Shown one piece after another: positions 1 through 64,000 of a DNA stretch of 64,000 nt. The stretch is taken from contig JAJEFJ010000021.1 in NCBI GenBank assembly GCA_022820485.1, forward strand, positions 1-64,000. Direction: 5' to 3'. The notes under the pieces were generated by a model that made no database searches, had not been told where the DNA came from, and saw nothing but the letters and a program-made list of their open reading frames with translations. A program made the position numbers and the translations under genes. Numbering within the stretch: position 1 is the stretch's first letter; each line of letters starts with the position of its first letter. Source of the stretch: Candidatus Latescibacterota bacterium. Lineage in GTDB: Bacteria > Latescibacterota > UBA2968 > UBA8231.

Positions 1-13
1 GGGTTGCCCCTAC
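1..13. repeat. Probable right half of the 28-bp palindromic repeat
   Basis: Bases 2-13 read GGTTGCCCCTAC. This differs at one position from the right arm (GGTCGCCCCTAC) of the perfect palindrome at 15291-15318 and resembles the copy at 13363-13390. The left arm would lie outside the window, so membership of the family is likely but not proven. It sits about 45 bases upstream of the first gene. Confidence 0.4.
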
Positions 14-56
14 AAGGCGTAACATCAGTTACATCCCCCCATTGAACGGCAAACAC

Positions 57-1343
57 ATGCCAAAGCGCGCAATTGAACAAGGAATTTTGGTCTTTCCCGC
101 TGGCGCTGCAACCGATGTGCAGGTTGCTGGCCGCACCCTCCTCCAACGCGGGGTCCGCACCATGGCCCGCGTGGGCATCAAGCGCGTCTTGGTCGTGCTT
201 CCCCCCGACCACACCCCCAGCAGCAAATCTCTAGTCCCCGACCTCGACATCCAAGTAGAGCAAACCACCCCAGAGGCCGCCCGCCTACCCGACACCCCCT
301 TGCTGCTGCTCAGGGGCGATTGCGTCCACCATCACTCCTCGCTGCAAGCCCTCATCGACGCGGGCCTACAGCGAGACGGCCTCGTCGCCCAGACTAGCCA
401 AGGCGTCAGCAGCGGGGCGTTCCTCTGCGCTACGGGCGCGTTGTCCTCGGATGCGCTAACCGGAGACCTTTGGAGTTCGCTCGCAGCGCGTCCGCACCGC
501 TGCGAAGACATCGCACCGCACCTGTGGCAACGCGTGACTGACAAGCGCAGCGCACGCGCCGCTAAGAACATGCTCTTTGACCAAGTGAGCAAGGCCACCA
601 GCGGCACAGTAGCGCGCCTGCTCAACGTGCGCATCTCCGTGCCCATCAGCAAGCTCATCGTCGATACTGGCATCTCGCCCAACATGGTGACCTTTTTCAT
701 GGTCCTGTGCCCGGGCCTGTTCGCCGCCTATCTGGCGACTCAGCCGGACGACTACCTGCGGCTTGCCTGTGCCGGTATCCTCTGGCAGCTCGCCTCCATC
801 CTCGACGGCTGCGACGGCGAGATCGCCCGCGTCAAACTGGCCGAGACCAAATTCGGCGCTTGGTTCGACACGGTCACCGACAACCTCGCCTATCTCTTCG
901 GCTACGCCGCGCTGATGGCCGGTATGTGGCGGCTCTATCCCGACAATTACCTGCCCATCTACGCCGGTATCTCCGCCATCGTCTCGCTGGTCTTGACCCT
1001 AGTCCTGCTCTACAGCTACGCTCTAAAAACCGGCACCGGCAGCCTCCAGTACTACCTCGGCGACTTGGGCAACAAGGTGCCCGATGGCGAAAAGGACTGG
1101 AGTTATCGGTTCCTAGAGCGCACCGGCTTTATTACCAAGCGGGATTTCCTCTCGTTGTTCATTGCCATCGGCTTGGTGGCCAATCTGTTGCCGATCGTTT
1201 ATTGGCTCCTCGTCATCCTGATTCACTCAGCGGCGCTGGGCGTTTTGACCACCCACTATCGGCTGATGGGCAACCAGCGCGCCGCCGAGCGACGGATCGC
1301 TTCGCTTCCGGCACCGGCCGTCAATCCAGAGGAGACCGCGTGA
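57..1343 (+). CDS. CDP-alcohol phosphatidyltransferase with N-terminal nucleotidyltransferase-like domain
   Basis: An integral membrane enzyme expected to transfer a phospho-alcohol from a CDP-linked donor to a second alcohol, making a phospholipid or phosphodiester. The family signature D-x2-DG-x2-AR-x8-G-x3-D-x3-D is complete, starting at Asp250 (D250, D253, AR 257-258, G267, D271, D275), with several hydrophobic segments around and after it. The first ~170 residues look like a sugar-nucleotidyltransferase fold without the usual Gly-rich signature, reminiscent of bifunctional IPCT/DIPPS inositol-phosphate enzymes but probably catalytically degenerate. I chose ATG at 57; a TTG at 42 is in frame, and neither has a clear ribosome site. 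The stop overlaps the next gene's start, so it heads a four-gene operon. The substrate alcohol cannot be read from sequence. Confidence 0.85.
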   Translation: MPKRAIEQGILVFPAGAATDVQVAGRTLLQRGVRTMARVGIKRVLVVLPPDHTPSSKSLVPDLDIQVEQTTPEAARLPDTPLLLLRGDCVHHHSSLQALIDAGLQRDGLVAQTSQGVSSGAFLCATGALSSDALTGDLWSSLAARPHRCEDIAPHLWQRVTDKRSARAAKNMLFDQVSKATSGTVARLLNVRISVPISKLIVDTGISPNMVTFFMVLCPGLFAAYLATQPDDYLRLACAGILWQLASILDGCDGEIARVKLAETKFGAWFDTVTDNLAYLFGYAALMAGMWRLYPDNYLPIYAGISAIVSLVLTLVLLYSYALKTGTGSLQYYLGDLGNKVPDGEKDWSYRFLERTGFITKRDFLSLFIAIGLVANLLPIVYWLLVILIHSAALGVLTTHYRLMGNQRAAERRIASLPAPAVNPEETA

Positions 1344-2371
1344 AAGCCCTGCAAATTTCCATGGTCGCCTTTGGCTTCCTGCTGCTGGGCTATCTCGTCG
1401 GCCAGCTCGGGGTCGATGAGGTACTCCACCATCTAGACGCGATCAAGTGGGTATTCCCCCTGCTGTTGCTGCCCTCATGCGCCTGGCATCTTTCCAACAC
1501 CATCGCCTGGAACTTCGCCTTCCCGCCCGACGCTTTCAAACCGAGGCTACTCACCCTTTTTGCCGCCAAGCTAGCCGGCGAGGCGGTCAATCAGCTCACG
1601 CCGCTGGCCAATCTCGGCGGCGAGCCAGTCAAGGCCTATTTGCTCACCCACCGGACGCCCGGCCCGCGCGGCATGGCCTCGGTGGTCGTTGACAAAACCG
1701 CGCAAATTGCGGTTGGCCTGTCCTTTACCGTCCTCGGCCTAGGGCTGTTGTTCTACTACCACGACGTGTCCGAGCTTATTCCCCTAGAATACCGGATCTT
1801 TTTCGCCGGTCTGCTCATCGTCAGCTTGGCGGCCTTCTGGGTCTTCTACAAGCGTCAAGAGCGCATGTTCACGTCCCTGCTCCAACTGCTTCGCTCAGCC
1901 GGCCTGCGCACCGACATGATCGAGCGCAATATGGGGCGCGCGGCGCGCATCGACACCAATATCGGCACCTTTTACCGCACCCACCGCACTCGCTTCCTCC
2001 GCGCCTTGTTCTTTCAGAGCATCGGCTGGTTCATGGGTACCTGTGAGACCTATGCCATCCTCTGGGCATTGGACGCGGGTGTTGGTTTTTGGTTTTGTTT
2101 TTTGCTCAACGCCTTGGGCGCGGTCATCAACGGCCTGTTCTTCTTCATGCCCTCTAACATCGGGGTCATGGAAGGCAGTCTCGTGTTCCTGTTCTCTAGC
2201 TTGGGGTTGGACCCGTCTCTCGGCCTGTCCTTAGGTCTTACGCGCCGCATGCGCCGCGTGTTCTGGATTTTCATTGGCTGGACCTGCCTCAGCTACATGA
2301 GCCGCACCGCGCTCCAGCGCCGCCCTGCGACGGACTTAACCATGCTTCAGGAACAAGAAAACCCGCGCTGA
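1340..2371 (+). CDS. Flippase-like integral membrane protein (LPG synthase TM / UPF0104 family)
   Basis: A 343-residue polytopic membrane protein of the lysylphosphatidylglycerol-synthase transmembrane / UPF0104 family, which includes proteins proposed to move lipid-linked substrates across the membrane and the hopanoid-linked HpnL. Visible family features are NLGGEPVKAYLL near residue 95 and PSNIGVMEGSL near residue 270, among about eight hydrophobic segments. The GTG start at 1340 overlaps the previous stop (GTGA), indicating translational coupling. The frame stays open upstream to about 707, but that part is antisense-like noise over the first gene. It probably handles the lipid made by the upstream phosphatidyltransferase; this is inferred from position. 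Confidence 0.8.
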   Translation: MKALQISMVAFGFLLLGYLVGQLGVDEVLHHLDAIKWVFPLLLLPSCAWHLSNTIAWNFAFPPDAFKPRLLTLFAAKLAGEAVNQLTPLANLGGEPVKAYLLTHRTPGPRGMASVVVDKTAQIAVGLSFTVLGLGLLFYYHDVSELIPLEYRIFFAGLLIVSLAAFWVFYKRQERMFTSLLQLLRSAGLRTDMIERNMGRAARIDTNIGTFYRTHRTRFLRALFFQSIGWFMGTCETYAILWALDAGVGFWFCFLLNALGAVINGLFFFMPSNIGVMEGSLVFLFSSLGLDPSLGLSLGLTRRMRRVFWIFIGWTCLSYMSRTALQRRPATDLTMLQEQENPR

Positions 2372-2389
2372 TCTACGAGAGGTAGAGCA

Positions 2390-3139
2390 ATGCGTCGACA
2401 CATACTCGCTTGCCTAGCGGGCTACTGCGTCCTCTCTATCTACACTGCCTCCGCCCAAGATGCGCCGACGGCTGGAGGCGAGCACGAAGCCCCCCCCTAT
2501 ATCGTCATCGAAGACTTTGCCTCCACGCCCCTAGACAGCCTGCCTCGCGGCTGGCGCTGGCGCGGCAAGGACGACGACAAACCCAAGCTCTACACCGTTC
2601 GCGAAGCCAACGGCCGGCGCTACCTAGCCGCACAGGACACTGGTCACTCGGTCGTCCTCCTGAAGCGATTCCACTGGGATCCCCGGCAATACCCAATTAT
2701 GACTTGGTGCTGGCGCGCCGACGCCCTGCCACCGGGGGGCGACGAGCGCTATACCGAGACCAACGACAGCGCCGCCGGAGTACACGTCATTTTTTCACGC
2801 AACCTCCTCGGCATCCCGCGACAGATCAAATACGTGTGGAGCACGACCTTGGCCCCAGGCACCGTCTCCCGCCGCAAAGGCATTGCCCGCCCTTGGTTTG
2901 TCGTGCTCCAAAGCGGGCCGGAGAAGTTGGGGCAATGGCTCCAAGAGTGGGTCGATCTAGAAAAGGATCACGAGCGCGTCTTGTCGTCCAAGCTGCCGAA
3001 AAAAACCATCGGCATCGCCTTGCTAACCGATGCCAATTCGACTCGGGGGTACGCCGCAGCCGCCTATGCTGACTTCCGGGTCTGGCCGCGGGCGGCACTG
3101 GCGCACATCCCCAACTACTGCGCCGGCCTCCCCCCATGA
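2390..3139 (+). CDS. DUF3047 domain secreted protein
   Basis: A 249-residue protein with an N-terminal signal peptide (hydrophobic core at residues 5-21, probable cleavage after the Ala-Ser-Ala of TASAQ) and a DUF3047-like domain. Typical features are the WRWRG segment, the MTWCWRADALP strand and the NDSAAGVHVIF segment. No biochemical function is established for this family; the fold is probably a periplasmic beta-sandwich. It follows the flippase-like gene by 18 bases, with an AGAGG ribosome site before the ATG at 2390. Its last four bases overlap the glycosyltransferase start (ATGA). Co-transcription with lipid and glycan genes suggests an envelope role. Confidence 0.75.
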   Translation: MRRHILACLAGYCVLSIYTASAQDAPTAGGEHEAPPYIVIEDFASTPLDSLPRGWRWRGKDDDKPKLYTVREANGRRYLAAQDTGHSVVLLKRFHWDPRQYPIMTWCWRADALPPGGDERYTETNDSAAGVHVIFSRNLLGIPRQIKYVWSTTLAPGTVSRRKGIARPWFVVLQSGPEKLGQWLQEWVDLEKDHERVLSSKLPKKTIGIALLTDANSTRGYAAAAYADFRVWPRAALAHIPNYCAGLPP

Positions 3140-4287
3140 GGATCTGCATCGACGCTCGCTCCCTGCGCGATGTGCCCACCAGCCTCGGCCGCTACGCCGC
3201 CGATCTCGTCAGCCATATCGCCAAGCTAGACCGCGAAAACGAGTATATCATCGTCCGCCGTCCCTCGCGCCACGGCCCCATCGCCGATCAGGCCAACTTC
3301 AGGGAGATTTTCGCACCGCACGACATTTCCTCGCCGCACAACATCCTCACCGGTGCCCGGGTCATCAACGGGCTCGACGCCGACGTGTACCACTCCCTAT
3401 ACCACTTTCTCCCCATCGGCGTACGCGCTCGGCACGTCGTCATCACCCTACACGACCTGATCTGGGTGGATCATTCTTACCTCGCCGACGGACGACGCTG
3501 GCGGCGCTGGGTCAAGGGGTCCTTGGGCAGCTTCGGCATCCGCCGAGCCATCGCCGCAGCCGACCACATCGTCGCCGTCTCCGCAAGTACGCGCCAAGCC
3601 GCGCTCGACCACGGCGTCCCCGCCGACAAAGTAACCGCCATCCTCCACGGCGTGGCTCCTGCTTGGCACTCGAATAATGCGGAACCAGCCCAGTTTGACT
3701 TGGGCCATGCGACCGATCAAGACCAAGCGCAACAGGATATTCTCAACGGTCTTGCCGAACGGCCTTTTGCGTTTGGCCTAGGCAACAGCTTACCCTACAA
3801 AAACCTGCCTCGGCTAGTACGCGCCTTTGCCCAAGTCGCCCCGGACCATCCCGATCTCGCGCTCGTATTCGCCGGCCGCGGCGAGGGCAATCCCGCTCTC
3901 GTGCAACTGGCGCACCAACTCGGTCTAAACGACCGAGTCCTCCTCGCCGGTCAACTCAGCGACGAGCAAATCCGCGCCTGTTTTGCCCACGCGCTCTTTT
4001 TCGCGTTCCCGTCGCTGATAGAGGGATTCGGGTTGCCCGTGCTCGAAGCAATGGCCAGCGGCTGTCCGGTGCTCACGTCGAACTGTTCATCGCTCGCCGA
4101 AGTCGCCGGAGAAGATGCAGTGCTCGTCAATCCGCTCGACACCGCAGCCATCGCCGCCGGGATGCAGAGCCTGCTGACCGATCCCGCACTCCGCCAACGG
4201 CTATCGCACCAAGGACGCCACCGAGCCGCTACCTTCACGTGGGAAGACGCGGCCCAGCGAACTATTCAGTTGTATAAGCGGCTATAG
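3136..4287 (+). CDS. Glycosyltransferase family 4 protein
   Basis: A 383-residue GT-B glycosyltransferase of the GT4 type, expected to transfer a nucleotide-activated sugar to a lipid or glycan acceptor in the cytoplasm. The C-terminal donor-binding half carries the retaining E-x7-E motif (EGFGLPVLE, about residues 296-304) followed by MASGCPVL. The N-terminal half has the short NDP-sugar loop around the Arg/Gly stretch at 15-20. The start overlaps the DUF3047 gene by four bases, so it is the last gene of the operon beginning at 57. The final ~100 bases are duplicated in degraded form at 5057-5157, across the hicBA module. Confidence 0.9.
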   Translation: MRICIDARSLRDVPTSLGRYAADLVSHIAKLDRENEYIIVRRPSRHGPIADQANFREIFAPHDISSPHNILTGARVINGLDADVYHSLYHFLPIGVRARHVVITLHDLIWVDHSYLADGRRWRRWVKGSLGSFGIRRAIAAADHIVAVSASTRQAALDHGVPADKVTAILHGVAPAWHSNNAEPAQFDLGHATDQDQAQQDILNGLAERPFAFGLGNSLPYKNLPRLVRAFAQVAPDHPDLALVFAGRGEGNPALVQLAHQLGLNDRVLLAGQLSDEQIRACFAHALFFAFPSLIEGFGLPVLEAMASGCPVLTSNCSSLAEVAGEDAVLVNPLDTAAIAAGMQSLLTDPALRQRLSHQGRHRAATFTWEDAAQRTIQLYKRL

Positions 4288-4362
4288 CCGCCGCGCCGCA
4301 GACGGCGTGTCCGGTCCATTTCACATTTGGGTTGATTTGCCGCGAGTTGTAAACTATTACTA

Positions 4363-4410
4363 GTTGAGGAGGCTGGCGGTTCTATAGAGGGGGTTTCGAA
4401 GCGCGAATAA
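4363..4410 (+). pseudogene. Remnant of the 3' end of a second P-loop GTPase gene
   Basis: These 48 bases translate to VEEAGGSIEGVSKRE plus stop. The intact GTPase at 5358-7652 ends VEEAGGSVEGISARE plus stop. By hand alignment 40 of 48 bases match the intact 3' end (7605-7652), and most differences fall at third codon positions, so the fragment comes from a diverged homologue that was once under protein-level selection, not from a recent copy. No recognisable GTPase coding sequence remains upstream. The fragment lies directly before hicB and ends in the same TAA-AAA context as the intact gene. Confidence 0.7.
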
Positions 4411-4424
4411 AAGGAGGGATAGGT

Positions 4425-4694
4425 ATGAAAACGTATTTGTTTGAGGCTGTCTTAGAGAAAGACAAATGGCCCGATGAGCCCGATGAGAAAGCGGTCTGGC
4501 GAGCCTATATTCCCGAGCTAGAGCACAAAGGGGCTGCGAGTTGGGGATATACCGAGAAAGAGGCTTTAGAGAATTTAGAAAATGCTGTTGATCTTCTCGT
4601 TGCGCATCTGCTGGAGATTGGAGAAGGCATACCTACTGACCCGCCTTCGCAAATTCAGGTCAGCGACGTTCCTTTGGTCGCCGTAGCCGTCTAG
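4425..4694 (+). CDS. hicB: HicB-family antitoxin
   Basis: An 89-residue protein of the HicB/UPF0150 family, whose partial RNase H-like fold binds and neutralises the HicA RNase. Characteristic elements are the N-terminal beta strands (MKTYLFEAVLEK), the central WRAYIPELEHKGAASWGYT stretch, and the helix EKEALENLENAVDLLVAHLLE. It lacks a C-terminal DNA-binding domain, so autoregulation through HicB alone is uncertain. A strong AAAGGAGGG site lies at 4410-4418. It ends one base before hicA, the antitoxin-first order common in minimal hicBA pairs. The module sits between a GTPase-gene remnant and a glycosyltransferase-gene remnant. Confidence 0.85.
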   Translation: MKTYLFEAVLEKDKWPDEPDEKAVWRAYIPELEHKGAASWGYTEKEALENLENAVDLLVAHLLEIGEGIPTDPPSQIQVSDVPLVAVAV

Positions 4695-4695
4695 T

Positions 4696-4947
4696 ATGGC
4701 CATTGATTATAGCAGACTTCGTTCACTGACAGCACGCAGATTGATACGGGCATTAAAAAGAGACGGGTTTCGCGAATACAAAAGAAAAGGCGCGACCCGT
4801 CTTTTTGTTCACCTAGATGGAAGAACGACGACTATTCATCTCCACAATATGAACCAGACCTTTGCTATCGGTACTCTCAAGTCAATCATTGAGCAACAAG
4901 TTCAGTGGGGTGAGAACGACCTCAAGCGTCTTGGACTTTTGAAATGA
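4696..4947 (+). CDS. hicA: HicA-family toxin with altered catalytic motif
   Basis: An 83-residue HicA/YcfA-type protein with a dsRBD-like fold, expected to cleave mRNA. It matches the subfamily with a DGR...H...FAIGTLKSIIEQQ...W...DLKRLGLL pattern. HicA proteins usually carry a Gly-Ser-His motif in the first strands, where the His is catalytic; here the segment reads KGATRLFVHL (residues 31-40), with Ala-Thr in place of Ser-His. The toxin may therefore be weak or inactive, or another His (His39, His48 or His50) may substitute. It starts one base after the hicB stop, so the two are co-translated. Confidence 0.8.
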   Translation: MAIDYSRLRSLTARRLIRALKRDGFREYKRKGATRLFVHLDGRTTTIHLHNMNQTFAIGTLKSIIEQQVQWGENDLKRLGLLK

Positions 4948-5056
4948 TCGTTTTCAACCGCCCCTTCGATACCCCAACGCCCGTCCCAAGCCATATCTAA
5001 CGACAGAACACATCCTGTAAATCTGCGCTCCTCCCGCATGTTCCCGTAATCGCGTC

Positions 5057-5157
5057 GCGCTCCGTCAACGGCTATCGCGCTAAGGCGACAACGGGCCGCA
5101 GCCTTCATGTGGGAAGAAGACGCCCAGCAAACCATTCAACTGTATAAGCAGGTATAG
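5057..5157 (+). pseudogene. Degenerate duplicate of the GT4 glycosyltransferase 3' end
   Basis: About 82 of 101 aligned positions match bases 4186-4287, the 3' end of the intact glycosyltransferase, with one single-base deletion that breaks the frame. After the deletion it reads AAFMWEEDAQQTIQLYKQV plus stop, against AATFTWEDAAQRTIQLYKRL in the intact gene. It lies in direct orientation relative to the intact 3' end, so hicBA is bracketed by two copies of the same gene end. The divergence argues against a recent tandem slip and for arrival with foreign DNA or an old event. Confidence 0.75.
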
Positions 5158-5214
5158 CCTGTAGCTATCCGCTGCATCGCATATCCGCATGATGGTCCCG
5201 TGCTCGGCTGTTGA
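5155..5214 (-). pseudogene. Remnant of a sulfotransferase 3' end (copy A)
   Basis: On the minus strand this reads STAEHGTIMRICDAADSYRL. The intact sulfotransferase at 59167-60255 ends STVERDAIMQICGATAKNYGL. The match covers about 20 codons with one codon missing, and the stop TAG has become TAC. The remnant meets the glycosyltransferase remnant tail to tail at 5155-5157. A second, better-preserved copy lies at 7903-7959 in the same orientation, so the two bracket the GTPase module. Confidence 0.6.
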
Positions 5215-5270
5215 ACGTTGCTTCATCTTGAGATCGACAACGGCGTTGTTCGGCGTTGTATCAAAAGCTC

Positions 5271-5299
5271 TTGACAAGACGCTTGTCGCTATCTATTTT
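5271..5299 (+). promoter_or_regulatory. Sigma-70-like promoter with inverted-repeat operator for the GTPase gene
   Basis: A consensus -35 TTGACA (5271-5276), a 17-base spacer and a -10 TATTTT (5294-5299) lie about 60 bases before the GTPase start. The spacer includes most of a perfect inverted repeat, GACAAG-ACG-CTTGTC (5273-5287), suited to binding a repressor that would block the promoter. Both elements are seen directly; regulation is inferred. Confidence 0.5.
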
Positions 5300-5357
5300 C
5301 TTTTCTCGTTACAACATCGAACAACATGTTTTATCTTCTCAATCAAGGAGAACGGCA

Positions 5358-7652
5358 ATGGCAAACAAAACGTACAAGGCATCCAAAACGCGCTCACAAG
5401 ATAGGCCAGGCTGGAGCGTAATTTTCAGCCACCCACTCCGCACAGACACCCGTGGGAAGTCTGGACTGAAGGTGCGGCGTGGTCTTGGAACAAAGGATGA
5501 TGCCGAGGCGGACCGACTAGTTGATCAACTTAACATTTTGCTTGGTGCCCCGTCCTGGTGGAGCCTTGATCGGCGCGCCGAGGCCGAACAGCAGTTCGAT
5601 AGCGCCGTCGTCAAAGCGTTCTTTGACAAGATTGAGGTTGGCAAAATTAAGTCCAAAGACCGACGAGAGACGATTATTCCTTTGCCTAAGCCGGAGGGGG
5701 GCTACGCGAGAGTGATGCTAGTTGGCTCCACGGGAGCGGGCAAAACCACCCTGCTACGCCAACTTATCGGCTCCGATCAGTTCCCCTCTACGTCGACGGC
5801 AAGGACAACGACTGCTGACATTGAGATAGTTAATGCTGACACCCCCTTTCAAGCTGTAATTACTTTTACGACCGAGCACGAGGTTCGCTGCGCCGTTGAC
5901 GAGTGTCTAGAAGAGGCGTGTGCAAGCGTAATTCACGGGCGTGACGACAAGGGAATCGCCACCGCTCTCTTGGGACACCGGGAACAACGTTTTCGGCTCT
6001 CTTATATCCTTGGTTCTTGGCAACAGAGACAGCCGGGCAACGAGACTGATGAGTACGAAATGGACTACAGTTACGACGATGAAACAACGGAAACTGAGAC
6101 TCTGCCGGCAGATGAGACCATTAGCGGTGACGAAATCACCGCTAACAATGAACGTCTGCGTGAGTACGTTTCCCGTATCAAGAAAATATCGACGGCAGTA
6201 CGCGAGCAATTGGCGTCCGAGGGCGGTGACTTTCAAGATATGGATAACGCTAACAAGCGATATAAGTGGTTAGAAAAATTCATCGACGCTCTGTACGACA
6301 ATCGCTACTTCGTGGACCTATCCCTCGATATCATGGACGCCGTAGCAGAGCGGTTCTCTTTGATTGCTGCGCCGGGTGAGTTTGAGCCGGGCGTGGGTTG
6401 GCCAGACCTTTGGCGATATGAGGAAACGGACCGTAGTGCCTTCTTGAAGCAAGTACGCTGGTTCTCAGGCAATCACCATTGGCAATTTGGGAGGTTGCTG
6501 ACACCTCTGGTTGACGGCATCCGGGTGCGTGGCCCCTTCCAACCCGCCGAAACCGAACTACAGGATGACGAGCGACGGCTAGTACTTATAGACGGCGAAG
6601 GCTTGGGGCACTCGGCGAAGGAAGCTTCCAGTGTATCCACAAAGGTAACGGAGAAGTTTTCCGAAATGGATATGATTCTGCTGGTGGACAACGCGCAATC
6701 ACCGATGCAAGCCGCCCCTTTGGAACTCCTGCGGTCGGTCGGTAGTAGCGGGCATGGAGACAAAATCGCTATCGCCTTTACGCATTTTGACCAAGTGAAA
6801 GGGGAGAACCTCAGTACCTATAACGAGAAACGGAATCATGTTCGTGACTCAATCGCCAACGCCTGTACCAGCCTGCGCGAATCACTGGGGGCACCGGTAA
6901 CGGAGATACTGGAACGAAGGCTGGAGAGCAGGGACTTTTACTTGGGCGGTCTAGATAGAGCCACGAATAAACTACCGCTCAAGGTCTTCAACAGAGAAAT
7001 AAAGGAGAGGGGGAACTTGCTGGAGCAGATGAAACAGTCAGCTCAACCCTCTGAGCAGATTGCCATCGCTCCATTCTACAATCTTGCTCTACTAGAGCTT
7101 CCTTTGCGCGACGCCACCGACGGGTTCAAACACCCTTGGATGGGTCGGCTAGGTCTCACTTACTATGAGGGTATCCGCAAGGAACACTGGGGACGAGTCA
7201 AAGCATTGTGCAGGCGCCTCGCTAACAGGTGGGACATTGAATATAACGGCTTGCGACCGGTTGCCGACCTGATTCGTCAGTTGCAGATCGGTATCTCCTT
7301 GTGGCTGGATAATCCAAATGGATGGACTAGGCAACCAGAGAGTGAAGACGAAAGGCATGCCGCCATTGACGCTATCCGTCAGCGCGTGTTCAAGGACATC
7401 CACGATTTGGCCGAGCAGCGTATAATCGTATCCCATCAAGCTGGTTGGCGAAGGGCCTTTGCGTTCAGTGGAATAGGGTCGAGCAACGACCGGGCAAAGG
7501 AGATGGCACAGATTTATGACGCGGCTGCGCCGTCTATCACATCGGTGAGAGACATGCCAACACAAGAATTCCTAGATAGGGTTATCCAGATTGTCCAAGA
7601 TGCTGTTGAGGAGGCCGGCGGCTCGGTAGAGGGGATTTCGGCGCGAGAATAA
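5358..7652 (+). CDS. Large P-loop GTPase of unknown family
   Basis: A 764-residue protein with a P-loop GSTGAGKTT (123-131), a threonine-rich switch-like stretch (150-152), a DxxG motif LIDGEGLG (Asp412) and a likely base-specificity motif THFD (475-478). This order fits a TRAFAC/dynamin- or AIG1-like GTPase with an unusually long, acidic insert between G1 and G3 (about 225-280). The first ~75 residues, rich in basic and aromatic residues with GLGTKDDAEADRLVDQLN, resemble the arm-type N-terminal region of integrases, but this is only a visual likeness. No membrane segment is obvious. AGGAG at 5346-5350 supports the ATG at 5358. Lower GC than the neighbours, the duplicated flanks and the adjacent toxin-antitoxin pair suggest horizontal acquisition. 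A defence role is plausible but unproven. Confidence 0.75.
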   Translation: MANKTYKASKTRSQDRPGWSVIFSHPLRTDTRGKSGLKVRRGLGTKDDAEADRLVDQLNILLGAPSWWSLDRRAEAEQQFDSAVVKAFFDKIEVGKIKSKDRRETIIPLPKPEGGYARVMLVGSTGAGKTTLLRQLIGSDQFPSTSTARTTTADIEIVNADTPFQAVITFTTEHEVRCAVDECLEEACASVIHGRDDKGIATALLGHREQRFRLSYILGSWQQRQPGNETDEYEMDYSYDDETTETETLPADETISGDEITANNERLREYVSRIKKISTAVREQLASEGGDFQDMDNANKRYKWLEKFIDALYDNRYFVDLSLDIMDAVAERFSLIAAPGEFEPGVGWPDLWRYEETDRSAFLKQVRWFSGNHHWQFGRLLTPLVDGIRVRGPFQPAETELQDDERRLVLIDGEGLGHSAKEASSVSTKVTEKFSEMDMILLVDNAQSPMQAAPLELLRSVGSSGHGDKIAIAFTHFDQVKGENLSTYNEKRNHVRDSIANACTSLRESLGAPVTEILERRLESRDFYLGGLDRATNKLPLKVFNREIKERGNLLEQMKQSAQPSEQIAIAPFYNLALLELPLRDATDGFKHPWMGRLGLTYYEGIRKEHWGRVKALCRRLANRWDIEYNGLRPVADLIRQLQIGISLWLDNPNGWTRQPESEDERHAAIDAIRQRVFKDIHDLAEQRIIVSHQAGWRRAFAFSGIGSSNDRAKEMAQIYDAAAPSITSVRDMPTQEFLDRVIQIVQDAVEEAGGSVEGISARE

Positions 7653-7681
7653 AAATCTTAACCCCCAATAAGGAGAAACTT

Positions 7682-7915
7682 ATGCCCTCCTACGGAAGGA
7701 CGGAAGCATACATCCGCAAGGAAGCCGCTAGTCAAGCCATCGAAAAGACCATTCAAGAGGTTGAGAAGACGTTGAGCATTGAGATTCGGAGAGGGAATAC
7801 CCCTGATGAGAGTAGGCAGAATATGCTAACTATACTAGAGAATTGCTTTGATTTTGATAAGTATCTGGGCAGTTTAGATGACGACGAATTGAACGAATTT
7901 ATTTATAACCCGTAG
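7682..7915 (+). CDS. Small acidic helical protein, probable partner of the GTPase
   Basis: A 77-residue protein I do not recognise. It has a strong AAGGAG site at 7670-7675 and follows the GTPase by 29 bases, so it is almost certainly co-transcribed with it. The sequence is predicted mostly helical, starting basic and ending with a very acidic segment (DFDKYLGSLDDDELNEF). No signal peptide, membrane segment or cysteine pair of note. The last four codons and the stop overlap a sulfotransferase-gene remnant on the other strand (7903-7959), so the natural C-terminus may have been altered where the island joins the flank. Confidence 0.6.
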   Translation: MPSYGRTEAYIRKEAASQAIEKTIQEVEKTLSIEIRRGNTPDESRQNMLTILENCFDFDKYLGSLDDDELNEFIYNP

Positions 7916-7959
7916 TTTTTCGCCGACGCGCCGTATATCCGCACTATAGCGCAATCAGC
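7903..7959 (-). pseudogene. Remnant of a sulfotransferase 3' end (copy B)
   Basis: On the minus strand this reads ADCAIVRIYGASAKNYGL plus stop TAA. The intact sulfotransferase at 59167 ends ERDAIMQICGATAKNYGL plus TAG, so 11 of 18 residues are identical, with the terminal AKNYGL exact. It lies between the small GTPase partner and the convergent oxidoreductase gene, whose stop starts at 7961. No upstream sulfotransferase sequence survives. It repeats copy A at 5155-5214 in the same orientation. Confidence 0.65.
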
Positions 7960-7960
7960 A

Positions 7961-9010
7961 TCATTGGGTGGAAGCTATGCGGTCAGATGGCGGAGAACCC
8001 ATGGGATGCGGCCCATTGGTCAGAGTGCTTCGGCGGGCGTGGTCGTACACCGCATCCTGTATTCCTAGAACGCGCACGGCCTGGTCGATATTGGGAGTAA
8101 AAGAGCGTCCATCCGCCAAAGCGGTCAGGGCTTGATCGACAATGGTCGTCATGCGCTCGCCGTGCGACAAATCCTCACTGAATTGCACGCCCTCGGTAGT
8201 GTGAACTTCGATTAGAGGCTCGCCCTCTTTGCCGTACTGCTGGAACACCATGGCGCGAGTGCCGATAAAGCGGAAGAAGTGGTCGCCGCTACGCACTCCT
8301 GACGGATAGGCGTAGCCGCTTTCAATAACGCCGGTCACCCCCCCATCCGTGCGCAGCATTCCCAAACCAATATCCTCCACTATACGACCATGAGTGGCAT
8401 TGGACATGACGGCCCCGACCACGTGTACCGTCTGCTCGCCGACGAATTGCAGGAAAGTGTCAATGCCGTGGGCCGCCTCTACGGCCCAACTGCCGCCGCC
8501 GGAAATGGCCGGGTCGTTGTGCCAAGCCGAGGGCGTCGGGTCGTAGCGCGAGGGCGGGCCGTTATTGAGGCGGCAACTATACTGGACCAAATCGCCCAGC
8601 GTGCCATCAGCTAACAGACGCTCCACCGTGGCGACGATGCGGCTGGCGCGGTTGGGCAAGGTGAGGGCGCTGAAGACCTCGTGTTTGGCCGAAGCTTCGG
8701 CTGCGGGGCGAAGCCGAGCAGCGCAATCGGCAAAGGGTTTGTCGAGCAGATAGGGAATGCGCCGATCGACGCAGGCCTGTACGTGATCCGGTATTTCAAT
8801 GTGCTTGCCAGCGACTAGGGCGGCGTCGGGCTGCACAGCGTCGAGGCACTCGCCCGCCGTGGCAAAGCCTGGGCATTGAAAAATCTCTGCAAGTTGTTGG
8901 CGCGGGCCTTCTTCCCCATCCATAACCCCGATTATATCGTGTCCCAAGGCGCGGATGGTCTGGCCGATGCCGCGGCCGTGGTGGCTGTACGACAGGATAA
9001 CTAGGCGCAT
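7961..9010 (-). CDS. Gfo/Idh/MocA-family oxidoreductase
   Basis: A 349-residue NAD(P)-dependent dehydrogenase-like protein expected to act on a sugar or polyol. The N-terminal Rossmann half starts MRLVILSYSHHGRGIGQT. LLDKPFA corresponds to the EKP motif that positions the nicotinamide, and SWAVEAAHGID fits the C-terminal substrate-domain helix with its conserved His. The ATG at 9010 overlaps the upstream SAF-domain dehydrogenase by 10 bases; an open frame continues to 9193 but would overlap that gene further without homology. The two probably form one catabolic unit, substrate unknown. Confidence 0.85.
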   Translation of the reverse strand: MRLVILSYSHHGRGIGQTIRALGHDIIGVMDGEEGPRQQLAEIFQCPGFATAGECLDAVQPDAALVAGKHIEIPDHVQACVDRRIPYLLDKPFADCAARLRPAAEASAKHEVFSALTLPNRASRIVATVERLLADGTLGDLVQYSCRLNNGPPSRYDPTPSAWHNDPAISGGGSWAVEAAHGIDTFLQFVGEQTVHVVGAVMSNATHGRIVEDIGLGMLRTDGGVTGVIESGYAYPSGVRSGDHFFRFIGTRAMVFQQYGKEGEPLIEVHTTEGVQFSEDLSHGERMTTIVDQALTALADGRSFTPNIDQAVRVLGIQDAVYDHARRSTLTNGPHPMGSPPSDRIASTQ

Positions 9011-10341
9011 AGGTCGGCCTCCTGTTGGCGACGCAAGGTGAGCAATTCGGAGTCGGGCAGTTCGACATCGTCGTAGGTGATCAGATCGTCCTCGGGGATG
9101 TCGCGGGTGAGTACGGCCCCTTGCGACAGACCTATGGGCAGCAGGTTGCCAGAGCGGGCGAGAGCGGCTTTTTCCAACAGGCCGTACGCGCAATAACCAC
9201 CCTCGCCATCGAGCACAGTGCCAGCGGCGAGGGGCTTTTTCGCTGCGGTCACGACCTCGGCGTAATGGCCGATGGGGTGCCCCGAGGTCTGGCCGTCGAG
9301 GGCGATGCGCGCCGCGCTGATGGGCATTTCGTGGCCGACCCAGTGCTGCGGGCGGTAGATCATGCCGTAACCGCTGCGCTGGCCGATAATCATGCCGATG
9401 ATTTCGCCGTACGAGCCGAGCGATTCCAAGGCAAAGGGCGTGGCCCCATCGACGACGCAGTACAGGCCTCCGCGCAGACCGCGCTCGACGGCCTGCTCAT
9501 TCTCGCCAATGATACTGACCGCCTCGACCACGCCTTCTGCGTCGAGCAGTCCGCCCTTGCTCCGATGGCACAAAATGTCGGGGATCTGGCGCAAGTCAGA
9601 CGTGGGGAAGTGCATGCCGCGCACATCGGGCACGAGACCGCTCATATTGGCCAGACAGGCCATTTCAATGGCGTGCTTAGTGCCGTCTAAAAATGAACCA
9701 AACATCTGGGCGTTGTAATCGCGGCCGGTAAAGCCGTACAGGCGCGGCACATCGTCGGGATTGGCTTTGCGGAAGGCAGTCTTAAAGCGCGTCCCCTTGC
9801 CAGCGGCTATTACCCTGAAACCGAGGGCGCGGGCCCAGTCCCACAGTTCCAAGGCGCAGGCCGGCTCATCGCCGTACGCGGCGCTGTAGAGTACGCCAGC
9901 TTGGTCGGCCAGTTTCTTCAGTTGGCTGCCGACGACTACATCGGCCTCCACCGTGACCATGACTAGGTGCTTTTTTTGCGCGATGGCATAGCGGGCATGG
10001 GCTGCCCCAGCCTCGACGTTGCCCGTGGCCTCGATAACTAGGTCAAGGCCGCTCTCCATCAGGGCGCGGGCATCGCCGGTGACGGCGTAGCGACCCGCCT
10101 CCATGGCCGCGTCAATGGCCGCGGGGTCGTCGGCTGTGTCTATCTGATCGTCGGGGATCTGGCCTCGGCCGTATGCACGCCGGGCTTTGGTTAGGTCTAA
10201 TTCGGCAATGGCGGCTAGGCGCATGCCGGGGGCGTAGGCCAGTTGTGAGGCGATCTGGGTGCCAAAGGTGCCAGCCGCAATGAGGCCGACCTGAACGGGT
10301 GTACCCCTTTGGTCGAGTTGGCGCAAGCGATGGTACAACAT
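9001..10341 (-). CDS. NAD(P)-dependent dehydrogenase with C-terminal SAF domain
   Basis: A 446-residue protein with an N-terminal homoserine-dehydrogenase-like Rossmann domain (VGLIAAGTFGTQIASQL, about residues 18-34) and a C-terminal SAF-type domain (about 370-440, LPIGLSQGAVLTRDIPEDDLITYDDV). Such proteins are often mis-annotated as flagellar FlgA-like because of the SAF domain. They more likely act in sugar-acid or tetronate metabolism, but the reaction is not established here. AAAGGA lies eight bases before the ATG at 10341. It is followed by the Gfo/Idh gene with a 10-base overlap, indicating coupled expression. Confidence 0.8.
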   Translation of the reverse strand: MLYHRLRQLDQRGTPVQVGLIAAGTFGTQIASQLAYAPGMRLAAIAELDLTKARRAYGRGQIPDDQIDTADDPAAIDAAMEAGRYAVTGDARALMESGLDLVIEATGNVEAGAAHARYAIAQKKHLVMVTVEADVVVGSQLKKLADQAGVLYSAAYGDEPACALELWDWARALGFRVIAAGKGTRFKTAFRKANPDDVPRLYGFTGRDYNAQMFGSFLDGTKHAIEMACLANMSGLVPDVRGMHFPTSDLRQIPDILCHRSKGGLLDAEGVVEAVSIIGENEQAVERGLRGGLYCVVDGATPFALESLGSYGEIIGMIIGQRSGYGMIYRPQHWVGHEMPISAARIALDGQTSGHPIGHYAEVVTAAKKPLAAGTVLDGEGGYCAYGLLEKAALARSGNLLPIGLSQGAVLTRDIPEDDLITYDDVELPDSELLTLRRQQEADLCA

Positions 10342-10415
10342 GGTCTGTCCTTTCTCAAGAAGCCGTCTTGAATACTACGACTCGGAAGGGCGACAGCCAA
10401 ATTTTCCACTTAGAC

Positions 10416-11003
10416 TCAGGGCGATGGATTGGCACCTGCCGCCCACTCAGTTTTGGCGATGCGCATATCGCAGATAGCGCGCGCTTTGCCGCCGGGCGGC
10501 TGCGGAATGTGAGCCACGACGTGGAAGCCCACTTTGGTAAACGCCGCGCGGCTACGGGGATTGTAGTCGGCAATATCACAGGCGAAGATAAAGTCGGCCT
10601 TCTCCTCGGCAAAACCAAAATCGACCAACGCGCAGATTATTTCCGTCCCCAAGCCCTTATTCCAGTATTGCTTCTCGCCAATGGACAGATCAATGCGGCG
10701 GCAGTCACTGTCGGGATGGGCCTCGATAATGCGAGACAGATTCATGGCCTGCAACCAAGCCTCGGCAATGGGCTGGCCGTCGAGTTCGGCGATAAAGCAG
10801 AAGGCAGCTTGCGAAATGCCGCCATAAATGCGCTTGATCTGGTCGAGTGTATAGGCCGTCACATCCGCGCCATCGGCGTAATACAACACATCGGGATCTT
10901 GGTTCCAGCGCAGCAAAGTGTCCCAATCGGCGTCGGTCATGGGACGCAGGTGCAGGCGGGGTGTGTGCAGGTGAACGGGGTGGGTGTTGAGGGAAGGCGG
11001 CAT
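10416..11003 (-). CDS. GNAT-family N-acetyltransferase (RimJ/RimL-like)
   Basis: A 195-residue acetyl-CoA-dependent acyltransferase. The opening LHTPRLHLRPMTDADWDTLL is typical of RimJ/RimL-type GNATs acting on protein N-termini or small amines. The acetyl-CoA pyrophosphate loop is seen as YWNKGLGTEII (about 118-128), followed by the CDIADYNPRSRAAFTKVGF segment typical of the C-terminal half. I place the start at ATG 11003; the open frame to 11219 runs through the neighbouring gene and shows no family similarity. Substrate unknown. Confidence 0.85.
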   Translation of the reverse strand: MPPSLNTHPVHLHTPRLHLRPMTDADWDTLLRWNQDPDVLYYADGADVTAYTLDQIKRIYGGISQAAFCFIAELDGQPIAEAWLQAMNLSRIIEAHPDSDCRRIDLSIGEKQYWNKGLGTEIICALVDFGFAEEKADFIFACDIADYNPRSRAAFTKVGFHVVAHIPQPPGGKARAICDMRIAKTEWAAGANPSP

Positions 11004-11041
11004 GGTGCCTGCGAAGCCCAAACGGATCGGGCTAGGCAGCT

Positions 11042-11401
11042 CTACGTCCCCGTCATTCTGTCGGCATCGGCGACGGGACGACGAAGATACTTTGGATCGG
11101 CGATAGTCCTGATCAATTGCTGAGACCACGCCTTCTGCGGATCGTTTACGTACTCCCAGAGATTTCCGGGCAGCCAGCCATTCACGGTCTGGGGGTCCAT
11201 TTCCGTAACCATGAACCACACATCATTAGGCAGTCGATCGCGAAGAATGGCACTGAGGTCCTGAGTATTAAGTCTGGAGACAAGGATGGCGGAGTACGGA
11301 AACGGCGCAATCCATGTTTGAATTCCCTCAGTGTTGTTGAGAACATCGTGCGCCTGCGCTGGTGTGCAAGGTTGGCTGAACGTAAAGAGATAGGATTTCA
11401 T
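11042..11401 (-). CDS. Small protein of unknown function, possible ferredoxin-like fold
   Basis: A 119-residue protein I cannot assign. The pattern MKSYLFTF...ILVSRLNTQDLSAIL...DVWFMVTEM...GWLPGNLWEYV suggests an alpha/beta ferredoxin-like fold of the kind in Cas2/SinR-like proteins, but no catalytic residue is certain. Its ATG overlaps the stop of the upstream membrane-protein gene by four bases (ATGA), so the two are translated together. The pairing of a small soluble protein with a two-pass membrane protein resembles some toxin-antitoxin or defence cassettes; this is speculation. Confidence 0.55.
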   Translation of the reverse strand: MKSYLFTFSQPCTPAQAHDVLNNTEGIQTWIAPFPYSAILVSRLNTQDLSAILRDRLPNDVWFMVTEMDPQTVNGWLPGNLWEYVNDPQKAWSQQLIRTIADPKYLRRPVADADRMTGT

Positions 11402-11847
11402 GATAGCTTTTCCTCATCTGTATCGATTGAGGCTGGTGGTTCATCTTCTTCCGACGACGGTCTAGGCGCATCCAGATTTTCTTCCGGGTCTTCCAGCGAA
11501 AGCTCTTCTGTGGGCATTGGATTGGGTAACTCTTTAGCTGCGATCATCCGCATCTGCTCCGTTTTGTATCGGTGCTCCTCTGACTGCAACCTGTCTGGAT
11601 CGTTCTTTGCAAAAAATGCGTAGCGGCGGTGGTAGTCAATCACGATCCCGAGGGCTGCTACCACGAACAAGACGCTGATGAGAGGAACACCTTTGATCAT
11701 AGCTATTGATCGAAAAAACCAAGCCGCAACGATAAACCCCGGGACCAGCACGATGATCGAAGGGACCAGCGGCCCCATGGCTGAGCCCCGTTTGATCAGC
11801 AGTTCTCCGACAGCCTGAAGACCTTCCAATACTCTGTGAAACGACAT
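11398..11847 (-). CDS. Two-pass membrane protein with acidic C-terminal tail
   Basis: A 149-residue protein with two adjacent hydrophobic segments (about residues 27-46 and 51-70) and a cytoplasmic tail that is basic at first (HRRYAFFAKNDPDR) and then strongly acidic (SLEDPEENLDAP, SSEEDEPPASIDTDEE). I do not recognise the family. I chose ATG 11847, just before the predicted amphipathic N-terminus; the frame remains open to 12018 but would overlap the cupin gene. It is co-translated with the 119-residue protein through a four-base overlap. Confidence 0.6.
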   Translation of the reverse strand: MSFHRVLEGLQAVGELLIKRGSAMGPLVPSIIVLVPGFIVAAWFFRSIAMIKGVPLISVLFVVAALGIVIDYHRRYAFFAKNDPDRLQSEEHRYKTEQMRMIAAKELPNPMPTEELSLEDPEENLDAPRPSSEEDEPPASIDTDEEKLS

Positions 11848-11935
11848 CTGCTCATTTCCGGCGGTCAGTTTGATTCTGAACTTAGAGTTATTCCTTTTAC
11901 AACTATATATAAGGCTATGCTCAATGGCGTCAATA

Positions 11936-12331
11936 TCACCCAGACACGGTCGCCAGCCATTTCCCCTCGACCGGATAGGCTTCGTCTTCGCCGGGCCACG
12001 GAGGCATAGTAACGGCAATCGCGGTGAGCGGCTCGTCGCCCAAGGCGCGGAACTGAAAGTGAGTGCCCAACGGAATGGTCAGGCAGACGCCCGGCTCGAC
12101 TGCCACGACTTCCTCGCGGTCGTCCTGCCGCCGCCACATTTGGCCGCGACCAGCGAGGAAAAACCAGATCTCCTCGACCGTGCGGTGGGCAACGGCCTTC
12201 GACGTCTGCCCGGGTTGGAGTTCAAAATGCGCCATGCCGCCGCCTTGCAGACCCAATAGAATGCGCACATCCGAGCCATCGGGAGCGGTCACGTCAGGGG
12301 TGGCGGGCAGTTTTTGCGTGTCGAATTTCAA
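11936..12331 (-). CDS. Cupin-domain protein
   Basis: A 131-residue single-domain cupin. Motif 1 is represented by GQTSKAVAHRTVEEIWFFLAG (first His about residue 49, Glu about 53-54) and motif 2 by PGVCLTIPLGTHFQF (His about 91), which would bind one metal ion. The rest of the sequence is a typical jelly roll. No fused domain indicates the substrate. It stands alone, transcribed away from the metallo-hydrolase gene, with 164 bases between the two starts that should hold both promoters; I see no clear consensus there. Confidence 0.8.
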   Translation of the reverse strand: MKFDTQKLPATPDVTAPDGSDVRILLGLQGGGMAHFELQPGQTSKAVAHRTVEEIWFFLAGRGQMWRRQDDREEVVAVEPGVCLTIPLGTHFQFRALGDEPLTAIAVTMPPWPGEDEAYPVEGKWLATVSG

Positions 12332-12495
12332 GGTCGGATTCTCCTAGATAGGGTTCTCGCTCTAAAAATATCACGCTCAACGGATTTCTTTCCACTATTT
12401 CCCAGAAGAAGCAGTCGTTCAAAATACTATCGTCCAGCTTGACCCCCTGCCAACAATACCCATTTATTTCTCCTATACCATTCGGAGACGATTCC

Positions 12496-13359
12496 ATGCC
12501 AAAGCTAAACATTGTCGGTGCCGGTACGCCCACCCCCACTCGCGACCGCTGGGGCACCTGTTTCATTCTCGAAATCTGCGGCCAGCGGCTGATGATCGAC
12601 TGCGGCCCCGCATCGACCTTTAAGATGCACCGCCTGGGCATCCCCTGCACCTCGGTACACAACCTGTTTTTCACCCACCTGCACTCCGACCACATCTCCG
12701 ATTATCTCTGCTTCCTGATGACGCGCTTCGACCAGTGCATCGGCACCGAGCCAGACCTGCACGTTTACGGACCGCCCCCGATCAAGCGCATCACCGACGG
12801 CATCTGGAGCCCCGACGGCCTCTTCTGGTACGACGTGATCGCCCGCACCAATCATCCCATGAGCGTCCACGCCTACCAGATGCGCGGCGGCGTGGGCGAT
12901 TCCCGGCCGGAGCCGGTAGTCCACGCAGTCGAATACGCCGAGGGAAAAGTAGCCGCCGGGGAAGGCTGGACCTGCTATGCGCGCGAGGTCAAGCACGCCC
13001 AGCCCTACATCGAATGCTACGGCTTCCGCTTTGAGACCGAAGAAGGCGTCGTCGCCTTCAGCGGCGATACCGCGCCGATCGAGTCCGTAGTCGAGCTAGC
13101 CCGGGACGCAGACCTATTCGTGATGGAGGCCGTGCATCGAGAGGAGAAAATCCAAACCTTCCCCAGCGTCATCTCCGAAACCGGCACCCTGAACGCCGGG
13201 CGCATGGCCGCCGAGGCCGGTGCCAAGCGCTTGGTAATCAACCACCAGTCCGTGACTCTCGACCCCATAGAAGAGACCACCGAGGGAATCGCCGAGGTAA
13301 AAAGCGTCTTCGACGGGCCGATGTACTGGGCGCGGGACATGATGGAAGTGGCCTGGTGA
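12496..13359 (+). CDS. MBL-fold metallo-hydrolase (RNase Z/arylsulfatase-like)
   Basis: A 287-residue metallo-beta-lactamase-fold hydrolase. The metal motif THLHSDH lies at residues 60-66, FSGDTAP near 184-190 supplies the bridging Asp, and VINHQS near 250 gives the last His. Overall it resembles the RNase Z-like subgroup that includes small-molecule hydrolases, so a metabolic ester or lactone substrate is as likely as RNA. GGAGA at 12484-12488 supports ATG 12496 over an in-frame start at 12439. It is followed by a palindromic repeat and a 2-hydroxyacid dehydrogenase on the same strand. Confidence 0.85.
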   Translation: MPKLNIVGAGTPTPTRDRWGTCFILEICGQRLMIDCGPASTFKMHRLGIPCTSVHNLFFTHLHSDHISDYLCFLMTRFDQCIGTEPDLHVYGPPPIKRITDGIWSPDGLFWYDVIARTNHPMSVHAYQMRGGVGDSRPEPVVHAVEYAEGKVAAGEGWTCYAREVKHAQPYIECYGFRFETEEGVVAFSGDTAPIESVVELARDADLFVMEAVHREEKIQTFPSVISETGTLNAGRMAAEAGAKRLVINHQSVTLDPIEETTEGIAEVKSVFDGPMYWARDMMEVAW

Positions 13360-13362
13360 AAG

Positions 13363-13390
13363 GTAGGGACAAACGATCGTTTGTCCCTAC
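13363..13390. repeat. 28-bp perfect palindromic repeat (copy 2)
   Basis: Half-site GTAGGGACAAACGA followed by its exact reverse complement, giving a 28-base perfect palindrome centred on CGATCG. It starts four bases after the metallo-hydrolase stop and ends 12 bases before the next ATG. The copy at 15291-15318 has half-site GTAGGGGCGACCGA, differing at three positions per half, and those changes are compensated in the other half. Confidence 0.85.
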
Positions 13391-13402
13391 ACCTACCTCG
13401 TC

Positions 13403-14452
13403 ATGGCACCCTTCCGCTTCGTCCGCCTCAACGCCACCCTGTACCCAGCCAACGAGCTGGAGCAATCGCTGTACGCCAAGTTCGGCATCGAACCTGAATA
13501 CGTCGAGGAAGAGGAGCCACAGGAACTCATTCGCCGACTAGCTAACTGCGACGCCGTCGCCGTCGTCTCAACCGGCTTGCCCGCAGCCGTAGTCGCATCG
13601 CTAGATCGCTGCCGCCTGATCTCCCGCCTCGGCAACGGCACCGATAAGATCGCCGTGGAAAAGGCCACGGAATGCGGTATCATCGTCTCCAATGCCCCCT
13701 TCTTCTGCGCCGAGGAAATGACCGACCACATCATGGCCATGCTGCTGTCCCTAGCCCGCCAACTGCCGAGGATGGAGCAGTTCATGCGCGCCGGCCGCTT
13801 CCGCCAAGCCCGCGTCGAGTCCACTCAGTTGCAACGGCTCTCCACCTGTGCGCTGGGAATCGTCGGCTTTGGAGCCACCGGCGAGATGGTCGCCCGCCGC
13901 GCTAGGGCCTTCGGCCTCCGGGTCTTGGCCACGCGCAGGAACCTACAGGCACCCCTACCGTCAGACTTGGAAGTCGAAATGGTGGACCTCGAAACGCTAC
14001 TAGCCGAGTCCGACTTCGTCTCCTTGCAGGTTCCCCTAAACGCGGACACCTACCACATGTTCGACGAAGAGCTGTTGCGCAAGATGAAGCCGGGATCCTA
14101 CCTCATCAACACGTCCCGAGGTGCCTTGGTAGATGAAGATGCGCTGGTGCGAGTCCTGCGGGATGGGCCACTGGCCGGCGCAGCGCTGGATACCTACGAA
14201 TGGCTCAACGTGTTCACGGACGAAGATCAAACCTTGCAGCATCCCCTCATGGAGCTAGACAACGTCCTAATGACCTCCCACGTCTCCGCCCACTCAGTGC
14301 AGTCCGGCGAAGACGTGGCACGCACTGGCGTCTGCAATCTGGCCTCCGTCCTCAAGGGCCACTGGCCAGCGCCGGAAAACATCGTCAACCGAGGTGTAGT
14401 GCCGAGGTATCCGCTAAAACCGCACGATGCGGAACTGTACGCCAGCGCGTAA
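13403..14452 (+). CDS. D-isomer-specific 2-hydroxyacid dehydrogenase
   Basis: A 349-residue NAD-dependent dehydrogenase that should interconvert a 2-keto acid and a D-2-hydroxy acid. The nucleotide-binding motif GIVGFGATGEMVARRARAFG lies at about 152-171. INTSRGALVDEDAL (about 234-247) carries the catalytic Arg region, and the catalytic His is in MTSHVSAHS near 293, where TPH is more usual. No good ribosome site precedes ATG 13403; a palindromic repeat sits directly upstream. It lies between a metallo-hydrolase and a phosphodiesterase, perhaps one catabolic group. Confidence 0.88.
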   Translation: MAPFRFVRLNATLYPANELEQSLYAKFGIEPEYVEEEEPQELIRRLANCDAVAVVSTGLPAAVVASLDRCRLISRLGNGTDKIAVEKATECGIIVSNAPFFCAEEMTDHIMAMLLSLARQLPRMEQFMRAGRFRQARVESTQLQRLSTCALGIVGFGATGEMVARRARAFGLRVLATRRNLQAPLPSDLEVEMVDLETLLAESDFVSLQVPLNADTYHMFDEELLRKMKPGSYLINTSRGALVDEDALVRVLRDGPLAGAALDTYEWLNVFTDEDQTLQHPLMELDNVLMTSHVSAHSVQSGEDVARTGVCNLASVLKGHWPAPENIVNRGVVPRYPLKPHDAELYASA

Positions 14453-14485
14453 TCGCATCAGTATCCCCCCAAAGAAAGGAATCCC

Positions 14486-15268
14486 ATGCACGTCATCCTC
14501 TTTGTCCTCGACGGACTGCGGCCCGACGGCTTGCAACAGGCCTCCACCCCCCACGTCGATCGCTTGATCAGCCAAGGTGCCTGCACCTATACAGCCCGCA
14601 CCGTCATGCCCTCATCTACCTTGCCCTGCCACACCTCCATGTTTCGCGGCGTGCCCCCACAACGGCACGGCATCCTCACCAACACTTGGGTGCCCCAAGT
14701 AAGACCCATACCCAGCCTCGTTGACGTGCTGCACCAAGCTGGCAAACGCACAGCCTTCTTCTACAATTGGGAGCAACTGCGCGATCTGGCCGACCCAGGC
14801 TCGCTGGATCGCTCGTATTATATGAACAATTGCCACGAGCCAAACGGCGATGAGGAATTGGCCAGCTTGGCCGCGGCGACGCTGCGGGAATGGACGCCCG
14901 ATTTCGCCTTTGTCTATCTAGGCTGCACTGATATAGCCGGCCACGACCACGGCTGGATGTCGGCCGAATATCTGGCCACTATTGGACGGGCCGATACAGC
15001 CATTGGCGCGGTGCTGGAGGCAGTCAACCAAGAAGAGACCGTGGCCATCGTCACCAGCGACCACGGAGGACACGAGCGCACCCACGGCACGGAAATGGAC
15101 GAGGACATGACCATTCCGTGGGTAATCTCCGGTCCTGCGATATCCCCCGGACAGAGCTTACAGGAGCCAGTGAGCATCATCGACAACCCTACTACTATTG
15201 CCACTTTGCTCGAAGTGGCTCCGGCAGAGGATTGGGCCGGACAAGTGGTGCGGGAAGCCCTCGCATAG
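14486..15268 (+). CDS. Alkaline-phosphatase-superfamily phosphodiesterase
   Basis: A 260-residue protein of the type I phosphodiesterase / nucleotide pyrophosphatase branch. The first metal site is VLDGLRPDGL (Asp9), the Thr nucleophile lies in MPSSTLPCHTSMF near residue 38, and later metal ligands appear in GCTDIAGHDHGW and TSDHGGHERTHG. No signal peptide, so it is probably cytoplasmic. It is shorter than most members, lacking large insertions. AAAGGAA precedes ATG 14486. A palindromic repeat follows the gene and separates it from the convergent propeller gene. Confidence 0.85.
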   Translation: MHVILFVLDGLRPDGLQQASTPHVDRLISQGACTYTARTVMPSSTLPCHTSMFRGVPPQRHGILTNTWVPQVRPIPSLVDVLHQAGKRTAFFYNWEQLRDLADPGSLDRSYYMNNCHEPNGDEELASLAAATLREWTPDFAFVYLGCTDIAGHDHGWMSAEYLATIGRADTAIGAVLEAVNQEETVAIVTSDHGGHERTHGTEMDEDMTIPWVISGPAISPGQSLQEPVSIIDNPTTIATLLEVAPAEDWAGQVVREALA

Positions 15269-15290
15269 CGAACCCATTGCCCAGATAATC

Positions 15291-15318
15291 GTAGGGGCGA
15301 CCGATCGGTCGCCCCTAC
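15291..15318. repeat. 28-bp perfect palindromic repeat (copy 3)
   Basis: Half-site GTAGGGGCGACCGA plus its exact reverse complement. It lies between two convergent genes, and its last bases (CTA at 15315-15317) form the stop codon of the minus-strand propeller gene. As RNA it would fold into a long hairpin in both directions, but there is no T-tract. The position suits a bidirectional barrier or a mobile REP/MITE-like unit. Confidence 0.85.
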
Positions 15319-17315
15319 CGGTAAAAGGGCGGCGGCCTCAGCAGGCACTTGATGACGTGGGTGCCGGCGCTCATGTAGAGCACGCCGGGATTCCCTTCGG
15401 TCAAAGCGTAGAGTTCGGGCAGGGGCGGATCGTTGAGATAGGTCAGGACGCGGGACGAGCCGTCTATGCGGAACAGGTCAAAGCGCGTCAGGCCGTAGAT
15501 AAAGCCGTCAGAAGCGCAGATCAGCGGGAACATCTCCACCCCTTCGGGCACGCCCATCAACCTAGTACCCTCCGAGCGCAGGGGTCCTATCACTTCTTCC
15601 ACGACAAACCGCTCCGGGTCGAAAGCGAACAAGCGGCGGTTGTCCGTAGTGCCAAAAACCAGCCCCGAGGGGTGGACGGCCAAGCTGGTGACCGTGTTGG
15701 CCCCTTCCACTGGCCGCAGTTGGCAAATGCGCTGTTTTGTCTGGGGGTCAAAGACGAATAACAGGCCGTCGCGGGTGGTGATTTCCGAGCCGCGCCCCCC
15801 GTAAATGCTGGTGCCGCCGTACACATAGCGCTGGTCCGCGGCCACGCATTGCACGCTTTGCTCGGGGTCGAGGTAAATTTCCCTATCATCGAGGCCGGTC
15901 GCGGGATCGTACGAGGCCAAGGAGCCGCCGGGAATGCCATAATTGCTGCGGTTGGCCACGTAAATGCGACCGTCGGGTCCGCTCACCGCCTCAAAGGGTC
16001 GGTTCTGGTTCTGGCCCAACTGCCCCCAATTGCGCGGATTGCTGTCGTCCTCCGAGCCGGGATTCCACGGCCGACTCGGGTCGTACACGCCGATGTTGGA
16101 GCCGCCGTAGCTGCCGACGTAGAGCTTGTCTTGGTGAGCGTGGACGTGATAGAGTTCGCCGCCAGACCAAGTGTAACCCAAATCCTCTATAGCATCGGTA
16201 TCGGGATCAATGGCGCACAGGTGCATGCCGTAGATATTGGTGCCGTAGATTTTGCCTTCCGGCCCTCTACCCAAGGCGCATATAGCGCTGCCACGACTGC
16301 CTTGATAGACTTCAAAGCTGCGTTCTTCCCGGTCGCCAGTATCAGGATCGACGATAGTAGCGCGTCCCTCCTCGACTTGGGCGAAGACCAAATGGCCGTC
16401 TTTGCTCAGCCCCGATACACCGGCGAAAGGCCCTTGGCAAATGGGGCGAATGTCCAATGTATCGGCGTCGATGGCCACCAATTGCTCCCCAGCCCAAGCG
16501 TACACCACCCCGCGTTCACTGGCGCGGCTATTGCGACCCAAGGCTAAGGGCACAAGCGCCGCGCTAGGACTGTCGAGGCGGGCCACTTCGGTAAAATCAG
16601 CGTTGAGCACGCGCACTTGCTCGCCAGCCGCCAAAAACAGGCGTCCCCCTTCGGATACAGCGCCGGCAATCCCTTCGGCTCCGGTCGGCACATCGCTCAG
16701 TTGACCGCTTTCCACATCGTAGATCTTGTTCGGGACAGCCGGATAGCCGATGAGCAGCAGCCTACCGTCGGGCAGCAATTGAATATTCACTAGGCGATCG
16801 GTAGGCGGAGCAAACGGGCGACAGAGTTTGTCAAAGCACCGCTTTTGCGGGTCGTAGCAGAACAGCTCGGCCAGTTCGTGACCGCCCATGTACAACAGGC
16901 CGTCGCGCTCCTCCATGCACAGAAGGCGCTGATCACCGGGGGCGGGACGCCCCAGACTGCTGAAGGTGCGGGTCTGGGCGTCAAAGACCATGAGATGGTG
17001 CCCGTGATCGGCCGACAAGCCGGACATGATCAGGGCGTAAATGGTGCCGTCTGCGGCTTGGAAGACGGGGCCGTGCTCGCGGCAGGGCATGGGAAAGACT
17101 TCCAAGCCGCCAGTGTCGAGGTCGTTGCAAAAGTAGTGCGCCCCGTCCTGGGAGAATTCGGCACCCCAAGCCAAGGTGTGCCCATTGGCAGGGTCATAGG
17201 TGATGGAAAAGCCGTTCCACACAGCACCGACAAAGGGGATGCCCAAGTCGTAATAGGCCACGCGCGGGCGCAGAGTCGGCGGCAGGGTGGGAGCGCGGGA
17301 GGTGAGAGCTTGCAT
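15315..17315 (-). CDS. Large beta-propeller protein (NHL/PQQ-like repeats)
   Basis: A 666-residue protein made almost entirely of blade-like repeats with recurring patterns such as PDGRLLLIGYPAVP, GPEGKIYGTNIYG, PDGRIYVANRSNYG and PSGLVFGTTDNRR. It likely folds into one or two beta-propellers. There is no signal peptide or membrane segment, unlike most secreted NHL or PQQ propellers, and no catalytic motif. AGGAG lies five bases before ATG 17315. The stop codon is supplied by the palindromic repeat at 15291-15318. Function unknown; binding or lyase roles are both possible. Confidence 0.75.
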   Translation of the reverse strand: MQALTSRAPTLPPTLRPRVAYYDLGIPFVGAVWNGFSITYDPANGHTLAWGAEFSQDGAHYFCNDLDTGGLEVFPMPCREHGPVFQAADGTIYALIMSGLSADHGHHLMVFDAQTRTFSSLGRPAPGDQRLLCMEERDGLLYMGGHELAELFCYDPQKRCFDKLCRPFAPPTDRLVNIQLLPDGRLLLIGYPAVPNKIYDVESGQLSDVPTGAEGIAGAVSEGGRLFLAAGEQVRVLNADFTEVARLDSPSAALVPLALGRNSRASERGVVYAWAGEQLVAIDADTLDIRPICQGPFAGVSGLSKDGHLVFAQVEEGRATIVDPDTGDREERSFEVYQGSRGSAICALGRGPEGKIYGTNIYGMHLCAIDPDTDAIEDLGYTWSGGELYHVHAHQDKLYVGSYGGSNIGVYDPSRPWNPGSEDDSNPRNWGQLGQNQNRPFEAVSGPDGRIYVANRSNYGIPGGSLASYDPATGLDDREIYLDPEQSVQCVAADQRYVYGGTSIYGGRGSEITTRDGLLFVFDPQTKQRICQLRPVEGANTVTSLAVHPSGLVFGTTDNRRLFAFDPERFVVEEVIGPLRSEGTRLMGVPEGVEMFPLICASDGFIYGLTRFDLFRIDGSSRVLTYLNDPPLPELYALTEGNPGVLYMSAGTHVIKCLLRPPPFYR

Positions 17316-17546
17316 GGAGGCTCCTGTGGTTTGCTAGTGGCGAGGTTGGTCGGCCTCAAAAAACTGTCAAAATCCCCCACAAGTCCACCCCAAAGTCCAC
17401 ATCGCCACGATCAGCACCGACGGATTAACTTCAGTGCCTACTATTGCAAACGAGCTTGACCCACGACCAGCAAAATCCCTTATATTTGCTTTATACCCCG
17501 ACCACATGCTGGGCCTCTACAGCAGAAAGAAGCTAGCGGTAACTGT

Positions 17547-18836
17547 ATGCGAGCAATGACGCGGCGATCGCTGCTCCGTGCCGGCCTTACCGGTTGCTTG
17601 GTCGCCCCTTGGTGGCACGCGCTGCGGGCCTTTGCCGCCCGTCCCGCCGAACCGCCGACAAAATCTGGCGTGACCGATACCGAGATCATCCTCGGCACGT
17701 CCGCCGCCTTCTCCGGCCCCTCCCGGGGATTGGGCATCGAACTCTATCGGGGGGCCGGTGCGTATTTTGCCCACGTCAATCAGCAAGGGGGCGTGGCGGG
17801 CCGCACCGTACAGGTCAAAGCCTACGACGACGGCTACCAGCCCGGCCCTTCAGTCAAAAACACCATGAAGCTGATGCTCGACGATCAGGTGTTTTTGCTG
17901 TTCGGCTACGTTGGCACGCCGACGGTGACGCGCGTGTTGCCCATCCTCAAAAAATTCCAAGACCGGAACATCCTGCTGTTCTTCCCCTTCACCGGCGCAC
18001 AACCCCAGCGCGAACCACCCTATGGCACCTTCGCCTTTAATCTGCGCGCCTCCTACCGCCAAGAAACGGCTGGGCTAGTCGATAATTTCGTGCGCGTCAA
18101 CCGCCGGCGCATTGCCGTATTCTATCAGGCCGATGCGTACGGCCGCAGCGGCTGGGCCGGCGTGCGCAGCGCCCTGAAAAAGCACGGCGAACAAATCGTC
18201 GGCGAGGCCACGTACCGACGTGGCGAACGGTTCACCGGCACGATGCGCAAACAGGTTGAAATCCTCAAGGAGGCTAAGCCCGAAGCGGTGATCTGCATCG
18301 GAGCCTATGCAGCCTGCGCGGCCTTTGCCCGCGATGCCGTCGATCTCGGCCTGCAAGTACCCTTTGCCAACCTGTCCTTCGTCGGCAGCGAAAACCTCCT
18401 CAAGCTGCTCACCGAAGGACGCGACGACAGCCAGCGCTACACGCAATGGCTGGTAAACTCCCAAGTGGTGCCCAGTTACGAAGACACATCCATACCCGCA
18501 GTCCAAGAGTACCGCAGCTTGATGACTCGCTACGCCCCGCAGCCGCCTGCGGAACTGTTAAAAGACCTCTATACGCCCTTTGACCACAGCTTCGTCAGTC
18601 TCGAAGGCTTTCTCAACGCCAAGTTGCTGGTCGAAATTTTGCACCGCCTCGGGACCGAGCCACAGCGCCACCAACTCGAAGACGCGGTGTTCTCCGTTGC
18701 AGACTTCGACCTGGGCATCGGCGAACAGGTCTCCTTTGGTCCCGACCGACGCCAGGGTCTCCAGCGAGTGTACTACACAGTGGTCGATGAAGGCCGTTTT
18801 GTCCCCCTCGACGATTGGCGCGCTAGGTTTGCATGA
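17547..18836 (+). CDS. Tat-exported periplasmic solute-binding protein (type 1, Leu/Ile/Val-like)
   Basis: A 429-residue periplasmic binding protein of the branched-chain amino-acid type. A twin-arginine signal is visible (MTRRSLLRAG, residues 4-13), followed by the family start EIILGTSAAFSGPSRGLG and VNQQGGVAGRTVQVKAYDDGYQP. No ABC permease or ATPase gene is adjacent. Instead its stop overlaps, by ATGA, a membrane sensor-like gene. The pair looks like a ligand receptor and its transducer, as in systems where a binding protein feeds a histidine kinase. Ligand unknown. Confidence 0.85.
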   Translation: MRAMTRRSLLRAGLTGCLVAPWWHALRAFAARPAEPPTKSGVTDTEIILGTSAAFSGPSRGLGIELYRGAGAYFAHVNQQGGVAGRTVQVKAYDDGYQPGPSVKNTMKLMLDDQVFLLFGYVGTPTVTRVLPILKKFQDRNILLFFPFTGAQPQREPPYGTFAFNLRASYRQETAGLVDNFVRVNRRRIAVFYQADAYGRSGWAGVRSALKKHGEQIVGEATYRRGERFTGTMRKQVEILKEAKPEAVICIGAYAACAAFARDAVDLGLQVPFANLSFVGSENLLKLLTEGRDDSQRYTQWLVNSQVVPSYEDTSIPAVQEYRSLMTRYAPQPPAELLKDLYTPFDHSFVSLEGFLNAKLLVEILHRLGTEPQRHQLEDAVFSVADFDLGIGEQVSFGPDRRQGLQRVYYTVVDEGRFVPLDDWRARFA

Positions 18837-19558
18837 TGGTGATAAAAGTCCAAAAGCTCTTTAAGAAAACGCTGTTCGGCGTCTTTGCCCTATTTGGTTT
18901 GATCGGCCTATCGACCTCCATTCTGTGCGTCTATACGGTCGATACGCACCTGTCGGCTGAATACGAGAGCAATAGCCGCGACATCGCCAAAACCATCGCC
19001 GATTCCAGCGTCGATATTCTCTTAAATCGCGACTTGTCGGCTTTGCAGTCGCTCATCGATCAGTTCGTCGAGATTCAGGGTATCAAGTACATCTACATCA
19101 CCGACGAATCCGGCGGGTTCCTCGCCCACACCTTTGTGCCGGGTATTCCCGCAGAAATTCGCGCCAGCGACCCGTTTAATATGGAGACAGTGGAGCGCAG
19201 CCTGCCTGGGATGGGCGATTTCGTCGAAGTAGGCAGCCCAATTCTCGCCGGAGTTGCCGGGACGGTTCACGTGGGCATGGACACTGGTTTGATCGCGCTA
19301 AAAATTCAACGCGCAATCGGCCAGCAGGTGTACCTCTTCTCCATCATCCTCGTCGTCGGCGTCTTTGCCGCCATCTGGTTGGTCAATCTGGCAGCCAAGC
19401 CGCTGGGCGCGCTCTTGGGCTACGCCGTGGGCGTGGCGCGCGATGAGAAGCCCACCGACGACAACCTGCTGGCGCGCGACGACGAAGCTGGACACCTAGC
19501 CCGACTCTTCCTCTACGTTGCCGACAAAGGCCAGCGCTCGCCTGAAAGCGTGGAATAG
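18833..19558 (+). CDS. Membrane sensor protein lacking an output domain
   Basis: A 241-residue protein with a first membrane segment (about 11-35), an extracytoplasmic sensory region (about 36-155) resembling the ligand-binding part of sensor kinases, a second membrane segment (about 160-182) and a HAMP-like cytoplasmic region (about 183-232) that ends without a kinase, cyclase or methyl-accepting domain. The usual continuation would be PAS or HisKA-HATPase. It is translationally coupled to the upstream solute-binding protein. Either a partner kinase is encoded elsewhere or this is a truncated receptor. Confidence 0.7.
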   Translation: MMVIKVQKLFKKTLFGVFALFGLIGLSTSILCVYTVDTHLSAEYESNSRDIAKTIADSSVDILLNRDLSALQSLIDQFVEIQGIKYIYITDESGGFLAHTFVPGIPAEIRASDPFNMETVERSLPGMGDFVEVGSPILAGVAGTVHVGMDTGLIALKIQRAIGQQVYLFSIILVVGVFAAIWLVNLAAKPLGALLGYAVGVARDEKPTDDNLLARDDEAGHLARLFLYVADKGQRSPESVE

Positions 19559-19648
19559 GTTCGATTCCTGGTAACGTATCCGCAGATGAACGCAGAGGTG
19601 GAGTGAGGTCGCTCGATGCGAGTACTTGGTGATTGAAGTCTAAGGAAC

Positions 19649-20953
19649 ATGGCGCAACAAAGAGTACTAATTCCGCGCTCGCTTATGGCGCTGTTCTGCA
19701 CGGTCCTGCAGGTCTGTTTTGGGACGGTGTACGCGTGGAGTTTCTTCCAGACGCTCTTGGTGCGGCAATTGGGTTGGACGTTCACGGAGACGGCTTGGGC
19801 TTTCAGCCTGACGATCCTTTCGCTCGGCACCTCGGCGGCTTGGGCGGGCGCGCTGCTGCCGAAGGTCGGCCCGCGGCGCTTGGCCGTTACCGGCAGCGTC
19901 ATGTTCTCGGTCGGCTATATGCTGGCGAGTCTGGCGCTAAAGTGGGACATGCTGGCGCTGTTCTACGTGGGGTACGGCGTCATTGGAGGCGCGGGCATCG
20001 GGCTGGGCTACGTCACGCCCGTGGCCACGGTAGCCAAGTGGTTCCCAGACAAAAAGGGCTTGGCGACCGGCATCGTCGTGATGGGGTTCGGAGTAGGTGC
20101 CTTTCTGTTGAGCAAGGGCTTGGCACCCCTGTTAGTCTCCCGCCTAGCAGGGGATCTGTCCCAAGTCTTCCTGGGCCTCGGGGTAATCTTCGCCTGTGTC
20201 CTAATCCCCTGCAGCCTCCTCTTGAGCAATCCCCCGGCCGCCGCTGAAGTTGTTACCGAACAAACGCCTGCCGACGAGTCCGACTCGGCGGCACCGTACC
20301 TGCGCTCCTCTGAGTTCGCCCTCATGTGGATCGTCTTCTTCTTCAACATCGCCGCTGGCATCTCCGTCATCAGCTTTCAGTCGGAACTCCTGCAGGAAGT
20401 CTGGGGCCTAGCCGATCCAACTGTAGAACCAGCGACGTTGGCCGAGTATGGAGCCACGCTGATCGCCGTCAGTTCGCTGTGCAATGGCGTGGGCCGGCTG
20501 TTTTGGGGGTTACTTTCGGATCGGCTGGGGCGCGTCAGGGTCTTCAGGATTCTGCTCGCCAGTCAGATGGTTGTCTTTGGCATTTTGATGACCGAGCGCA
20601 ATCCCTATGTCTTTTCGGTCCTCGTTTGCTATATCCTCTTGTGCTTTGGCGGCGGCTTTGCCACCATGCCCTCTTTCGTGCTCGATGTTTTTGGCCCGCA
20701 AAAGATGTCGACGATCTATGGGACCATTTTGACGGCCTGGGCGGCGGCGGGAATTTGCGGGCCGCTATACGTGGGATACCTGAAGGATCAATACCCCGAC
20801 CGGGCCTTCATCTATTGCTTCCTGATCGGTATCCTAATGCTTGGGCTTGGCTACGTATTCTCTTACTTGCTGAGCGACGATCGCATTCGCCTCCGCCGAC
20901 CGACTTTGGAGGATACGCTGCGTCAGTATGGAATTTTGCCCCAAGGGAGCTAA
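19649..20953 (+). CDS. MFS transporter, oxalate/formate antiporter (OFA) family
   Basis: A 434-residue, 12-segment major facilitator. The opening with GTVYAWSFFQTLLVRQLGWTF and the GYGVIGGAGIGLGYVTPVATVAKWFPDKKGLATG loop are hallmarks of the OFA group, which carries small carboxylates such as oxalate, formate, lactate or other monocarboxylates. AAGGA precedes ATG 19649. The next gene, a PhyH-family dioxygenase, starts 38 bases downstream, so the transporter may import that enzyme's substrate. Specificity cannot be read from sequence. Confidence 0.88.
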   Translation: MAQQRVLIPRSLMALFCTVLQVCFGTVYAWSFFQTLLVRQLGWTFTETAWAFSLTILSLGTSAAWAGALLPKVGPRRLAVTGSVMFSVGYMLASLALKWDMLALFYVGYGVIGGAGIGLGYVTPVATVAKWFPDKKGLATGIVVMGFGVGAFLLSKGLAPLLVSRLAGDLSQVFLGLGVIFACVLIPCSLLLSNPPAAAEVVTEQTPADESDSAAPYLRSSEFALMWIVFFFNIAAGISVISFQSELLQEVWGLADPTVEPATLAEYGATLIAVSSLCNGVGRLFWGLLSDRLGRVRVFRILLASQMVVFGILMTERNPYVFSVLVCYILLCFGGGFATMPSFVLDVFGPQKMSTIYGTILTAWAAAGICGPLYVGYLKDQYPDRAFIYCFLIGILMLGLGYVFSYLLSDDRIRLRRPTLEDTLRQYGILPQGS

Positions 20954-20990
20954 ATTATACCAATGCAGTTAAACAAGTGGAGTTTTAAAA

Positions 20991-21815
20991 ATGGATGAAG
21001 AACAGCGCTTCGCTTTTGACACGTGGGGTTTCCTCACAGTGGAGGATGCAATCACCCCCGAACAGGTTGCAGATATCAAGGCCACCGTCGATGCAAAAGG
21101 CCCAGAGCTCCATTCGCAGCACGCAGACCGCGGCGGCTTCTGGTCCCAGGCTTTCGTCGATTTACTAGACGTCCCGGTAATTTCGGAAATCCTAGCAGAT
21201 ATCTACGGCGGCCAACGTGCCGGAGGCCTCCCCCCCTTCCGCATCGACCACATCAACGTCCACACGCACGGCACTTTCAACAAAAATCTCGCCGGAGGCA
21301 CCATCCACGGCGGCAACGGACGTTTGCTAGATCCCAAGCGACCGCACGAGCTAGTCACGCATTACTTCGAGCGCGACCCCGCAAGCGGGACGTTCTCCAA
21401 CGGTCTGGTCACCGTGGCGTACGAATTGGAGGACACCGTCTGTAACGGGGGTGGATTCGGCTGTTTGGCGGGATCGCACAAGGGACATTACCCCGTCCCA
21501 GAAGCATGGATCGATTTGTCCAAGGGCGTGCATCCAATGGTCACCCGCGTACCGGCCCGCGCTGGTACCGCCATCATCTTCACCGAGGCCCTGTGTCACG
21601 TCACACTGCCGTGGACGGCACCGAGCACGCGGACCACGCTCTTTTACAAATACATGGAGCGCGGGGAGACCTATTCCGGCCCGGATAATTTTTTCAGTCC
21701 AACGGACGCCGACCAATGGGCGGGGACCGACGAGCGCAAACGCGCAATCCTCGCTCCCCCACCGCAGGCGTTCGTCGAGCGCAAGGCCGAGTTAGCTAAG
21801 GCCGATTCGCAATGA
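20991..21815 (+). CDS. Phytanoyl-CoA dioxygenase (PhyH)-family protein
   Basis: A 274-residue Fe(II)/2-oxoglutarate-dependent dioxygenase-like protein. The start DTWGFLTVEDAITPEQV is typical of the family. FRIDHINVH and TIHGGNGRL lie in the region of the metal-binding motif, but a clear H-x-D is not obvious there, so metal binding needs testing. The GSHKGHYP segment and the distal CHVTLPW fit the C-terminal half. Many environmental PhyH proteins act on small molecules, not phytanoyl-CoA. It follows the OFA transporter closely and converges with a second PhyH gene. Confidence 0.8.
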   Translation: MDEEQRFAFDTWGFLTVEDAITPEQVADIKATVDAKGPELHSQHADRGGFWSQAFVDLLDVPVISEILADIYGGQRAGGLPPFRIDHINVHTHGTFNKNLAGGTIHGGNGRLLDPKRPHELVTHYFERDPASGTFSNGLVTVAYELEDTVCNGGGFGCLAGSHKGHYPVPEAWIDLSKGVHPMVTRVPARAGTAIIFTEALCHVTLPWTAPSTRTTLFYKYMERGETYSGPDNFFSPTDADQWAGTDERKRAILAPPPQAFVERKAELAKADSQ

Positions 21816-21837
21816 TTTAGGCGCGTCGGATCGCCCC

Positions 21838-23016
21838 TCACGCCACCGTCTGAAACCGCTCCCACGCCTCGCCAGCCGCCGCCGCTTGGCGCTCCAATTC
21901 GCTGCGCCAGCCCACGACCTCTCCGGCTTTAATGCGTTGGACATCAAACCCCGCGTACCGATCTTCGAGCGTATCCCCTAACTTCTGGGTCTCAGCCCAA
22001 CGATCCCACGCCGTCTGCATCCACTCGTACGGCAACGCCTCGCGCACCGCAGGATCGAGTTGCCACGCACTGCGCGCGTCCGCCACTGACGGCTCTCCGG
22101 TAAACGGACCCGACCACTTCGACCAGCCGATGGACAAGGTGTTGCGCTCGCGCTCGGGGACGGTGTGCCCGGTGTGGATCGTCACCCCATTGCGGATGAG
22201 GGCTTCCCCGGGCTTGAGGCGGATCGCCACTTGGCCCGGCAATGGGTCCTTCCTATTCCAACTAGGCGTGTACGGCACTCCTTGGTCCTTCATCGATTGC
22301 GGCAGGAGCACATCGTGCTCAAACGGCGTGCGCCAGCGCTCGTGGCTGCCGGGGATGAGTTCGTGGCACTCGTCGTCCACCAGCGCCAAGAACATGCTCA
22401 CGCCATTCCGCTCGGCGAGCGACTTGGCGTTATTGGCGCGGATTTCTGCCCAGCGGACTTTTTCGACTTCCTCGGAATAATCCTCCGGGCTTTCCCCTCG
22501 ATTGTCCCGCTGCGAAAAATAGGGCTTGCCCTCGCCCCACCACGTCGTGTCGCGGTGCCAACTCGGCCCATTCTCGTGGTGCCGGGGATTGCACCACAGC
22601 AGCAGACCACTCAGCGACATATCTTCAGGCCCAAGCCCGTCGCACCACGAGGCGACGAAATTGAGAAAATCATCCGAGCCGTGGAACTCGGCAAAGCAAG
22701 GCTCCGCAAAGGCGGGATGGATGAGGCCCCGAATCGCCCACGGCTCATTGCCGCCGGCGCGATGCACGTAGCCCTTTGAGCAGTCGATCTTGCTGTAGCC
22801 ATGCTCTGGCGCGCACGCTTCGGTGACGCGGCGGCCGGCCTCGCGGAGCACGGGGATCCACGGGTTATCGACAAAATCGGTGATGATGACGAAACCATGC
22901 TCTCGCAAGTGTTCCAACCGCTCGGGCGTGGCCCCGGGAGCGGCGAGTTCGGGCTTGGAGTCGGCAAAAGCTGTGGCGCGGTAGGTCTCCTGCGCCGGAG
23001 ATTGATCGGTAGTCAT
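21838..23016 (-). CDS. Phytanoyl-CoA dioxygenase (PhyH)-family protein
   Basis: A 392-residue Fe(II)/2-oxoglutarate dioxygenase-like protein, longer than the neighbouring PhyH protein. The facial triad can be placed at SWHRDTTWWG (H-x-D near residue 153) and TIHTGHT near 280, with RNTLSIGWSKW as the likely 2-oxoglutarate Arg strand. LREHGFVIITDFV is the usual family opening. It converges with the other PhyH gene with a 22-base gap but is not closely similar to it. The start is divergent from the pectate lyase gene. Confidence 0.85.
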   Translation of the reverse strand: MTTDQSPAQETYRATAFADSKPELAAPGATPERLEHLREHGFVIITDFVDNPWIPVLREAGRRVTEACAPEHGYSKIDCSKGYVHRAGGNEPWAIRGLIHPAFAEPCFAEFHGSDDFLNFVASWCDGLGPEDMSLSGLLLWCNPRHHENGPSWHRDTTWWGEGKPYFSQRDNRGESPEDYSEEVEKVRWAEIRANNAKSLAERNGVSMFLALVDDECHELIPGSHERWRTPFEHDVLLPQSMKDQGVPYTPSWNRKDPLPGQVAIRLKPGEALIRNGVTIHTGHTVPERERNTLSIGWSKWSGPFTGEPSVADARSAWQLDPAVREALPYEWMQTAWDRWAETQKLGDTLEDRYAGFDVQRIKAGEVVGWRSELERQAAAAGEAWERFQTVA

Positions 23017-23168
23017 TTTGCACCCCCTCTTTCGGCGGATGGGAAGGTTGGCCCTGTTGTCGGGGTTAAGCTACGTTTGGCCTCATTAGCTTGTCAATAA
23101 ATTTTAACCACTGGAAGTTTTTTCGATAATTTAGATATATCAAACTGACAAATCGCAAAGGCAACGGG

Positions 23169-24611
23169 ATGCACAAAATCGTTTCGCTATTTCTTCTATT
23201 GCTATGCAGCGCACCGCTCCACAGCGACGAGGTTTTGCACCGGGCTGCCGTGGAGACCATGGTCAAAGCGACGCGCTATTTTCGCGGCCAAGTGGCCACC
23301 AACGGCGGCTATCTCTGGCTCTATCAAAGCGATTTTACCCGCCGCGAAGGGGAAGGTATCGCGTCGCCGACCACCATCTGGGTCCAGCCCCCGGGCACCC
23401 CATCGGTCGGCATGGCTTTCCTCCAAGCCTACGACGCCACTGGCGACACCCTCTTCCTCAACGGCGCGGTCGAGGCGGCGCAAGCCCTCGTCTGGGGACA
23501 ACTGGCTTCGGGCGGTTGGGATTACCGGATCGACTTTGACCCAGAGGCGAGCAAAAACTGGCACTATCGGCGCGATGTCGAACAGGGCGACCACACAACC
23601 GGCGAACGCCGCAACCGCACCACCCTCGACGACGACAATACGCAGAGCGCCCTGCGCTTGCTCATGCAGGTCGATCAGCGCCTCGATTTTGCCAATGCGG
23701 ACGTACACCGCGCCGTCCGCTACGGACTGGAATCCCTGCTCAAAGCCCAATACCCCAACGGCGCTTGGCCCCAGCGCTACAGCGAATGGGCCGATCCCAG
23801 CCAATTCCCCGTCCAGCAGGCGCACTACCCGGCGACTTGGTCCCGCCAGTATCCCAAACAGCGCTACCTTGCTTATTACACCTTTAACGACAACGCCATC
23901 GCCGACGTCATTGAAACCATGATCGAAGCGCACAAAATCTACGGCGACGAGCGCTGGCGACGGGCAGCCGAACGAGGCGGCGATTTCATCATCCTAGCCC
24001 AGATGCCCGATCCGCAGCCGGCTTGGGCGCAGCAGTACAACTTGGCGATGGAGCCGGCTTGGGCGCGCAGATTTGAACCGCCTGCCATCACCGGCGGCGA
24101 GAGCTTTGGCGTAATGCAAATTCTGTTGGAACTCTATCTCGCATACGGCGAGCCGCGCTTTCTCGAACCTATCCCCCGCGCTTTGGCTTGGGCTAAAGCA
24201 GCACAATTGCCCGATGGGCGCATGGCCCGGTTCTACGAATTGCAGACCAACCGGCCGCTCTACTTTACCAGAGAATACGCGCTCACCTACAGCGATGCAG
24301 ACCTGCCGACGCACTACGCCTTTAAGGTGGGCAACCGCACGGACCGCATCGAAAGCCTATACCAGCGCATCCTCCAAGAAGGCCGCGAAACCATCCTCGC
24401 CGAACGCGCCCAAGTGCGCCCGGTCGCTGCAGAACGGATCCAAGCCATTATCGACTCCCTCGACGCCGAGGGCCGCTGGCTGGAAGAAGGCCGCCTGCGC
24501 AATCCCGAAGACCGCCACGCACCCATCGTCGCCGAGGTCATTTCCTGCCGCACCTTCAACCGCAACCTCACCCTGCTAGCTCAATACGTGGCCAGCCAGC
24601 ATCCGCCGTGA
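23169..24611 (+). CDS. Secreted pectate lyase, PL10-like
   Basis: A 480-residue protein with a short signal peptide (MHKIVSLFLLLLCSAPLHS) and the alpha/alpha-toroid layout of family 10 polysaccharide lyases, which cleave polygalacturonate by Ca2+-assisted beta-elimination. Recognisable blocks are NGGYLWLY, GGWDY, TLDDDNTQSALRLL, PNGAWPQRY, YTFNDNAI and WAQQYNLAMEPAWARRFEPP. It is standalone, with its 3' end inside a probable terminator hairpin. Marine relatives may act on other uronate-containing glycans, so pectin as substrate is only the family expectation. Confidence 0.85.
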   Translation: MHKIVSLFLLLLCSAPLHSDEVLHRAAVETMVKATRYFRGQVATNGGYLWLYQSDFTRREGEGIASPTTIWVQPPGTPSVGMAFLQAYDATGDTLFLNGAVEAAQALVWGQLASGGWDYRIDFDPEASKNWHYRRDVEQGDHTTGERRNRTTLDDDNTQSALRLLMQVDQRLDFANADVHRAVRYGLESLLKAQYPNGAWPQRYSEWADPSQFPVQQAHYPATWSRQYPKQRYLAYYTFNDNAIADVIETMIEAHKIYGDERWRRAAERGGDFIILAQMPDPQPAWAQQYNLAMEPAWARRFEPPAITGGESFGVMQILLELYLAYGEPRFLEPIPRALAWAKAAQLPDGRMARFYELQTNRPLYFTREYALTYSDADLPTHYAFKVGNRTDRIESLYQRILQEGRETILAERAQVRPVAAERIQAIIDSLDAEGRWLEEGRLRNPEDRHAPIVAEVISCRTFNRNLTLLAQYVASQHPP

Positions 24612-24669
24612 TGTATTCTGGCACCAGCTTTTGCCGGGCGGTGAAGCGGCGGATGCTGATAGATTTTTT
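24597..24669 (+). terminator. Long-stem terminator overlapping the pectate lyase 3' end
   Basis: A 12-base perfect inverted repeat (24597-24608, CAGCATCCGCCG, and its complement at 24647-24658) with a 38-base loop is followed five bases later by six T residues (24664-24669). The left arm includes the last coding bases. The loop is long for an intrinsic terminator, so efficiency is uncertain. Confidence 0.45.
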
Positions 24670-24729
24670 GTAGGCTCGGGCATATCTTAACCCTATATCG
24701 TTCACATCCTCAATAGATCGGAGGCCATT

Positions 24730-25794
24730 ATGAAATGCTTGACCGCAATAACCCTTCTGGGGTTAGCCAGTCTCTTGCCCGTCGCGCATCCCGCCGCAGC
24801 CCAAACCCCAGAGGTAACGGCCAGCGAGGTGGTGGACGCAGCAACACTGCAAGCCTTTGTCGAAGGCGCAAAAGCATGGTCGGCGACCTTTACCGATCCG
24901 AACGACCTCGCGTCTTATACTACCGCTATCAGCACCGAAGGCGATTGGAAGCACGGCAACACCTACCTCATCATCATGCAGCCAAACGGCACGGCAATTT
25001 TTCACACGCATGATCCGAGTGTCAACGGCCGAGACCTGCACGACATCGAAGACGAGCGCGGGAATAAGGTTGTGCAAGCCCTCATCGAAGCCGCCAATGC
25101 CGGCGGCGGTTTTGTCGAGTATTACTGGGACGATCCCGCCCAAGAGGGCGACGAAGACACCGCCAAAATCGCCTACGCCACCAGCTATATTTCCGGCATA
25201 ACCGGAGCGCCGATAATCCTAATCGGCGGCTATTATCAGGACGTCGCGCAAGCCAGCTTCCCTTCGCTCGATCCGTCTATGGTTCCCACCCCCGAGATCA
25301 CCGCCGCCGCCGTAGTCGATCGGGAGACGCTCAAGGCTTTTGTGCAAGGTGCAAAAGACAGCTTTCTTACGCTCTTGGACCAAATAGGGCTCGAACAATT
25401 CTTGCAACACATAGATATCTTCAGGGAAGAAGGCGGTCCCTATAAAAAAGGCTCTGTTTACTTCTTTGTGTTCTCCACGGACGGTTACGTGTTGTTTCAC
25501 GCGGTCGATCGGTCGTTAGAGTTCAATACGAGCGACCTCGATAAGACGGATGTAAACGGCGTTAAGTACCTGCGGGAACTTATTAGAGTGGCCAAAGAGG
25601 GCGGTGGTTTTGTCCAGTATCACTTCGACGATCCGGCGGTGGAAGGAGACGAGGACACTGGTTCGCCCAAAATTAGCTACGCCGAGCTCGCAACGTACCA
25701 AGGCCAAGAGTATATCTTTGGTTCCGGGTTATATACGGGTGCCGCTACAGCGGTGAAAGGCCAGTCTTGGGGACAACTCAAAAGCGGCTTTTAG
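24730..25794 (+). CDS. Secreted protein with two Cache domains and a C-terminal W-K motif
   Basis: A 354-residue exported protein (signal peptide to about residue 25, HPAAAQ) with two tandem single-Cache units (about 30-175 and 190-335). Each unit has the KxGxxYxFxxxxDGxxLxH type core (GNTYLIIMQPNGTAIFH; GSVYFFVFSTDGYVLFH) and a GGGFVxYxxDDP segment. Cache domains bind small ligands, and here there is no membrane or signalling domain, so this is a free periplasmic or exported sensor-like protein. It ends TAVKGQSWGQLKSGF, a tail shared with the genes at 27387 and 28056. The second unit is closest to the single-Cache paralogue at 27387. Confidence 0.8.
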   Translation: MKCLTAITLLGLASLLPVAHPAAAQTPEVTASEVVDAATLQAFVEGAKAWSATFTDPNDLASYTTAISTEGDWKHGNTYLIIMQPNGTAIFHTHDPSVNGRDLHDIEDERGNKVVQALIEAANAGGGFVEYYWDDPAQEGDEDTAKIAYATSYISGITGAPIILIGGYYQDVAQASFPSLDPSMVPTPEITAAAVVDRETLKAFVQGAKDSFLTLLDQIGLEQFLQHIDIFREEGGPYKKGSVYFFVFSTDGYVLFHAVDRSLEFNTSDLDKTDVNGVKYLRELIRVAKEGGGFVQYHFDDPAVEGDEDTGSPKISYAELATYQGQEYIFGSGLYTGAATAVKGQSWGQLKSGF

Positions 25795-25849
25795 CTAGTA
25801 GGACACGCATTGCAAAACGCACTCAGACACCCAGACGAAGGGCAGGGAT

Positions 25850-27304
25850 ATGATAGAGGGAGCGGAAGGAAAACGAGAAGCCAATGTAGTGAGTAACGGC
25901 CTCCAAATGGCACCTGAACAGATGCTCGACCTCGCGCGCAAAGCCGCAGAACTCGTAGTGCAGCGGATCGATGGCCTGCCCAGAGAAAATGCTTGGGAAG
26001 GAGAATTTCGGCGCGAACTCGAGAATTGGCTGCTGGAGGAGCCGCCCGAGGCTGGTCGGCCAGCAGCAGAGGTCATTGAGCAAGCCGCGCGCGATATCCT
26101 CCCAATTGCGACGAGGTTAGACCATCCGCGTTGCTTTGGCTTCGTCCCAACAGCGCCCACTTGGCCCGGAGTGCTGGCTGACTTCATGGCCGCCGGATAC
26201 AACGCCAACGCCTGCACTTGGCTGGTCGCAAGCGGCCCGAGCCAACTGGAACTGGTCGTCATCGACTGGTTGCGGCGCTGGCTCGGCTACCCGGAGAGCG
26301 CCGGCGGGCTGTTGACCAGCGGCGGCTCGGCAGCCAGTCTCGACGCCTTTGTCGCGGCGCGAGAAGCAGCGGACCACCCCGAGCGGATGACTGTGTACAT
26401 GAGCGACCAGAGCCATAGCGCACACATCCGTGCGGCCAAGATCATCGGCGTTCGTCCAGAGTGCATACGCTTGCTTCCGAGCGACGATCAGTTCCGCCTA
26501 GACATGAAGGCGCTCGCGCGTGCTGTGGCCGACGACCGCGCTGCGGGGTTCAATCCTATCGCGATATGCGCCAACGTCGGCGCGGGCAGCACCGGAGCCA
26601 TCGATCAGATCGGAGCCATGGCCGATTACTGCGAGGGGGAAGGCATCTGGCTGCACGTCGATGCGGCGTACGGTGGCTTCGCAGTCGTGACCGAACGGGG
26701 CAAAAAGCTACTGCGCGGGATCGAGCGCGCCGATTCGATTGGACTAGACGCACACAAATGGTTCTTCCAGCCGTATGAAGCCGGCTGCCTACTAGTGAAA
26801 GACCTGAGCACGCTTGAGCACGCTTTCGGCGTTCACCACGACATTCTCCAAGACACAATATGGGGCGCGAACCACCCGAACTTTTCGGATCGCGGCCTGC
26901 AACTGAGCCGCTCGGTGCGGGCGTTGAAAATTTGGATGTCGGTGCAGACCTTTGGGATGGCTGCGTTCCGGCAGGCCGTGTCAAAGGGCATGGAGTTGGC
27001 CGACCGGGCCGAGGAATACATCCAAGCGAGCCAGACCCTAGAGATGTTGACCCCCGCGTCGCTGAGCATCGTATGCTTCCGGGTCAACCCCGCCGACACG
27101 GACCTCGACGAGGAAGCCCTCGAAGCAATCAACAGGAAGGTGCTCGCCCACGTCTTTTGGGACGACCAAGCCTTCGTATCATCGACCCTTCTGCATGGAG
27201 AGTTTGCGCTGCGGATGTGCATCGTCAATCACACTACTACTTGGGACGATGTGCGCGAGACCTTGGAGGCTATCGAGCGATTCGGGCAGGAGGCGTTGCC
27301 CTAA
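25850..27304 (+). CDS. PLP-dependent group II (aromatic amino acid-type) decarboxylase
   Basis: A 484-residue fold-type I decarboxylase of the aromatic-L-amino-acid/tyrosine/histidine decarboxylase group. The PLP-binding Lys303 lies in LDAHKWFFQPYEAGCLLV. SGGSAASLDAFVAAR and HVDAAYGGFAVV are the cofactor phosphate and Asp-pyridine segments. It should convert an aromatic or related amino acid to an amine plus CO2; specificity is open. ATG 25850 has a GGG-rich site, and later Met codons lack one. The gene lies between two Cache-protein paralogues. Confidence 0.88.
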   Translation: MIEGAEGKREANVVSNGLQMAPEQMLDLARKAAELVVQRIDGLPRENAWEGEFRRELENWLLEEPPEAGRPAAEVIEQAARDILPIATRLDHPRCFGFVPTAPTWPGVLADFMAAGYNANACTWLVASGPSQLELVVIDWLRRWLGYPESAGGLLTSGGSAASLDAFVAAREAADHPERMTVYMSDQSHSAHIRAAKIIGVRPECIRLLPSDDQFRLDMKALARAVADDRAAGFNPIAICANVGAGSTGAIDQIGAMADYCEGEGIWLHVDAAYGGFAVVTERGKKLLRGIERADSIGLDAHKWFFQPYEAGCLLVKDLSTLEHAFGVHHDILQDTIWGANHPNFSDRGLQLSRSVRALKIWMSVQTFGMAAFRQAVSKGMELADRAEEYIQASQTLEMLTPASLSIVCFRVNPADTDLDEEALEAINRKVLAHVFWDDQAFVSSTLLHGEFALRMCIVNHTTTWDDVRETLEAIERFGQEALP

Positions 27305-27386
27305 GTTCGCTGAAGTTGCGAAAAGACATAGGATTAAGTATGTCTTTTCGCATGTCATTCACACTTATCAACAGAAAGGAATCATC

Positions 27387-27950
27387 GTGAAGCGTCTAAC
27401 CGCAGTACTCATGCTGACGCTGGGCACCCTCTTACCCACCGTGCATCCCGCCGTCGCCCAAGACGCGGAGATAACGGCTGAAGATGTGGTGGACCGGGAA
27501 ACCCTGGAGGCCTTTGTACACGCGGCGAAGGCGTACGGGGATCAAGCCTCAAGCCTTCCCGAGTATCTGGCTATCTTGCAGGAATTCAGAACCGAAGGAC
27601 CTTGGAAACAGGGATCCATCTACCTCTTTCTTTTTACCACTGAAGGTCTCTTCATCCTGCACGGAGTGGATTCAAGCCTCGAAGGCCAAAACTTGATTGA
27701 CCTCGAAGACGCCAACGGAGTCAAAATTGTCCAAGAGCTCATCGCAGTGGCGGCCGAGGGAGGCGGCTACGTCGAATATCTTTGGCCCGATCCGCAGATA
27801 GAAGGAGACACCGGCTCGCCTAAAGTGAGCTACGCCATCCCCTATTCCGCTCTCGGCCAAGATTTTGTCTTGGGCGCTGGCTTTTTTCCGGAATCCGCTT
27901 CTACGGCAGTTGAAGCCCAATCCTGGGGACAGCTCAAAAGTCGCTTTTAG
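27387..27950 (+). CDS. Secreted single-Cache protein with C-terminal W-K motif
   Basis: A 187-residue protein with a signal peptide ending at about residue 25 (HPAVAQ) and one Cache domain (GSIYLFLFTTEGLFILH; GGGYVEYLWPDP). It is a paralogue of the gene at 24730, closest to its second Cache unit. The tail TAVEAQSWGQLKSRF is nearly identical to that of 24730. I chose GTG 27387 because AAAGGA lies six bases before it and the signal peptide starts there; the open frame upstream overlaps the decarboxylase. A strong hairpin terminator follows. Confidence 0.8.
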   Translation: MKRLTAVLMLTLGTLLPTVHPAVAQDAEITAEDVVDRETLEAFVHAAKAYGDQASSLPEYLAILQEFRTEGPWKQGSIYLFLFTTEGLFILHGVDSSLEGQNLIDLEDANGVKIVQELIAVAAEGGGYVEYLWPDPQIEGDTGSPKVSYAIPYSALGQDFVLGAGFFPESASTAVEAQSWGQLKSRF

Positions 27951-27991
27951 AGTCGCTTTTAGAAACGCACTCAAACGAGCGATAAGCAACT

Positions 27992-28033
27992 AAATGGGGG
28001 CATCCGCAGGTCGGATGCCCCCCATTTATTTTC
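27992..28033. terminator. Rho-independent terminator between convergent genes
   Basis: AAATGGGGGCATCCG (27992-28006), loop CAGGT, then CGGATGCCCCCCATTT (28012-28027) gives a 15-base stem with one bulged C, followed by ATTATTTTC. The A-rich left flank and T-rich right flank suit termination of the Cache gene on the plus strand; the minus-side tract is weaker. Confidence 0.8.
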
Positions 28034-28055
28034 AGGGATAAGTACAGATGAGCGG

Positions 28056-28967
28056 TTAGTCTGCGAAACTGGACTTTATGCGGGCCCAAGCCGTCGACTC
28101 GACCGCGGTGGGGGCAGCGGCCTCAACATCGGGGTCAACGATGAGGGTAAAGCTGTTCATGGAATCCCCGTTGCCAGTCGCTTCGCTCTCGTTCGAAGTA
28201 GCCCAGACCCCGTCCCGACTGTCGCCGCCGTCCCAGTCGTTGCCCTGGAACATGAGGTGAATTTTCGCGTTCTCAGTCAGATCCATGACCGTGCTGGTCT
28301 CGGCTCCGCCTTCGCCGGTCAATACGGCCGCATCAAAGAAAGAGAACAAGGTCATGCGCCACTCGTAGTGAATGGTCACATTTTCATCGCCGTGGCTCCA
28401 CGGCTTGCCACTGGCCGGACCAGTGGCAAAGACGAGGTGGGGCGGCTGGTTGGCCCAGAACTGGGAGTAGCTGTCGCTGAAGCCCTGCAGGGCGAACACA
28501 TCGGCATCGCCGGCCGCCTGCAACGTCCACTCCTGACCATTGCTGTACACCCCGTCCGGATCAATTGCACCACCACTGTGATCGGGGTCCAGCGCGAAGG
28601 TCCAGCCGTCGTCGCCAACCGTGCGGCTGCCGCGCAGCAAATCGCGATCGTAGAAGTCGTCGAACGTATAGAGCGCGACCCAGAGCTGATTGCCTTCATC
28701 GACACCCGTCCACCCCACACAGATGGTGACGTCGTAGTCATTCAAGTCGAGCCCGTCCGGGCCATCGCGGCTGAGCAGCGCATCCCGAGTAATGATGGCG
28801 TAACTAGGGAACCAATACCAATCGACAAATTCCCCATCAATCTCCATTTGTTGGGCAATTCCGGCTGGAATGTGGATGGCGAAGTAATCCGGCGCATCGG
28901 CCGTGGCTGGCGCTGCCCCTAACAGGGCCGCCAGACTCAGCACTAGGATAAAAGAAAATAATCTCAT
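28056..28967 (-). CDS. Secreted beta-sandwich protein with C-terminal W-K motif
   Basis: A 303-residue exported protein (signal peptide to about residue 23, AATADA) with a predicted all-beta domain. IHIPAGIAQQMEIDGEFVDW recalls the opening of CBM9/DOMON-like domains that bind sugars or haem, but I cannot confirm a family. Asp- and Gly-rich loops (DPDHSGGAIDPDG, GNDWDGGDSRDG) suggest calcium sites. It ends TAVESTAWARIKSSFAD, matching the tails of the two unrelated Cache proteins nearby. AAAGG precedes the ATG at 28967. Confidence 0.65.
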   Translation of the reverse strand: MRLFSFILVLSLAALLGAAPATADAPDYFAIHIPAGIAQQMEIDGEFVDWYWFPSYAIITRDALLSRDGPDGLDLNDYDVTICVGWTGVDEGNQLWVALYTFDDFYDRDLLRGSRTVGDDGWTFALDPDHSGGAIDPDGVYSNGQEWTLQAAGDADVFALQGFSDSYSQFWANQPPHLVFATGPASGKPWSHGDENVTIHYEWRMTLFSFFDAAVLTGEGGAETSTVMDLTENAKIHLMFQGNDWDGGDSRDGVWATSNESEATGNGDSMNSFTLIVDPDVEAAAPTAVESTAWARIKSSFAD

Positions 28968-29025
28968 CTCGTTTCGACCTTTCCACTCAATATATTCACT
29001 CCCATCCTAGGATTCAACCAATATC

Positions 29026-29054
29026 TTGATACACCTATTTGCCCATCCTACTTT
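29026..29054 (+). promoter_or_regulatory. Sigma-70-like promoter for the parvulin lipoprotein gene
   Basis: A -35 element TTGATA (29026-29031), 17-base spacer and -10 TACTTT (29049-29054) lie 43 bases upstream of ATG 29098. Found by eye; not tested. Confidence 0.4.
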
Positions 29055-29097
29055 TCTGCCGACACCTGTCTGGCCACTCTGAATCGAGGAAGCGAAA

Positions 29098-30522
29098 ATG
29101 GGACTGGCTGTTGCGCCGGAGCACTGGGTCTCGCGCCGAGCGCGACTCGTACTGATGACGGTTCTACTGACGGCCTGCGCCCAAGACCACAAGGAAACGG
29201 CCGTGGCCATAGTTGGTACCGGGGAAATCACCGCCGAGGAACTTCGCCACTTCGTGCGCCGTCTCGCGCCGAGTCTGGTCAGTGACGAAACAGGACAGCG
29301 GGCCCGGGAAGAGTACCTACAGACTTTGGTCGATCGGGAAATCGCGCTCCTCGAAGCCTATGAAAAAGGCTTGGACCAAGACCCCGATTTGCTCAAAACA
29401 CTCGACGAAAAAAAGAGAGAACACCTCCTCTTCCTCTATCGCGACCGGGAGATCCTGCCCCAGATACAAGTGTCCGAGGAGGAGATCCGCCAATTCTTCG
29501 ACCAGCAAGATATGGCGCGGGAGCGTCGGACCACTGCCATTTTGGTGCGAACTCGGGAGCAAGCGCAAGAGATCCGCGCCCAACTCGAAGCCGGAAGCGA
29601 TTTCGGCGAGTTGGCCAAAACGCATTCACTCGACACTTGGTCGGCCCTGCGGGAAGGCGAGTTGGGATTTGTCACCCGAGCTGCTGCCGAACGGCTCTTG
29701 GGGATCCCCGTGGAGGTATTCGACACACTTGGCACCGGCCAAGTATCGCCCCCTCTGCGCCGGGGCCGCAACTATCATCTAGTCCGCTTTTTAGCAGATC
29801 GGCCCACGGATCTGCAGACTCACCGGGAGAGCATAAAGACGCAGTTGCAGGAAGAGAAGCAACGGGCCCTCGAAGAAGAGCAAGCAAAAATTCTGGCGCG
29901 AGAATTCAACTGGCAACGGGTCTCTGCAGGGACGACTCTGCTAAAGGATAAAGGCGCGGCCTTGGGAGAAAACGGCAAGTTGCAGCTCACCGACGAAGAA
30001 AAGCGCATGCCACTCTTCACTTATGAGGGCGGGGCCATTTCTCTGGCCGACTACATGACAGTGTTGCGCCAGCATAGGATCAGAGCGCCTCGGGCCTTGC
30101 TAGACAGCGTCTTTATCGGTTTGCTCGGACGCCGCTTTTTGCAAAAGCCCGCGCTCTTTGTCGCAGCGGCCGAGCGCCTCGGCCTCTCAGAAGATCCCGA
30201 GGTGGTAAAGTGGGTCGAAAAAATCAGACGGGAGTTGTTGGTCTGGGGTATAAGACAGCGGGAAGTCATCGACCAAATCGCCATTGACGAGGCAGATGTC
30301 CGGCGATTCTACGAGGAAAACGGAGGAATGTTCCAGCGAGAATCCTTTGAACAAGCCCGCAGGAGGGCCGAGGTCGCCTTGAGGAAGACGCTGGAAAAAG
30401 AGCGTTTTGACGCGTGGATCGCCGATCTGCGCCAGCAGTATGAAGCCCGCGTCAAAGTCTTCCCCGACCGCTTGGCAAAAGCCCTACCGGAAACGCTGCT
30501 GGACAGCCTTGCGAGAAATTAA
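29098..30522 (+). CDS. Parvulin-type peptidyl-prolyl isomerase lipoprotein
   Basis: A 474-residue protein with a lipoprotein signal (LLTAC, Cys27) and SurA/PrsA-like architecture: an N-terminal helical chaperone segment (EEYLQTLVDREIALLEAY), a parvulin domain (about 140-240, ILVRTREQAQEIRAQLEAGSDFGELAKTHS and EGELGFVTR) and a long C-terminal helical region. It probably assists folding of outer-membrane or exported proteins. The next gene encodes an outer-membrane-type beta-barrel protein 35 bases downstream, a sensible client. The start at 29098 has a weak GAGGAAG site. Confidence 0.8.
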   Translation: MGLAVAPEHWVSRRARLVLMTVLLTACAQDHKETAVAIVGTGEITAEELRHFVRRLAPSLVSDETGQRAREEYLQTLVDREIALLEAYEKGLDQDPDLLKTLDEKKREHLLFLYRDREILPQIQVSEEEIRQFFDQQDMARERRTTAILVRTREQAQEIRAQLEAGSDFGELAKTHSLDTWSALREGELGFVTRAAAERLLGIPVEVFDTLGTGQVSPPLRRGRNYHLVRFLADRPTDLQTHRESIKTQLQEEKQRALEEEQAKILAREFNWQRVSAGTTLLKDKGAALGENGKLQLTDEEKRMPLFTYEGGAISLADYMTVLRQHRIRAPRALLDSVFIGLLGRRFLQKPALFVAAAERLGLSEDPEVVKWVEKIRRELLVWGIRQREVIDQIAIDEADVRRFYEENGGMFQRESFEQARRRAEVALRKTLEKERFDAWIADLRQQYEARVKVFPDRLAKALPETLLDSLARN

Positions 30523-30557
30523 TACCATACCCAAACACTCATAACCGGAGCACAACT

Positions 30558-32855
30558 TTGAGCTTGGGAGTCACAAGGAGATCGGCCGTATCGGCCGTCT
30601 GGCATCTAGCCGTGTTCCTGTCAGGCGTCTGTGCTCTAGCTCCGGCGTCCGTGGCTGCACAGGGCATCCGCTATCACCTGCGGCCCGCCGCGACTTGGAC
30701 GCAGTGGGACGGTGCCCTCGGCCTGGAGAATGGTCGATTCCTCGGCGGCATGGCCGGCATTAGGTTCGGGCGGTACGTCGATCTAACGGGTTTCTACCTG
30801 CGGAGCGATAATCGCTGGACGAATCTGTCCACTATTCCATTCGCCGCCGAGGAGGAGAAGCCGCTAACGGACCAATCTGTGGATATCGCCTCCTACGGGA
30901 GCGAATTGTCCATCGGGCTAGCGAGCGGCTCCCTCGTGCCACTACTCATGGGAGGAGGAGGTATCCTGCGGTTTCGGCCTGCGGCCGGGGAAGAGATTCA
31001 GCGCATCCAATTGAAATACGGGCTGGGATTCCGAACCCTCCTGACGGACGCGCTCGAGGCAGAGGTGATGCTGGAGCGCAGCCGATACCACCTAGATCCG
31101 CTGGATCGGGCCGTACCCGTTTCCGAAGGCGACCCGGCGGTTGCGGAAGATCTGGATGCGGATGCCCTGCGCCGAAACTTGGCGGTTCGGGTGGGTCTAG
31201 GGCTACGGCTGGGAGAGGTGGACTACAATCAAGTGCGGGACTTGGACCGGACCGGGTCTCGGCTGTCGCTTGAGCCTTTCGGAGGGCTACAGACGTTCGA
31301 TGCCGACCTAGGCATCAACCACCAATCCATCGCGGGCTTCCGCGCGGGTTTCGACCTCGGGCCCTTCCTTGGGCTGCGCGGTTTCTGGTGGAGCGGGGTC
31401 AACGACGACTTTGACGCTTGGGAGGGAGTCGAGGGATACGGCGGCGAGGCGCAGTTCAATCTGAGTAGCGACGCCGAAGTCTCTCCACATTTGTTGGTCG
31501 GCGGCGGAAAGATGGTATTCGCGCCCGACTTCGGTGAAGGAGGCGCGGACGTCCCGGCTGATCGCAAGGCGTTGGTTCTCGGGGGCGGCCTTGATGCTCG
31601 GCTCGGTCCGCGTCTGCGTCTGTCGGCTACCGCCCGGGACTACATCGTAACGGGGCCGGGCTTCGGCGATACACCCCCGGACTTGCAAGACGTCCAAGAT
31701 CCGCGGCGACTTGCCCACAACTGGCAGATGTCGGTCGGGCTGAAGATTCTCATGGGCGGCGACATCCGTTCGAGCCGTGCCGAGGCCGCCCGCTCGGGAA
31801 CAGTCGCCGCGCCGATGACACGTCGGGAAGCGGTTCCGGCAGAGGACGAACGAGCTGAGCAGACACGGCTCCAAGCTGGTACCCAGGCCGAACCCGTCTC
31901 GGAGCAAATGATCATCCAGGTGCCCGGGAGTGACGAGCCTCTGATTATATCCAATCCCGTCGCCTCTCCCCCTATCATCGTGATCCCCATTAGTATTCCG
32001 GCGTACGGCCTTCCGGGTGGGGCGGAGGATACGCCAGCGACCGCTGGCGCAGATGTGATGACGCTGGCCGATTTCCGCGATCTCCTACGCGCCGAACTCG
32101 CGCGTGCGAGCGCATCGAGCAGCCCAGCGACCGCTTCATCCGGTACCGGCGTTTCGCAAGCCGACCTCAAGGCGGTCGAGGCTCGGGTGGAACTCCTGAA
32201 GTCTCGCCTCGATGACGTGCAGCGGAGACTCGACGAGATCGCCCGCACGGAGGCCGCCGCCGATACCCGCCTAGCGGAGCTCCTGAAGTCTCGCCTCAAC
32301 GACATGCAGCAGAGACTCGACGAGATCGCCCGCACGGAGGCCACTGCTGCCGATACGCTGCCTGCCGAGCCCAACGCTGGTGTCGAGGCCCCCGTCTTCG
32401 AGCGTACTGGCTTAGATTCCTCACTCGGATTCCCATCCCAGGAACTCCGGCCCTATACGGCCATCCAGTTCAGCCGCCACTGGCAATGGGTCTTCGGCTT
32501 CGCATGGGACCGGGGGGCCAGCGGCACCTTCAAGCCGTTCAACATCGTCCCCGAAGTTGCCTTGGGCTTCGGACAGGGCAAACCCACTTGGATGGCATCG
32601 GGCAACTTTCAATACCGTTTCCCTTGGGTCTTCGAGCGCGATTCGTTCTGGATCAGCCCGGTCACCTCATTCGGTCTCGGACTACTGAGCCAAGATGGCA
32701 CTGAGCTCGTGCTCAACGCATCCTATGGTATCCACGTGCAACTGCGGCGCGACCGCGGGGATGGCACCCCCCCCGTAAACCTCTATGTTGCCCATCAAGG
32801 GGTTGGTCTCTTTCGTCGCGACCGACTGATTTTCGGGTTGAGCCTAGAGAGATGA
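30558..32855 (+). CDS. Outer-membrane beta-barrel-like protein with central coiled coil
   Basis: A 765-residue exported protein. After a signal peptide (cleavage near AAQ, about residue 35) come alternating amphipathic strands (about 36-400), a proline/serine-rich linker, a two-unit coiled-coil segment (about 545-600) and a second strand-rich domain (about 620-765) ending IFGLSLER. This suggests two barrel or barrel-like modules joined by a periplasmic coiled coil. The TTG start at 30558 is chosen because GGAG lies eight bases upstream. It follows the parvulin lipoprotein gene, likely in one operon. Function unknown. Confidence 0.65.
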   Translation: MSLGVTRRSAVSAVWHLAVFLSGVCALAPASVAAQGIRYHLRPAATWTQWDGALGLENGRFLGGMAGIRFGRYVDLTGFYLRSDNRWTNLSTIPFAAEEEKPLTDQSVDIASYGSELSIGLASGSLVPLLMGGGGILRFRPAAGEEIQRIQLKYGLGFRTLLTDALEAEVMLERSRYHLDPLDRAVPVSEGDPAVAEDLDADALRRNLAVRVGLGLRLGEVDYNQVRDLDRTGSRLSLEPFGGLQTFDADLGINHQSIAGFRAGFDLGPFLGLRGFWWSGVNDDFDAWEGVEGYGGEAQFNLSSDAEVSPHLLVGGGKMVFAPDFGEGGADVPADRKALVLGGGLDARLGPRLRLSATARDYIVTGPGFGDTPPDLQDVQDPRRLAHNWQMSVGLKILMGGDIRSSRAEAARSGTVAAPMTRREAVPAEDERAEQTRLQAGTQAEPVSEQMIIQVPGSDEPLIISNPVASPPIIVIPISIPAYGLPGGAEDTPATAGADVMTLADFRDLLRAELARASASSSPATASSGTGVSQADLKAVEARVELLKSRLDDVQRRLDEIARTEAAADTRLAELLKSRLNDMQQRLDEIARTEATAADTLPAEPNAGVEAPVFERTGLDSSLGFPSQELRPYTAIQFSRHWQWVFGFAWDRGASGTFKPFNIVPEVALGFGQGKPTWMASGNFQYRFPWVFERDSFWISPVTSFGLGLLSQDGTELVLNASYGIHVQLRRDRGDGTPPVNLYVAHQGVGLFRRDRLIFGLSLER
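32190..32345 (+). repeat. Two 69-bp in-frame repeats encoding a coiled coil
   Basis: Units at 32190-32258 and 32277-32345, separated by 18 bases, encode ELLKSRLDDVQRRLDEIARTEAA-type heptads with only a few changes (DDVQR to NDMQQ). They lie inside the barrel protein gene. The nucleotide-level similarity points to a recent duplication. Confidence 0.8.
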
Positions 32856-32904
32856 GAGACCGCGACCGGGGAGTGGATCCATTAAACTGTGGCTCTACGA
32901 TCTG

Positions 32905-33633
32905 CTAGTACCGCTCTCCCACATCGAGTAGCGTTTTCCCTTCCATCATCGCCTCGAGGTATTCCACTACCCGATTGACGGCTTCTTCGGACAAAATCCT
33001 TCCCTTTTCCGCATCGGCTTCTAAGGGCGTCTTGTCCTCCTGGTCCTGCATGGCGTCATGACGGATTTTCTCCGGGAACATGTGCATGGCCAACGAGGTC
33101 TCGAATTCCGTGGCGTGTCCCGGGGCGCTTTTGGTGACCATATGCTCGTCAATGAGCGCCCGCGGAATCAAGTTCCAATAGGGATGGAAGTGCAGATTCA
33201 CCCCCGGAGCTGTGGACTCGAAAAACAGACGCCACTGACGGAGTATGCTATTCACGGGTCGCACATTGCCGCCGTGACCGTTGAGGATTAGGATGTTCTC
33301 AATGCCGTGGCGAGCAAAACATTCCACCGCGTCGAAGAGTACGGCCAGCCACGAGCCCGGCTTGGCCGTGAGACTGCCCTTGTGCTTCATGTGGTGCTCG
33401 GAAATGCCTACGGCCATGGGTACGGCCACGATCACCTTTGGGTACATGTGCAGAGCCGCTTGTTGTGCTACCCAAGTTGACGAGGCGATATCGTGATTAA
33501 AGGGCAGGTGTTCGAGGTGCTGCTCAATGCTGCCGGTGGGGATGATCGCGGCTTGGAATTTCCCGGCCTCAAGCCCTTGGCGAAATTCGCGCCGGGTGTA
33601 ATTCTGCAGCATAACTTCCCTGTTATCAGTCAC
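32905..33633 (-). CDS. Creatininase-family metal hydrolase
   Basis: A 242-residue member of the creatinine amidohydrolase family. Metal ligands are visible in PTGSIEQHLEHLPFNHD (Glu37, His39, Asp48), LNGHGGN (about 118-124, His120) and GHATEFETS (Glu178). Relatives include creatininase and the F420/mycofactocin-pathway peptidase MftE-type proteins; in uncultured marine groups the family is large and mostly uncharacterised, so creatinine is not a safe substrate call. The start is GTG 33633, preceded by a near-perfect AAGGAGG six bases upstream. It is divergent from the thioredoxin-like gene. Confidence 0.85.
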   Translation of the reverse strand: MTDNREVMLQNYTRREFRQGLEAGKFQAAIIPTGSIEQHLEHLPFNHDIASSTWVAQQAALHMYPKVIVAVPMAVGISEHHMKHKGSLTAKPGSWLAVLFDAVECFARHGIENILILNGHGGNVRPVNSILRQWRLFFESTAPGVNLHFHPYWNLIPRALIDEHMVTKSAPGHATEFETSLAMHMFPEKIRHDAMQDQEDKTPLEADAEKGRILSEEAVNRVVEYLEAMMEGKTLLDVGERY

Positions 33634-33783
33634 AGTGGACCTCCTTTTAGTGTGTGATCAATGCCCGAGGGATATTGATAGAATCTTCTCCGATTCACCT
33701 AGAGTACCCATTCGGGCACTCGGAAGCGAGATACGAAATTTGGCTCCTGTACACAAGCCGCATCCCCAAGAGAGGAGATTTTC

Positions 33784-35187
33784 ATGCCCCCGCCCTCCAC
33801 CCGCATCACCGCCACGCTAGTCAATGCTGCAGAGCGTCACAACATTTCCTTCGAGTACCAGCAAACGCCCATCTACCATACGCCCGTCACCGTCGAAGTC
33901 CCTCTCGACGAAAAGGGCACCCTCGCGGTAGAACTGCCATTTACGGAAGCGCAAATGGCTTCGGTCAATCTCGACAAGAAGGTCAAGCTCTTTCTGGAAC
34001 CGGGCGACCAATTGCACATCGACGCGGACTTGCTCGACCTGCCTCAGTCTCTCCGCTTTTCCGGCCAAGGCGCGGCCAACAACCAATTCCTTGCTGCTCT
34101 GCGGGCCCGCTTCCCCGATTACCTAGACATCGACTACGAAGACTTGGAGGTTGATGCCTTTCGCAAAATAATCGACCAGCGGCGCTTGGAAATGACTCGC
34201 TTTCTGGACGAGGGGTGCAACCAATACCAACTCACGCCGTCCTTCGTCGATTACTACCGCGCTGAAATCACTTATGAATGGGCCGAAGACCTAGTCACAT
34301 ATCCGCGCAGCTACGAGAGGGAAAACGGACGGGAGAACGAAGCCATACCCGATGACTATTTCGACGACCTCGACCAGATTGAACTGGTTGACGAAGTGGC
34401 TATCGGCACCTTCCATTACCGTCACTTTCTGATGCGCTATTTCTTCCGCTTGTGGCTAGATCGGCAGAACCAGCCCGGAATTGAGCAGATGTCTGCCGAG
34501 GAACGCCGAGACTTCTACATCCCCTACAATCAGGCCAAGCGGGCCTTGCACGGCAAAGCCCGGTACTTCTTTCTCGCTGGGGAAATCATTAAAGATTTGC
34601 AGAATGGCTTCTCTGACGAAGGCGAACAATACCTAGCCGAATTTCTCCAAGACAACCCCTATCCCGAATACACCGAGGTCGTCGAGGAGGTCGTGCGGAA
34701 AGCATCTAAGCTCAAACCCGGCCAACCGGCCCCCGACTTCACCCTCGACGATCTCCAAGGCCAAAGCACCTCCTTGAGCGATTTTAAAGGCCAAGCGGTT
34801 TTCCTAGACTTTTGGGCGAGTTGGTGCGGCCCCTGCATATGGGCGGTACCCTTTTTGGAAAAGATCAAACAGCAGACCCGCGACCAGAAGGTGGTCTTTT
34901 TAAACATCTCTTTGGATCCTGTCGACGAGTGGCACCCAGCGGTCGCTGAGCACGGCCTGACTGGCGTTCACGTTCACGCCCTAGGCGGCTGGCAAGCGGC
35001 AGTAGCTCAGTTGTACCAAGTCCGTGGCATACCCTCCTATTTCTTGGTAGGTCCAGACGGCCGCATGGACGGCCGCGTCAACTATGTCTTTGATGTCGCG
35101 GAGGTGGTCAGCCGCATTGAGGAAGTGGCGTCTGGGAAGGTGCCATCGTCGAAAAGCAAACGATCGGATATGAGCATCAGAGGGTAG
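33784..35187 (+). CDS. Thioredoxin-like (TlpA-type) protein with long N-terminal domain
   Basis: A 467-residue protein with a C-terminal TlpA/AhpC-like thioredoxin domain (about 315-450), active site WCGPC (Cys348, Cys351) and cis-Pro in RGIPSYFLV. The N-terminal ~310 residues resemble the beta-domain plus helical region of Bacteroidetes-type TlpA proteins. Such proteins are normally periplasmic, but here the N-terminus (MPPPSTRITATL) has no signal peptide, so it may be cytoplasmic or the true start may be missed. GAGGAG lies six bases before ATG 33784. Confidence 0.8.
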   Translation: MPPPSTRITATLVNAAERHNISFEYQQTPIYHTPVTVEVPLDEKGTLAVELPFTEAQMASVNLDKKVKLFLEPGDQLHIDADLLDLPQSLRFSGQGAANNQFLAALRARFPDYLDIDYEDLEVDAFRKIIDQRRLEMTRFLDEGCNQYQLTPSFVDYYRAEITYEWAEDLVTYPRSYERENGRENEAIPDDYFDDLDQIELVDEVAIGTFHYRHFLMRYFFRLWLDRQNQPGIEQMSAEERRDFYIPYNQAKRALHGKARYFFLAGEIIKDLQNGFSDEGEQYLAEFLQDNPYPEYTEVVEEVVRKASKLKPGQPAPDFTLDDLQGQSTSLSDFKGQAVFLDFWASWCGPCIWAVPFLEKIKQQTRDQKVVFLNISLDPVDEWHPAVAEHGLTGVHVHALGGWQAAVAQLYQVRGIPSYFLVGPDGRMDGRVNYVFDVAEVVSRIEEVASGKVPSSKSKRSDMSIRG

Positions 35188-35313
35188 CCGCATTGGGGGT
35201 TGTCTGGGGAATTGCGGTTGACGACGGCATCTATTTTTTTCACTAGAGAGTGAGGTGATCCCCACAGACGGGTGCCCATTTCGCTCCGCACCATCGATCA
35301 ACGACAGGTTTCC

Positions 35314-36657
35314 ATGCCAGCCCCTAATATCGTCTATATCCACTCGCACGACACCGGCCGCTACGTCCAACCCTACGGCCACGCCATACCCACGCCCCAT
35401 ATCCAGCAGCTAGCCGAGGAAGGCGTCCTCTTCCGCCAAGCCTTTTGCGCCAACCCCACCTGCTCGCCCAGCCGCGCCTGCCTGCTCACGGGCCAGTGGG
35501 CCCATTCCTGCGGCATGACCGGCTTGGTCAACCGAGGCTGGACCTTGCCCTACCCCGAACGGCTGCTGACCCATACCCTGCAAAAAGCCGGATACATCAC
35601 GGCCATGGCCGGCTTCCAGCACGTGGTAGCGGACGTCGACGGCGGCGGCTTCACTCGCCTGTTGCCCCAAGAGGCTCCCGATGCCCAAACCGAAGACCGG
35701 GCCGCCGCCTTTTTAGCCGAAGATCACCGCGTGCCCTTCTATTTGGACGTGGGTTTTAGCGAAACTCATCGCCAGCGACGCGGTTTTGCGCCCCAGCCCC
35801 AAGACGAGGATCCCACCGATCCGCGCTACGTGCGACCATCCGCGCCTTTTCCCGATACACCTGAGACGCGCCGTGACATGGCCGAGTACATCGACGCGGC
35901 CCGCACCCTCGACGCCAAAATGGGCCGCGTCTTCGCCGCCCTGCGAGACAACGGTTTGGCCGACAATACCCTCGTCATTTGCACCACAGACCACGGCATT
36001 GCCTTCCCCACCATGAAGTGCAACCTCACCGACCACGGCATTGGCGTCATGCTAGTGCTGCGCGGCCCGGGCGGCTTCAGCAACGGCCAAGTAGTCAATG
36101 CCTTGGTCAGCCAAATAGATATCTATCCAACGGTCTGCGCCCTAGCCGGAATCGCCTTGCCCGACCACGTACAGGGGACCTCGCTCCTGCCGCTAGCAAA
36201 CGGCCAGACCCAAGAAATCCGCGGCGAAATTTTCGCCGAAGTAAACTACCACACCTACTACGAACCCCAGCGCTGCATCCGCACGCCGCGCTTCAAGTAC
36301 ATCCGCCGCTTCGACCAGCGCCAATACCCAGTTATGCCCAATTGCGACGACAGCTTGACCAAAGACTATTTTATCGACCAAGGCTGGCGGCAACGCCCCC
36401 TAGAGCGCGAACGGCTCTACGATCTGATTTTCGACCCGCACGAAACCCACAACCTAGCCGCAGCCCCCAATTGCCAAGATCACTTAGAGGATCTGCGCCA
36501 GCGTCTCGACCAATGGATGCAAGACACCGATGACCCCCTAGCCCACGGACGCCCCGTAGTGCCGCCCACTACTGCGGTAGTCAACGACCCCGATGCCCGC
36601 TCGGCCACGGAGCCGCACCACTCGGCCCGCGAATTTTTGGGCATCTATCCAGAGTGA
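35314..36657 (+). CDS. Cys-type sulfatase
   Basis: A 447-residue arylsulfatase-superfamily enzyme, resembling sulfamidase/heparan-type sulfatases. The sulfatase signature C-x-P-S-R is CSPSR starting at Cys50, which must be converted to formylglycine by a maturase not in this window. Metal-binding elements appear at HSHDTGRY near the start and at CTTDHGIAFP near residue 230. No signal peptide, so it may act on imported, partly degraded sulfated sugars. ATG 35314 is preferred to 35272 because the conserved domain starts immediately. It is not in an obvious operon. Confidence 0.88.
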   Translation: MPAPNIVYIHSHDTGRYVQPYGHAIPTPHIQQLAEEGVLFRQAFCANPTCSPSRACLLTGQWAHSCGMTGLVNRGWTLPYPERLLTHTLQKAGYITAMAGFQHVVADVDGGGFTRLLPQEAPDAQTEDRAAAFLAEDHRVPFYLDVGFSETHRQRRGFAPQPQDEDPTDPRYVRPSAPFPDTPETRRDMAEYIDAARTLDAKMGRVFAALRDNGLADNTLVICTTDHGIAFPTMKCNLTDHGIGVMLVLRGPGGFSNGQVVNALVSQIDIYPTVCALAGIALPDHVQGTSLLPLANGQTQEIRGEIFAEVNYHTYYEPQRCIRTPRFKYIRRFDQRQYPVMPNCDDSLTKDYFIDQGWRQRPLERERLYDLIFDPHETHNLAAAPNCQDHLEDLRQRLDQWMQDTDDPLAHGRPVVPPTTAVVNDPDARSATEPHHSAREFLGIYPE

Positions 36658-36732
36658 GATGAACAGTTTATCGGTTCGCTCTGTGAGCCTCGCTACCATT
36701 AGGCATTTACCCAACCCCATAAAGGAGGCCCC

Positions 36733-38052
36733 ATGCAATCCGCTCTGTTTTTTCTCCTCACCTGCGCCTTGACCCTAGGCGCATGTGCCGACCGAGATCC
36801 GGTTTCCTCTAATGAGCCGACCGAGCCGGCCGCCAAGCGCAGAATCAGCAGCATAACTTGGACCACCACTCCCGTCGCCGGACGGGCCGAGTCGCGGCTC
36901 TACCCGCTCGGCGCGGACGAGGCCGTGCAGATCCGCTCGTTGCTCTCGATCACCGGCGCGGCGTCGCTAGGCGGGGCGTTGCGCAACAGCGTAGAGTTGG
37001 CCGTGCGCGACTTCGGCGACATCTACGGACGCGCCGTCGAACTCGGCGAGTCCATGGACAGCATGTGCTCGCCAGATGGCGGGCGCACAGGTGCCGAGCA
37101 GATCAGCTCCGACCCGCAGGTGATCGGCGTCATCGGCACGTCGTGTTCAGCCGCGGCCGTGGCGGCCTCACCAGTGATCAGCGAGGCGGGGCTGGTGATG
37201 ATCTCGCCGTCCAACACCTCGCCGCTGCTCACGTCCGACCTCGCCGGCAACGCCAACCCCAACTATCACCCCGGCTATTTCCGCACTTCCAACAACGACC
37301 TCTATCAGGCCAACGCAGTCGCCGACTTCGCCTACAGCAAATTGGGCCTGCGGCGCATGGTGGCCGTTGACGACGGCGATCCATACACATCAGCCCTCGT
37401 CAGTGCATTCGGCAATGCGTTTGGCGCACTCGGCGGCGAGATCGTGGTCGCTACCCGAATCGACAAGGGCGACACGGACATGACGGACGTTCTCGCGGAA
37501 TTCGCTGCGGCCGAACCAGACGGCATCTTCTTCCCGCTCTTCGAAGACGCAGGCACGCCCTTCGCCGAGCAGGCGCGGGCGTTCGACGGCCTAGAAGATG
37601 CGACGCTCATTACGGGCGCGGCGCTCTTCGTGTCCGAATTCCTCGGCACGCCGCAGTCGGAGGGCATGTACTTCGCCGGACCAGAGTCGGACCACGGCGC
37701 AAACGTCAACGCGGCAACCGGCAAGAACGCAGGCGATGTGCTCGCCGCGTATGAAGCCACGTACGGCGGGTCGCCTACTTCTCCGTACTGGGCGCATGCG
37801 TACGACGCCACGACCGTGCTACTCAGTGCCATCAAATCCGTTGCCGTAGAGCAAGACGGCAAGTTGTACATAAACCGCGCTGCCCTGCGCGCGGGCGTCG
37901 GCGCGACGACCGGCTTTCAAGGGATTATCGGCACGCTCTCCTGCGACGATTTCGGCGACTGCGGCACCGGACGCATCAATATCTACCACCACACGGATAC
38001 GAGCATCACGGACACCGCGCAGTTGCCGGTAGTGTACCAGTTCGCGCCGTGA
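36733..38052 (+). CDS. Lipoprotein solute-binding protein (type 1 periplasmic fold)
   Basis: A 439-residue lipid-anchored binding protein (lipobox LGAC, Cys17) of the branched-chain amino-acid-binding type. Visible features are LLSITGAASLGGALRNSVELAVRDF, VIGVIGTSCSAAAVAASPVISEAGLVMISPS and the hinge region LGLRRMVAVDDGDPYTSAL. AAAGGAGG precedes ATG 36733. No ABC transporter components are adjacent; the next gene, 23 bases on, is a nucleobase-type permease with a kinase-like ATPase tail. This is the second orphan binding protein in the window paired with a membrane protein carrying signalling-type parts. Confidence 0.85.
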   Translation: MQSALFFLLTCALTLGACADRDPVSSNEPTEPAAKRRISSITWTTTPVAGRAESRLYPLGADEAVQIRSLLSITGAASLGGALRNSVELAVRDFGDIYGRAVELGESMDSMCSPDGGRTGAEQISSDPQVIGVIGTSCSAAAVAASPVISEAGLVMISPSNTSPLLTSDLAGNANPNYHPGYFRTSNNDLYQANAVADFAYSKLGLRRMVAVDDGDPYTSALVSAFGNAFGALGGEIVVATRIDKGDTDMTDVLAEFAAAEPDGIFFPLFEDAGTPFAEQARAFDGLEDATLITGAALFVSEFLGTPQSEGMYFAGPESDHGANVNAATGKNAGDVLAAYEATYGGSPTSPYWAHAYDATTVLLSAIKSVAVEQDGKLYINRAALRAGVGATTGFQGIIGTLSCDDFGDCGTGRINIYHHTDTSITDTAQLPVVYQFAP

Positions 38053-38075
38053 TCCCGACGGAAAGCTGAGCTCTT

Positions 38076-39809
38076 TTGTCATCAGCCCGTGCAAACGCAA
38101 ACATCCGCTACGAACCGGACGAGCCATGTCCCCTACCCGTGGCCCTAGGGGTCGGAGTCCAGGGTATCATAATAGGGATAGCGCCGACGGTGTTGATCGT
38201 CGCTCTCACCGCCCTGGCGGCTGGCCAAAACGAAAGCTACCTGTCGTGGGCCGTTTTCGCGGCACTGATAATCAGCGGGATAGGCACTGCGCTACAAGCG
38301 GCCAAGATCGGACGGCTGGGCGGCGGCCACGTGCTCATCATGGGAGCCACGCCCAACTTCATCGCCATCTCAGTCCTGGCCATTGAGGAGGGCGGGCCAG
38401 CTATGTTGGCCAGCCTCATCGTCCTTTCGTCGTTTTTTTACCTAGCCTTGGCGGCATGGCTACCGTTGCTGCGCCGCATCATTACGCCGGTTGTCTCCGG
38501 CACGGTACTCATGCTAATTGCGGCGATGATCCTGCCCATCGCTTTCGACCGGTTGCAAGAAGTGCCCGAGGGATCTTCACTGGCGGCGGGTCCGTGCGTG
38601 GCAGCGGTAACGCTGATTGCAGCCACGATGTTGATGCTGCGCGGTCCCCGAACTTGGCGGCCGTGGTCCCTGCTGCTCGGAATCGCCGCAGGCTGCGTGG
38701 CCGCGGTACCGTTCGGACTGTACGACTTTGGGCGCTTGAGCACCGCTTCTTGGCTTGGAATCCCCGCCAGCGGATTTCCTGGATTGGACCTGACGCCGAG
38801 CGCGGGGTTTTGGGCACTGCTGCCGATGTTCCTGATTGTCACCCTCGTGCAAGTGATCAAGGGCATTGGCGACGGCGTGGTCATTCAACAGGTGTCGCGG
38901 CGGCGACCACGAACGACAGACTTTCGCCTAATCCAAGGCTCAACCTACGCCAACGGGGTGGGCGTTCTGTTATCGGGCCTTACCGGGACGCCGCCCACGA
39001 CCTCCTATTCGTCTTCTACCGTCTCGCTCATCAACCTCACCGGAGTCTCCGCGCGCAGTGCCGGATACGCCGTGGGAGGTCTCCTCGTGGTGCTGGCGTT
39101 CTTTCCCAAGATAACGAGCGTGCTAATCTCTATTCCTAGCCCGGTCATGGGGGGGTTCTTGTTAGTCGCGATTGGCATGCTCTTCGTCGAGGGGGTACAG
39201 ACCCTTGCACGGGCCGGCCTCGACCCACAAAAGGCCATCGTGGTAGGATTGGCGTTCTCCATCGGCCTTGGTATGCAGCATCAGAACATTCTCGCGGACC
39301 TGCTGCCTAGTCCTTGGGGCGCGTTGCTCGGCAACGGCATGACCATCGGCACAGCGACGGCGATCGTGCTCACCGCGTTCCTCGAACTGACCAGCCCGCG
39401 CCGCCGACGCCTAGAGGTGCGGTTGGACATCGCCGACCTTCCCCGCATCGACGCCTTCCTCCAAGAGGTTGCTACCCAGATCGGTTGGGACGCTACTGCA
39501 ACCGAGCGGTTGCGCTCTGCGGGCGAGGAGACCCTGTCGAGTTTGTTGCAGCCGGACGACGCATATCCAGCGGGCGAGGTCCCGCGCTTGATTGTCGTCG
39601 CGCGGCCCGAGGGGGGAACTGTAGAAATGGAATTCCTCGCGGTCTTCGACGAGGAAAACCTAGAAGATCGTCTCGCGTATCTAGACGAACAGACCGAAAC
39701 CTTTGACGAACGAGAGCTATCGTTTCGCCTGTTGCGCCATTACGCTTCTTCGGTGCGACACCAGCAGTATCACGGACTGGACATCGTTACGGTGCAAGTG
39801 GCCCGGTAG
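38076..39809 (+). CDS. NCS2/NAT-type nucleobase permease fused to an RsbW-like ATPase domain
   Basis: A 577-residue protein. Residues ~20-440 form a polytopic xanthine/uracil permease-like transporter (GGGHVLIMGATPNFI, GTPPTTSYSSSTVSLINLTGVSARSAGY, SPVMGGFLLVAIGMLFVEG). Residues ~446-577 resemble an anti-sigma-factor-kinase/HATPase domain (LEVRLDIADLPRIDAFLQEV, then AGEETLSSLLQ). The usual Glu-x3-Asn Mg-ATP motif lacks its Asn (Ser instead), so ATP binding is doubtful. The TTG start at 38076 has only a weak ribosome site. The 3' end overlaps the convergent hydrolase gene by 23 bases. It is likely co-expressed with the binding protein upstream. Confidence 0.75.
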   Translation: MSSARANANIRYEPDEPCPLPVALGVGVQGIIIGIAPTVLIVALTALAAGQNESYLSWAVFAALIISGIGTALQAAKIGRLGGGHVLIMGATPNFIAISVLAIEEGGPAMLASLIVLSSFFYLALAAWLPLLRRIITPVVSGTVLMLIAAMILPIAFDRLQEVPEGSSLAAGPCVAAVTLIAATMLMLRGPRTWRPWSLLLGIAAGCVAAVPFGLYDFGRLSTASWLGIPASGFPGLDLTPSAGFWALLPMFLIVTLVQVIKGIGDGVVIQQVSRRRPRTTDFRLIQGSTYANGVGVLLSGLTGTPPTTSYSSSTVSLINLTGVSARSAGYAVGGLLVVLAFFPKITSVLISIPSPVMGGFLLVAIGMLFVEGVQTLARAGLDPQKAIVVGLAFSIGLGMQHQNILADLLPSPWGALLGNGMTIGTATAIVLTAFLELTSPRRRRLEVRLDIADLPRIDAFLQEVATQIGWDATATERLRSAGEETLSSLLQPDDAYPAGEVPRLIVVARPEGGTVEMEFLAVFDEENLEDRLAYLDEQTETFDERELSFRLLRHYASSVRHQQYHGLDIVTVQVAR

Positions 39810-40707
39810 TCCGCTCGATAAATTCGCGCAGGGCCGCGACGCATTCTGCTGGCTGTTCCAGTTGCAAAAAGTGCGTCGCTTCAGGCAGGAAATCGTAATC
39901 TACGGTCAAAATGTGACTAAGATCGAGCGTCGGCAGGTAGGAATACGGCAAGGTAGGATCGGCGCCGAGGACCTTTACTGGACAACGAAATGTTGCAAAA
40001 TCCACCAAAACAGCAAAAGTGCGAGCGTAATCTACGAGCTGCGCTTCGTATTCACGCGGACACCGCAACTCATACCCCTCCCCGCTAGCACATTTGCGCA
40101 GCGTTGTCTTTGCCACCAGATCGCAAACCCCGGGCACGGCACGCTGGAAAATTGGTAGATAGGGAAGAAAATCTGCAAACTCTTCCCTTGTCTGGAACCG
40201 AGTTGTGCGGCGGCGCGTCATGGCAGCCGTGCGCGCAACGGCCGCATCGAATTCTTCGTAATTGTCGTCGGGCTTGCACAAGGGTGGATCGAACAGAACG
40301 TACGCTGCGAATTCACGGCCTTTGCTCGGTGATAAAAGCGTTATCAGCGCCGAAACCGAATGAAATACGCCAATTTTCGGTTTCTTCCCGTAGTGATGGT
40401 CAATTGCTGCAAGAATACAGTCGTGGTCCTGAATTAATGTTGGCATATTGTGCTTTTGCAGGGTACCAACACTATTCCAACCGTGATTTCTGAGATCGTA
40501 GATGATCAGGTCGAAATCGTCGGTCAGCAGCGACCAAAAGGGATAATAGAGATCAATCGCCAGACCGCTACCGTGGCTCAGCACGAGCCGCGGCCCCGCC
40601 GGATTTCCATGGCGGCGCAGCGTGATGACCGTGCCATCGTCCATGCGAACATCGTTAGTGGAAAGCGGCTCGGGGATTTCCCAGACGGGTTCTGAAGTCG
40701 TGGTCAA
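39787..40707 (-). CDS. Alpha/beta hydrolase, possible thioesterase of the PKS operon
   Basis: A 306-residue alpha/beta hydrolase. The oxyanion segment is LSHGSGLAID; the nucleophile elbow reads GVFHSVSAL, an atypical H-S-V-S in place of G-x-S-x-G; and the catalytic His is in ATHFLQLEQP. I place the start at TTG 40707, which overlaps the PPTase stop as TTGA, with GGA just upstream; the frame is open to 40779 but inside the PPTase gene. As last gene of the PKS operon it may release or edit the acyl product. That role is inferred from position only. Confidence 0.75.
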   Translation of the reverse strand: MTTTSEPVWEIPEPLSTNDVRMDDGTVITLRRHGNPAGPRLVLSHGSGLAIDLYYPFWSLLTDDFDLIIYDLRNHGWNSVGTLQKHNMPTLIQDHDCILAAIDHHYGKKPKIGVFHSVSALITLLSPSKGREFAAYVLFDPPLCKPDDNYEEFDAAVARTAAMTRRRTTRFQTREEFADFLPYLPIFQRAVPGVCDLVAKTTLRKCASGEGYELRCPREYEAQLVDYARTFAVLVDFATFRCPVKVLGADPTLPYSYLPTLDLSHILTVDYDFLPEATHFLQLEQPAECVAALREFIERTTGPLAP

Positions 40708-41444
40708 TTGGAATCCGGGGCTAATTCGTGAGCGATAGCGGCTGCGAAATGCTCGTTGCCAAGATCTTCCAACCGCCATCTAACGGTCGGCATTTGCGGG
40801 AACTGAAATATGCTAGTCGCCTTACCCTGGCGCATGGCCGATGGGATCTCGAATTGGGACATATCCAAAGAAAGCCCTAGGCCAAGCGCCTTGATTAATG
40901 CTTCTTTAATGGTCCAAAAAGTGAAGAACAAGTGCAACTTGCGACCTCCACGCGCCAATGCCAGCTCAGCTTGTTCGTCCGGCCCCAGCACGCTATTGAT
41001 TAATCCATCGAGATCGCGCGGCGTGCGGCGTTCCTCCACATCCACGCCCAGCCGTCCTGCCCTTGCAACCCCGATCAAGCCATGCGCACCGCTGTGACTG
41101 ACGTTGAAGCTGACGGGAGCCGCCACCCCCTGCACCACCGCATACGGCTTGCCGTGATCGGATGCTCCGAACGCAAGCTGTTCATTGCGGCAATCGAGTT
41201 GACTACAGAGCACGGCGCGGAGTGCTGCACGGCATAAAGCAAATCGGCGACGCGGACCGTCGTACTGGTAGCGTTGCCAACGCGCCCGTTCTTCCTCGTC
41301 CAGCCACGCCCAAGCCTCCGCCTCACGGACCGCATGAGGCGTCAGATCGACGTGTAGGACCGTAGCGCGGCCAACTTTTCTGAATGGACGCCACCAGCAC
41401 TCGGCAATGAAACTAGGTATATGTCGGGACGCTTCCATTGGCAT
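40704..41444 (-). CDS. Sfp-type 4'-phosphopantetheinyl transferase
   Basis: A 246-residue enzyme that should attach phosphopantetheine from CoA to carrier-protein serines. The three family motifs are present: FNVSHSGAHGLIGVA (about 113-127), the Mg-binding LGVDVEE (Asp135, Glu137) and FFTFWTIKEALIKALG (Trp177, Lys180, Glu181). Length fits the Sfp/AcpT group used for secondary metabolism. It lies between the free ACP and the hydrolase and is translationally coupled to the latter, so its clients are most likely Ser2510 of the PKS and Ser40 of the free ACP. Confidence 0.92.
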   Translation of the reverse strand: MPMEASRHIPSFIAECWWRPFRKVGRATVLHVDLTPHAVREAEAWAWLDEEERARWQRYQYDGPRRRFALCRAALRAVLCSQLDCRNEQLAFGASDHGKPYAVVQGVAAPVSFNVSHSGAHGLIGVARAGRLGVDVEERRTPRDLDGLINSVLGPDEQAELALARGGRKLHLFFTFWTIKEALIKALGLGLSLDMSQFEIPSAMRQGKATSIFQFPQMPTVRWRLEDLGNEHFAAAIAHELAPDSN

Positions 41445-41529
41445 GGAAACGGCGGCTTCCCAATCGGCCGTGTCGGCCCGACTAGAAAGCCGCCGATTTC
41501 ACAGGATCAGCGGACGCCCCTTAGGGCGT

Positions 41530-41775
41530 TCAGCCAGCGCTAGAATCGAGGTGCTCGATCAAGCCCTGGACGCTGTTAATATTCGCACAGTCTTCGGGAG
41601 AAAACGCAACGTTGAACTCCTGAGAGACCACTCTCGCGAACGCAACGAGATCCATAGAGGATACACCGGCCTCAAGGAGGCTGGCATTCAGATCGTCGGG
41701 CAGCTCTATTGGCTGACCATCTACTTCGAGGTTTTCGGCGATGAGTTCTCTGAGACGTTCTGCGGTTGAGGCCAT
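41530..41775 (-). CDS. Free-standing acyl carrier protein
   Basis: An 81-residue carrier protein. The phosphopantetheine site is GVSSMDLVAF with Ser40; the usual preceding Asp is replaced by Ser39. Helix 1 (AERLRELIAENLEV) and helix 3 fit the four-helix fold. AAAGGA lies nine bases before the ATG at 41775. It lies 94 bases after the PKS stop on the same strand. Because the second PKS module ends without its own carrier, this ACP is a good candidate acceptor for the terminal KS. Confidence 0.9.
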   Translation of the reverse strand: MASTAERLRELIAENLEVDGQPIELPDDLNASLLEAGVSSMDLVAFARVVSQEFNVAFSPEDCANINSVQGLIEHLDSSAG

Positions 41776-41869
41776 ATTCGCAATCCTTTCGCAATGGTTG
41801 ATGGCTTAAAACGTCAGACACAAGGGACATAGCATAATAAAAGGGGCGCGTGGGGTCAATCCACTGTAT

Positions 41870-44800
41870 TCAAGAAGCGGACCGCGCTTCGATCCAGTGG
41901 CGGCGACGCTGGAACGGATAACTCGGCAGCGAGATCCGGCACCGCGTCTCCCCTGCGAACAACCCCGCAAAGAAAACCGCCAGTCCCGCCTCGTACGCGC
42001 CTGCAACCGCCGCCACGAAGCCATCGTCCCCCTGCGAATCCTTCCGTAGGCTCGACAGCACGACTGGCACTCCGGCACCGTCCGCGGAATCCGACCAAGC
42101 CGGGGCCACCAGCGGACCCAACACCGCGTCTGGGCCAATCTCCACGACAACCTGCACACCTAGCTCGGCCAGCGTCTCCACGCAGCGGTCGAACGCTACC
42201 GACTCACGCGCCTGCCGCTGCCAGTACGCCCCATCGAACGCGTCCCCCGATTCCACCACCTGCCCCGTCGCGCTGCTAACTAAGGTGAGCGCCGGCGGCG
42301 CAACCTCAATGCCTTCCAGATCCTCCTCCGCACCCCGCGCCACTACAAGCCGTAACCCTTCCTCCAAACCAAACACCCCCGCGGCCTGCGCTGCCGCCAA
42401 CTCCCCGAGGCCCTGCCCGACTACCGCGCTCGGCCGAATCCCCACGCTCGACCACAGCACCGTAAGCGCGCACTCCAGCGCGTACATGGCTGGCTGCATC
42501 CACGCCGGATCGTCCAAAGCTCCCGCCGAATCGACCCGGCCAAACATCGCGTCCAACAGCGACGCGCCCCGTTCTTCCCGCAGTATCGCGTCGCAGCGGT
42601 CGAGAACCGCCCGCACCACCGGCTCGCATTCGTACAGCGCCTGCCCCATGCCGACCCATTGGCTGCCCTCTCCGGTGTACGCAAACGCCACCTTGGTCGC
42701 CGCCATCGGCTGCGGCCGCTCATCCACCTCCGCCAGCGTCTTCAGCCCGTCCCGCAGCGACGCGACATCGCCGAACACCACGCCGGCCCGGTAGTCGAAA
42801 TGACTCCGACCCACGCCGGCCGTCCACGCCATGTCGGCAAGCATGGTTTCGGCGGTCCCTTCGGCAGAAAGCTCCGCGCTGCGCTCGTCGAGCCAGCTAG
42901 AATACTGCCGCGCAAGGTCCCGAAGGGCACCGTCCTCCTTCCCCGACAGCGGCAGGAACCGCATCCCGCGTCCCGTGAATCCTTCCTCCGCCAGCGGCAG
43001 ATCCGCCAGCGGCTCCGGTAGAGAAGCGACTATAGGTTGCGCCGAGCCCGCCGGCAGGGCGGCCCCGTCGGCTGCTTCATACCCTTCCACCACCACGTGG
43101 GCGTTCGTCCCCGATACCCCGAAGGCGCTGACCGCGGCCCTCGGCGGCTGGTCGGGACGAAGAGGCCAGTCCGTGTCCTCGGCAGTCACCCGCACCGGGA
43201 GCCGCTCCCAGTCGAGGTGCGGGTTCGGGTCCTGGAAGTGCAGTTGCCGCGGAATCAGCCCCCGCTTCATCGCCAGCACCGTCTTAATCAGGCCAGCAAC
43301 TCCGGCGGCAGTCTCCAGATGCCCGATGTTGGTTTTCACGGAGCCGATCAGCAGGGGGCGGTCCGCTTCGCGTCCCCGGCCGTAAACCGCCGCGGCGGCC
43401 TGCACCTCGATCGGGTCCCCCAGCGCGGACCCGGCCCCGTGTGCCTCCAAGTAGTCCACTTCGGACGGCGGAACTCCCGCCCGCGACAGCGCCTGCTCAA
43501 TCACCCGCTCCTGCGCCGGACCGTTCGGCACGGTCGGGCCTGCGGTCGCCCCGTTCTGGTTGACGGCCGATCCGCGGATCAACCCCCAGATGCGGTCGCC
43601 GTCCGCCTCGGCATCCCCCAGCCGTCTGAGGACGACCATCCCGCAGCCTTCGCCCCGCACGAAGCCATCCGCCAAGGCATCGAAGGTCTTGCACCGACCC
43701 TCGGGCGACAGCATCCCCAACTCCGCCATCTCCCTGGTCAGCCCGGGGGACAGGACCGCGTTCACCCCTCCAACCAAGGCAAGGTCCACTTCGCCCTGCC
43801 GCAAAGCTGTCACCGCCTGATGCACGGCGACCAGTGAGGAAGCACAGTTCAGCTCCACCGGCATCGTCGGCCCCTCCAGACCCAGCACGAAGGAAACCCG
43901 ACCGACCGTCATACTCCCCGCGGTACCTAGGTAGCTGACGTCACACTCTCCGGCCGTCATCAGGTCTCGGTACTCGCTGGCGGCGACACCGGCATACACC
44001 CCGGTGCGGCTGCCCCTCAATCCGTCCGCCTCGATCCCCGCATCCTCCAGAGCCTGCCAGCTCGTTTCCAAGAGGAGTCGCTGTTGCGGGTCCATGCCTC
44101 GCGCCTCAATCGGGGCAATCCGAAAGAACCTCCCGTCGAATTGATCGATCCCTTCCACAAACCCGCCCCGGCGGTACGGAGCGTACTCGCCGGAAAGTTC
44201 TGCGGCGCTCCCGGACCCAGAATTCCAGCGTCCGTCGTTCACCGCTTCCGCACCGCCTTCGAGCAGGCCCCAGAACGCCGGGAGATCCGGCGCACCGGGG
44301 AAGCGGCACGCCATGCCGACGATCGCGATACCGTCGTCCTCGCGCTGCACCGCCGGCGGCTGCTCCGGATACACCTCGACGGCCGGCGCGCTGCTGACGT
44401 CACCGAGTTCACCGGCCAAGTGACGGGCGAGGCTGGCGATGTCAGGATAGTCGAACACCACGGTATTCGATGCCGCGTACTCCCCGGAGAACGCCCGATT
44501 CAGCCGATTCCGCAACTCCACCGCCATCAGCGAGTCGATCCCCAGATCGAAGAAGCCCACCGCGGGCGCGGGTGCTGCCGGCAGCCTCAACACCGCCTGC
44601 ACTTCCTGCTGCAGGAAGGAAACGAGCAGTTCTTCGCGCGCTTCCGCTGGCGCGGCCCCCAGTTGAGAAAGCAAATCTTCCGACGTGCCTAGAGAGTCCG
44701 CCGAGGCATCCTCGGCCGCTGGCAGCAGGTCTTCAAACAGGGATGGACGGCCCTCAATGGCCTCTCCGAATACGGACCAGTCCGCCGCCAGAACGACCGC

Positions 44801-47800
44801 GGTCGTGGGATCCTCGCGCAGCAGCCGGTCGAACACGCTGAGGCCCTGCTCCGGGCTGAACCAGCCGGTACCGGCGGCCTCTCGCCGCCGGGCAATCCGC
44901 TCCCGCTGCTCCTCGGCCTCACCGAGTCCGGACCATGCTCCCCAAGCGATGGCCTGTCCGGGAAGCCCCAGCGCGCGCCGGTGGGCGGCGAGTTGATCGA
45001 GGAAGGCGTTGGCCGCCGCGTGGTTCGCCTGGCCCGGATTGCCCAAAATCCCGGCCACGCTCGAGAACAGGACGAAGAGGTCCAGATCGTAGTCAGCAGT
45101 CGCCTGGTGCAGATGCCAAGCGCCGAGGACCTTCGGCCACAAAACCTGCTCGATCCGCTCCCAGTCCTGATTGGCCAGTGAAGCATCCGCCAGCACGCCC
45201 ACGCTGTGGATCACGCCTCCAAGCGGCGGCAACTCCCCTTTAATCCGCTCGAGCATTCCGTCCACCGCGTCGGCATCCGTCACATCGGCCAGCTCCACCT
45301 GCACCGTGACTCCGCGTTCTTGGAGCGCACCGATCACTTCCTCCGCCTCCGCGTCCGGAGCCCGCCGACCGTTCAATACGATCGCCCCTGCTCCCCGCTC
45401 TGCCAGCCAGCCAGCCAAGGCGCACCCGATCCCGCCCAAGCCGCCGGTCACCAAGTAGGTCCGGTCCTGCCGCAGCCGACCCTCCACGAGCGATGGTGCG
45501 GTAAGTACGATCTTGCCAATGTGCCGGGCGTCGCGCATGAACTCCATCGCGGCACCCGCCTCGGCCAGTGGCCACCTGCTGTGGATCAAGGTCTTCAACT
45601 CTCCGGCCCCCAGTTGTTCCATCACGTTCCGGAGCGCCGCTCCCGGTCGCGCTGGCTCCTGCTCCTTCAGAACATCCAACTCTAGGATGGAGTAGCCCAC
45701 GTCCGGCCGCACAGCCGCCATTTCCTCCTCGCTCAGGATGTCGCGCCTGGCTAGTTCCACGAATCGACCGCCGTGTCTGAGGCAGGACAGACTCGCCTCA
45801 ATGAAGCCCTCGCCTGTAAGGCTGTTCAGCACCACGTCCACACCCGCGCCGTCCGTGACCTCCAAGATCTCCCTGCCGAAATTCGTCGTGCGGCTGTCGA
45901 AAATGTGTTTCACGCCGAGCGATCGGAGATACGCCTGTTTTGGCGCGCTCGCGGTGGCAAAAACCTCTGCGCCAGCGGCCTGCGCCAACTGGACGGCCGC
46001 GAGCCCGACGCCGCCCGCGGCCGCGTGAATGAGCACCCGTTCGCCGGCCTTCAGCCCGGCAAGATCGAAAGACAGCGCGGAGGTCACGAACACGGTGGGC
46101 ATTGTGGCGAGCGCAGCGACTGGAATCCCCGCAGGCGCGAGCGCCACCAGTTCCTCCCTCGTCACCACTTCCGGTCCGAATGTGCCGAATGCTAGGCCGA
46201 CCACGCGGTCGCCCACGGAGACGGTGGAGGTCTCGGAACCGACCTCGACGATCCGGCCGCACATCTCCTCGCCCATCAGGCCTTCACCGACCAGGCCCAT
46301 GCCCCGAAACACGTCGAGGAAGTTCAGCCCGCGGGCTTCGACCGCGACGCGAACTTCCTTCGGCTCCAAGGAACGCGCTGGCAACGGCTTGACTTGAAGC
46401 TCTCCTAGGGAGCCGCCGGCGTCTGGTGCCAACAGCCAGTCCGACCCCTCCGGCAAGGCGAGGTGCGGCGTGGCCCGAACCAGGCGGGCCACCCGGCGGT
46501 GCCCGGCCCGGTACGCGATTTGCGTCTCCGGGTCGGGAAACAGCAGTTCCTCTGAGAAGTCGGCCGGCAGCTCCGTCCCCTCGGGGTCGAGATCAATCAT
46601 CTTCGGATTCATCTGCGCCGCTTCCCTAACCACCACCCTGCCGAAACCCCACAACGTCGCGCCGGCAAGCTGCCCTGCGCGCTCCCGCTCCAGAACCTGC
46701 CCGCCCCGGGTGACGAACCACACTCCCTTCGCGGGGGTCAGATCGGCATCCATCAGGCCCTGCGTCAGCGCCAGCGCGCTTGCCGTCGCTCGTCTCGCAT
46801 CCTCTCCCATTTCCTCCGCAGTCGCCCGCGCCCCGCGACCGTCCAGCGCCGCAAGATGCACGATACCGCCGAGCGGCACATCACCGGGCAGCCCCTCCAG
46901 AAGGGACTGCCACGACTCACGCTGATCCATCTCCACGGCTCTTCTGACGACTCCGGTCGCGCCGGGCGCCGCTCCCCCGTTCCCCGGCGATTCCCCTCCC
47001 GCCAGCACGACCGTCTGATTCCGCGCCGCGAGTTGGTCCGCCAGCGCCGCAGCCACGCCGCCCCGATCCGCTGCGAGAACCCATGCGGCCGGCGGCAGGA
47101 CCACCTCCACCGGTCCCTGCGCCACGATCACGCCCCGGTCGGGCAACCCGGCCGCCTCGGACTCATCGACTCCCAAAATTTGGACATCGCCGAAACCCAC
47201 GTCGCCAAGCGCTTGCCGCCACACGTCAGGCCCCGCCAGGGCGTGGTCCGAGCGGTACCGGTCAGCGAATCGCCACCAGCCGTCGAGTTGTCCGAAAATC
47301 AGATCCATCCAACCTCTACCACGCTGGTTCTCCAGCGCCACGAGCTGTCCCGCCGGTGCCAGCAGCTCCCGGCAGTGCATCAGCGTCTCGTCGAGATACT
47401 GCGTCGCATGCAGCACGTTGGCGGCAATCACCAAGTCATAACCGTGGGCGTCAAAGCCCTGAGTCTCCGGATCCTTCTCGATATCCAAGACGCGGTATTC
47501 GATCGGCACATCCGCTTGGCTGAAACGCCCCTCCGCGTCCGCGAAGAAACCCGCGGAGATGTCGGTGTACGTGTAGTCGAACTGCCCGGCCGGAAGCCCG
47601 GGCAGGATGCACTCGGTCGCCGACCCGATGCCGGCACCAACCTCCAGCACTCTGAGCCGCCGTCCGTCGGGCAACCCGGCCGCGATATTCTGCACCACCT
47701 CTCCCAACATCTGGTTCGCGGCTTTCCACACCGGTGCCCTCCGATAGAGGTCGGCAGCCTGCGGTTCCGCGTCGCCGAACAGCAGCGACAACGGATCCTC

Positions 47801-50800
47801 ACGGCCGCGCAGCACCTCCGCCAGCGCCCCGGCGCATCGCCGGAAGAGCCCGATCTCGTTCGTACCGTGCGAGTAACGTCCGCTCATGCTGGTGGCATAC
47901 TCCTCGGGATCTTGCGGCATTACTTCCGGCAACGGATCTTCCGCCCCGACCGCCACCACAAAGCCCTCGCCCGCCGCCTCCAGCACGCCTGACCTAGCCA
48001 GTATTTCAAGGATCCGGCGGAACAACTGCGAGTGGTCCGGTAAAACCTCCAAGTCCTGCCGCAAGCCCTCAGAGTCCACGGCGTCGCCCGTCCGGCGTTG
48101 CCAACCCAGCTTTTCGAGGGTCGAGAGCGCATAGGACCACGCCAGCCGCTCCAGGTCGGCTTGCAGGGCGGCCTCTTCTTCGACACCGACTCCTTCGGCG
48201 GTCAGGTAGCGGGAGAAAGGTTCCGAGCGGGGAACCATGTCTGACGGGCTTGGCAGGAAATCGGCAGACGGCATTCCCGGCGCAAGGACGCCGTCCCGCC
48301 ACACCACCTCGTACAGGAGTTCGTCCAGCCCTTCCACTGCCGAGAGCATCGCCTCCCGGGTCGCCCGCTTCACTGCGTATCCGCTCAACTCACCGACCAG
48401 AACCCCGTTTGAATCGTACATGCCCAGATCTCCGGCCAAAACCTCCGACGGCTCGTCCGCTTCTTCCCCTCGTGGATCCTCCCTCAGACGCACGTGGCAA
48501 ATCAGCCGATCCGGTAGCCGGTCCTGCAGCCACAGCCGTTCCCAAGCGAACGGCAGATAGGTGATTCCGTCTTCGCTCTTGCCCGGATTGCGCGCCGCAG
48601 CCAGAACCTGAAAACAACCGTCTAGCAGCAGCGGATGTACATCGAGTTCGCTCGGCCCGAGCGCTTCGGGGAACGACACCTCGCCCAACGCCTCGCCCGG
48701 CCGGGACCAAACCGCGGCCAGCGTGCGGAATCGCGGACCGAGATCAATCCCCACCTCGGCCTTGGCGCGATAGAAAGCCGGCACATCCACCGGTGACAGG
48801 CTGGCCTTGAGACTTTCTATATCCAAACGCGGTTCGGCTTCCGGGCCACGAGAGTCCGCCGCGATCTGAGCCTCGGCGTGCAGCGTCCATTCCTCCCCGT
48901 CCTCTCCTCTGCTGAGAATCTGCACTCGGCGCGACGCCCCCTCCTCGGAACGGTCGAGCAAAACCTGCACTTTTCGACCTTTTTCGCCACTCCCGTCTTC
49001 CTCCTCCGAAAAGATCAGCGGATTGTGCAGTTGCATGTCCTCCACTGCCAGCGAGCCAGCCTCGGCCGCGGATGCCAATGTCGCCATGGCACCGTAGAGC
49101 GCCCCCGGCACCACGAGCCGGCCGAACACCCGGTGATCGTTCAGCCACTCCGGATCCGCGGGAAACACTTCCGTCTCAAAGGTGATCTCCCCGCTGGCGG
49201 ATTCGTGCCGGTCGCCGAGCAACGGGTGGCCAGTGCTCGTCCGCCGCCGCTTCGGTGCCTCAATCCAGTGACGCCGGCGCTGGAACGGATAGTCCGGTAG
49301 TGCCACCCGGCGTCGGGTCTCCCCGGCGAACAGCCCGGCAAAGGACAGCGCCAGACCCGCCTCATATGCTCCTGCAACCGCCTCGCTAAACGCGCGATCG
49401 GCTTCTTCCTGCGACACCCTAGACGAGGGGCGCAACAAGCTCGACAACGCAACTGGCGGCTCGCTGCCCTCGGCCGAGCTCGGCCACGCCAAGGTCGCCA
49501 TCGAACCTAGCACTGCGTGCGGACCAACCTCAATGATCAGATCAATACCCAACTCCACCAGCGTCTCCATACTCGGAGCAAACGCCACCGGCTCCCGCGT
49601 GTGCTTGCACCAGTACGCACCATCCAGCCGTTCATCCGTCCCCAACACCCGTCCCGTCACATTGCTCACCAGCGTTAGCGACGGAGGCGCAATCTCCATC
49701 TTTGCGACCACAGCTTCCAACCCGTCCAACATCGGCTCCACCAACGGACTGTGGAAGGCATTGTTGGTGTGCAAGCGATTGACCCGAATGTCCTCCGCAA
49801 GGAAGCGCTCCTCAATCGCCACAACTTCTTCCTCCGGGCCGCTTACGACCTGATGCGCCCCATTGTAGGCCGCAATACTCAGCCCCAGCCCAGTAGAAGC
49901 AGCATTCAACTCATCAATCGCCGCTTCTACTTGCGGAACGTCCGCAAAAATCGCCGCCATAGCCCCTTGTGGCAGCTTGGCCGTCAGTTCGCCTCTCGCC
50001 GCGGCAAATCGCACCCCTTCCTCCAAGCCAAACACCCCCGCCGCTTGCGCCGCCGCCAGTTCCCCGAGACTGTGCCCAAGCACTGCGCTGGGACGAACCC
50101 CCACGCTCTCCCACAGCGCCGTCAGCGCGCACTCCAGCGCAAAAATGGCCGGCTGCGTCCACTCCTGATCCGACAAATCACCGGCCCGACCGAACATCAC
50201 ATCGAGCAGCGAGGCACCGCGGTCTTCCCGCAACGCGGCGTCGCAGCGATCCAGCACCGCCCGCACCACCGGCTCGCTGCGGTACAACTTCTCGCCCATG
50301 CCGACCCAATGGCTGCCCTGCCCGGTATATACAAACGCCACCTTGGACGGCGCGGGCGGGGCCGGTCCTGCGCCTGCTTCTACAATCGCACTCAGCCCCT
50401 CGCGCAGGGACTCGACATCGCCGAACACCACACCGGCCCGGTGCGCAAAGTGACTGCGTCCGACGCCAGCAGTCCAGGCCATGTCCGCAAGCACCGTCTG
50501 CGAAGAAAGCTCCCCGGCGCGCTCGTCGAGCCACGACAGGTACCGCCCTGCCAGTTCCCTGAGCGCCTGATCCGATCTACCCGCCAGCGGCAGGAACCGG
50601 GTCTCCCGCGGACCGGGTTCCCCCTCCGCTGGCGGCAGGCCGGCGAGCGTCTCGGGCAGAGAAACCACAACCTGCAGACCGGAACCCTCGGGCGAGTGCC
50701 TCTCACCACTCGCGGTGGAATCGCCATCCGGCGTTCCGTACCCCTCCACCACGATGTGCGCATTCGTACCCGACCACCCAAACCCGCTCACACCCGCGGT

Positions 50801-52060
50801 CGGGGGACGGCCAGCATGAAGCGGCCAAGTCACCTGCTCAGAGGTGACTCGCAGCGGCAGCCGGTCCCAGTCCATCTGCGGGTTCGGCTCGTGGAAGTGG
50901 AGGTGCTTGGGAATCACCCCCCGCTGCATCGCCAGCACCACCTTGATCAGCGCGGCGACCCCGGCCGCGGACTCGAGGTGCCCGATATTCGTCTTCACCG
51001 AGCCGATCATCAGGGGACGATCCATATCGCGTCCCTTGCCGTAAGCGGCCGCCGCGGCCTCCAATTCGATCGGGTCTCCCACCTCCGTTCCCGTGCCGTG
51101 CGCTTCGAGGTAGTCCACATCCTCAGGCAGGACCCCCGCACGGGACAATGCCTCCCCGATCACTACCTCCTGCGCGGCCGCGCTCGGCACCGTCAGCCCG
51201 GGGGTCGCCCCATCCTGATTGACCGCCGAGCCGCGGATCACCCCCCAGATGCGGTCGCCATCCGCCTCGGCCTGACGCAGGTGCTTGAGGACTACGATTC
51301 CACAGCCTTCACCCCGCACGTACCCGTTTGCCGCAGCGTCGAAGGTCTTGCATCGCCCGTCCGGCGCCAGCATCCCAGCCTTCCCGCGCAGCTCCGAAAG
51401 CCGTCCCGACAGGATCAGGTGAACGCCCCCGGCGAGGGCGAGATCTGCTTCCCCTCGCTGCAGAGCAGATACCGCCTGGTGTATGGCCACCAGCGATGAC
51501 GAGCAGGCGGTGTCCAGCGCCATCGCCGGTCCCTCCAGATCCAGCGCGAAAGCAACCCGTCCGATCGCCGTGTTGAAGGAGGTCCCGCTGACCGCATAGA
51601 GGCTAGCGGCCGGCTCAGTGATCTCCCTGCCAGCCATGATCAGACTGCGGTAATCGTGATTGCTGATCCCGGCATACACTCCGGTGCGGCTGCCCCTCAG
51701 ACGGTCGGGATCCATCCCCGCGTCCTCCAAGGCTCGCCAGCTCGTCTCCAGCATCAACCGCTGCTGTGGATCCAGTAGGTCCGCCTCGACCGGGGAAATC
51801 CGGAAGAAGGCGGCATCGAACAGGTCGATCCTGTCGAGGTAACCACCAAACCGGCAGGCCTCGCTCTGAATCTCGGGGTCTGGGAACAGCTCGCCAACGC
51901 GCCCGACCCCGGAGCCAGGAACGCCCTCTGTCACGGCGTTCTCGCCGGCTGCGAGCAGACGCCAGAACGCCGCAAGGTCCTCCGCGCCGGGGAACCGGCA
52001 CGCCATACCCACTATTGCTATCGGCTGTGTGGACGGAGAAGATTGTTCATTAGATTTCAT
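41870..52060 (-). CDS. Type I polyketide synthase, KS-AT-DH-cMT-ER-KR-ACP-KS-AT(inactive)
   Basis: A 3396-residue multienzyme. KS1 ~13-440 (DTACSSS, Cys186; HGTGT; KTNIGH). AT1 ~565-880 (GHSLGE, Ser664; AFHS, the malonyl-type signature). DH ~945-1225 (His976 in HRVFGRLVVP; Asp1147 in LLLDGCFQ). C-methyltransferase ~1370-1600 (LEVGAGIGS at 1472-1480). ER ~1890-2195 (HAAAGGVGLAAVQ at 2012). KR ~2200-2440 (GGLGGIG at 2206), where the catalytic Tyr is replaced by His2347. ACP Ser2510. KS2 ~2562-2990 (Cys2739 in an altered ELNCASS). AT2 ~3110-3365 has Gly3217 for the nucleophile Ser and lacks about 95 residues. The chain ends at the FQRRRHWIE post-AT linker. It could make a methyl-branched, largely reduced acyl chain. 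Architecture recalls the small sup-type PKSs of sponge symbionts (from memory). Confidence 0.95.
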   Translation of the reverse strand: MKSNEQSSPSTQPIAIVGMACRFPGAEDLAAFWRLLAAGENAVTEGVPGSGVGRVGELFPDPEIQSEACRFGGYLDRIDLFDAAFFRISPVEADLLDPQQRLMLETSWRALEDAGMDPDRLRGSRTGVYAGISNHDYRSLIMAGREITEPAASLYAVSGTSFNTAIGRVAFALDLEGPAMALDTACSSSLVAIHQAVSALQRGEADLALAGGVHLILSGRLSELRGKAGMLAPDGRCKTFDAAANGYVRGEGCGIVVLKHLRQAEADGDRIWGVIRGSAVNQDGATPGLTVPSAAAQEVVIGEALSRAGVLPEDVDYLEAHGTGTEVGDPIELEAAAAAYGKGRDMDRPLMIGSVKTNIGHLESAAGVAALIKVVLAMQRGVIPKHLHFHEPNPQMDWDRLPLRVTSEQVTWPLHAGRPPTAGVSGFGWSGTNAHIVVEGYGTPDGDSTASGERHSPEGSGLQVVVSLPETLAGLPPAEGEPGPRETRFLPLAGRSDQALRELAGRYLSWLDERAGELSSQTVLADMAWTAGVGRSHFAHRAGVVFGDVESLREGLSAIVEAGAGPAPPAPSKVAFVYTGQGSHWVGMGEKLYRSEPVVRAVLDRCDAALREDRGASLLDVMFGRAGDLSDQEWTQPAIFALECALTALWESVGVRPSAVLGHSLGELAAAQAAGVFGLEEGVRFAAARGELTAKLPQGAMAAIFADVPQVEAAIDELNAASTGLGLSIAAYNGAHQVVSGPEEEVVAIEERFLAEDIRVNRLHTNNAFHSPLVEPMLDGLEAVVAKMEIAPPSLTLVSNVTGRVLGTDERLDGAYWCKHTREPVAFAPSMETLVELGIDLIIEVGPHAVLGSMATLAWPSSAEGSEPPVALSSLLRPSSRVSQEEADRAFSEAVAGAYEAGLALSFAGLFAGETRRRVALPDYPFQRRRHWIEAPKRRRTSTGHPLLGDRHESASGEITFETEVFPADPEWLNDHRVFGRLVVPGALYGAMATLASAAEAGSLAVEDMQLHNPLIFSEEEDGSGEKGRKVQVLLDRSEEGASRRVQILSRGEDGEEWTLHAEAQIAADSRGPEAEPRLDIESLKASLSPVDVPAFYRAKAEVGIDLGPRFRTLAAVWSRPGEALGEVSFPEALGPSELDVHPLLLDGCFQVLAAARNPGKSEDGITYLPFAWERLWLQDRLPDRLICHVRLREDPRGEEADEPSEVLAGDLGMYDSNGVLVGELSGYAVKRATREAMLSAVEGLDELLYEVVWRDGVLAPGMPSADFLPSPSDMVPRSEPFSRYLTAEGVGVEEEAALQADLERLAWSYALSTLEKLGWQRRTGDAVDSEGLRQDLEVLPDHSQLFRRILEILARSGVLEAAGEGFVVAVGAEDPLPEVMPQDPEEYATSMSGRYSHGTNEIGLFRRCAGALAEVLRGREDPLSLLFGDAEPQAADLYRRAPVWKAANQMLGEVVQNIAAGLPDGRRLRVLEVGAGIGSATECILPGLPAGQFDYTYTDISAGFFADAEGRFSQADVPIEYRVLDIEKDPETQGFDAHGYDLVIAANVLHATQYLDETLMHCRELLAPAGQLVALENQRGRGWMDLIFGQLDGWWRFADRYRSDHALAGPDVWRQALGDVGFGDVQILGVDESEAAGLPDRGVIVAQGPVEVVLPPAAWVLAADRGGVAAALADQLAARNQTVVLAGGESPGNGGAAPGATGVVRRAVEMDQRESWQSLLEGLPGDVPLGGIVHLAALDGRGARATAEEMGEDARRATASALALTQGLMDADLTPAKGVWFVTRGGQVLERERAGQLAGATLWGFGRVVVREAAQMNPKMIDLDPEGTELPADFSEELLFPDPETQIAYRAGHRRVARLVRATPHLALPEGSDWLLAPDAGGSLGELQVKPLPARSLEPKEVRVAVEARGLNFLDVFRGMGLVGEGLMGEEMCGRIVEVGSETSTVSVGDRVVGLAFGTFGPEVVTREELVALAPAGIPVAALATMPTVFVTSALSFDLAGLKAGERVLIHAAAGGVGLAAVQLAQAAGAEVFATASAPKQAYLRSLGVKHIFDSRTTNFGREILEVTDGAGVDVVLNSLTGEGFIEASLSCLRHGGRFVELARRDILSEEEMAAVRPDVGYSILELDVLKEQEPARPGAALRNVMEQLGAGELKTLIHSRWPLAEAGAAMEFMRDARHIGKIVLTAPSLVEGRLRQDRTYLVTGGLGGIGCALAGWLAERGAGAIVLNGRRAPDAEAEEVIGALQERGVTVQVELADVTDADAVDGMLERIKGELPPLGGVIHSVGVLADASLANQDWERIEQVLWPKVLGAWHLHQATADYDLDLFVLFSSVAGILGNPGQANHAAANAFLDQLAAHRRALGLPGQAIAWGAWSGLGEAEEQRERIARRREAAGTGWFSPEQGLSVFDRLLREDPTTAVVLAADWSVFGEAIEGRPSLFEDLLPAAEDASADSLGTSEDLLSQLGAAPAEAREELLVSFLQQEVQAVLRLPAAPAPAVGFFDLGIDSLMAVELRNRLNRAFSGEYAASNTVVFDYPDIASLARHLAGELGDVSSAPAVEVYPEQPPAVQREDDGIAIVGMACRFPGAPDLPAFWGLLEGGAEAVNDGRWNSGSGSAAELSGEYAPYRRGGFVEGIDQFDGRFFRIAPIEARGMDPQQRLLLETSWQALEDAGIEADGLRGSRTGVYAGVAASEYRDLMTAGECDVSYLGTAGSMTVGRVSFVLGLEGPTMPVELNCASSLVAVHQAVTALRQGEVDLALVGGVNAVLSPGLTREMAELGMLSPEGRCKTFDALADGFVRGEGCGMVVLRRLGDAEADGDRIWGLIRGSAVNQNGATAGPTVPNGPAQERVIEQALSRAGVPPSEVDYLEAHGAGSALGDPIEVQAAAAVYGRGREADRPLLIGSVKTNIGHLETAAGVAGLIKTVLAMKRGLIPRQLHFQDPNPHLDWERLPVRVTAEDTDWPLRPDQPPRAAVSAFGVSGTNAHVVVEGYEAADGAALPAGSAQPIVASLPEPLADLPLAEEGFTGRGMRFLPLSGKEDGALRDLARQYSSWLDERSAELSAEGTAETMLADMAWTAGVGRSHFDYRAGVVFGDVASLRDGLKTLAEVDERPQPMAATKVAFAYTGEGSQWVGMGQALYECEPVVRAVLDRCDAILREERGASLLDAMFGRVDSAGALDDPAWMQPAMYALECALTVLWSSVGIRPSAVVGQGLGELAAAQAAGVFGLEEGLRLVVARGAEEDLEGIEVAPPALTLVSSATGQVVESGDAFDGAYWQRQARESVAFDRCVETLAELGVQVVVEIGPDAVLGPLVAPAWSDSADGAGVPVVLSSLRKDSQGDDGFVAAVAGAYEAGLAVFFAGLFAGETRCRISLPSYPFQRRRHWIEARSAS

Positions 52061-52094
52061 CGCGTTTGTCAGTACACCTTTCTGAAGTTATTTG

Positions 52095-52105
52095 CATACA
52101 GTATG
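52095..52105. promoter_or_regulatory. Short palindrome upstream of the PKS gene
   Basis: CATACAGTATG is an inverted repeat (CATAC-A-GTATG) 34 bases upstream of the PKS ATG, in the 182-base gap between the PKS and the next gene. It could be an operator. I could not identify a convincing -35/-10 pair in the same gap. Confidence 0.25.
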
Positions 52106-52242
52106 TAATGCCCCAGCTCAGGAACGATACCGCACCTTCTCTCATTTAATGTAATAGGTGCGTTGAAACCGGTCATCCACAATTTATGTGGCGGAAATGA
52201 CAAGTTGTTATAAGCAATGACGATTCGCCTACCACGGCCTTC

Positions 52243-53871
52243 CTAAGCGCTATCACACCCCAGCACCATCACCTCGCACTGGTGCAGCGTCGGCCACGGA
52301 TCAGGTGTCTGCAAACCGTCGAGTCCTATGAGGACGAGGTTTTCGCCGCGCTGGACGGGGATATTTTTCACCACGAGCCAAGCACCGAGTTGGTTTTCCA
52401 GCTTGGAGGCACCAGCGAGCGAAACGTCGCGACCATTAACCCGGCAGAAAATGCGGTCCATGCAGGCTTCGTAATCCGTGAGATGCAGGCGCAACTCAGT
52501 GCCGAGGATGCGGCCGTCGGCGAGGCCAGCTTCAATGTCGTCTTCGATGATGAGGGTCATCTCGTACCCAGGGCCGCCGGTCGCACGCGTCGGCATACTC
52601 AAGTCGCGGGGCACCTGCGGGTAGTGATCCCCAGGCGTGTGTTGGACGACACCTCCCAAGGCAGAATCGGACACCGAATAGCTGCGGTCGCGCCGCGCCA
52701 GCCGCTCGGGATCGGCCAGATCGGTCAGGAGATTGAGATGGTCTTCGTTGTACTCTTCCTCTTCAAAAGGCGAAGCGCGGTGGTGTCGATAGTCGTAGTT
52801 GAAAATGTAAACGCCAGCGGCCCCCTGTTCGTACCCATTCAGCGCCACGCCTCGCAAGACAGCGGGCACGCCGCGTTCGTACCCCTCGTGCGGCGAGGTC
52901 AGATGCGTGGCACCGTCAAAGCCCACGTAAATCGGCACCCCACTCTCCTCGGCACAGGCGACGGCCTCGGCGATGTCGATGCGGGCCGGACAGTACGAGG
53001 CCGAGGACATCACGAACAAGTCCGCCACCGGCTCGCGGATCCAAGCCGACGCGTCAATACCAATGCCCTGCGCCTCGGCGAGACAGGGGGGCACCCGCGT
53101 CAGCAGCGAAATCGCCTTCCCCTTCCGCTCGCTGTGGCAGCGCACTATGGCGTGAGCTTGGCGCATGAACTCGGTGAGGGTATCGAGATTATCGAGCAAG
53201 CGCCCGGGCCGGAAGTAGGGTGGCCCGCGCATCCAATCGAGTTCAATGCCGTCGAAGTCGTAGCGCTCCAAGGTCTCATCAACCAGCCCGAGGAAGCGGT
53301 TGCGCACCTCCTCCTGCTCGTAGTCCCATTGCCAGCAAAAATTCCAGCGGTCAGCACCGCCCGCGCGCGTTGGGGTCGGAGAGCCGATCAGCAAATCAGG
53401 CCGCGACTTTTTGTGGCGGCTGCGCACCTGCCACTCGCGCGCCTCGTCAGAAGTGTGAGCGTCGTTCATGCGCATCGACGCAATCGCCGCAATGCCGTGC
53501 CGCCGGCAGCCATCGATATAGATCTTCATCAGTTCGCGGCCATCGGCAATGACCGCGTCCATGCAGTTGTAAAGCTGTTCAAGGCGGTTGAGTTCAAAGC
53601 CGCCGGCCGTCATCTTGCGGATCGGCTTGCCGTCGGCATCCACATCGGGATCGGGGTCCCAAACTTCCGTGTCGTCTCCCCACATAGCCGAATGCGGACT
53701 GCCGCGCCAGACCACGTCATCGTCAATCCCGATAAGTCCGGCGAGGGCATCGACTCCGGCCGGGACCAGTTCGTCGAGCTGATGGGTGACATCGTCGGGA
53801 TTGCGGTCGGGCAGGTAGAAGAGCATCCAGTTGCCGTCGGTATTGAAAATCAGACGCGGGAGTTTGGTCAT
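52243..53871 (-). CDS. TIM-barrel glycoside-hydrolase-like protein
   Basis: A 542-residue protein that resembles uncharacterised glycoside-hydrolase-like barrels. RYDFDGIELDWMRGPPYF (about 220-237) looks like a beta-4 strand ending in acidic catalytic candidates, and VPIYVGFDGATHL and GAAGVYIFNYDY look like later barrel strands. A C-terminal beta domain (about 440-540) could bind carbohydrate. No signal peptide, so it probably acts inside the cell. ATG 53871 has GGAGA five bases upstream; a GTG directly before it is in frame. A long open frame on the opposite strand is an artefact of codon bias. Confidence 0.6.
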   Translation of the reverse strand: MTKLPRLIFNTDGNWMLFYLPDRNPDDVTHQLDELVPAGVDALAGLIGIDDDVVWRGSPHSAMWGDDTEVWDPDPDVDADGKPIRKMTAGGFELNRLEQLYNCMDAVIADGRELMKIYIDGCRRHGIAAIASMRMNDAHTSDEAREWQVRSRHKKSRPDLLIGSPTPTRAGGADRWNFCWQWDYEQEEVRNRFLGLVDETLERYDFDGIELDWMRGPPYFRPGRLLDNLDTLTEFMRQAHAIVRCHSERKGKAISLLTRVPPCLAEAQGIGIDASAWIREPVADLFVMSSASYCPARIDIAEAVACAEESGVPIYVGFDGATHLTSPHEGYERGVPAVLRGVALNGYEQGAAGVYIFNYDYRHHRASPFEEEEYNEDHLNLLTDLADPERLARRDRSYSVSDSALGGVVQHTPGDHYPQVPRDLSMPTRATGGPGYEMTLIIEDDIEAGLADGRILGTELRLHLTDYEACMDRIFCRVNGRDVSLAGASKLENQLGAWLVVKNIPVQRGENLVLIGLDGLQTPDPWPTLHQCEVMVLGCDSA

Positions 53872-54027
53872 CACAGTCTCCGTTGTGAAATGCTGCGGCT
53901 GAAGAGGCGGAGGAAGGTAGTTTGCCCAAGATAGAGTGTCAACGAAGCGTCGAGCATGTCTTCCTTGACAGAGAGACTGCGAAAATTGAGCTTCACCTGC
54001 TCAAGCGAGAAGCCCTGAGCCTGTATC

Positions 54028-56325
54028 TTGAACCTTCTATCTTCCATTGCCAAAAGCGCCGTCGTCCTAGCGCTACTCGCCGCACCAAGCCAAGCTGGGG
54101 AAACCCCCGTCGTCCAAGCCACCCGCACGCCCACGCCTCCGAACATCGACGGCCGCCTCGACGATCCAGTCTGGGACCAAGCCCCGACCATAGCCGAGTT
54201 TTTCCAACGCGATCCCATCGAAGGTGCCCCGCCCACCGAGCAGACCCAAGTCCGCATCCTCTTTGACGACGACTATCTATACTTTGCCCTGCGCTGTTTC
54301 GACAGCGAGGCCGATCGCCTAGTGGCCAACCAAATGCGGCGCGACGCCGAATTGGACGAAAACGACAATATCCAGATTATCCTCGACCCCTATAACGACC
54401 GCCGAGGCGGCTTTTACTTCAGCACCAATCCCCTGGGCGCACGCCAAGACCTGCTGCTCACCGACGAGGGCCGCACCCACAATCAATCTTGGGACAGCGT
54501 CTGGCAGAGCCGCACCCGTATCGACAGTTTGGGTTGGAGCGCCGAAGTGGCCATTCCCTTCGATCAAGTGCGCTATCCCGACAGCGACCAAGCCGTGTGG
54601 GGCATTAACATCGGCCGCGCCATTCGCCGCAAAAACGAGGAAGTCTTCCTCGTTCCCCCGCCCCAATCCTATGGTTTTAGAGGCCGCTATCGCACCTCGC
54701 GTCTGGCCGTCCTGACGGGTTTGGGCCAGTTGCAGAGCCGCCCACCCCTAGCGGCCGTCCCCTTCTTCCTGAGCGGCACCCAGCGCGATTTCACCGCCGA
54801 CGGTACCACCGAATACGACCTAGATCCGGGCCTAGATTTCAAATACGGCCTCACGCCCTCGCTGACTTTGGACCTATCCTACAAAACCGACTTCGCCCAA
54901 GTGGAAGCCGACCAAGAGCAGATCAATCTCACCCGCTTCAGCCTGTTCTTCCCCGAAAAGCGCGACTTTTTCCTCGAAGGGGCCGGAATTTTTGAATTTG
55001 GCGAACGCGTCGAAAGACAGGGCTCCGGCGGCCGGCCGCCCACCCTGCTGTTCTACAGCCGCCGCATTGGCATTGAAGAAGGCCACAACCTGCCCGTATT
55101 GGCCGGAGGCAAACTCACTGGACGAGCTGGCCCCTATCAAATTGGTGCCCTGCGCATGACCACTCAGGCCATGACCTTTGTCGATGACGAGGAAGAGGAT
55201 CGCTTTGTCACCGCAGACGGCGACCTGCTAGACGAGGACCAAGCGGAGCTAAGTGAGGACACCATCGTCGATACCCTGCGCTTGAATATCCCCGACACCC
55301 TGCACGTAGCCCAGACCGACTTCACAGTCCTGCGCATCAAGCGCGACATGCTGGGCCGCTCCAACCTCGGCTTTATCGCCATCGACAAGCAACCCGGCTC
55401 CGAGGCCGACTACAACCGCACCGGCGGCTTCGACTTCACCCTGTCGCTATTGCAAGCCGCCCTCAACCTGCGCGGCTTTGCCGCCAAGACTTGGACTCCC
55501 CAAGTGGAGGGCCGCGACCGGGCTGGCCTGCTGGAACTGGACTACCGCCAGGGCCGCTTTGAGACCCGCCTAAACTATCTGGACGTGGAAGAGGACTTTG
55601 CGCCCGAAGTGGGCTTTGTGCCGCGCACCGATATCCGCCGCTTCAAAGGCAGCGGACGCTATCGGCCTCGCCCGGACATCGGCTGGATCCGCATGTTCTC
55701 GCTCGGGCCGCGCTTTACCTATCTGATGGATCGGGGCAATACTTTGCAGAGCCGCGACTTTCAATTCTCCGCTTTCGTCAACTTGGAAATCGGCGACTGG
55801 TTCGGGGCGCGCTACCAGCAGCGCTACGAGCTTTTGGACGAGGCTTTTGAAATACGCGACGACCAAGAAATTCCTCCGGGCGCGTACGAATTTGGCAGCT
55901 ACCATCTCAATCTCTTCGCCAATTCGAGCCGCCGCCTCTCGGGCCGCATTTCGTGCGAATACGGCGATTTCTTCAACGGCACCCGCCAACGCGTTTCCAC
56001 CCAAGCCGTCTGGCGCTACAATGCCCGCTTGGAATTGGAAGGCACCTACGAATTCAACCACATCAACCTGCCCAACGGCACCTTCAACACCCACCTATTC
56101 GGACATCGCTTCCTCTATTCCTTCTCGCCCGACATGTTCGTGCGCGGCTTCTTACAGTGGAACAGCGCCCAAGAGCTAGTAGGCGGCAATTTCCTATTCA
56201 ACTACCGCTACCTGCCCGGCAGCGATTTGTTTCTTGTGTACAATCAGGTCTGGGATACGGAGGGCGGTCTGCAACAAGCTAGCCGCTCGCTGCAACTCAA
56301 AGTGTCGTATTATTGGCAGCGCTGA
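54028..56325 (+). CDS. DUF5916 protein with N-terminal CBM9-like domain
   Basis: A 765-residue exported protein. A signal peptide (LLAAPSQA, to about residue 23) precedes a CBM9-like beta-sandwich (about 28-215: NIDGRLDDPVWDQA, DYLYFALRCFD, NDNIQIILDPYNDRRGGFYF), then a DUF5916 region rich in amphipathic strands (FSLFFPEKRDFFLEGAGIFEFG is a family hallmark) ending in VSYYWQR, typical of an outer-membrane barrel. Function is unknown; sugar binding at the surface is plausible. The start is TTG 54028, the first available start in frame, without a clear ribosome site, so the N-terminus is uncertain. Confidence 0.8.
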   Translation: MNLLSSIAKSAVVLALLAAPSQAGETPVVQATRTPTPPNIDGRLDDPVWDQAPTIAEFFQRDPIEGAPPTEQTQVRILFDDDYLYFALRCFDSEADRLVANQMRRDAELDENDNIQIILDPYNDRRGGFYFSTNPLGARQDLLLTDEGRTHNQSWDSVWQSRTRIDSLGWSAEVAIPFDQVRYPDSDQAVWGINIGRAIRRKNEEVFLVPPPQSYGFRGRYRTSRLAVLTGLGQLQSRPPLAAVPFFLSGTQRDFTADGTTEYDLDPGLDFKYGLTPSLTLDLSYKTDFAQVEADQEQINLTRFSLFFPEKRDFFLEGAGIFEFGERVERQGSGGRPPTLLFYSRRIGIEEGHNLPVLAGGKLTGRAGPYQIGALRMTTQAMTFVDDEEEDRFVTADGDLLDEDQAELSEDTIVDTLRLNIPDTLHVAQTDFTVLRIKRDMLGRSNLGFIAIDKQPGSEADYNRTGGFDFTLSLLQAALNLRGFAAKTWTPQVEGRDRAGLLELDYRQGRFETRLNYLDVEEDFAPEVGFVPRTDIRRFKGSGRYRPRPDIGWIRMFSLGPRFTYLMDRGNTLQSRDFQFSAFVNLEIGDWFGARYQQRYELLDEAFEIRDDQEIPPGAYEFGSYHLNLFANSSRRLSGRISCEYGDFFNGTRQRVSTQAVWRYNARLELEGTYEFNHINLPNGTFNTHLFGHRFLYSFSPDMFVRGFLQWNSAQELVGGNFLFNYRYLPGSDLFLVYNQVWDTEGGLQQASRSLQLKVSYYWQR

Positions 56326-56331
56326 GGCAGT

Positions 56332-58293
56332 TCAATACAAGTAGCGATCGGCGACACATTGGACGATCTCCGCCACGGTCGTCTCCGTGCCCTTCATAGC
56401 ATCATGCACCCGGTAGTGCCACGGCTCACTCCCCAAGCCAGCGCGCCAATCCCGAATGGCCTGGACATTGTCCTGACCCGCCTTTTGCAACTGGTCGAGA
56501 CTACCCTGCACCAACGCTTGATTCTCCATATCCGCTAAGTCGAGCGTGGCCATCTGTTCGGCGACCCAATAGACGCCGCGCGCCAATTCCACATAGGAAC
56601 GCACCACCCGCGTCTCATGGGCCAGATCCGCTTCCCCAAGGCCCTCGACAATTTCCAAGGCCCGGTCGCAAATCTCGACTTTGGCGTCGAAATCCTCGGC
56701 ACTGAGATAATAGCGGAACATCCCCTCGCCCAAATAAGGTCGCTGCCGCTGCCGCACCATCTGTGCGGCCTTGCCCCATGAATAGCATATCGGGAAACCG
56801 GAATCGTACACGTCGAATTCCACCGGCCCCATCAAGACAGCCCACTCGGCCACGGCCTCTGGCTGGGCATAGCCTTCCCGCCGCGCCCACGCCAAGGCAA
56901 ATTCCGCTTCGTCGCGGCCTTGCATATTCCAAGCCCACTCGGCCAAGGCGTGGATATTGAAGCTGCAAATCTGACGCTCTGGACCGCCCCAAGCCATCAT
57001 GGCGTACGCTCCGCTATAGCCCCGCCGCACCAGTTGGCCGACGTAATCCCTCATGCGGTGAGCCGAGCGCTGCGGCACCTTGAACTCGGGCGTATCGACC
57101 TTGCCGTTGGCCGCAATGGGCACGTCGTAACTGGCGATCCAGCGCCCCTCGGCGGCATAGTAATCCAGCAGCGGATTGGCCATCAAATCGCGCGGCCGGT
57201 GCAGCACCCTCTCTAGTTCCGTGGCGCAGGCCCGCTCGATTTTCACCTCTGGGGGCAACTCGTCCAGCACCCGATAGTTGCGCACGGTGGTAGTGGTCGA
57301 TAAAAAGATGCGAATCTGCAAATTGGGATAGCGCTTTTGAGCCTGTCGCCAAGCCGCGACAAAAGCCCGCGATTCCAGCACGAACTGCCCCACTGCCGTG
57401 CATTCAAGACAGCCGCACTGCCCCGGCCGCTCGCTCAACCAGCAGCTTATTTCTTCGGCCCCCTGCCCGGCGATATCCTCCATCCACTCTTGTATGATTT
57501 GCACCAACAGCGGCTGCGAAGCGCAGGGAGCCCGGTGCTGATTGCCCGTCTTGTGGGCAAAATAGCGCCCGGTCAACGCCCCGTCTCCCTTGCCAGCGAG
57601 TTCGGGATAGGTCCTAAAAAGGCCGCAGTCGTGCAGAAAGTTGAGGTGCAGGATATAGGGCAGATAATTGAAAGCCCGCTGCCGCGCCGCTTCGAACTGT
57701 TCTCGGTCAATAGTGGCCCGATTGCGCCGACCGCGTTCAATGGGATGCAATTGCGTCGAGGCCATTTTGCCGTAGTTCAATTTGAGCGTGGCCAGCCACG
57801 GAATCCAAGTCGCCGGCTCGGGAAAATTCCACAGGCCGCGCTCGTCCATGTCGGGCCAGTCAAGCACCTCGGCCAAGGGAATATGCACTTGCTCCGAACT
57901 CATTTCGGGTTCGAGCAATTGGATCAGGGTCTGGCAGGCGTAGTACACGCCGCGCTCGTCTAAACCCGTCAGCACCAGACCGTCTCGCCCTCGTGGTTCA
58001 ATGAGGTACGCCTGGGCCTTATTCTGCAAGCTCTGGAGCCGTTCAATCGCCGCGCTGTTTGCCGAGGCCACGCCAATGTCGATGGTAAAGGCCCCACCAT
58101 CCGGCTTTGCTTGTCCCTTTTCAATGAACAGTGCTTCCAGCTCAGCGGCACCCTGCTGCTCGATTGGCCCAGCTCGCTCCCGCAGCACAATGCCCACTTC
58201 GCCCGGCTTACAGCGGACGCTGTCGGCAATGCGAATCTCGTGCGGCAGAGGCAGCAGATAGGATGTCCATTGCGTCTGATTAGTCGTAGTCAT
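56332..58293 (-). CDS. GH20/GH67-type N-terminal domain glycoside-hydrolase-like protein
   Basis: A 653-residue protein. The first ~130 residues match the zincin-like domain preceding GH20/GH67/GH84 catalytic barrels (TGLDERGVYYACQTLIQLLE, then LAEVLDWPDMDERGLWNFP). The following ~400 residues should be a TIM barrel, but I cannot place the usual Asp-Glu pair with confidence. ERPGQCGCLEC is an unusual Cys cluster. No signal peptide. GGGGGA lies seven bases before ATG 58293; the frame is open to 58386 but enters the SDR gene. It follows the SDR by 11 bases, so both are co-transcribed. Confidence 0.7.
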   Translation of the reverse strand: MTTTNQTQWTSYLLPLPHEIRIADSVRCKPGEVGIVLRERAGPIEQQGAAELEALFIEKGQAKPDGGAFTIDIGVASANSAAIERLQSLQNKAQAYLIEPRGRDGLVLTGLDERGVYYACQTLIQLLEPEMSSEQVHIPLAEVLDWPDMDERGLWNFPEPATWIPWLATLKLNYGKMASTQLHPIERGRRNRATIDREQFEAARQRAFNYLPYILHLNFLHDCGLFRTYPELAGKGDGALTGRYFAHKTGNQHRAPCASQPLLVQIIQEWMEDIAGQGAEEISCWLSERPGQCGCLECTAVGQFVLESRAFVAAWRQAQKRYPNLQIRIFLSTTTTVRNYRVLDELPPEVKIERACATELERVLHRPRDLMANPLLDYYAAEGRWIASYDVPIAANGKVDTPEFKVPQRSAHRMRDYVGQLVRRGYSGAYAMMAWGGPERQICSFNIHALAEWAWNMQGRDEAEFALAWARREGYAQPEAVAEWAVLMGPVEFDVYDSGFPICYSWGKAAQMVRQRQRPYLGEGMFRYYLSAEDFDAKVEICDRALEIVEGLGEADLAHETRVVRSYVELARGVYWVAEQMATLDLADMENQALVQGSLDQLQKAGQDNVQAIRDWRAGLGSEPWHYRVHDAMKGTETTVAEIVQCVADRYLY

Positions 58294-58304
58294 GCGATAT
58301 CCCC

Positions 58305-59132
58305 CTATTGGCGCGGCCTTTTCGGCGGCGTGGCCGATACGCCTTCCATGCCGCCGCTGACGCGGAGCACTTCGCCGGTGATCCAAGACGCGGCCGGGCT
58401 ACACAAAAAGGCCACGCCTTGGGCAATATCCTCTGGCTCGCCCCAGCGTCCCAAGGGAATAGCCGCGCGAATGCGCTCGATCATTTCTTCTTCGGATATC
58501 CCTAGGGTGACGCGGCGCTGGGCCATATTGCGCTGGTTGAATTCCGTGTACACTGGACCGGGACACACGGCGTTGACCCGCACGCCGTACGCAGCCAACT
58601 CCAGCGCCAAGGTCCGGGTGAGGCTGATGATACCGGCCTTGGCGATGTTGTACGCGGCCACGAGTGCAGCCGGATTCTGGCCGTTGATCGAGGAGATATT
58701 GACGATGCAACCGGCCTCCTGTTCCTCCATGATGCGTCCAGCGGCGCGGCAGCAGTAAAAGGCCCCAGTCAGGGTCACGTCCATCACCCGGTGCCATTCG
58801 GCGTCCTCCAACTCGACTATCGGGGCGACCTGTTGCCCAGTGCCAGCGTTGTTGATCAGGATGTCCACCCGCTTCTCTTCGGCGACTAGCTCGGCGAAAA
58901 AGGAAGTCACCGCCGCGCTGTCGGTTATATCAAGCGCCACAGCCCGCACGGTTAGGCCCTCTCCCTGGAGCTTCGCGGCCTCCTCTCGCGCCTTATCCTC
59001 CTGCCGATCAGCGATGACCACGCTGGCTCCGTCACTGGCCAACTGCCGGGCGATTCCCAGCCCTAAGCCTTGGGCACCGCCCGTGACGACGGCGATTTGT
59101 CCGTCCAGCGGACGATTTTCAAGCTGATTCAT
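58305..59132 (-). CDS. Short-chain dehydrogenase/reductase
   Basis: A 275-residue classical SDR. The cofactor motif TGGAQGLGLG lies at 17-26, NNAG at 94-97, and the catalytic triad is Ser148, Tyr161 and Lys165 (YNIAK). The sequence DRQED after strand 2 favours NAD(H) over NADP(H). It should oxidise or reduce an alcohol/ketone, probably on a sugar or sugar acid given the hydrolase-like gene immediately downstream. Family membership is certain; the substrate is not. Confidence 0.92.
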   Translation of the reverse strand: MNQLENRPLDGQIAVVTGGAQGLGLGIARQLASDGASVVIADRQEDKAREEAAKLQGEGLTVRAVALDITDSAAVTSFFAELVAEEKRVDILINNAGTGQQVAPIVELEDAEWHRVMDVTLTGAFYCCRAAGRIMEEQEAGCIVNISSINGQNPAALVAAYNIAKAGIISLTRTLALELAAYGVRVNAVCPGPVYTEFNQRNMAQRRVTLGISEEEMIERIRAAIPLGRWGEPEDIAQGVAFLCSPAASWITGEVLRVSGGMEGVSATPPKRPRQ

Positions 59133-59166
59133 TAGATAACCTCATGTCGGTTTGGGATGACTGTAG

Positions 59167-60255
59167 CTATAGCCCATAATTCTTCGCCGTCGCGCCGCAT
59201 ATCTGCATAATGGCGTCGCGCTCGACGGTGCTAAACGCCTCTTCGTATTGGGGCTGATACGCGACCTGCTCTCCCCAGCCTTTCACCCACGCATCGTCGG
59301 CGTCCAAGTTGCAAAACGTCAGAATGTCCGTAATTTTTTGCTCGGCTGCCGCGCACAAGTGCTCAAACGGCACCACCAAACAGCGCGTCTTAAGCGCCTC
59401 GTGCTGCAGCACCTCCTCGTAGGTCCAAGCGTATATCGCATTCCAGTACTCAGCCCACCCCTCGGCATCGCGCCCTTCGCCCCACAGCGTTTGGATGTGC
59501 CGCGTCTTCTCCGCGTCGATGGTGATGGGAATGCGCTCGTGGCCAAACTCGAAGTGGCCGGCGTTGCGTAGGTACTGGCGGTGAATCGGGGATGAGAAAT
59601 GGGCCAAGTTGCGTTGGTGCTGGCGCGCCATGGATGCGATGTGCGCGACCGGATGGCGCACCGCGATGACGAAGCGCGCGTCCTCGTACAGCTTGGCCAG
59701 ATACGCGATCCGCGTGATATTGTAGTTATTTTTGGAGACAATGCGATCGGCGTCGCGGCACAGCAGCAGCTTCGCCAAGGTCGCCGCGTAAACAGCCTCA
59801 AATTCCGGGTGGCTGGTTTGCCGTTCAACCACATTGTTCTCGGCGGGATCGTGCAGGTAAGCGAAAAACTGCATCCACAGGATTTCTTCCATGGCCTCTG
59901 GACTGTATGCGTTGACCATCACGCCATCGGCATGTGCTCGCTCTTGTTTGCGCGCCGCACCCAACCCGACGGCACGGAAGATGTGGTCGGCCCAAAACGG
60001 CGTAAATGCGCCGTAGTAATCGCAGTATTTGAACGAGGTAAGGCGCGGATGAGACGCCAATATGTTCAGCAGCAGGGTCGTGCCAGCGCGCGCCAAGCCC
60101 GTGATGTAAATGGGCGCGTCCACCGTCCGCCGTGCCAACCGGCCCTTGAGCACCTGCGTCTCCAGCTTGCCCACGTCAATCCAAAAATTCGGATGCGCAT
60201 GAACCAGCCAGCCGAAAAAACGCATCAGCCGCGTGTGATTAAAATCAGTTTCCAT
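59167..60255 (-). CDS. PAPS-dependent sulfotransferase-family protein
   Basis: A 362-residue cytoplasmic sulfotransferase-like enzyme. The 5'-phosphosulfate loop is YITGLARAGTTLLLNIL (about 50-66), and the 3'-phosphate site is FVIAVRHPVAHIASMARQ (about 197-214). It should transfer sulfate from PAPS to a hydroxyl of a small molecule, lipid or glycan. There is no clear ribosome site at ATG 60255. Its C-terminus (ICGATAKNYGL) is the sequence echoed by gene remnants at 5155-5214 and 7903-7959, implying several paralogues in this genome. Confidence 0.85.
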   Translation of the reverse strand: METDFNHTRLMRFFGWLVHAHPNFWIDVGKLETQVLKGRLARRTVDAPIYITGLARAGTTLLLNILASHPRLTSFKYCDYYGAFTPFWADHIFRAVGLGAARKQERAHADGVMVNAYSPEAMEEILWMQFFAYLHDPAENNVVERQTSHPEFEAVYAATLAKLLLCRDADRIVSKNNYNITRIAYLAKLYEDARFVIAVRHPVAHIASMARQHQRNLAHFSSPIHRQYLRNAGHFEFGHERIPITIDAEKTRHIQTLWGEGRDAEGWAEYWNAIYAWTYEEVLQHEALKTRCLVVPFEHLCAAAEQKITDILTFCNLDADDAWVKGWGEQVAYQPQYEEAFSTVERDAIMQICGATAKNYGL

Positions 60256-60320
60256 AGTTTATGCATAAGAAACAACGGACGGATACCGGCGCAACGCCCA
60301 TCCGCAGAGGAGCTACCCCA

Positions 60321-60410
60321 ATGGCCTTAGACGATCTAAAAGAAACCATCGAAACGTTGCGGGAGCGCATTCAGGCGCATCGCCCCTACTTGGAAGGCAA
60401 TCCTGATTAA
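60321..60410 (+). pseudogene. Truncated N-terminus of a restriction-endonuclease-like protein
   Basis: ATG 60321, preceded by AGAGGAG, opens a 29-codon frame, MALDDLKETIETLRERI... ending LEGNPD plus stop. This closely resembles the first ~25 residues of type I restriction-subunit/HsdR-N-like nucleases of the MxLDELKxxIxxLRERIxxHRxYL type. The rest of the nuclease is missing. An in-frame ATG at 60261 would add 20 residues. The assignment rests on recognition of a short N-terminal pattern. Confidence 0.45.
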
Positions 60411-60580
60411 AGGCGAGCGAAGGGGTGTGTTGCCGCGAAGAAACAACGTTGTTGACGCAAGGTAACAGCCCGGCGTATATCACCCCTATCGCGGCCAGAG
60501 AAAACGGGCGGCTGCCCGGCATGGTCCACCTTTTGCTTGAAAGGGACGAATGCGTACCTTTATCCAAGGAGGAATTTCTC

Positions 60581-60931
60581 ATGGCCGAACAGCCGTCCCA
60601 GCCTGTCCCCCCAACGGAATCCACGCTCGCCCTCAGCTTCCTGCGAGAGGATATTCAGGATGTGCGCCAAGATGTGCGTCAGACCAACGAGCGCATTGAT
60701 GTCCTGCGCACCGAGATGAGCGGGCGCATTGATGTCCTGCGCACCGAGATGAACGGGCGCATTGATGCCCTGCGCACCGAGATGAACGAGCGTATTGATC
60801 AGACCAACGAGCGCATTGACGAGTTAGGCAAACAACTCGATTCGCGCTACGCGCGGCTGATGGCCACGCTCATCACCTGCACCGGCATCCTCGTCGCCTC
60901 CTTGGGGACGGCCGTGGCGGTGCTCAAGTAG
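60581..60931 (+). CDS. Coiled-coil protein with C-terminal membrane anchor
   Basis: A 116-residue protein. Residues ~20-85 form a coiled coil built from an 11-residue repeat (GRIDVLRTEMN-type, three near-identical units plus degenerate ones), followed by one membrane segment (about 91-113, LMATLITCTGILVASLGTAVAVL). It resembles small DUF1640-like or tail-anchored coiled-coil proteins often found beside restriction or toxin genes; function unknown. AAGGAGG at 60566-60572 supports ATG 60581; the frame is open from 60425 without coding character. Confidence 0.7.
   Translation: MAEQPSQPVPPTESTLALSFLREDIQDVRQDVRQTNERIDVLRTEMSGRIDVLRTEMNGRIDALRTEMNERIDQTNERIDELGKQLDSRYARLMATLITCTGILVASLGTAVAVLK
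60686..60784 (+). repeat. 33-bp tandem repeat, three units, in frame
   Basis: Units 60686-60718, 60719-60751 and 60752-60784 differ at only a few bases and each encodes an 11-residue coiled-coil repeat. Degenerate half units follow. The near-identity suggests copy-number change by slippage without loss of frame. Confidence 0.85.
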
Positions 60932-60968
60932 GGCCTCTGGTCGGCTAAGCGAATACTCTAACTGCCCC

Positions 60969-62294
60969 ATGCCCTCCCTCTTCCACAAACTCTACATCGC
61001 CACCCTAATCTGCTGTCTCCTATTCCTCGCCTTCATCTACGGCGTGGTGTCGGCAATATTCCACCTCGCCCCCGCTCCCGACATCCGCATCCACGCCGTC
61101 AACGCCTACGGCCACCTCGCCTATCTCTACGAAGACCTCACCGACACCAAAAACCAATACACCAGTACCATGTGGTTCGAAGACGCCAGCGAGCCATCCG
61201 GGGCCATCATCCACAACGCCGCCGCCATGCAGCCCGGCCTGACGCTCGTATCCAAAAACGCCACCGCTGCCGTGCTCATGGACTCCCTCGGCAACATCGT
61301 CCATCAGTGGCAATGCGACTTTGCCGACGCCTTTGACGAAGACGACTTCGCCGCCTTCCCGCAGCAACCCGACATGCTGCACTGGCACCGCACCCATTTG
61401 TACCCCAACGGCGACCTCCTCGCCAACCACGACTACGTCAACCACTACCCCTATGGCTACGGCCTCGTCAAACTCGACAAAAACTCACAGGTCATCTGGA
61501 AATACACTGGCACCGCTCACCACGACTTCGACTTCGACAGCCAAGGCAACATCTACACCCTCGTCCAAGAAATCGGCACCACACCCATCGGCAACATCCA
61601 ACCCCCGTACATCGAAGATTTTGCCGTGGTCATCGACGGAGTAACTGGCCAAGAGAAGCGGCGCTTTTCCATCTTCCGCGCCCTGAAAAACTCGCCGTAT
61701 CGCAGCGTGTTCGACCGCTGGCAGACCACCCGCCACAGCGAAGTCACCCACACCAACGCCATTCGCCTAATCCCGCCGGACTGGGCCACAGCCGCTCACA
61801 TCCCGCGCGCCAAAGCCGGCGACCTGCTCATCTCCCTGCGCAATCCCAACGCCCTCATCATCGTCGATCCCATCGAGCAACAAGTGATCTGGTATGGAGA
61901 GGGGATCTGGAAACAACAGCACGACCCAGACTTCCTGCCCAACGGCCGCCTGCTCCTCTTCGACAATCAGGGCCTGCGCGGCCACCCCTTCGGCCAAAGC
62001 CGCATACTGGAAATCGATCTATTTACGCACGAAATTTACTGGGAGTACAAGGGCACCAGCACCGATCAGATTTTCGACAGTTGGATCCGTGGTGCCCAGC
62101 AGCGGCTGCCCAATGGCAACACCCTCATCACGGAATCGCAACGCGGCCGCCTGCTCGAAGTCACGCCAGCCGGCGAAATCGCGTGGGAATACTACAACCC
62201 AGACCGCGCCGAATACCAAGGCAAACCCCTGCGCGGCATGATGACCCAAGCCCAGAGGATACCCCAAGATGCCCTGTCATTTCTCGATAATTAG
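60969..62294 (+). CDS. Arylsulfotransferase-like beta-propeller, membrane anchored
   Basis: A 441-residue protein with one N-terminal membrane segment (about 8-33) and an extracytoplasmic beta-propeller resembling the arylsulfotransferase (ASST) family: LDKNSQVIWKYTGTAHHDFDFDSQGNIY, HDPDFLPNGRLLLFDNQG and RLPNGNTLITESQRGRLLEV. ASST enzymes use a catalytic His to move sulfate between phenols without PAPS; His-rich segments here (HWHRTHLYPNG, TAHHDF) are candidates. Its 3' end overlaps a small membrane-protein gene by 26 bases. Some family members are structural only. Confidence 0.75.
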   Translation: MPSLFHKLYIATLICCLLFLAFIYGVVSAIFHLAPAPDIRIHAVNAYGHLAYLYEDLTDTKNQYTSTMWFEDASEPSGAIIHNAAAMQPGLTLVSKNATAAVLMDSLGNIVHQWQCDFADAFDEDDFAAFPQQPDMLHWHRTHLYPNGDLLANHDYVNHYPYGYGLVKLDKNSQVIWKYTGTAHHDFDFDSQGNIYTLVQEIGTTPIGNIQPPYIEDFAVVIDGVTGQEKRRFSIFRALKNSPYRSVFDRWQTTRHSEVTHTNAIRLIPPDWATAAHIPRAKAGDLLISLRNPNALIIVDPIEQQVIWYGEGIWKQQHDPDFLPNGRLLLFDNQGLRGHPFGQSRILEIDLFTHEIYWEYKGTSTDQIFDSWIRGAQQRLPNGNTLITESQRGRLLEVTPAGEIAWEYYNPDRAEYQGKPLRGMMTQAQRIPQDALSFLDN

Positions 62295-62490
62295 TCTCGC
62301 GCTCCTGCTCCTGTGCAGTAGCGCCGCCCACGCTTACATCGGCCCCATCATCATCATCGGCGCAATTGGCAGCATGTTTGGCTGGGTCGCCGCCGTGGTC
62401 CTCGCCGTCGCACTCGTGGCCTCGTATCCCTTTTACGTGCTGTACCGCCGCAAAAACAAACGCAAACAAAGCAAGGAAGAGTTACCCTAG
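62269..62490 (+). CDS. Small membrane protein, partner of the ASST-like propeller
   Basis: A 73-residue protein with a probable signal sequence or first membrane segment (MPCHFSIISLALLLLCSSAAHA), a second long hydrophobic segment (about 24-57) and a basic cytoplasmic tail (RRKNKRKQSKEE). It starts 26 bases inside the upstream gene and is therefore translationally coupled. Its stop TAG shares the palindrome CTAG (62487-62490) with the stop of the convergent nucleotidyltransferase. I do not recognise a named family. Confidence 0.65.
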   Translation: MPCHFSIISLALLLLCSSAAHAYIGPIIIIGAIGSMFGWVAAVVLAVALVASYPFYVLYRRKNKRKQSKEELP

Positions 62491-63212
62491 CGCCCGTGCT
62501 CCCGCAGTAATTGTATCCCGTGCGCCAACGCCCCAGGCGTATCCACATCCTGCCACCAAGCCGCGCCAACATCCAAAGCGCGCAACCGACCCTCCTCTAT
62601 CAGCATCCGCATCCCATCGGTCAAACTGCAATCTCCCCGACGCGCTTCCACCTCGCTAAGGTGCGCCACCAATGCGCCACTACAAGCAAACAGCCCAGTA
62701 TCGACGGCGTTGAAATCCGTCAACTCCTTGCCAATCGCCGCGATGTGCTCGCCTTCTAGCCGCACCTTCGTCGCATCGTCCATGTCGTAGATCGCGTCCA
62801 GTTTGCGATCCACCGCTAACACCACCTCCCCAGGGCTTAGACTAACGCCGCGCATCGCAGTGATCATCCCCGGGTCGAAGAGATGATCGGCCATCATGAG
62901 GAGAAATTTCTCCGCCAGCATCCCGGTCGCCGCCAACACCGAAATCCCATTGGCTAGCTTCCATTGCGCATTCTCGACAAACCTCAGCCCGACCCCCAAA
63001 CCACTCGCCCCGTTCAAGGCTGCACACACATCCGCGCCGCAATGCCCCGTGACCACGACAATCTCCTGTAGGCCGCTTTGCTCCAGCATCCGGCAGGTGC
63101 GCACCAACAGCGGCTCGTCTTCTATTTGCACTAGGGCCTTGTGCGTTACCGGAACGTGGTCGCGCAAACGCGAGCCGTACCCGGCGGCCAAAATAAGCGC
63201 TTGGTCAATCAC
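62487..63212 (-). CDS. Sugar-nucleotidyltransferase-like protein (NTP transferase)
   Basis: A 241-residue nucleotidyltransferase of the GT-A-like superfamily that should couple a phospho-sugar or phospho-alcohol to CTP or another NTP. The signature ALILAAGYGSRLRD (about 5-18) and the downstream Lys (HKALVQIEDEPLL) are present, and MMADHLFDP supplies the metal-binding Asp. It resembles inositol-1-phosphate or choline-phosphate cytidylyltransferases, an activity that would feed a CDP-alcohol phosphatidyltransferase such as that at 57. The start is GTG 63212 with AGGAGA seven bases upstream; the frame to 63293 lacks homology. Confidence 0.8.
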   Translation of the reverse strand: MIDQALILAAGYGSRLRDHVPVTHKALVQIEDEPLLVRTCRMLEQSGLQEIVVVTGHCGADVCAALNGASGLGVGLRFVENAQWKLANGISVLAATGMLAEKFLLMMADHLFDPGMITAMRGVSLSPGEVVLAVDRKLDAIYDMDDATKVRLEGEHIAAIGKELTDFNAVDTGLFACSGALVAHLSEVEARRGDCSLTDGMRMLIEEGRLRALDVGAAWWQDVDTPGALAHGIQLLREHGR

Positions 63213-63225
63213 AATATCTCTCCTA

Positions 63226-63480
63226 CTACCGACCGACGCTTTGCAATTCTTCGCGTATGACCCGGCGCAGCGTAGCTTCGTCGAGGGCGTCATCCTGCTG
63301 CTTGAGGTATTCTCGCAACGCCTGATTAATCATGGTTTGGTAGCCCATGCCTTCGCTTTCCGACCGAGCGCGAAAGCTATTCAATACCTCGTTATCGAGA
63401 TAAATGGTAACGCGGGTTTTGCCTCTCTGGGCTACGACTGGCCCCCGGTTCCCCTTACTGAAGTCATATTCCTTCTTCAT
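63226..63480 (-). CDS. BrnA-like ribbon-helix-helix antitoxin, apparently orphan
   Basis: An 84-residue protein. KEYDFSKGNRGPV at the N-terminus and GKTRVTIYLDNEVLNSFRARSES...YQTMINQALREYL match the BrnA antitoxin family, whose RHH domain binds DNA and the BrnT RNase. BrnT is normally encoded immediately upstream, but here the upstream gene encodes a membrane protein and no BrnT-like frame is seen on either side. It may be a remnant antitoxin or a stand-alone regulator. The ATG at 63480 has only a distant GGAG. Confidence 0.75.
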   Translation of the reverse strand: MKKEYDFSKGNRGPVVAQRGKTRVTIYLDNEVLNSFRARSESEGMGYQTMINQALREYLKQQDDALDEATLRRVIREELQSVGR

Positions 63481-63519
63481 AATCTCGCTGCTCCGATTGA
63501 GTGGCTCTCCGAGCTGATT

Positions 63520-64000
63520 TTAACCGATGATAAACACTATATTGCCGGTCTTGCCGGTAAAGTAATCGATGACGACCCACAGACCATTGCACAATGTCTC
63601 ACCCATAATCAGCCCTAGAAAGAAGCGCACGCTCGTCGCATAGATCGCTGGACCACCAAAGCGCAACACGAATAACTTGATCGCCCAAGCAATGAAGACG
63701 CTGAACCATATCTTGTCCATTAAGTGATTCGCCGCCACCGCAAAGCCCAGCGGGTGCAAAGGCCACCAAAGCAGATGCTGCCGCGCCCACATCAGCAAGA
63801 GCATCGCAGCACCACCCCCAGCGAAAAAACCCAACCCATCCCAAGCGACGCCGGCCGGTTCCAGCCCGCGCACCGCGTAGTTATACACAGTCGAAGGTCC
63901 ACCCTTAAAAAGCCAGCCCACCAAGTTGATCCCGCCGTGGCGGTAGGCCATTTGCAACACCATCCAGCACGACCCGACCGCGCCGATCAAGATCGCCAGA
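63520..64000 (-). CDS. C-terminal part of a DUF6784/6785-type polytopic membrane protein (partial)
   Basis: The frame is open to the window edge (64000), so only the last ~159 residues are seen. LLWWPLHPLGFAVA followed by IWFSVFIAWAIKLFVLRFGG and SVRFFLGLIMGETLCNGLWVVIDY matches the C-terminal region of large membrane proteins annotated DUF6784/6785 and distantly related to oligopeptide transporters. Function unknown. The apparent start at 63990 is an internal Leu codon. It is followed on the same strand by the BrnA-like gene. Confidence 0.7.
   Translation of the reverse strand, partial: LAILIGAVGSCWMVLQMAYRHGGINLVGWLFKGGPSTVYNYAVRGLEPAGVAWDGLGFFAGGGAAMLLLMWARQHLLWWPLHPLGFAVAANHLMDKIWFSVFIAWAIKLFVLRFGGPAIYATSVRFFLGLIMGETLCNGLWVVIDYFTGKTGNIVFIIG

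What the first reader, a model, noticed from the sequence alone, without database searches (positions are those of the whole stretch)
4186..7959. Island bounded by duplicated gene 3' ends
From left to right: intact GT4 end, GTPase 3' remnant, hicBA, GT4 3' remnant, sulfotransferase 3' remnant, intact GTPase plus partner, second sulfotransferase 3' remnant. Each module is bracketed by direct repeats of a gene end, as if modules are exchanged by recombination at conserved 3' ends or by an element that rebuilds gene ends on insertion. No integrase or IS is visible.
Basis: partly seen in the sequence, partly recalled or inferred. Interest (0 to 1): 0.85.

Follow-up and report, generated by a model that had tools for sequence, protein, structure and literature searches.

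The report
Gene-gain hotspot between convergent genes
In a bacterium whose relatives are filed as uncultured Latescibacteria, one spot between two facing genes has repeatedly gained and lost small blocks of genes, and partial copies of the neighbouring gene ends mark where blocks were joined, although no integrase was found there.

Summary
The GT4 3' end is copied at 5056-5159 (81%), the GTPase 3' end at 4363-4412 (84%), the antisense sulfotransferase (ST) 3' end at 7904-7951 (79% to the intact ST at 59167-60255) and about 5168-5230. In two divergent same-genus genomes GT4 and ST are convergent neighbours under 100 bp apart; in the window they are 55 kb apart, so the finding lies in an insertion hotspot at a convergent junction. 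Of eight clade genomes (window's included) four are empty here and three others hold different or truncated cargo. Junction copies flanking cargo recur in the genus; the clearest is a 13.6 kb BREX island between 284-bp repeats (99.3%) in single-contig genome G007. The copies vary in length, involve 5' as well as 3' ends, and insert ends look unrelated; no Ku (11 genomes) or serine recombinase (5 genomes) was found. A control genome of another family has at least as many direct repeats. Best reading: host recombination adds and deletes cargo here; the window is two hotspot alleles stacked by one illegitimate join. It resembles known integrase-less hotspots and the microcin H47 island. How the repeats arise is not shown.

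The parts
3136..4287 (+). GT4 glycosyltransferase, intact; left border of the hotspot
   Evidence: Pfam Glycos_transf_1 9.9e-35; match in 10 of 10 same-genus relatives, 69-93% identity
4288..4362 (-). Degenerate antisense ST 3' tail after GT4 (junction copy J1)
   Evidence: Not significant alone (83 of 500 shuffles); aligned to the G007 stretch that does match the ST end (0 of 500)
4363..4412 (+). GTPase 3' remnant
   Evidence: 84% to 7605-7654; also in G010 and, shortened, by eye in G007; nearest to the window GTPase among five GTPase tails, 40/48
4425..4694 (+). hicB-like antitoxin, 89 aa
   Evidence: Pfam HicB_lk_antitox 20.1 bits, below its cut-off of 27
4696..4947 (+). hicA toxin, 83 aa
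   Evidence: Pfam HicA_toxin 43.3 bits, cut-off 27
5056..5159 (+). GT4 3'-end copy (junction copy J2; proposed seam between stacked alleles)
   Evidence: 81% to 4185-4289; 13/102 differences to GT4 of G001 and of G007, 19/102 to its own GT4
5168..5230 (-). Antisense ST 3'-end remnant of J2
   Evidence: score 46 against a maximum of 38 in 500 shuffles
5358..7652 (+). Large P-loop GTPase, about 764 aa (start codon chosen by eye; the open frame starts at 5256)
   Evidence: Pfam MMR_HSR1 27.6 bits over cut-off 21.9; Dynamin_N below cut-off; full-length homologues in G007 and three named records
7682..7915 (+). 77-aa partner ORF, family unknown
   Evidence: no Pfam, PADLOC or NCBIfam hit; fragment at the same hotspot in G003, 80% over 105 nt
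7904..7951 (-). Antisense ST 3'-end copy (junction copy J3)
   Evidence: 79% to 59168-59215; 0 of 500 shuffles
7961..9193 (-). Gfo/Idh/MocA oxidoreductase, first gene of the ~51 kb segment C
   Evidence: Pfam; 86-94% nucleotide identity in seven clade relatives
59167..60255 (-). Intact sulfotransferase (ST): convergent neighbour of GT4 in G005 and G009
   Evidence: Pfam Sulfotransfer_3
60969..62294 (+). ASST-like gene that follows ST in G005 and G009 too
   Evidence: Pfam Arylsulfotran_2

Best explanation
The junction between the convergent genes GT4 and ST is a gene-gain hotspot run by the host's own recombination, not by a dedicated element. SHOWN: GT4 and ST are neighbours in two divergent same-genus genomes; a ~51 kb segment (C) and smaller cargo separate them in the clade of the window; alternative and empty versions exist in close relatives; junction copies lie between the cargo blocks. 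INFERRED: allele X (GT4 - ST tail - GTPase, later reduced to its 3' end - hicBA), seen in pieces in G010 and G007, and allele Y (GT4 - ST tail - GTPase - partner - ST tail - C), of which G003 keeps a piece, were placed in tandem by one illegitimate join just after hicBA, with homology on the C side. The second GT4 end (5056-5159) is the seam. Deletion between junction copies would give the empty sites. How junction copies first form (one-sided recombination, template switching, or single-crossover integration of a circle) is not settled; the first two rivals below overlap with this explanation in that respect.
For: Order in G005 and G009 and 55-219 kb intervals in five clade genomes. Segment C marker gene in 8 of 8 clade genomes, no match at E 1e-60 in G005 and G006, 38% in G009. 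Empty and alternative alleles, interleaved on the flank tree: G000 filled with G008 empty, G010 part-filled with G002 empty. J2 is nearer to the GT4 of G001 and G007 (13/102) than to its own (19/102). At another site the junction copy in G004 is nearer to G008 (3/108) than to G004's own intact end (12/115), so a copy can come from another lineage. Similar architecture elsewhere: 238 bp around a 136-aa gene in G004, 284 bp at 99.3% around BREX in G007, 239 bp at 99.6% around a two-gene cassette in G007, arrays at GT4-2 in G000 and G001. No Ku in 11 of 11 and no serine recombinase in 5 of 5 genomes; no common insert ends by eye.
Against: In the insertion-end test only 2 of 36 rows (one event, at GT4-2 of G001) beat 40 random placements; the window's three rows did not (19 against control maxima of 24, 28 and 30), because the outermost copies are degenerate. 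No genome shows allele X or Y complete. In the most recent case (BREX: 0/78 and 2/223 differences) both copies are native, which fits duplication at insertion better than import. Control genome G029 has more direct non-paralogue repeats per base at 85% identity (8 direct, 2 inverted in 400 kb, against 11:0 in 819 kb of G007 and 10:3 in 900 kb of G004) and at 96% 1:0 against 6:0 and 1:0. Copies may diverge by neutral decay, so low identity does not prove foreign origin.
Confidence: 0.6

Rival explanations
1. H47-like islets: cargo flanked by junction copies excises and integrates as circles by recombination between the imperfect direct repeats, with host functions supplied in trans. The junction copies then work as attachment sites.
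For: Cargo without recombinase between long direct repeats, near-identical in recent cases; published precedent in E. coli (PMC3191183: abstract and first part of Results read; PMC5426353: abstract read). A two-gene cassette lies near GT4 in the window (11042-12018) and, next to a GT4-like 57-nt fragment, at another junction in G007.
Against: No excised form can be seen in assemblies. Repeat lengths differ between sites. Longer tail copies of GT4 and GT4-2 lie only near the genuine gene; hits elsewhere are 33-42 nt (in several genomes only 40 first-look candidates were scored). It does not explain how the first repeat arose.
Confidence: 0.2
2. Each insertion is a replication error: synthesis switches to foreign or distant DNA and returns upstream, which duplicates roughly 50-300 bp of the target at insertion; no stacking of alleles is needed.
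For: Variable repeat lengths, near-identical native copies around BREX, no common insert ends, and an about 40-nt filler beside a re-copied 70-nt junction piece in the G007 cassette insert.
Against: The G004 copy that resembles G008. In the window several separate duplications would be needed.
Confidence: 0.25
3. An unrecognised site-specific element or integrase with long attachment sites, lost or acting in trans, built a tandem array by accretion.
For: The order J1-A-J2-B-J3-C-ST looks like accretion between attachment sites.
Against: Three tyrosine recombinases in each of four genomes (eight in G001), none on C74; no serine recombinase in 5 of 5; no constant length or end motif.
Confidence: 0.08
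4. Tandem duplication of GT4-GTPase in place followed by decay, with no gain of cargo.
For: The order is formally a tandem of GT4 end and GTPase.
Against: Empty and alternative cargo in relatives, and a GTPase found in only 2 of 40 genomes searched.
Confidence: 0.05

Closest known systems
Integrase-less horizontal-gene-transfer hotspots with recombination at flanking core genes (Oliveira et al. 2017, PMC5635113; passages read)
   Same: Variable cargo between conserved genes, high turnover, often no recognisable mobile element, defence functions.
   Different: The passages read describe exchange at flanking core genes; partial gene-end copies between stacked modules were not among them.
Microcin H47 genomic island of E. 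coli (PMC3191183, abstract and first part of Results; PMC5426353, abstract)
   Same: 13 kb system without its own recombinase between extensive imperfect direct repeats; empty sites in other strains.
   Different: Excision and integration were measured there; here only sequence is available, and several sites with different repeats are involved.
T6SS immunity-gene arrays proposed to arise by homology-facilitated illegitimate recombination in Vibrio cholerae (PMC5361080, passages read)
   Same: New module inserted beside a conserved anchor; older modules, in one case a gene 3' end, are displaced into an array.
   Different: Effector-immunity modules within one cluster; here unrelated cargo between convergent genes.

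Membership tests
HGT hotspot lacking mobile elements | Different gene content between the same conserved flanks in related genomes | tested here: met
   G000, G003, G007, G010 filled differently; G001, G002, G004, G008 empty
HGT hotspot lacking mobile elements | No integrase or transposase in the spot | tested here: inconclusive
   No PF00589 match on C74, no PF00239 in 5 genomes; transposase families were not searched
HGT hotspot lacking mobile elements | Raised homologous recombination in flanking core genes | not tested
   No recombination inference was run
Microcin H47-type island | Direct repeats at both ends of the whole island | tested here: inconclusive
   The window's outer copies J1 and J3 are degenerate; clear for the G007 BREX and G004 136-aa-gene cases
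Microcin H47-type island | Excision and integration between the repeats | not testable with these tools
   Needs cells or reads
Integrase-driven genomic island / accretion array | Integrase gene within or beside the island | tested here: not met
   None on C74
Integrase-driven genomic island / accretion array | Constant attachment core | tested here: not met
   Repeat lengths 36-284 bp and unrelated insert ends by eye
HicAB toxin-antitoxin | HicA domain next to HicB domain | tested here: inconclusive
   HicA over its Pfam cut-off; HicB below
Dynamin family | Dynamin_N domain over cut-off | tested here: not met
   23.5 bits against 27; MMR_HSR1 is over its cut-off

The most novel reading that the evidence does not exclude
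In this genus, junction copies are not only scars but the working parts of a recombinase-free cassette system: circles of cargo plus one gene-end copy form by recombination between junction repeats and re-enter at the same junction in other cells, so that defence and toxin-antitoxin genes circulate with nothing but host recombination.
Probability: 0.15. Interest if true: 0.8.

Novelty: new variant of a known kind. Interest (0 to 1): 0.5.

Why it matters
In the passages read of PMC5635113, half of the hotspots studied lacked evidence of mobile elements and 27% lacked integrases and transposases, and how such hotspots gain DNA is open. A genus with no detected Ku (11 genomes), no detected serine recombinase (5 genomes), few tyrosine recombinases, single-contig assemblies, and near-identical junction repeats around BREX and other cargo offers bounded, recent insertion events in which the joining mechanism could be read directly.

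Tried and rejected
Tyrosine or serine integrase accretion: rejected on recombinase content and lack of a constant core. Ku-dependent end joining: no Ku in 11 of 11 genomes. Strict 3'-end specificity: rejected, 5' ends are copied as well. Long end repeats as a rule for insertions: 34 of 36 directed insertion rows do not exceed their controls. Structure of the GTPase: a five-sequence AlphaFold model has mean pLDDT 53 and was not used for a fold search. PDB sequence search: best E-value 0.11. My note says that 10 bp of GT4 remain at the ST end at 59167; that is not shown, because the stop codons of both genes fall in the same CTATAG, so I dropped it. The GT4-like fragment in G007 shares two letters with J2 that the GT4 genes lack (by eye), but overall it is no closer to J2 (23/79) than to G008 or G001 (21/80), so I do not argue from it. 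Genus-specificity was weakened by control genome G029; a second control (G026) could not be fetched.

Full report
WHAT IS THERE. The window is contig C74:1-64000 of genome G000. They exceed chance, except the stretch directly after GT4 (4288-4362), which is recognised as ST tail only through G007.

THE ORIGINAL SITE. In same-genus genomes G005 and G009, the most divergent of the ten on the flank tree (midpoint root), the gene after GT4 is a convergent sulfotransferase followed by an ASST-like gene, with less than 100 bp between GT4 and ST. The same pair lies in the window at 59167-62294. The GT4-ST distance is 55 kb in G000, 57 kb in G008, 55 kb in G001, 87 kb in G004 and 219 kb in G007 (positions; G002, G003, G006 and G010 have the two genes on different contigs). 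A marker gene of the intervening segment is at 93-100% identity in 8 of 8 clade genomes, has no match at E 1e-60 in G005 and G006, and is 38% identical in G009. So the finding lies at the left edge of what looks like a clade-specific insertion at a convergent junction; that G005 and G009 show the ancestral order, and not a loss, is inference.

RELATIVES. Of the eight clade genomes, G001, G002, G004 and G008 resume the alignment in the oxidoreductase 24-55 bp after the GT4 end. G010 keeps the GTPase remnant and a truncated hicB. G007 has a shortened remnant, other cargo, the end of hicA and an ST tail. G003 has a UPF0175 gene with a 148-aa ORF, and a fragment of the partner. On a flank tree, filled and empty sites interleave: G000 groups with empty G008 (100/99) and G010 with empty G002 (99/98); the places of G004 and G007 are not well resolved. 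The GTPase itself is in 2 of 40 genomes searched (G000, G007); a scan of named genome contigs gave four loci: G007's own record, two records titled Candidatus Binatota and Desulfurellaceae, and one alphaproteobacterium, at 51-68%. G007's contig has the length of record OY282352.1, an uncultured Latescibacteria bacterium, which is how I place the genus.

THE SAME PATTERN ELSEWHERE. In G004, a 238-bp junction repeat (89.5%) flanks a single 136-aa gene (DUF1330-like, recalled, not searched), between a 754-aa gene and an ATPase-like gene; at that site G000 is empty, G001 has a thioredoxin-like gene and G008 an ABC-transporter-like gene (names recalled from sequence). In G007, a BREX island (BrxA, BrxC, PglX, PglZ) of 13.6 kb lies between 284-bp repeats (99.3%) made of two convergent gene ends, with 0/78 and 2/223 differences in the two parts compared. 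Another G007 insert is a two-gene cassette between repeats of 239 bp (99.6%), with an about 40-nt filler; the cassette is 74.8% identical to window 11034-11870. At a second glycosyltransferase gene, GT4-2 (C74:112964-114247), G000 and G001 have cargo separated by copies of its 3' end. Scan counts (200-nt pieces of genes, direct copies under 60 kb away and outside ORFs of 120 aa or more; 3' end, 5' end, middle): G007 819 kb 12, 9, 0; G004 900 kb in two parts 7, 10, 1; G000 154 kb 4, 2, 2; G008 140 kb 0, 2, 1; G001 106 kb 2, 1, 0; control G029 400 kb 1, 6, 0. Inverted copies: G007 1, 1, 0; second part of G004 2, 0, 0; G029 0, 6, 0 (not printed). Near-identical pairs (at least 45 bp and 96%, under 60 kb): G007 10 direct and 0 inverted, G004 3 and 0; several of these are repeats within one ORF. 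Middle-of-gene copies should be purged because they would break the gene, so the bias to gene ends does not itself show mechanism.

MECHANISM. The window is explained by two alternative alleles joined once. Allele X (GTPase then hicBA) and allele Y (GTPase then partner) would both start with GT4 end and ST tail; X followed by Y gives the observed order, and the second GT4 end is the seam. Pieces of X are seen in G010 and G007, a piece of Y in G003; neither is seen whole. The seam copy is nearer to GT4 of G001 and G007 (13/102) than to its own (19/102), and a G004 copy at another site is nearer to G008 (3/108) than to its own intact end (12/115), so at least some copies may be imported. Yet the newest repeat is native on both sides, which suits duplication at insertion. 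I therefore hold the hotspot and the host-recombination origin as likely, the stacked-allele model as the best fit for this window, and the way the repeats form as open.

RESULTS AGAINST. Only 2 of 36 insertion rows (one event) had long end repeats beyond 40 random placements each, and the window's own three rows did not. G029 has at least as many direct non-paralogue repeats per base at 85% identity. Codon-position counts of differences between gene ends and their copies are mixed (for example 4, 5 and 10 for GT4 against J2), which fits both import and decay. The copy at the G004 gene282 site is not close to any relative compared (9/78 to its own gene, 10-13 to the others).

KNOWN KINDS. Integrase-less hotspots (PMC5635113, passages), the H47 island (PMC3191183, abstract and first part of Results; PMC5426353, abstract) and T6SS arrays by homology-facilitated illegitimate recombination (PMC5361080, passages) together cover most of what is seen. 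Searches for long target duplications, convergent-gene hotspots, integrase-independent islands, template switching and related words (listings only, apart from the papers named) did not show this pattern of junction copies between stacked cargo; that is a limited search of open-access papers. One paper on sponge-associated Latescibacterota (PMC12993501, passages of a word search) mentions type II toxin-antitoxin and other defence systems but gave no match for integrase, genomic island or horizontal gene transfer.

Noticed in passing
window 11042-12018 (-): Two-gene cassette of unknown family (no Pfam hit); the stretch 10992-11942 is missing in G001, and a relative of the cassette sits at another junction in G007 beside near-identical 239-bp repeats.
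   Followed up: partly
G000 C74:112964-116393 (L033): Second glycosyltransferase gene whose 3' end is copied between an ATPase (PADLOC PDC-S01) and a toxin-antitoxin-like pair (recalled from sequence); G001 has other cargo between copies.
   Followed up: partly
G007 C1:4630453-4644655 (L132): BREX island between 284-bp direct repeats, 99.3% identical, made of two convergent gene ends; looks recent.
   Followed up: partly
window 5358-7652: Large GTPase with full-length homologues at 51-69% in records titled Binatota, Desulfurellaceae and Alphaproteobacteria; possible defence protein (weak PADLOC mad8 hit, 2.2e-6).
   Followed up: partly
window 9001-10341 (-): This dehydrogenase is missing in G001 (which has an ATPase of the PADLOC PDC-S27 kind there), G003, G007 and G008, but present in G002 and G004, so the region right of the finding is variable too.
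   Followed up: no
G007 C1:4352060-4354333 (L018): A 69% homologue of the GTPase sits 11.4 kb from GT4 in the opposite orientation, with a TIR-like ORF nearby (recalled from sequence).
   Followed up: no
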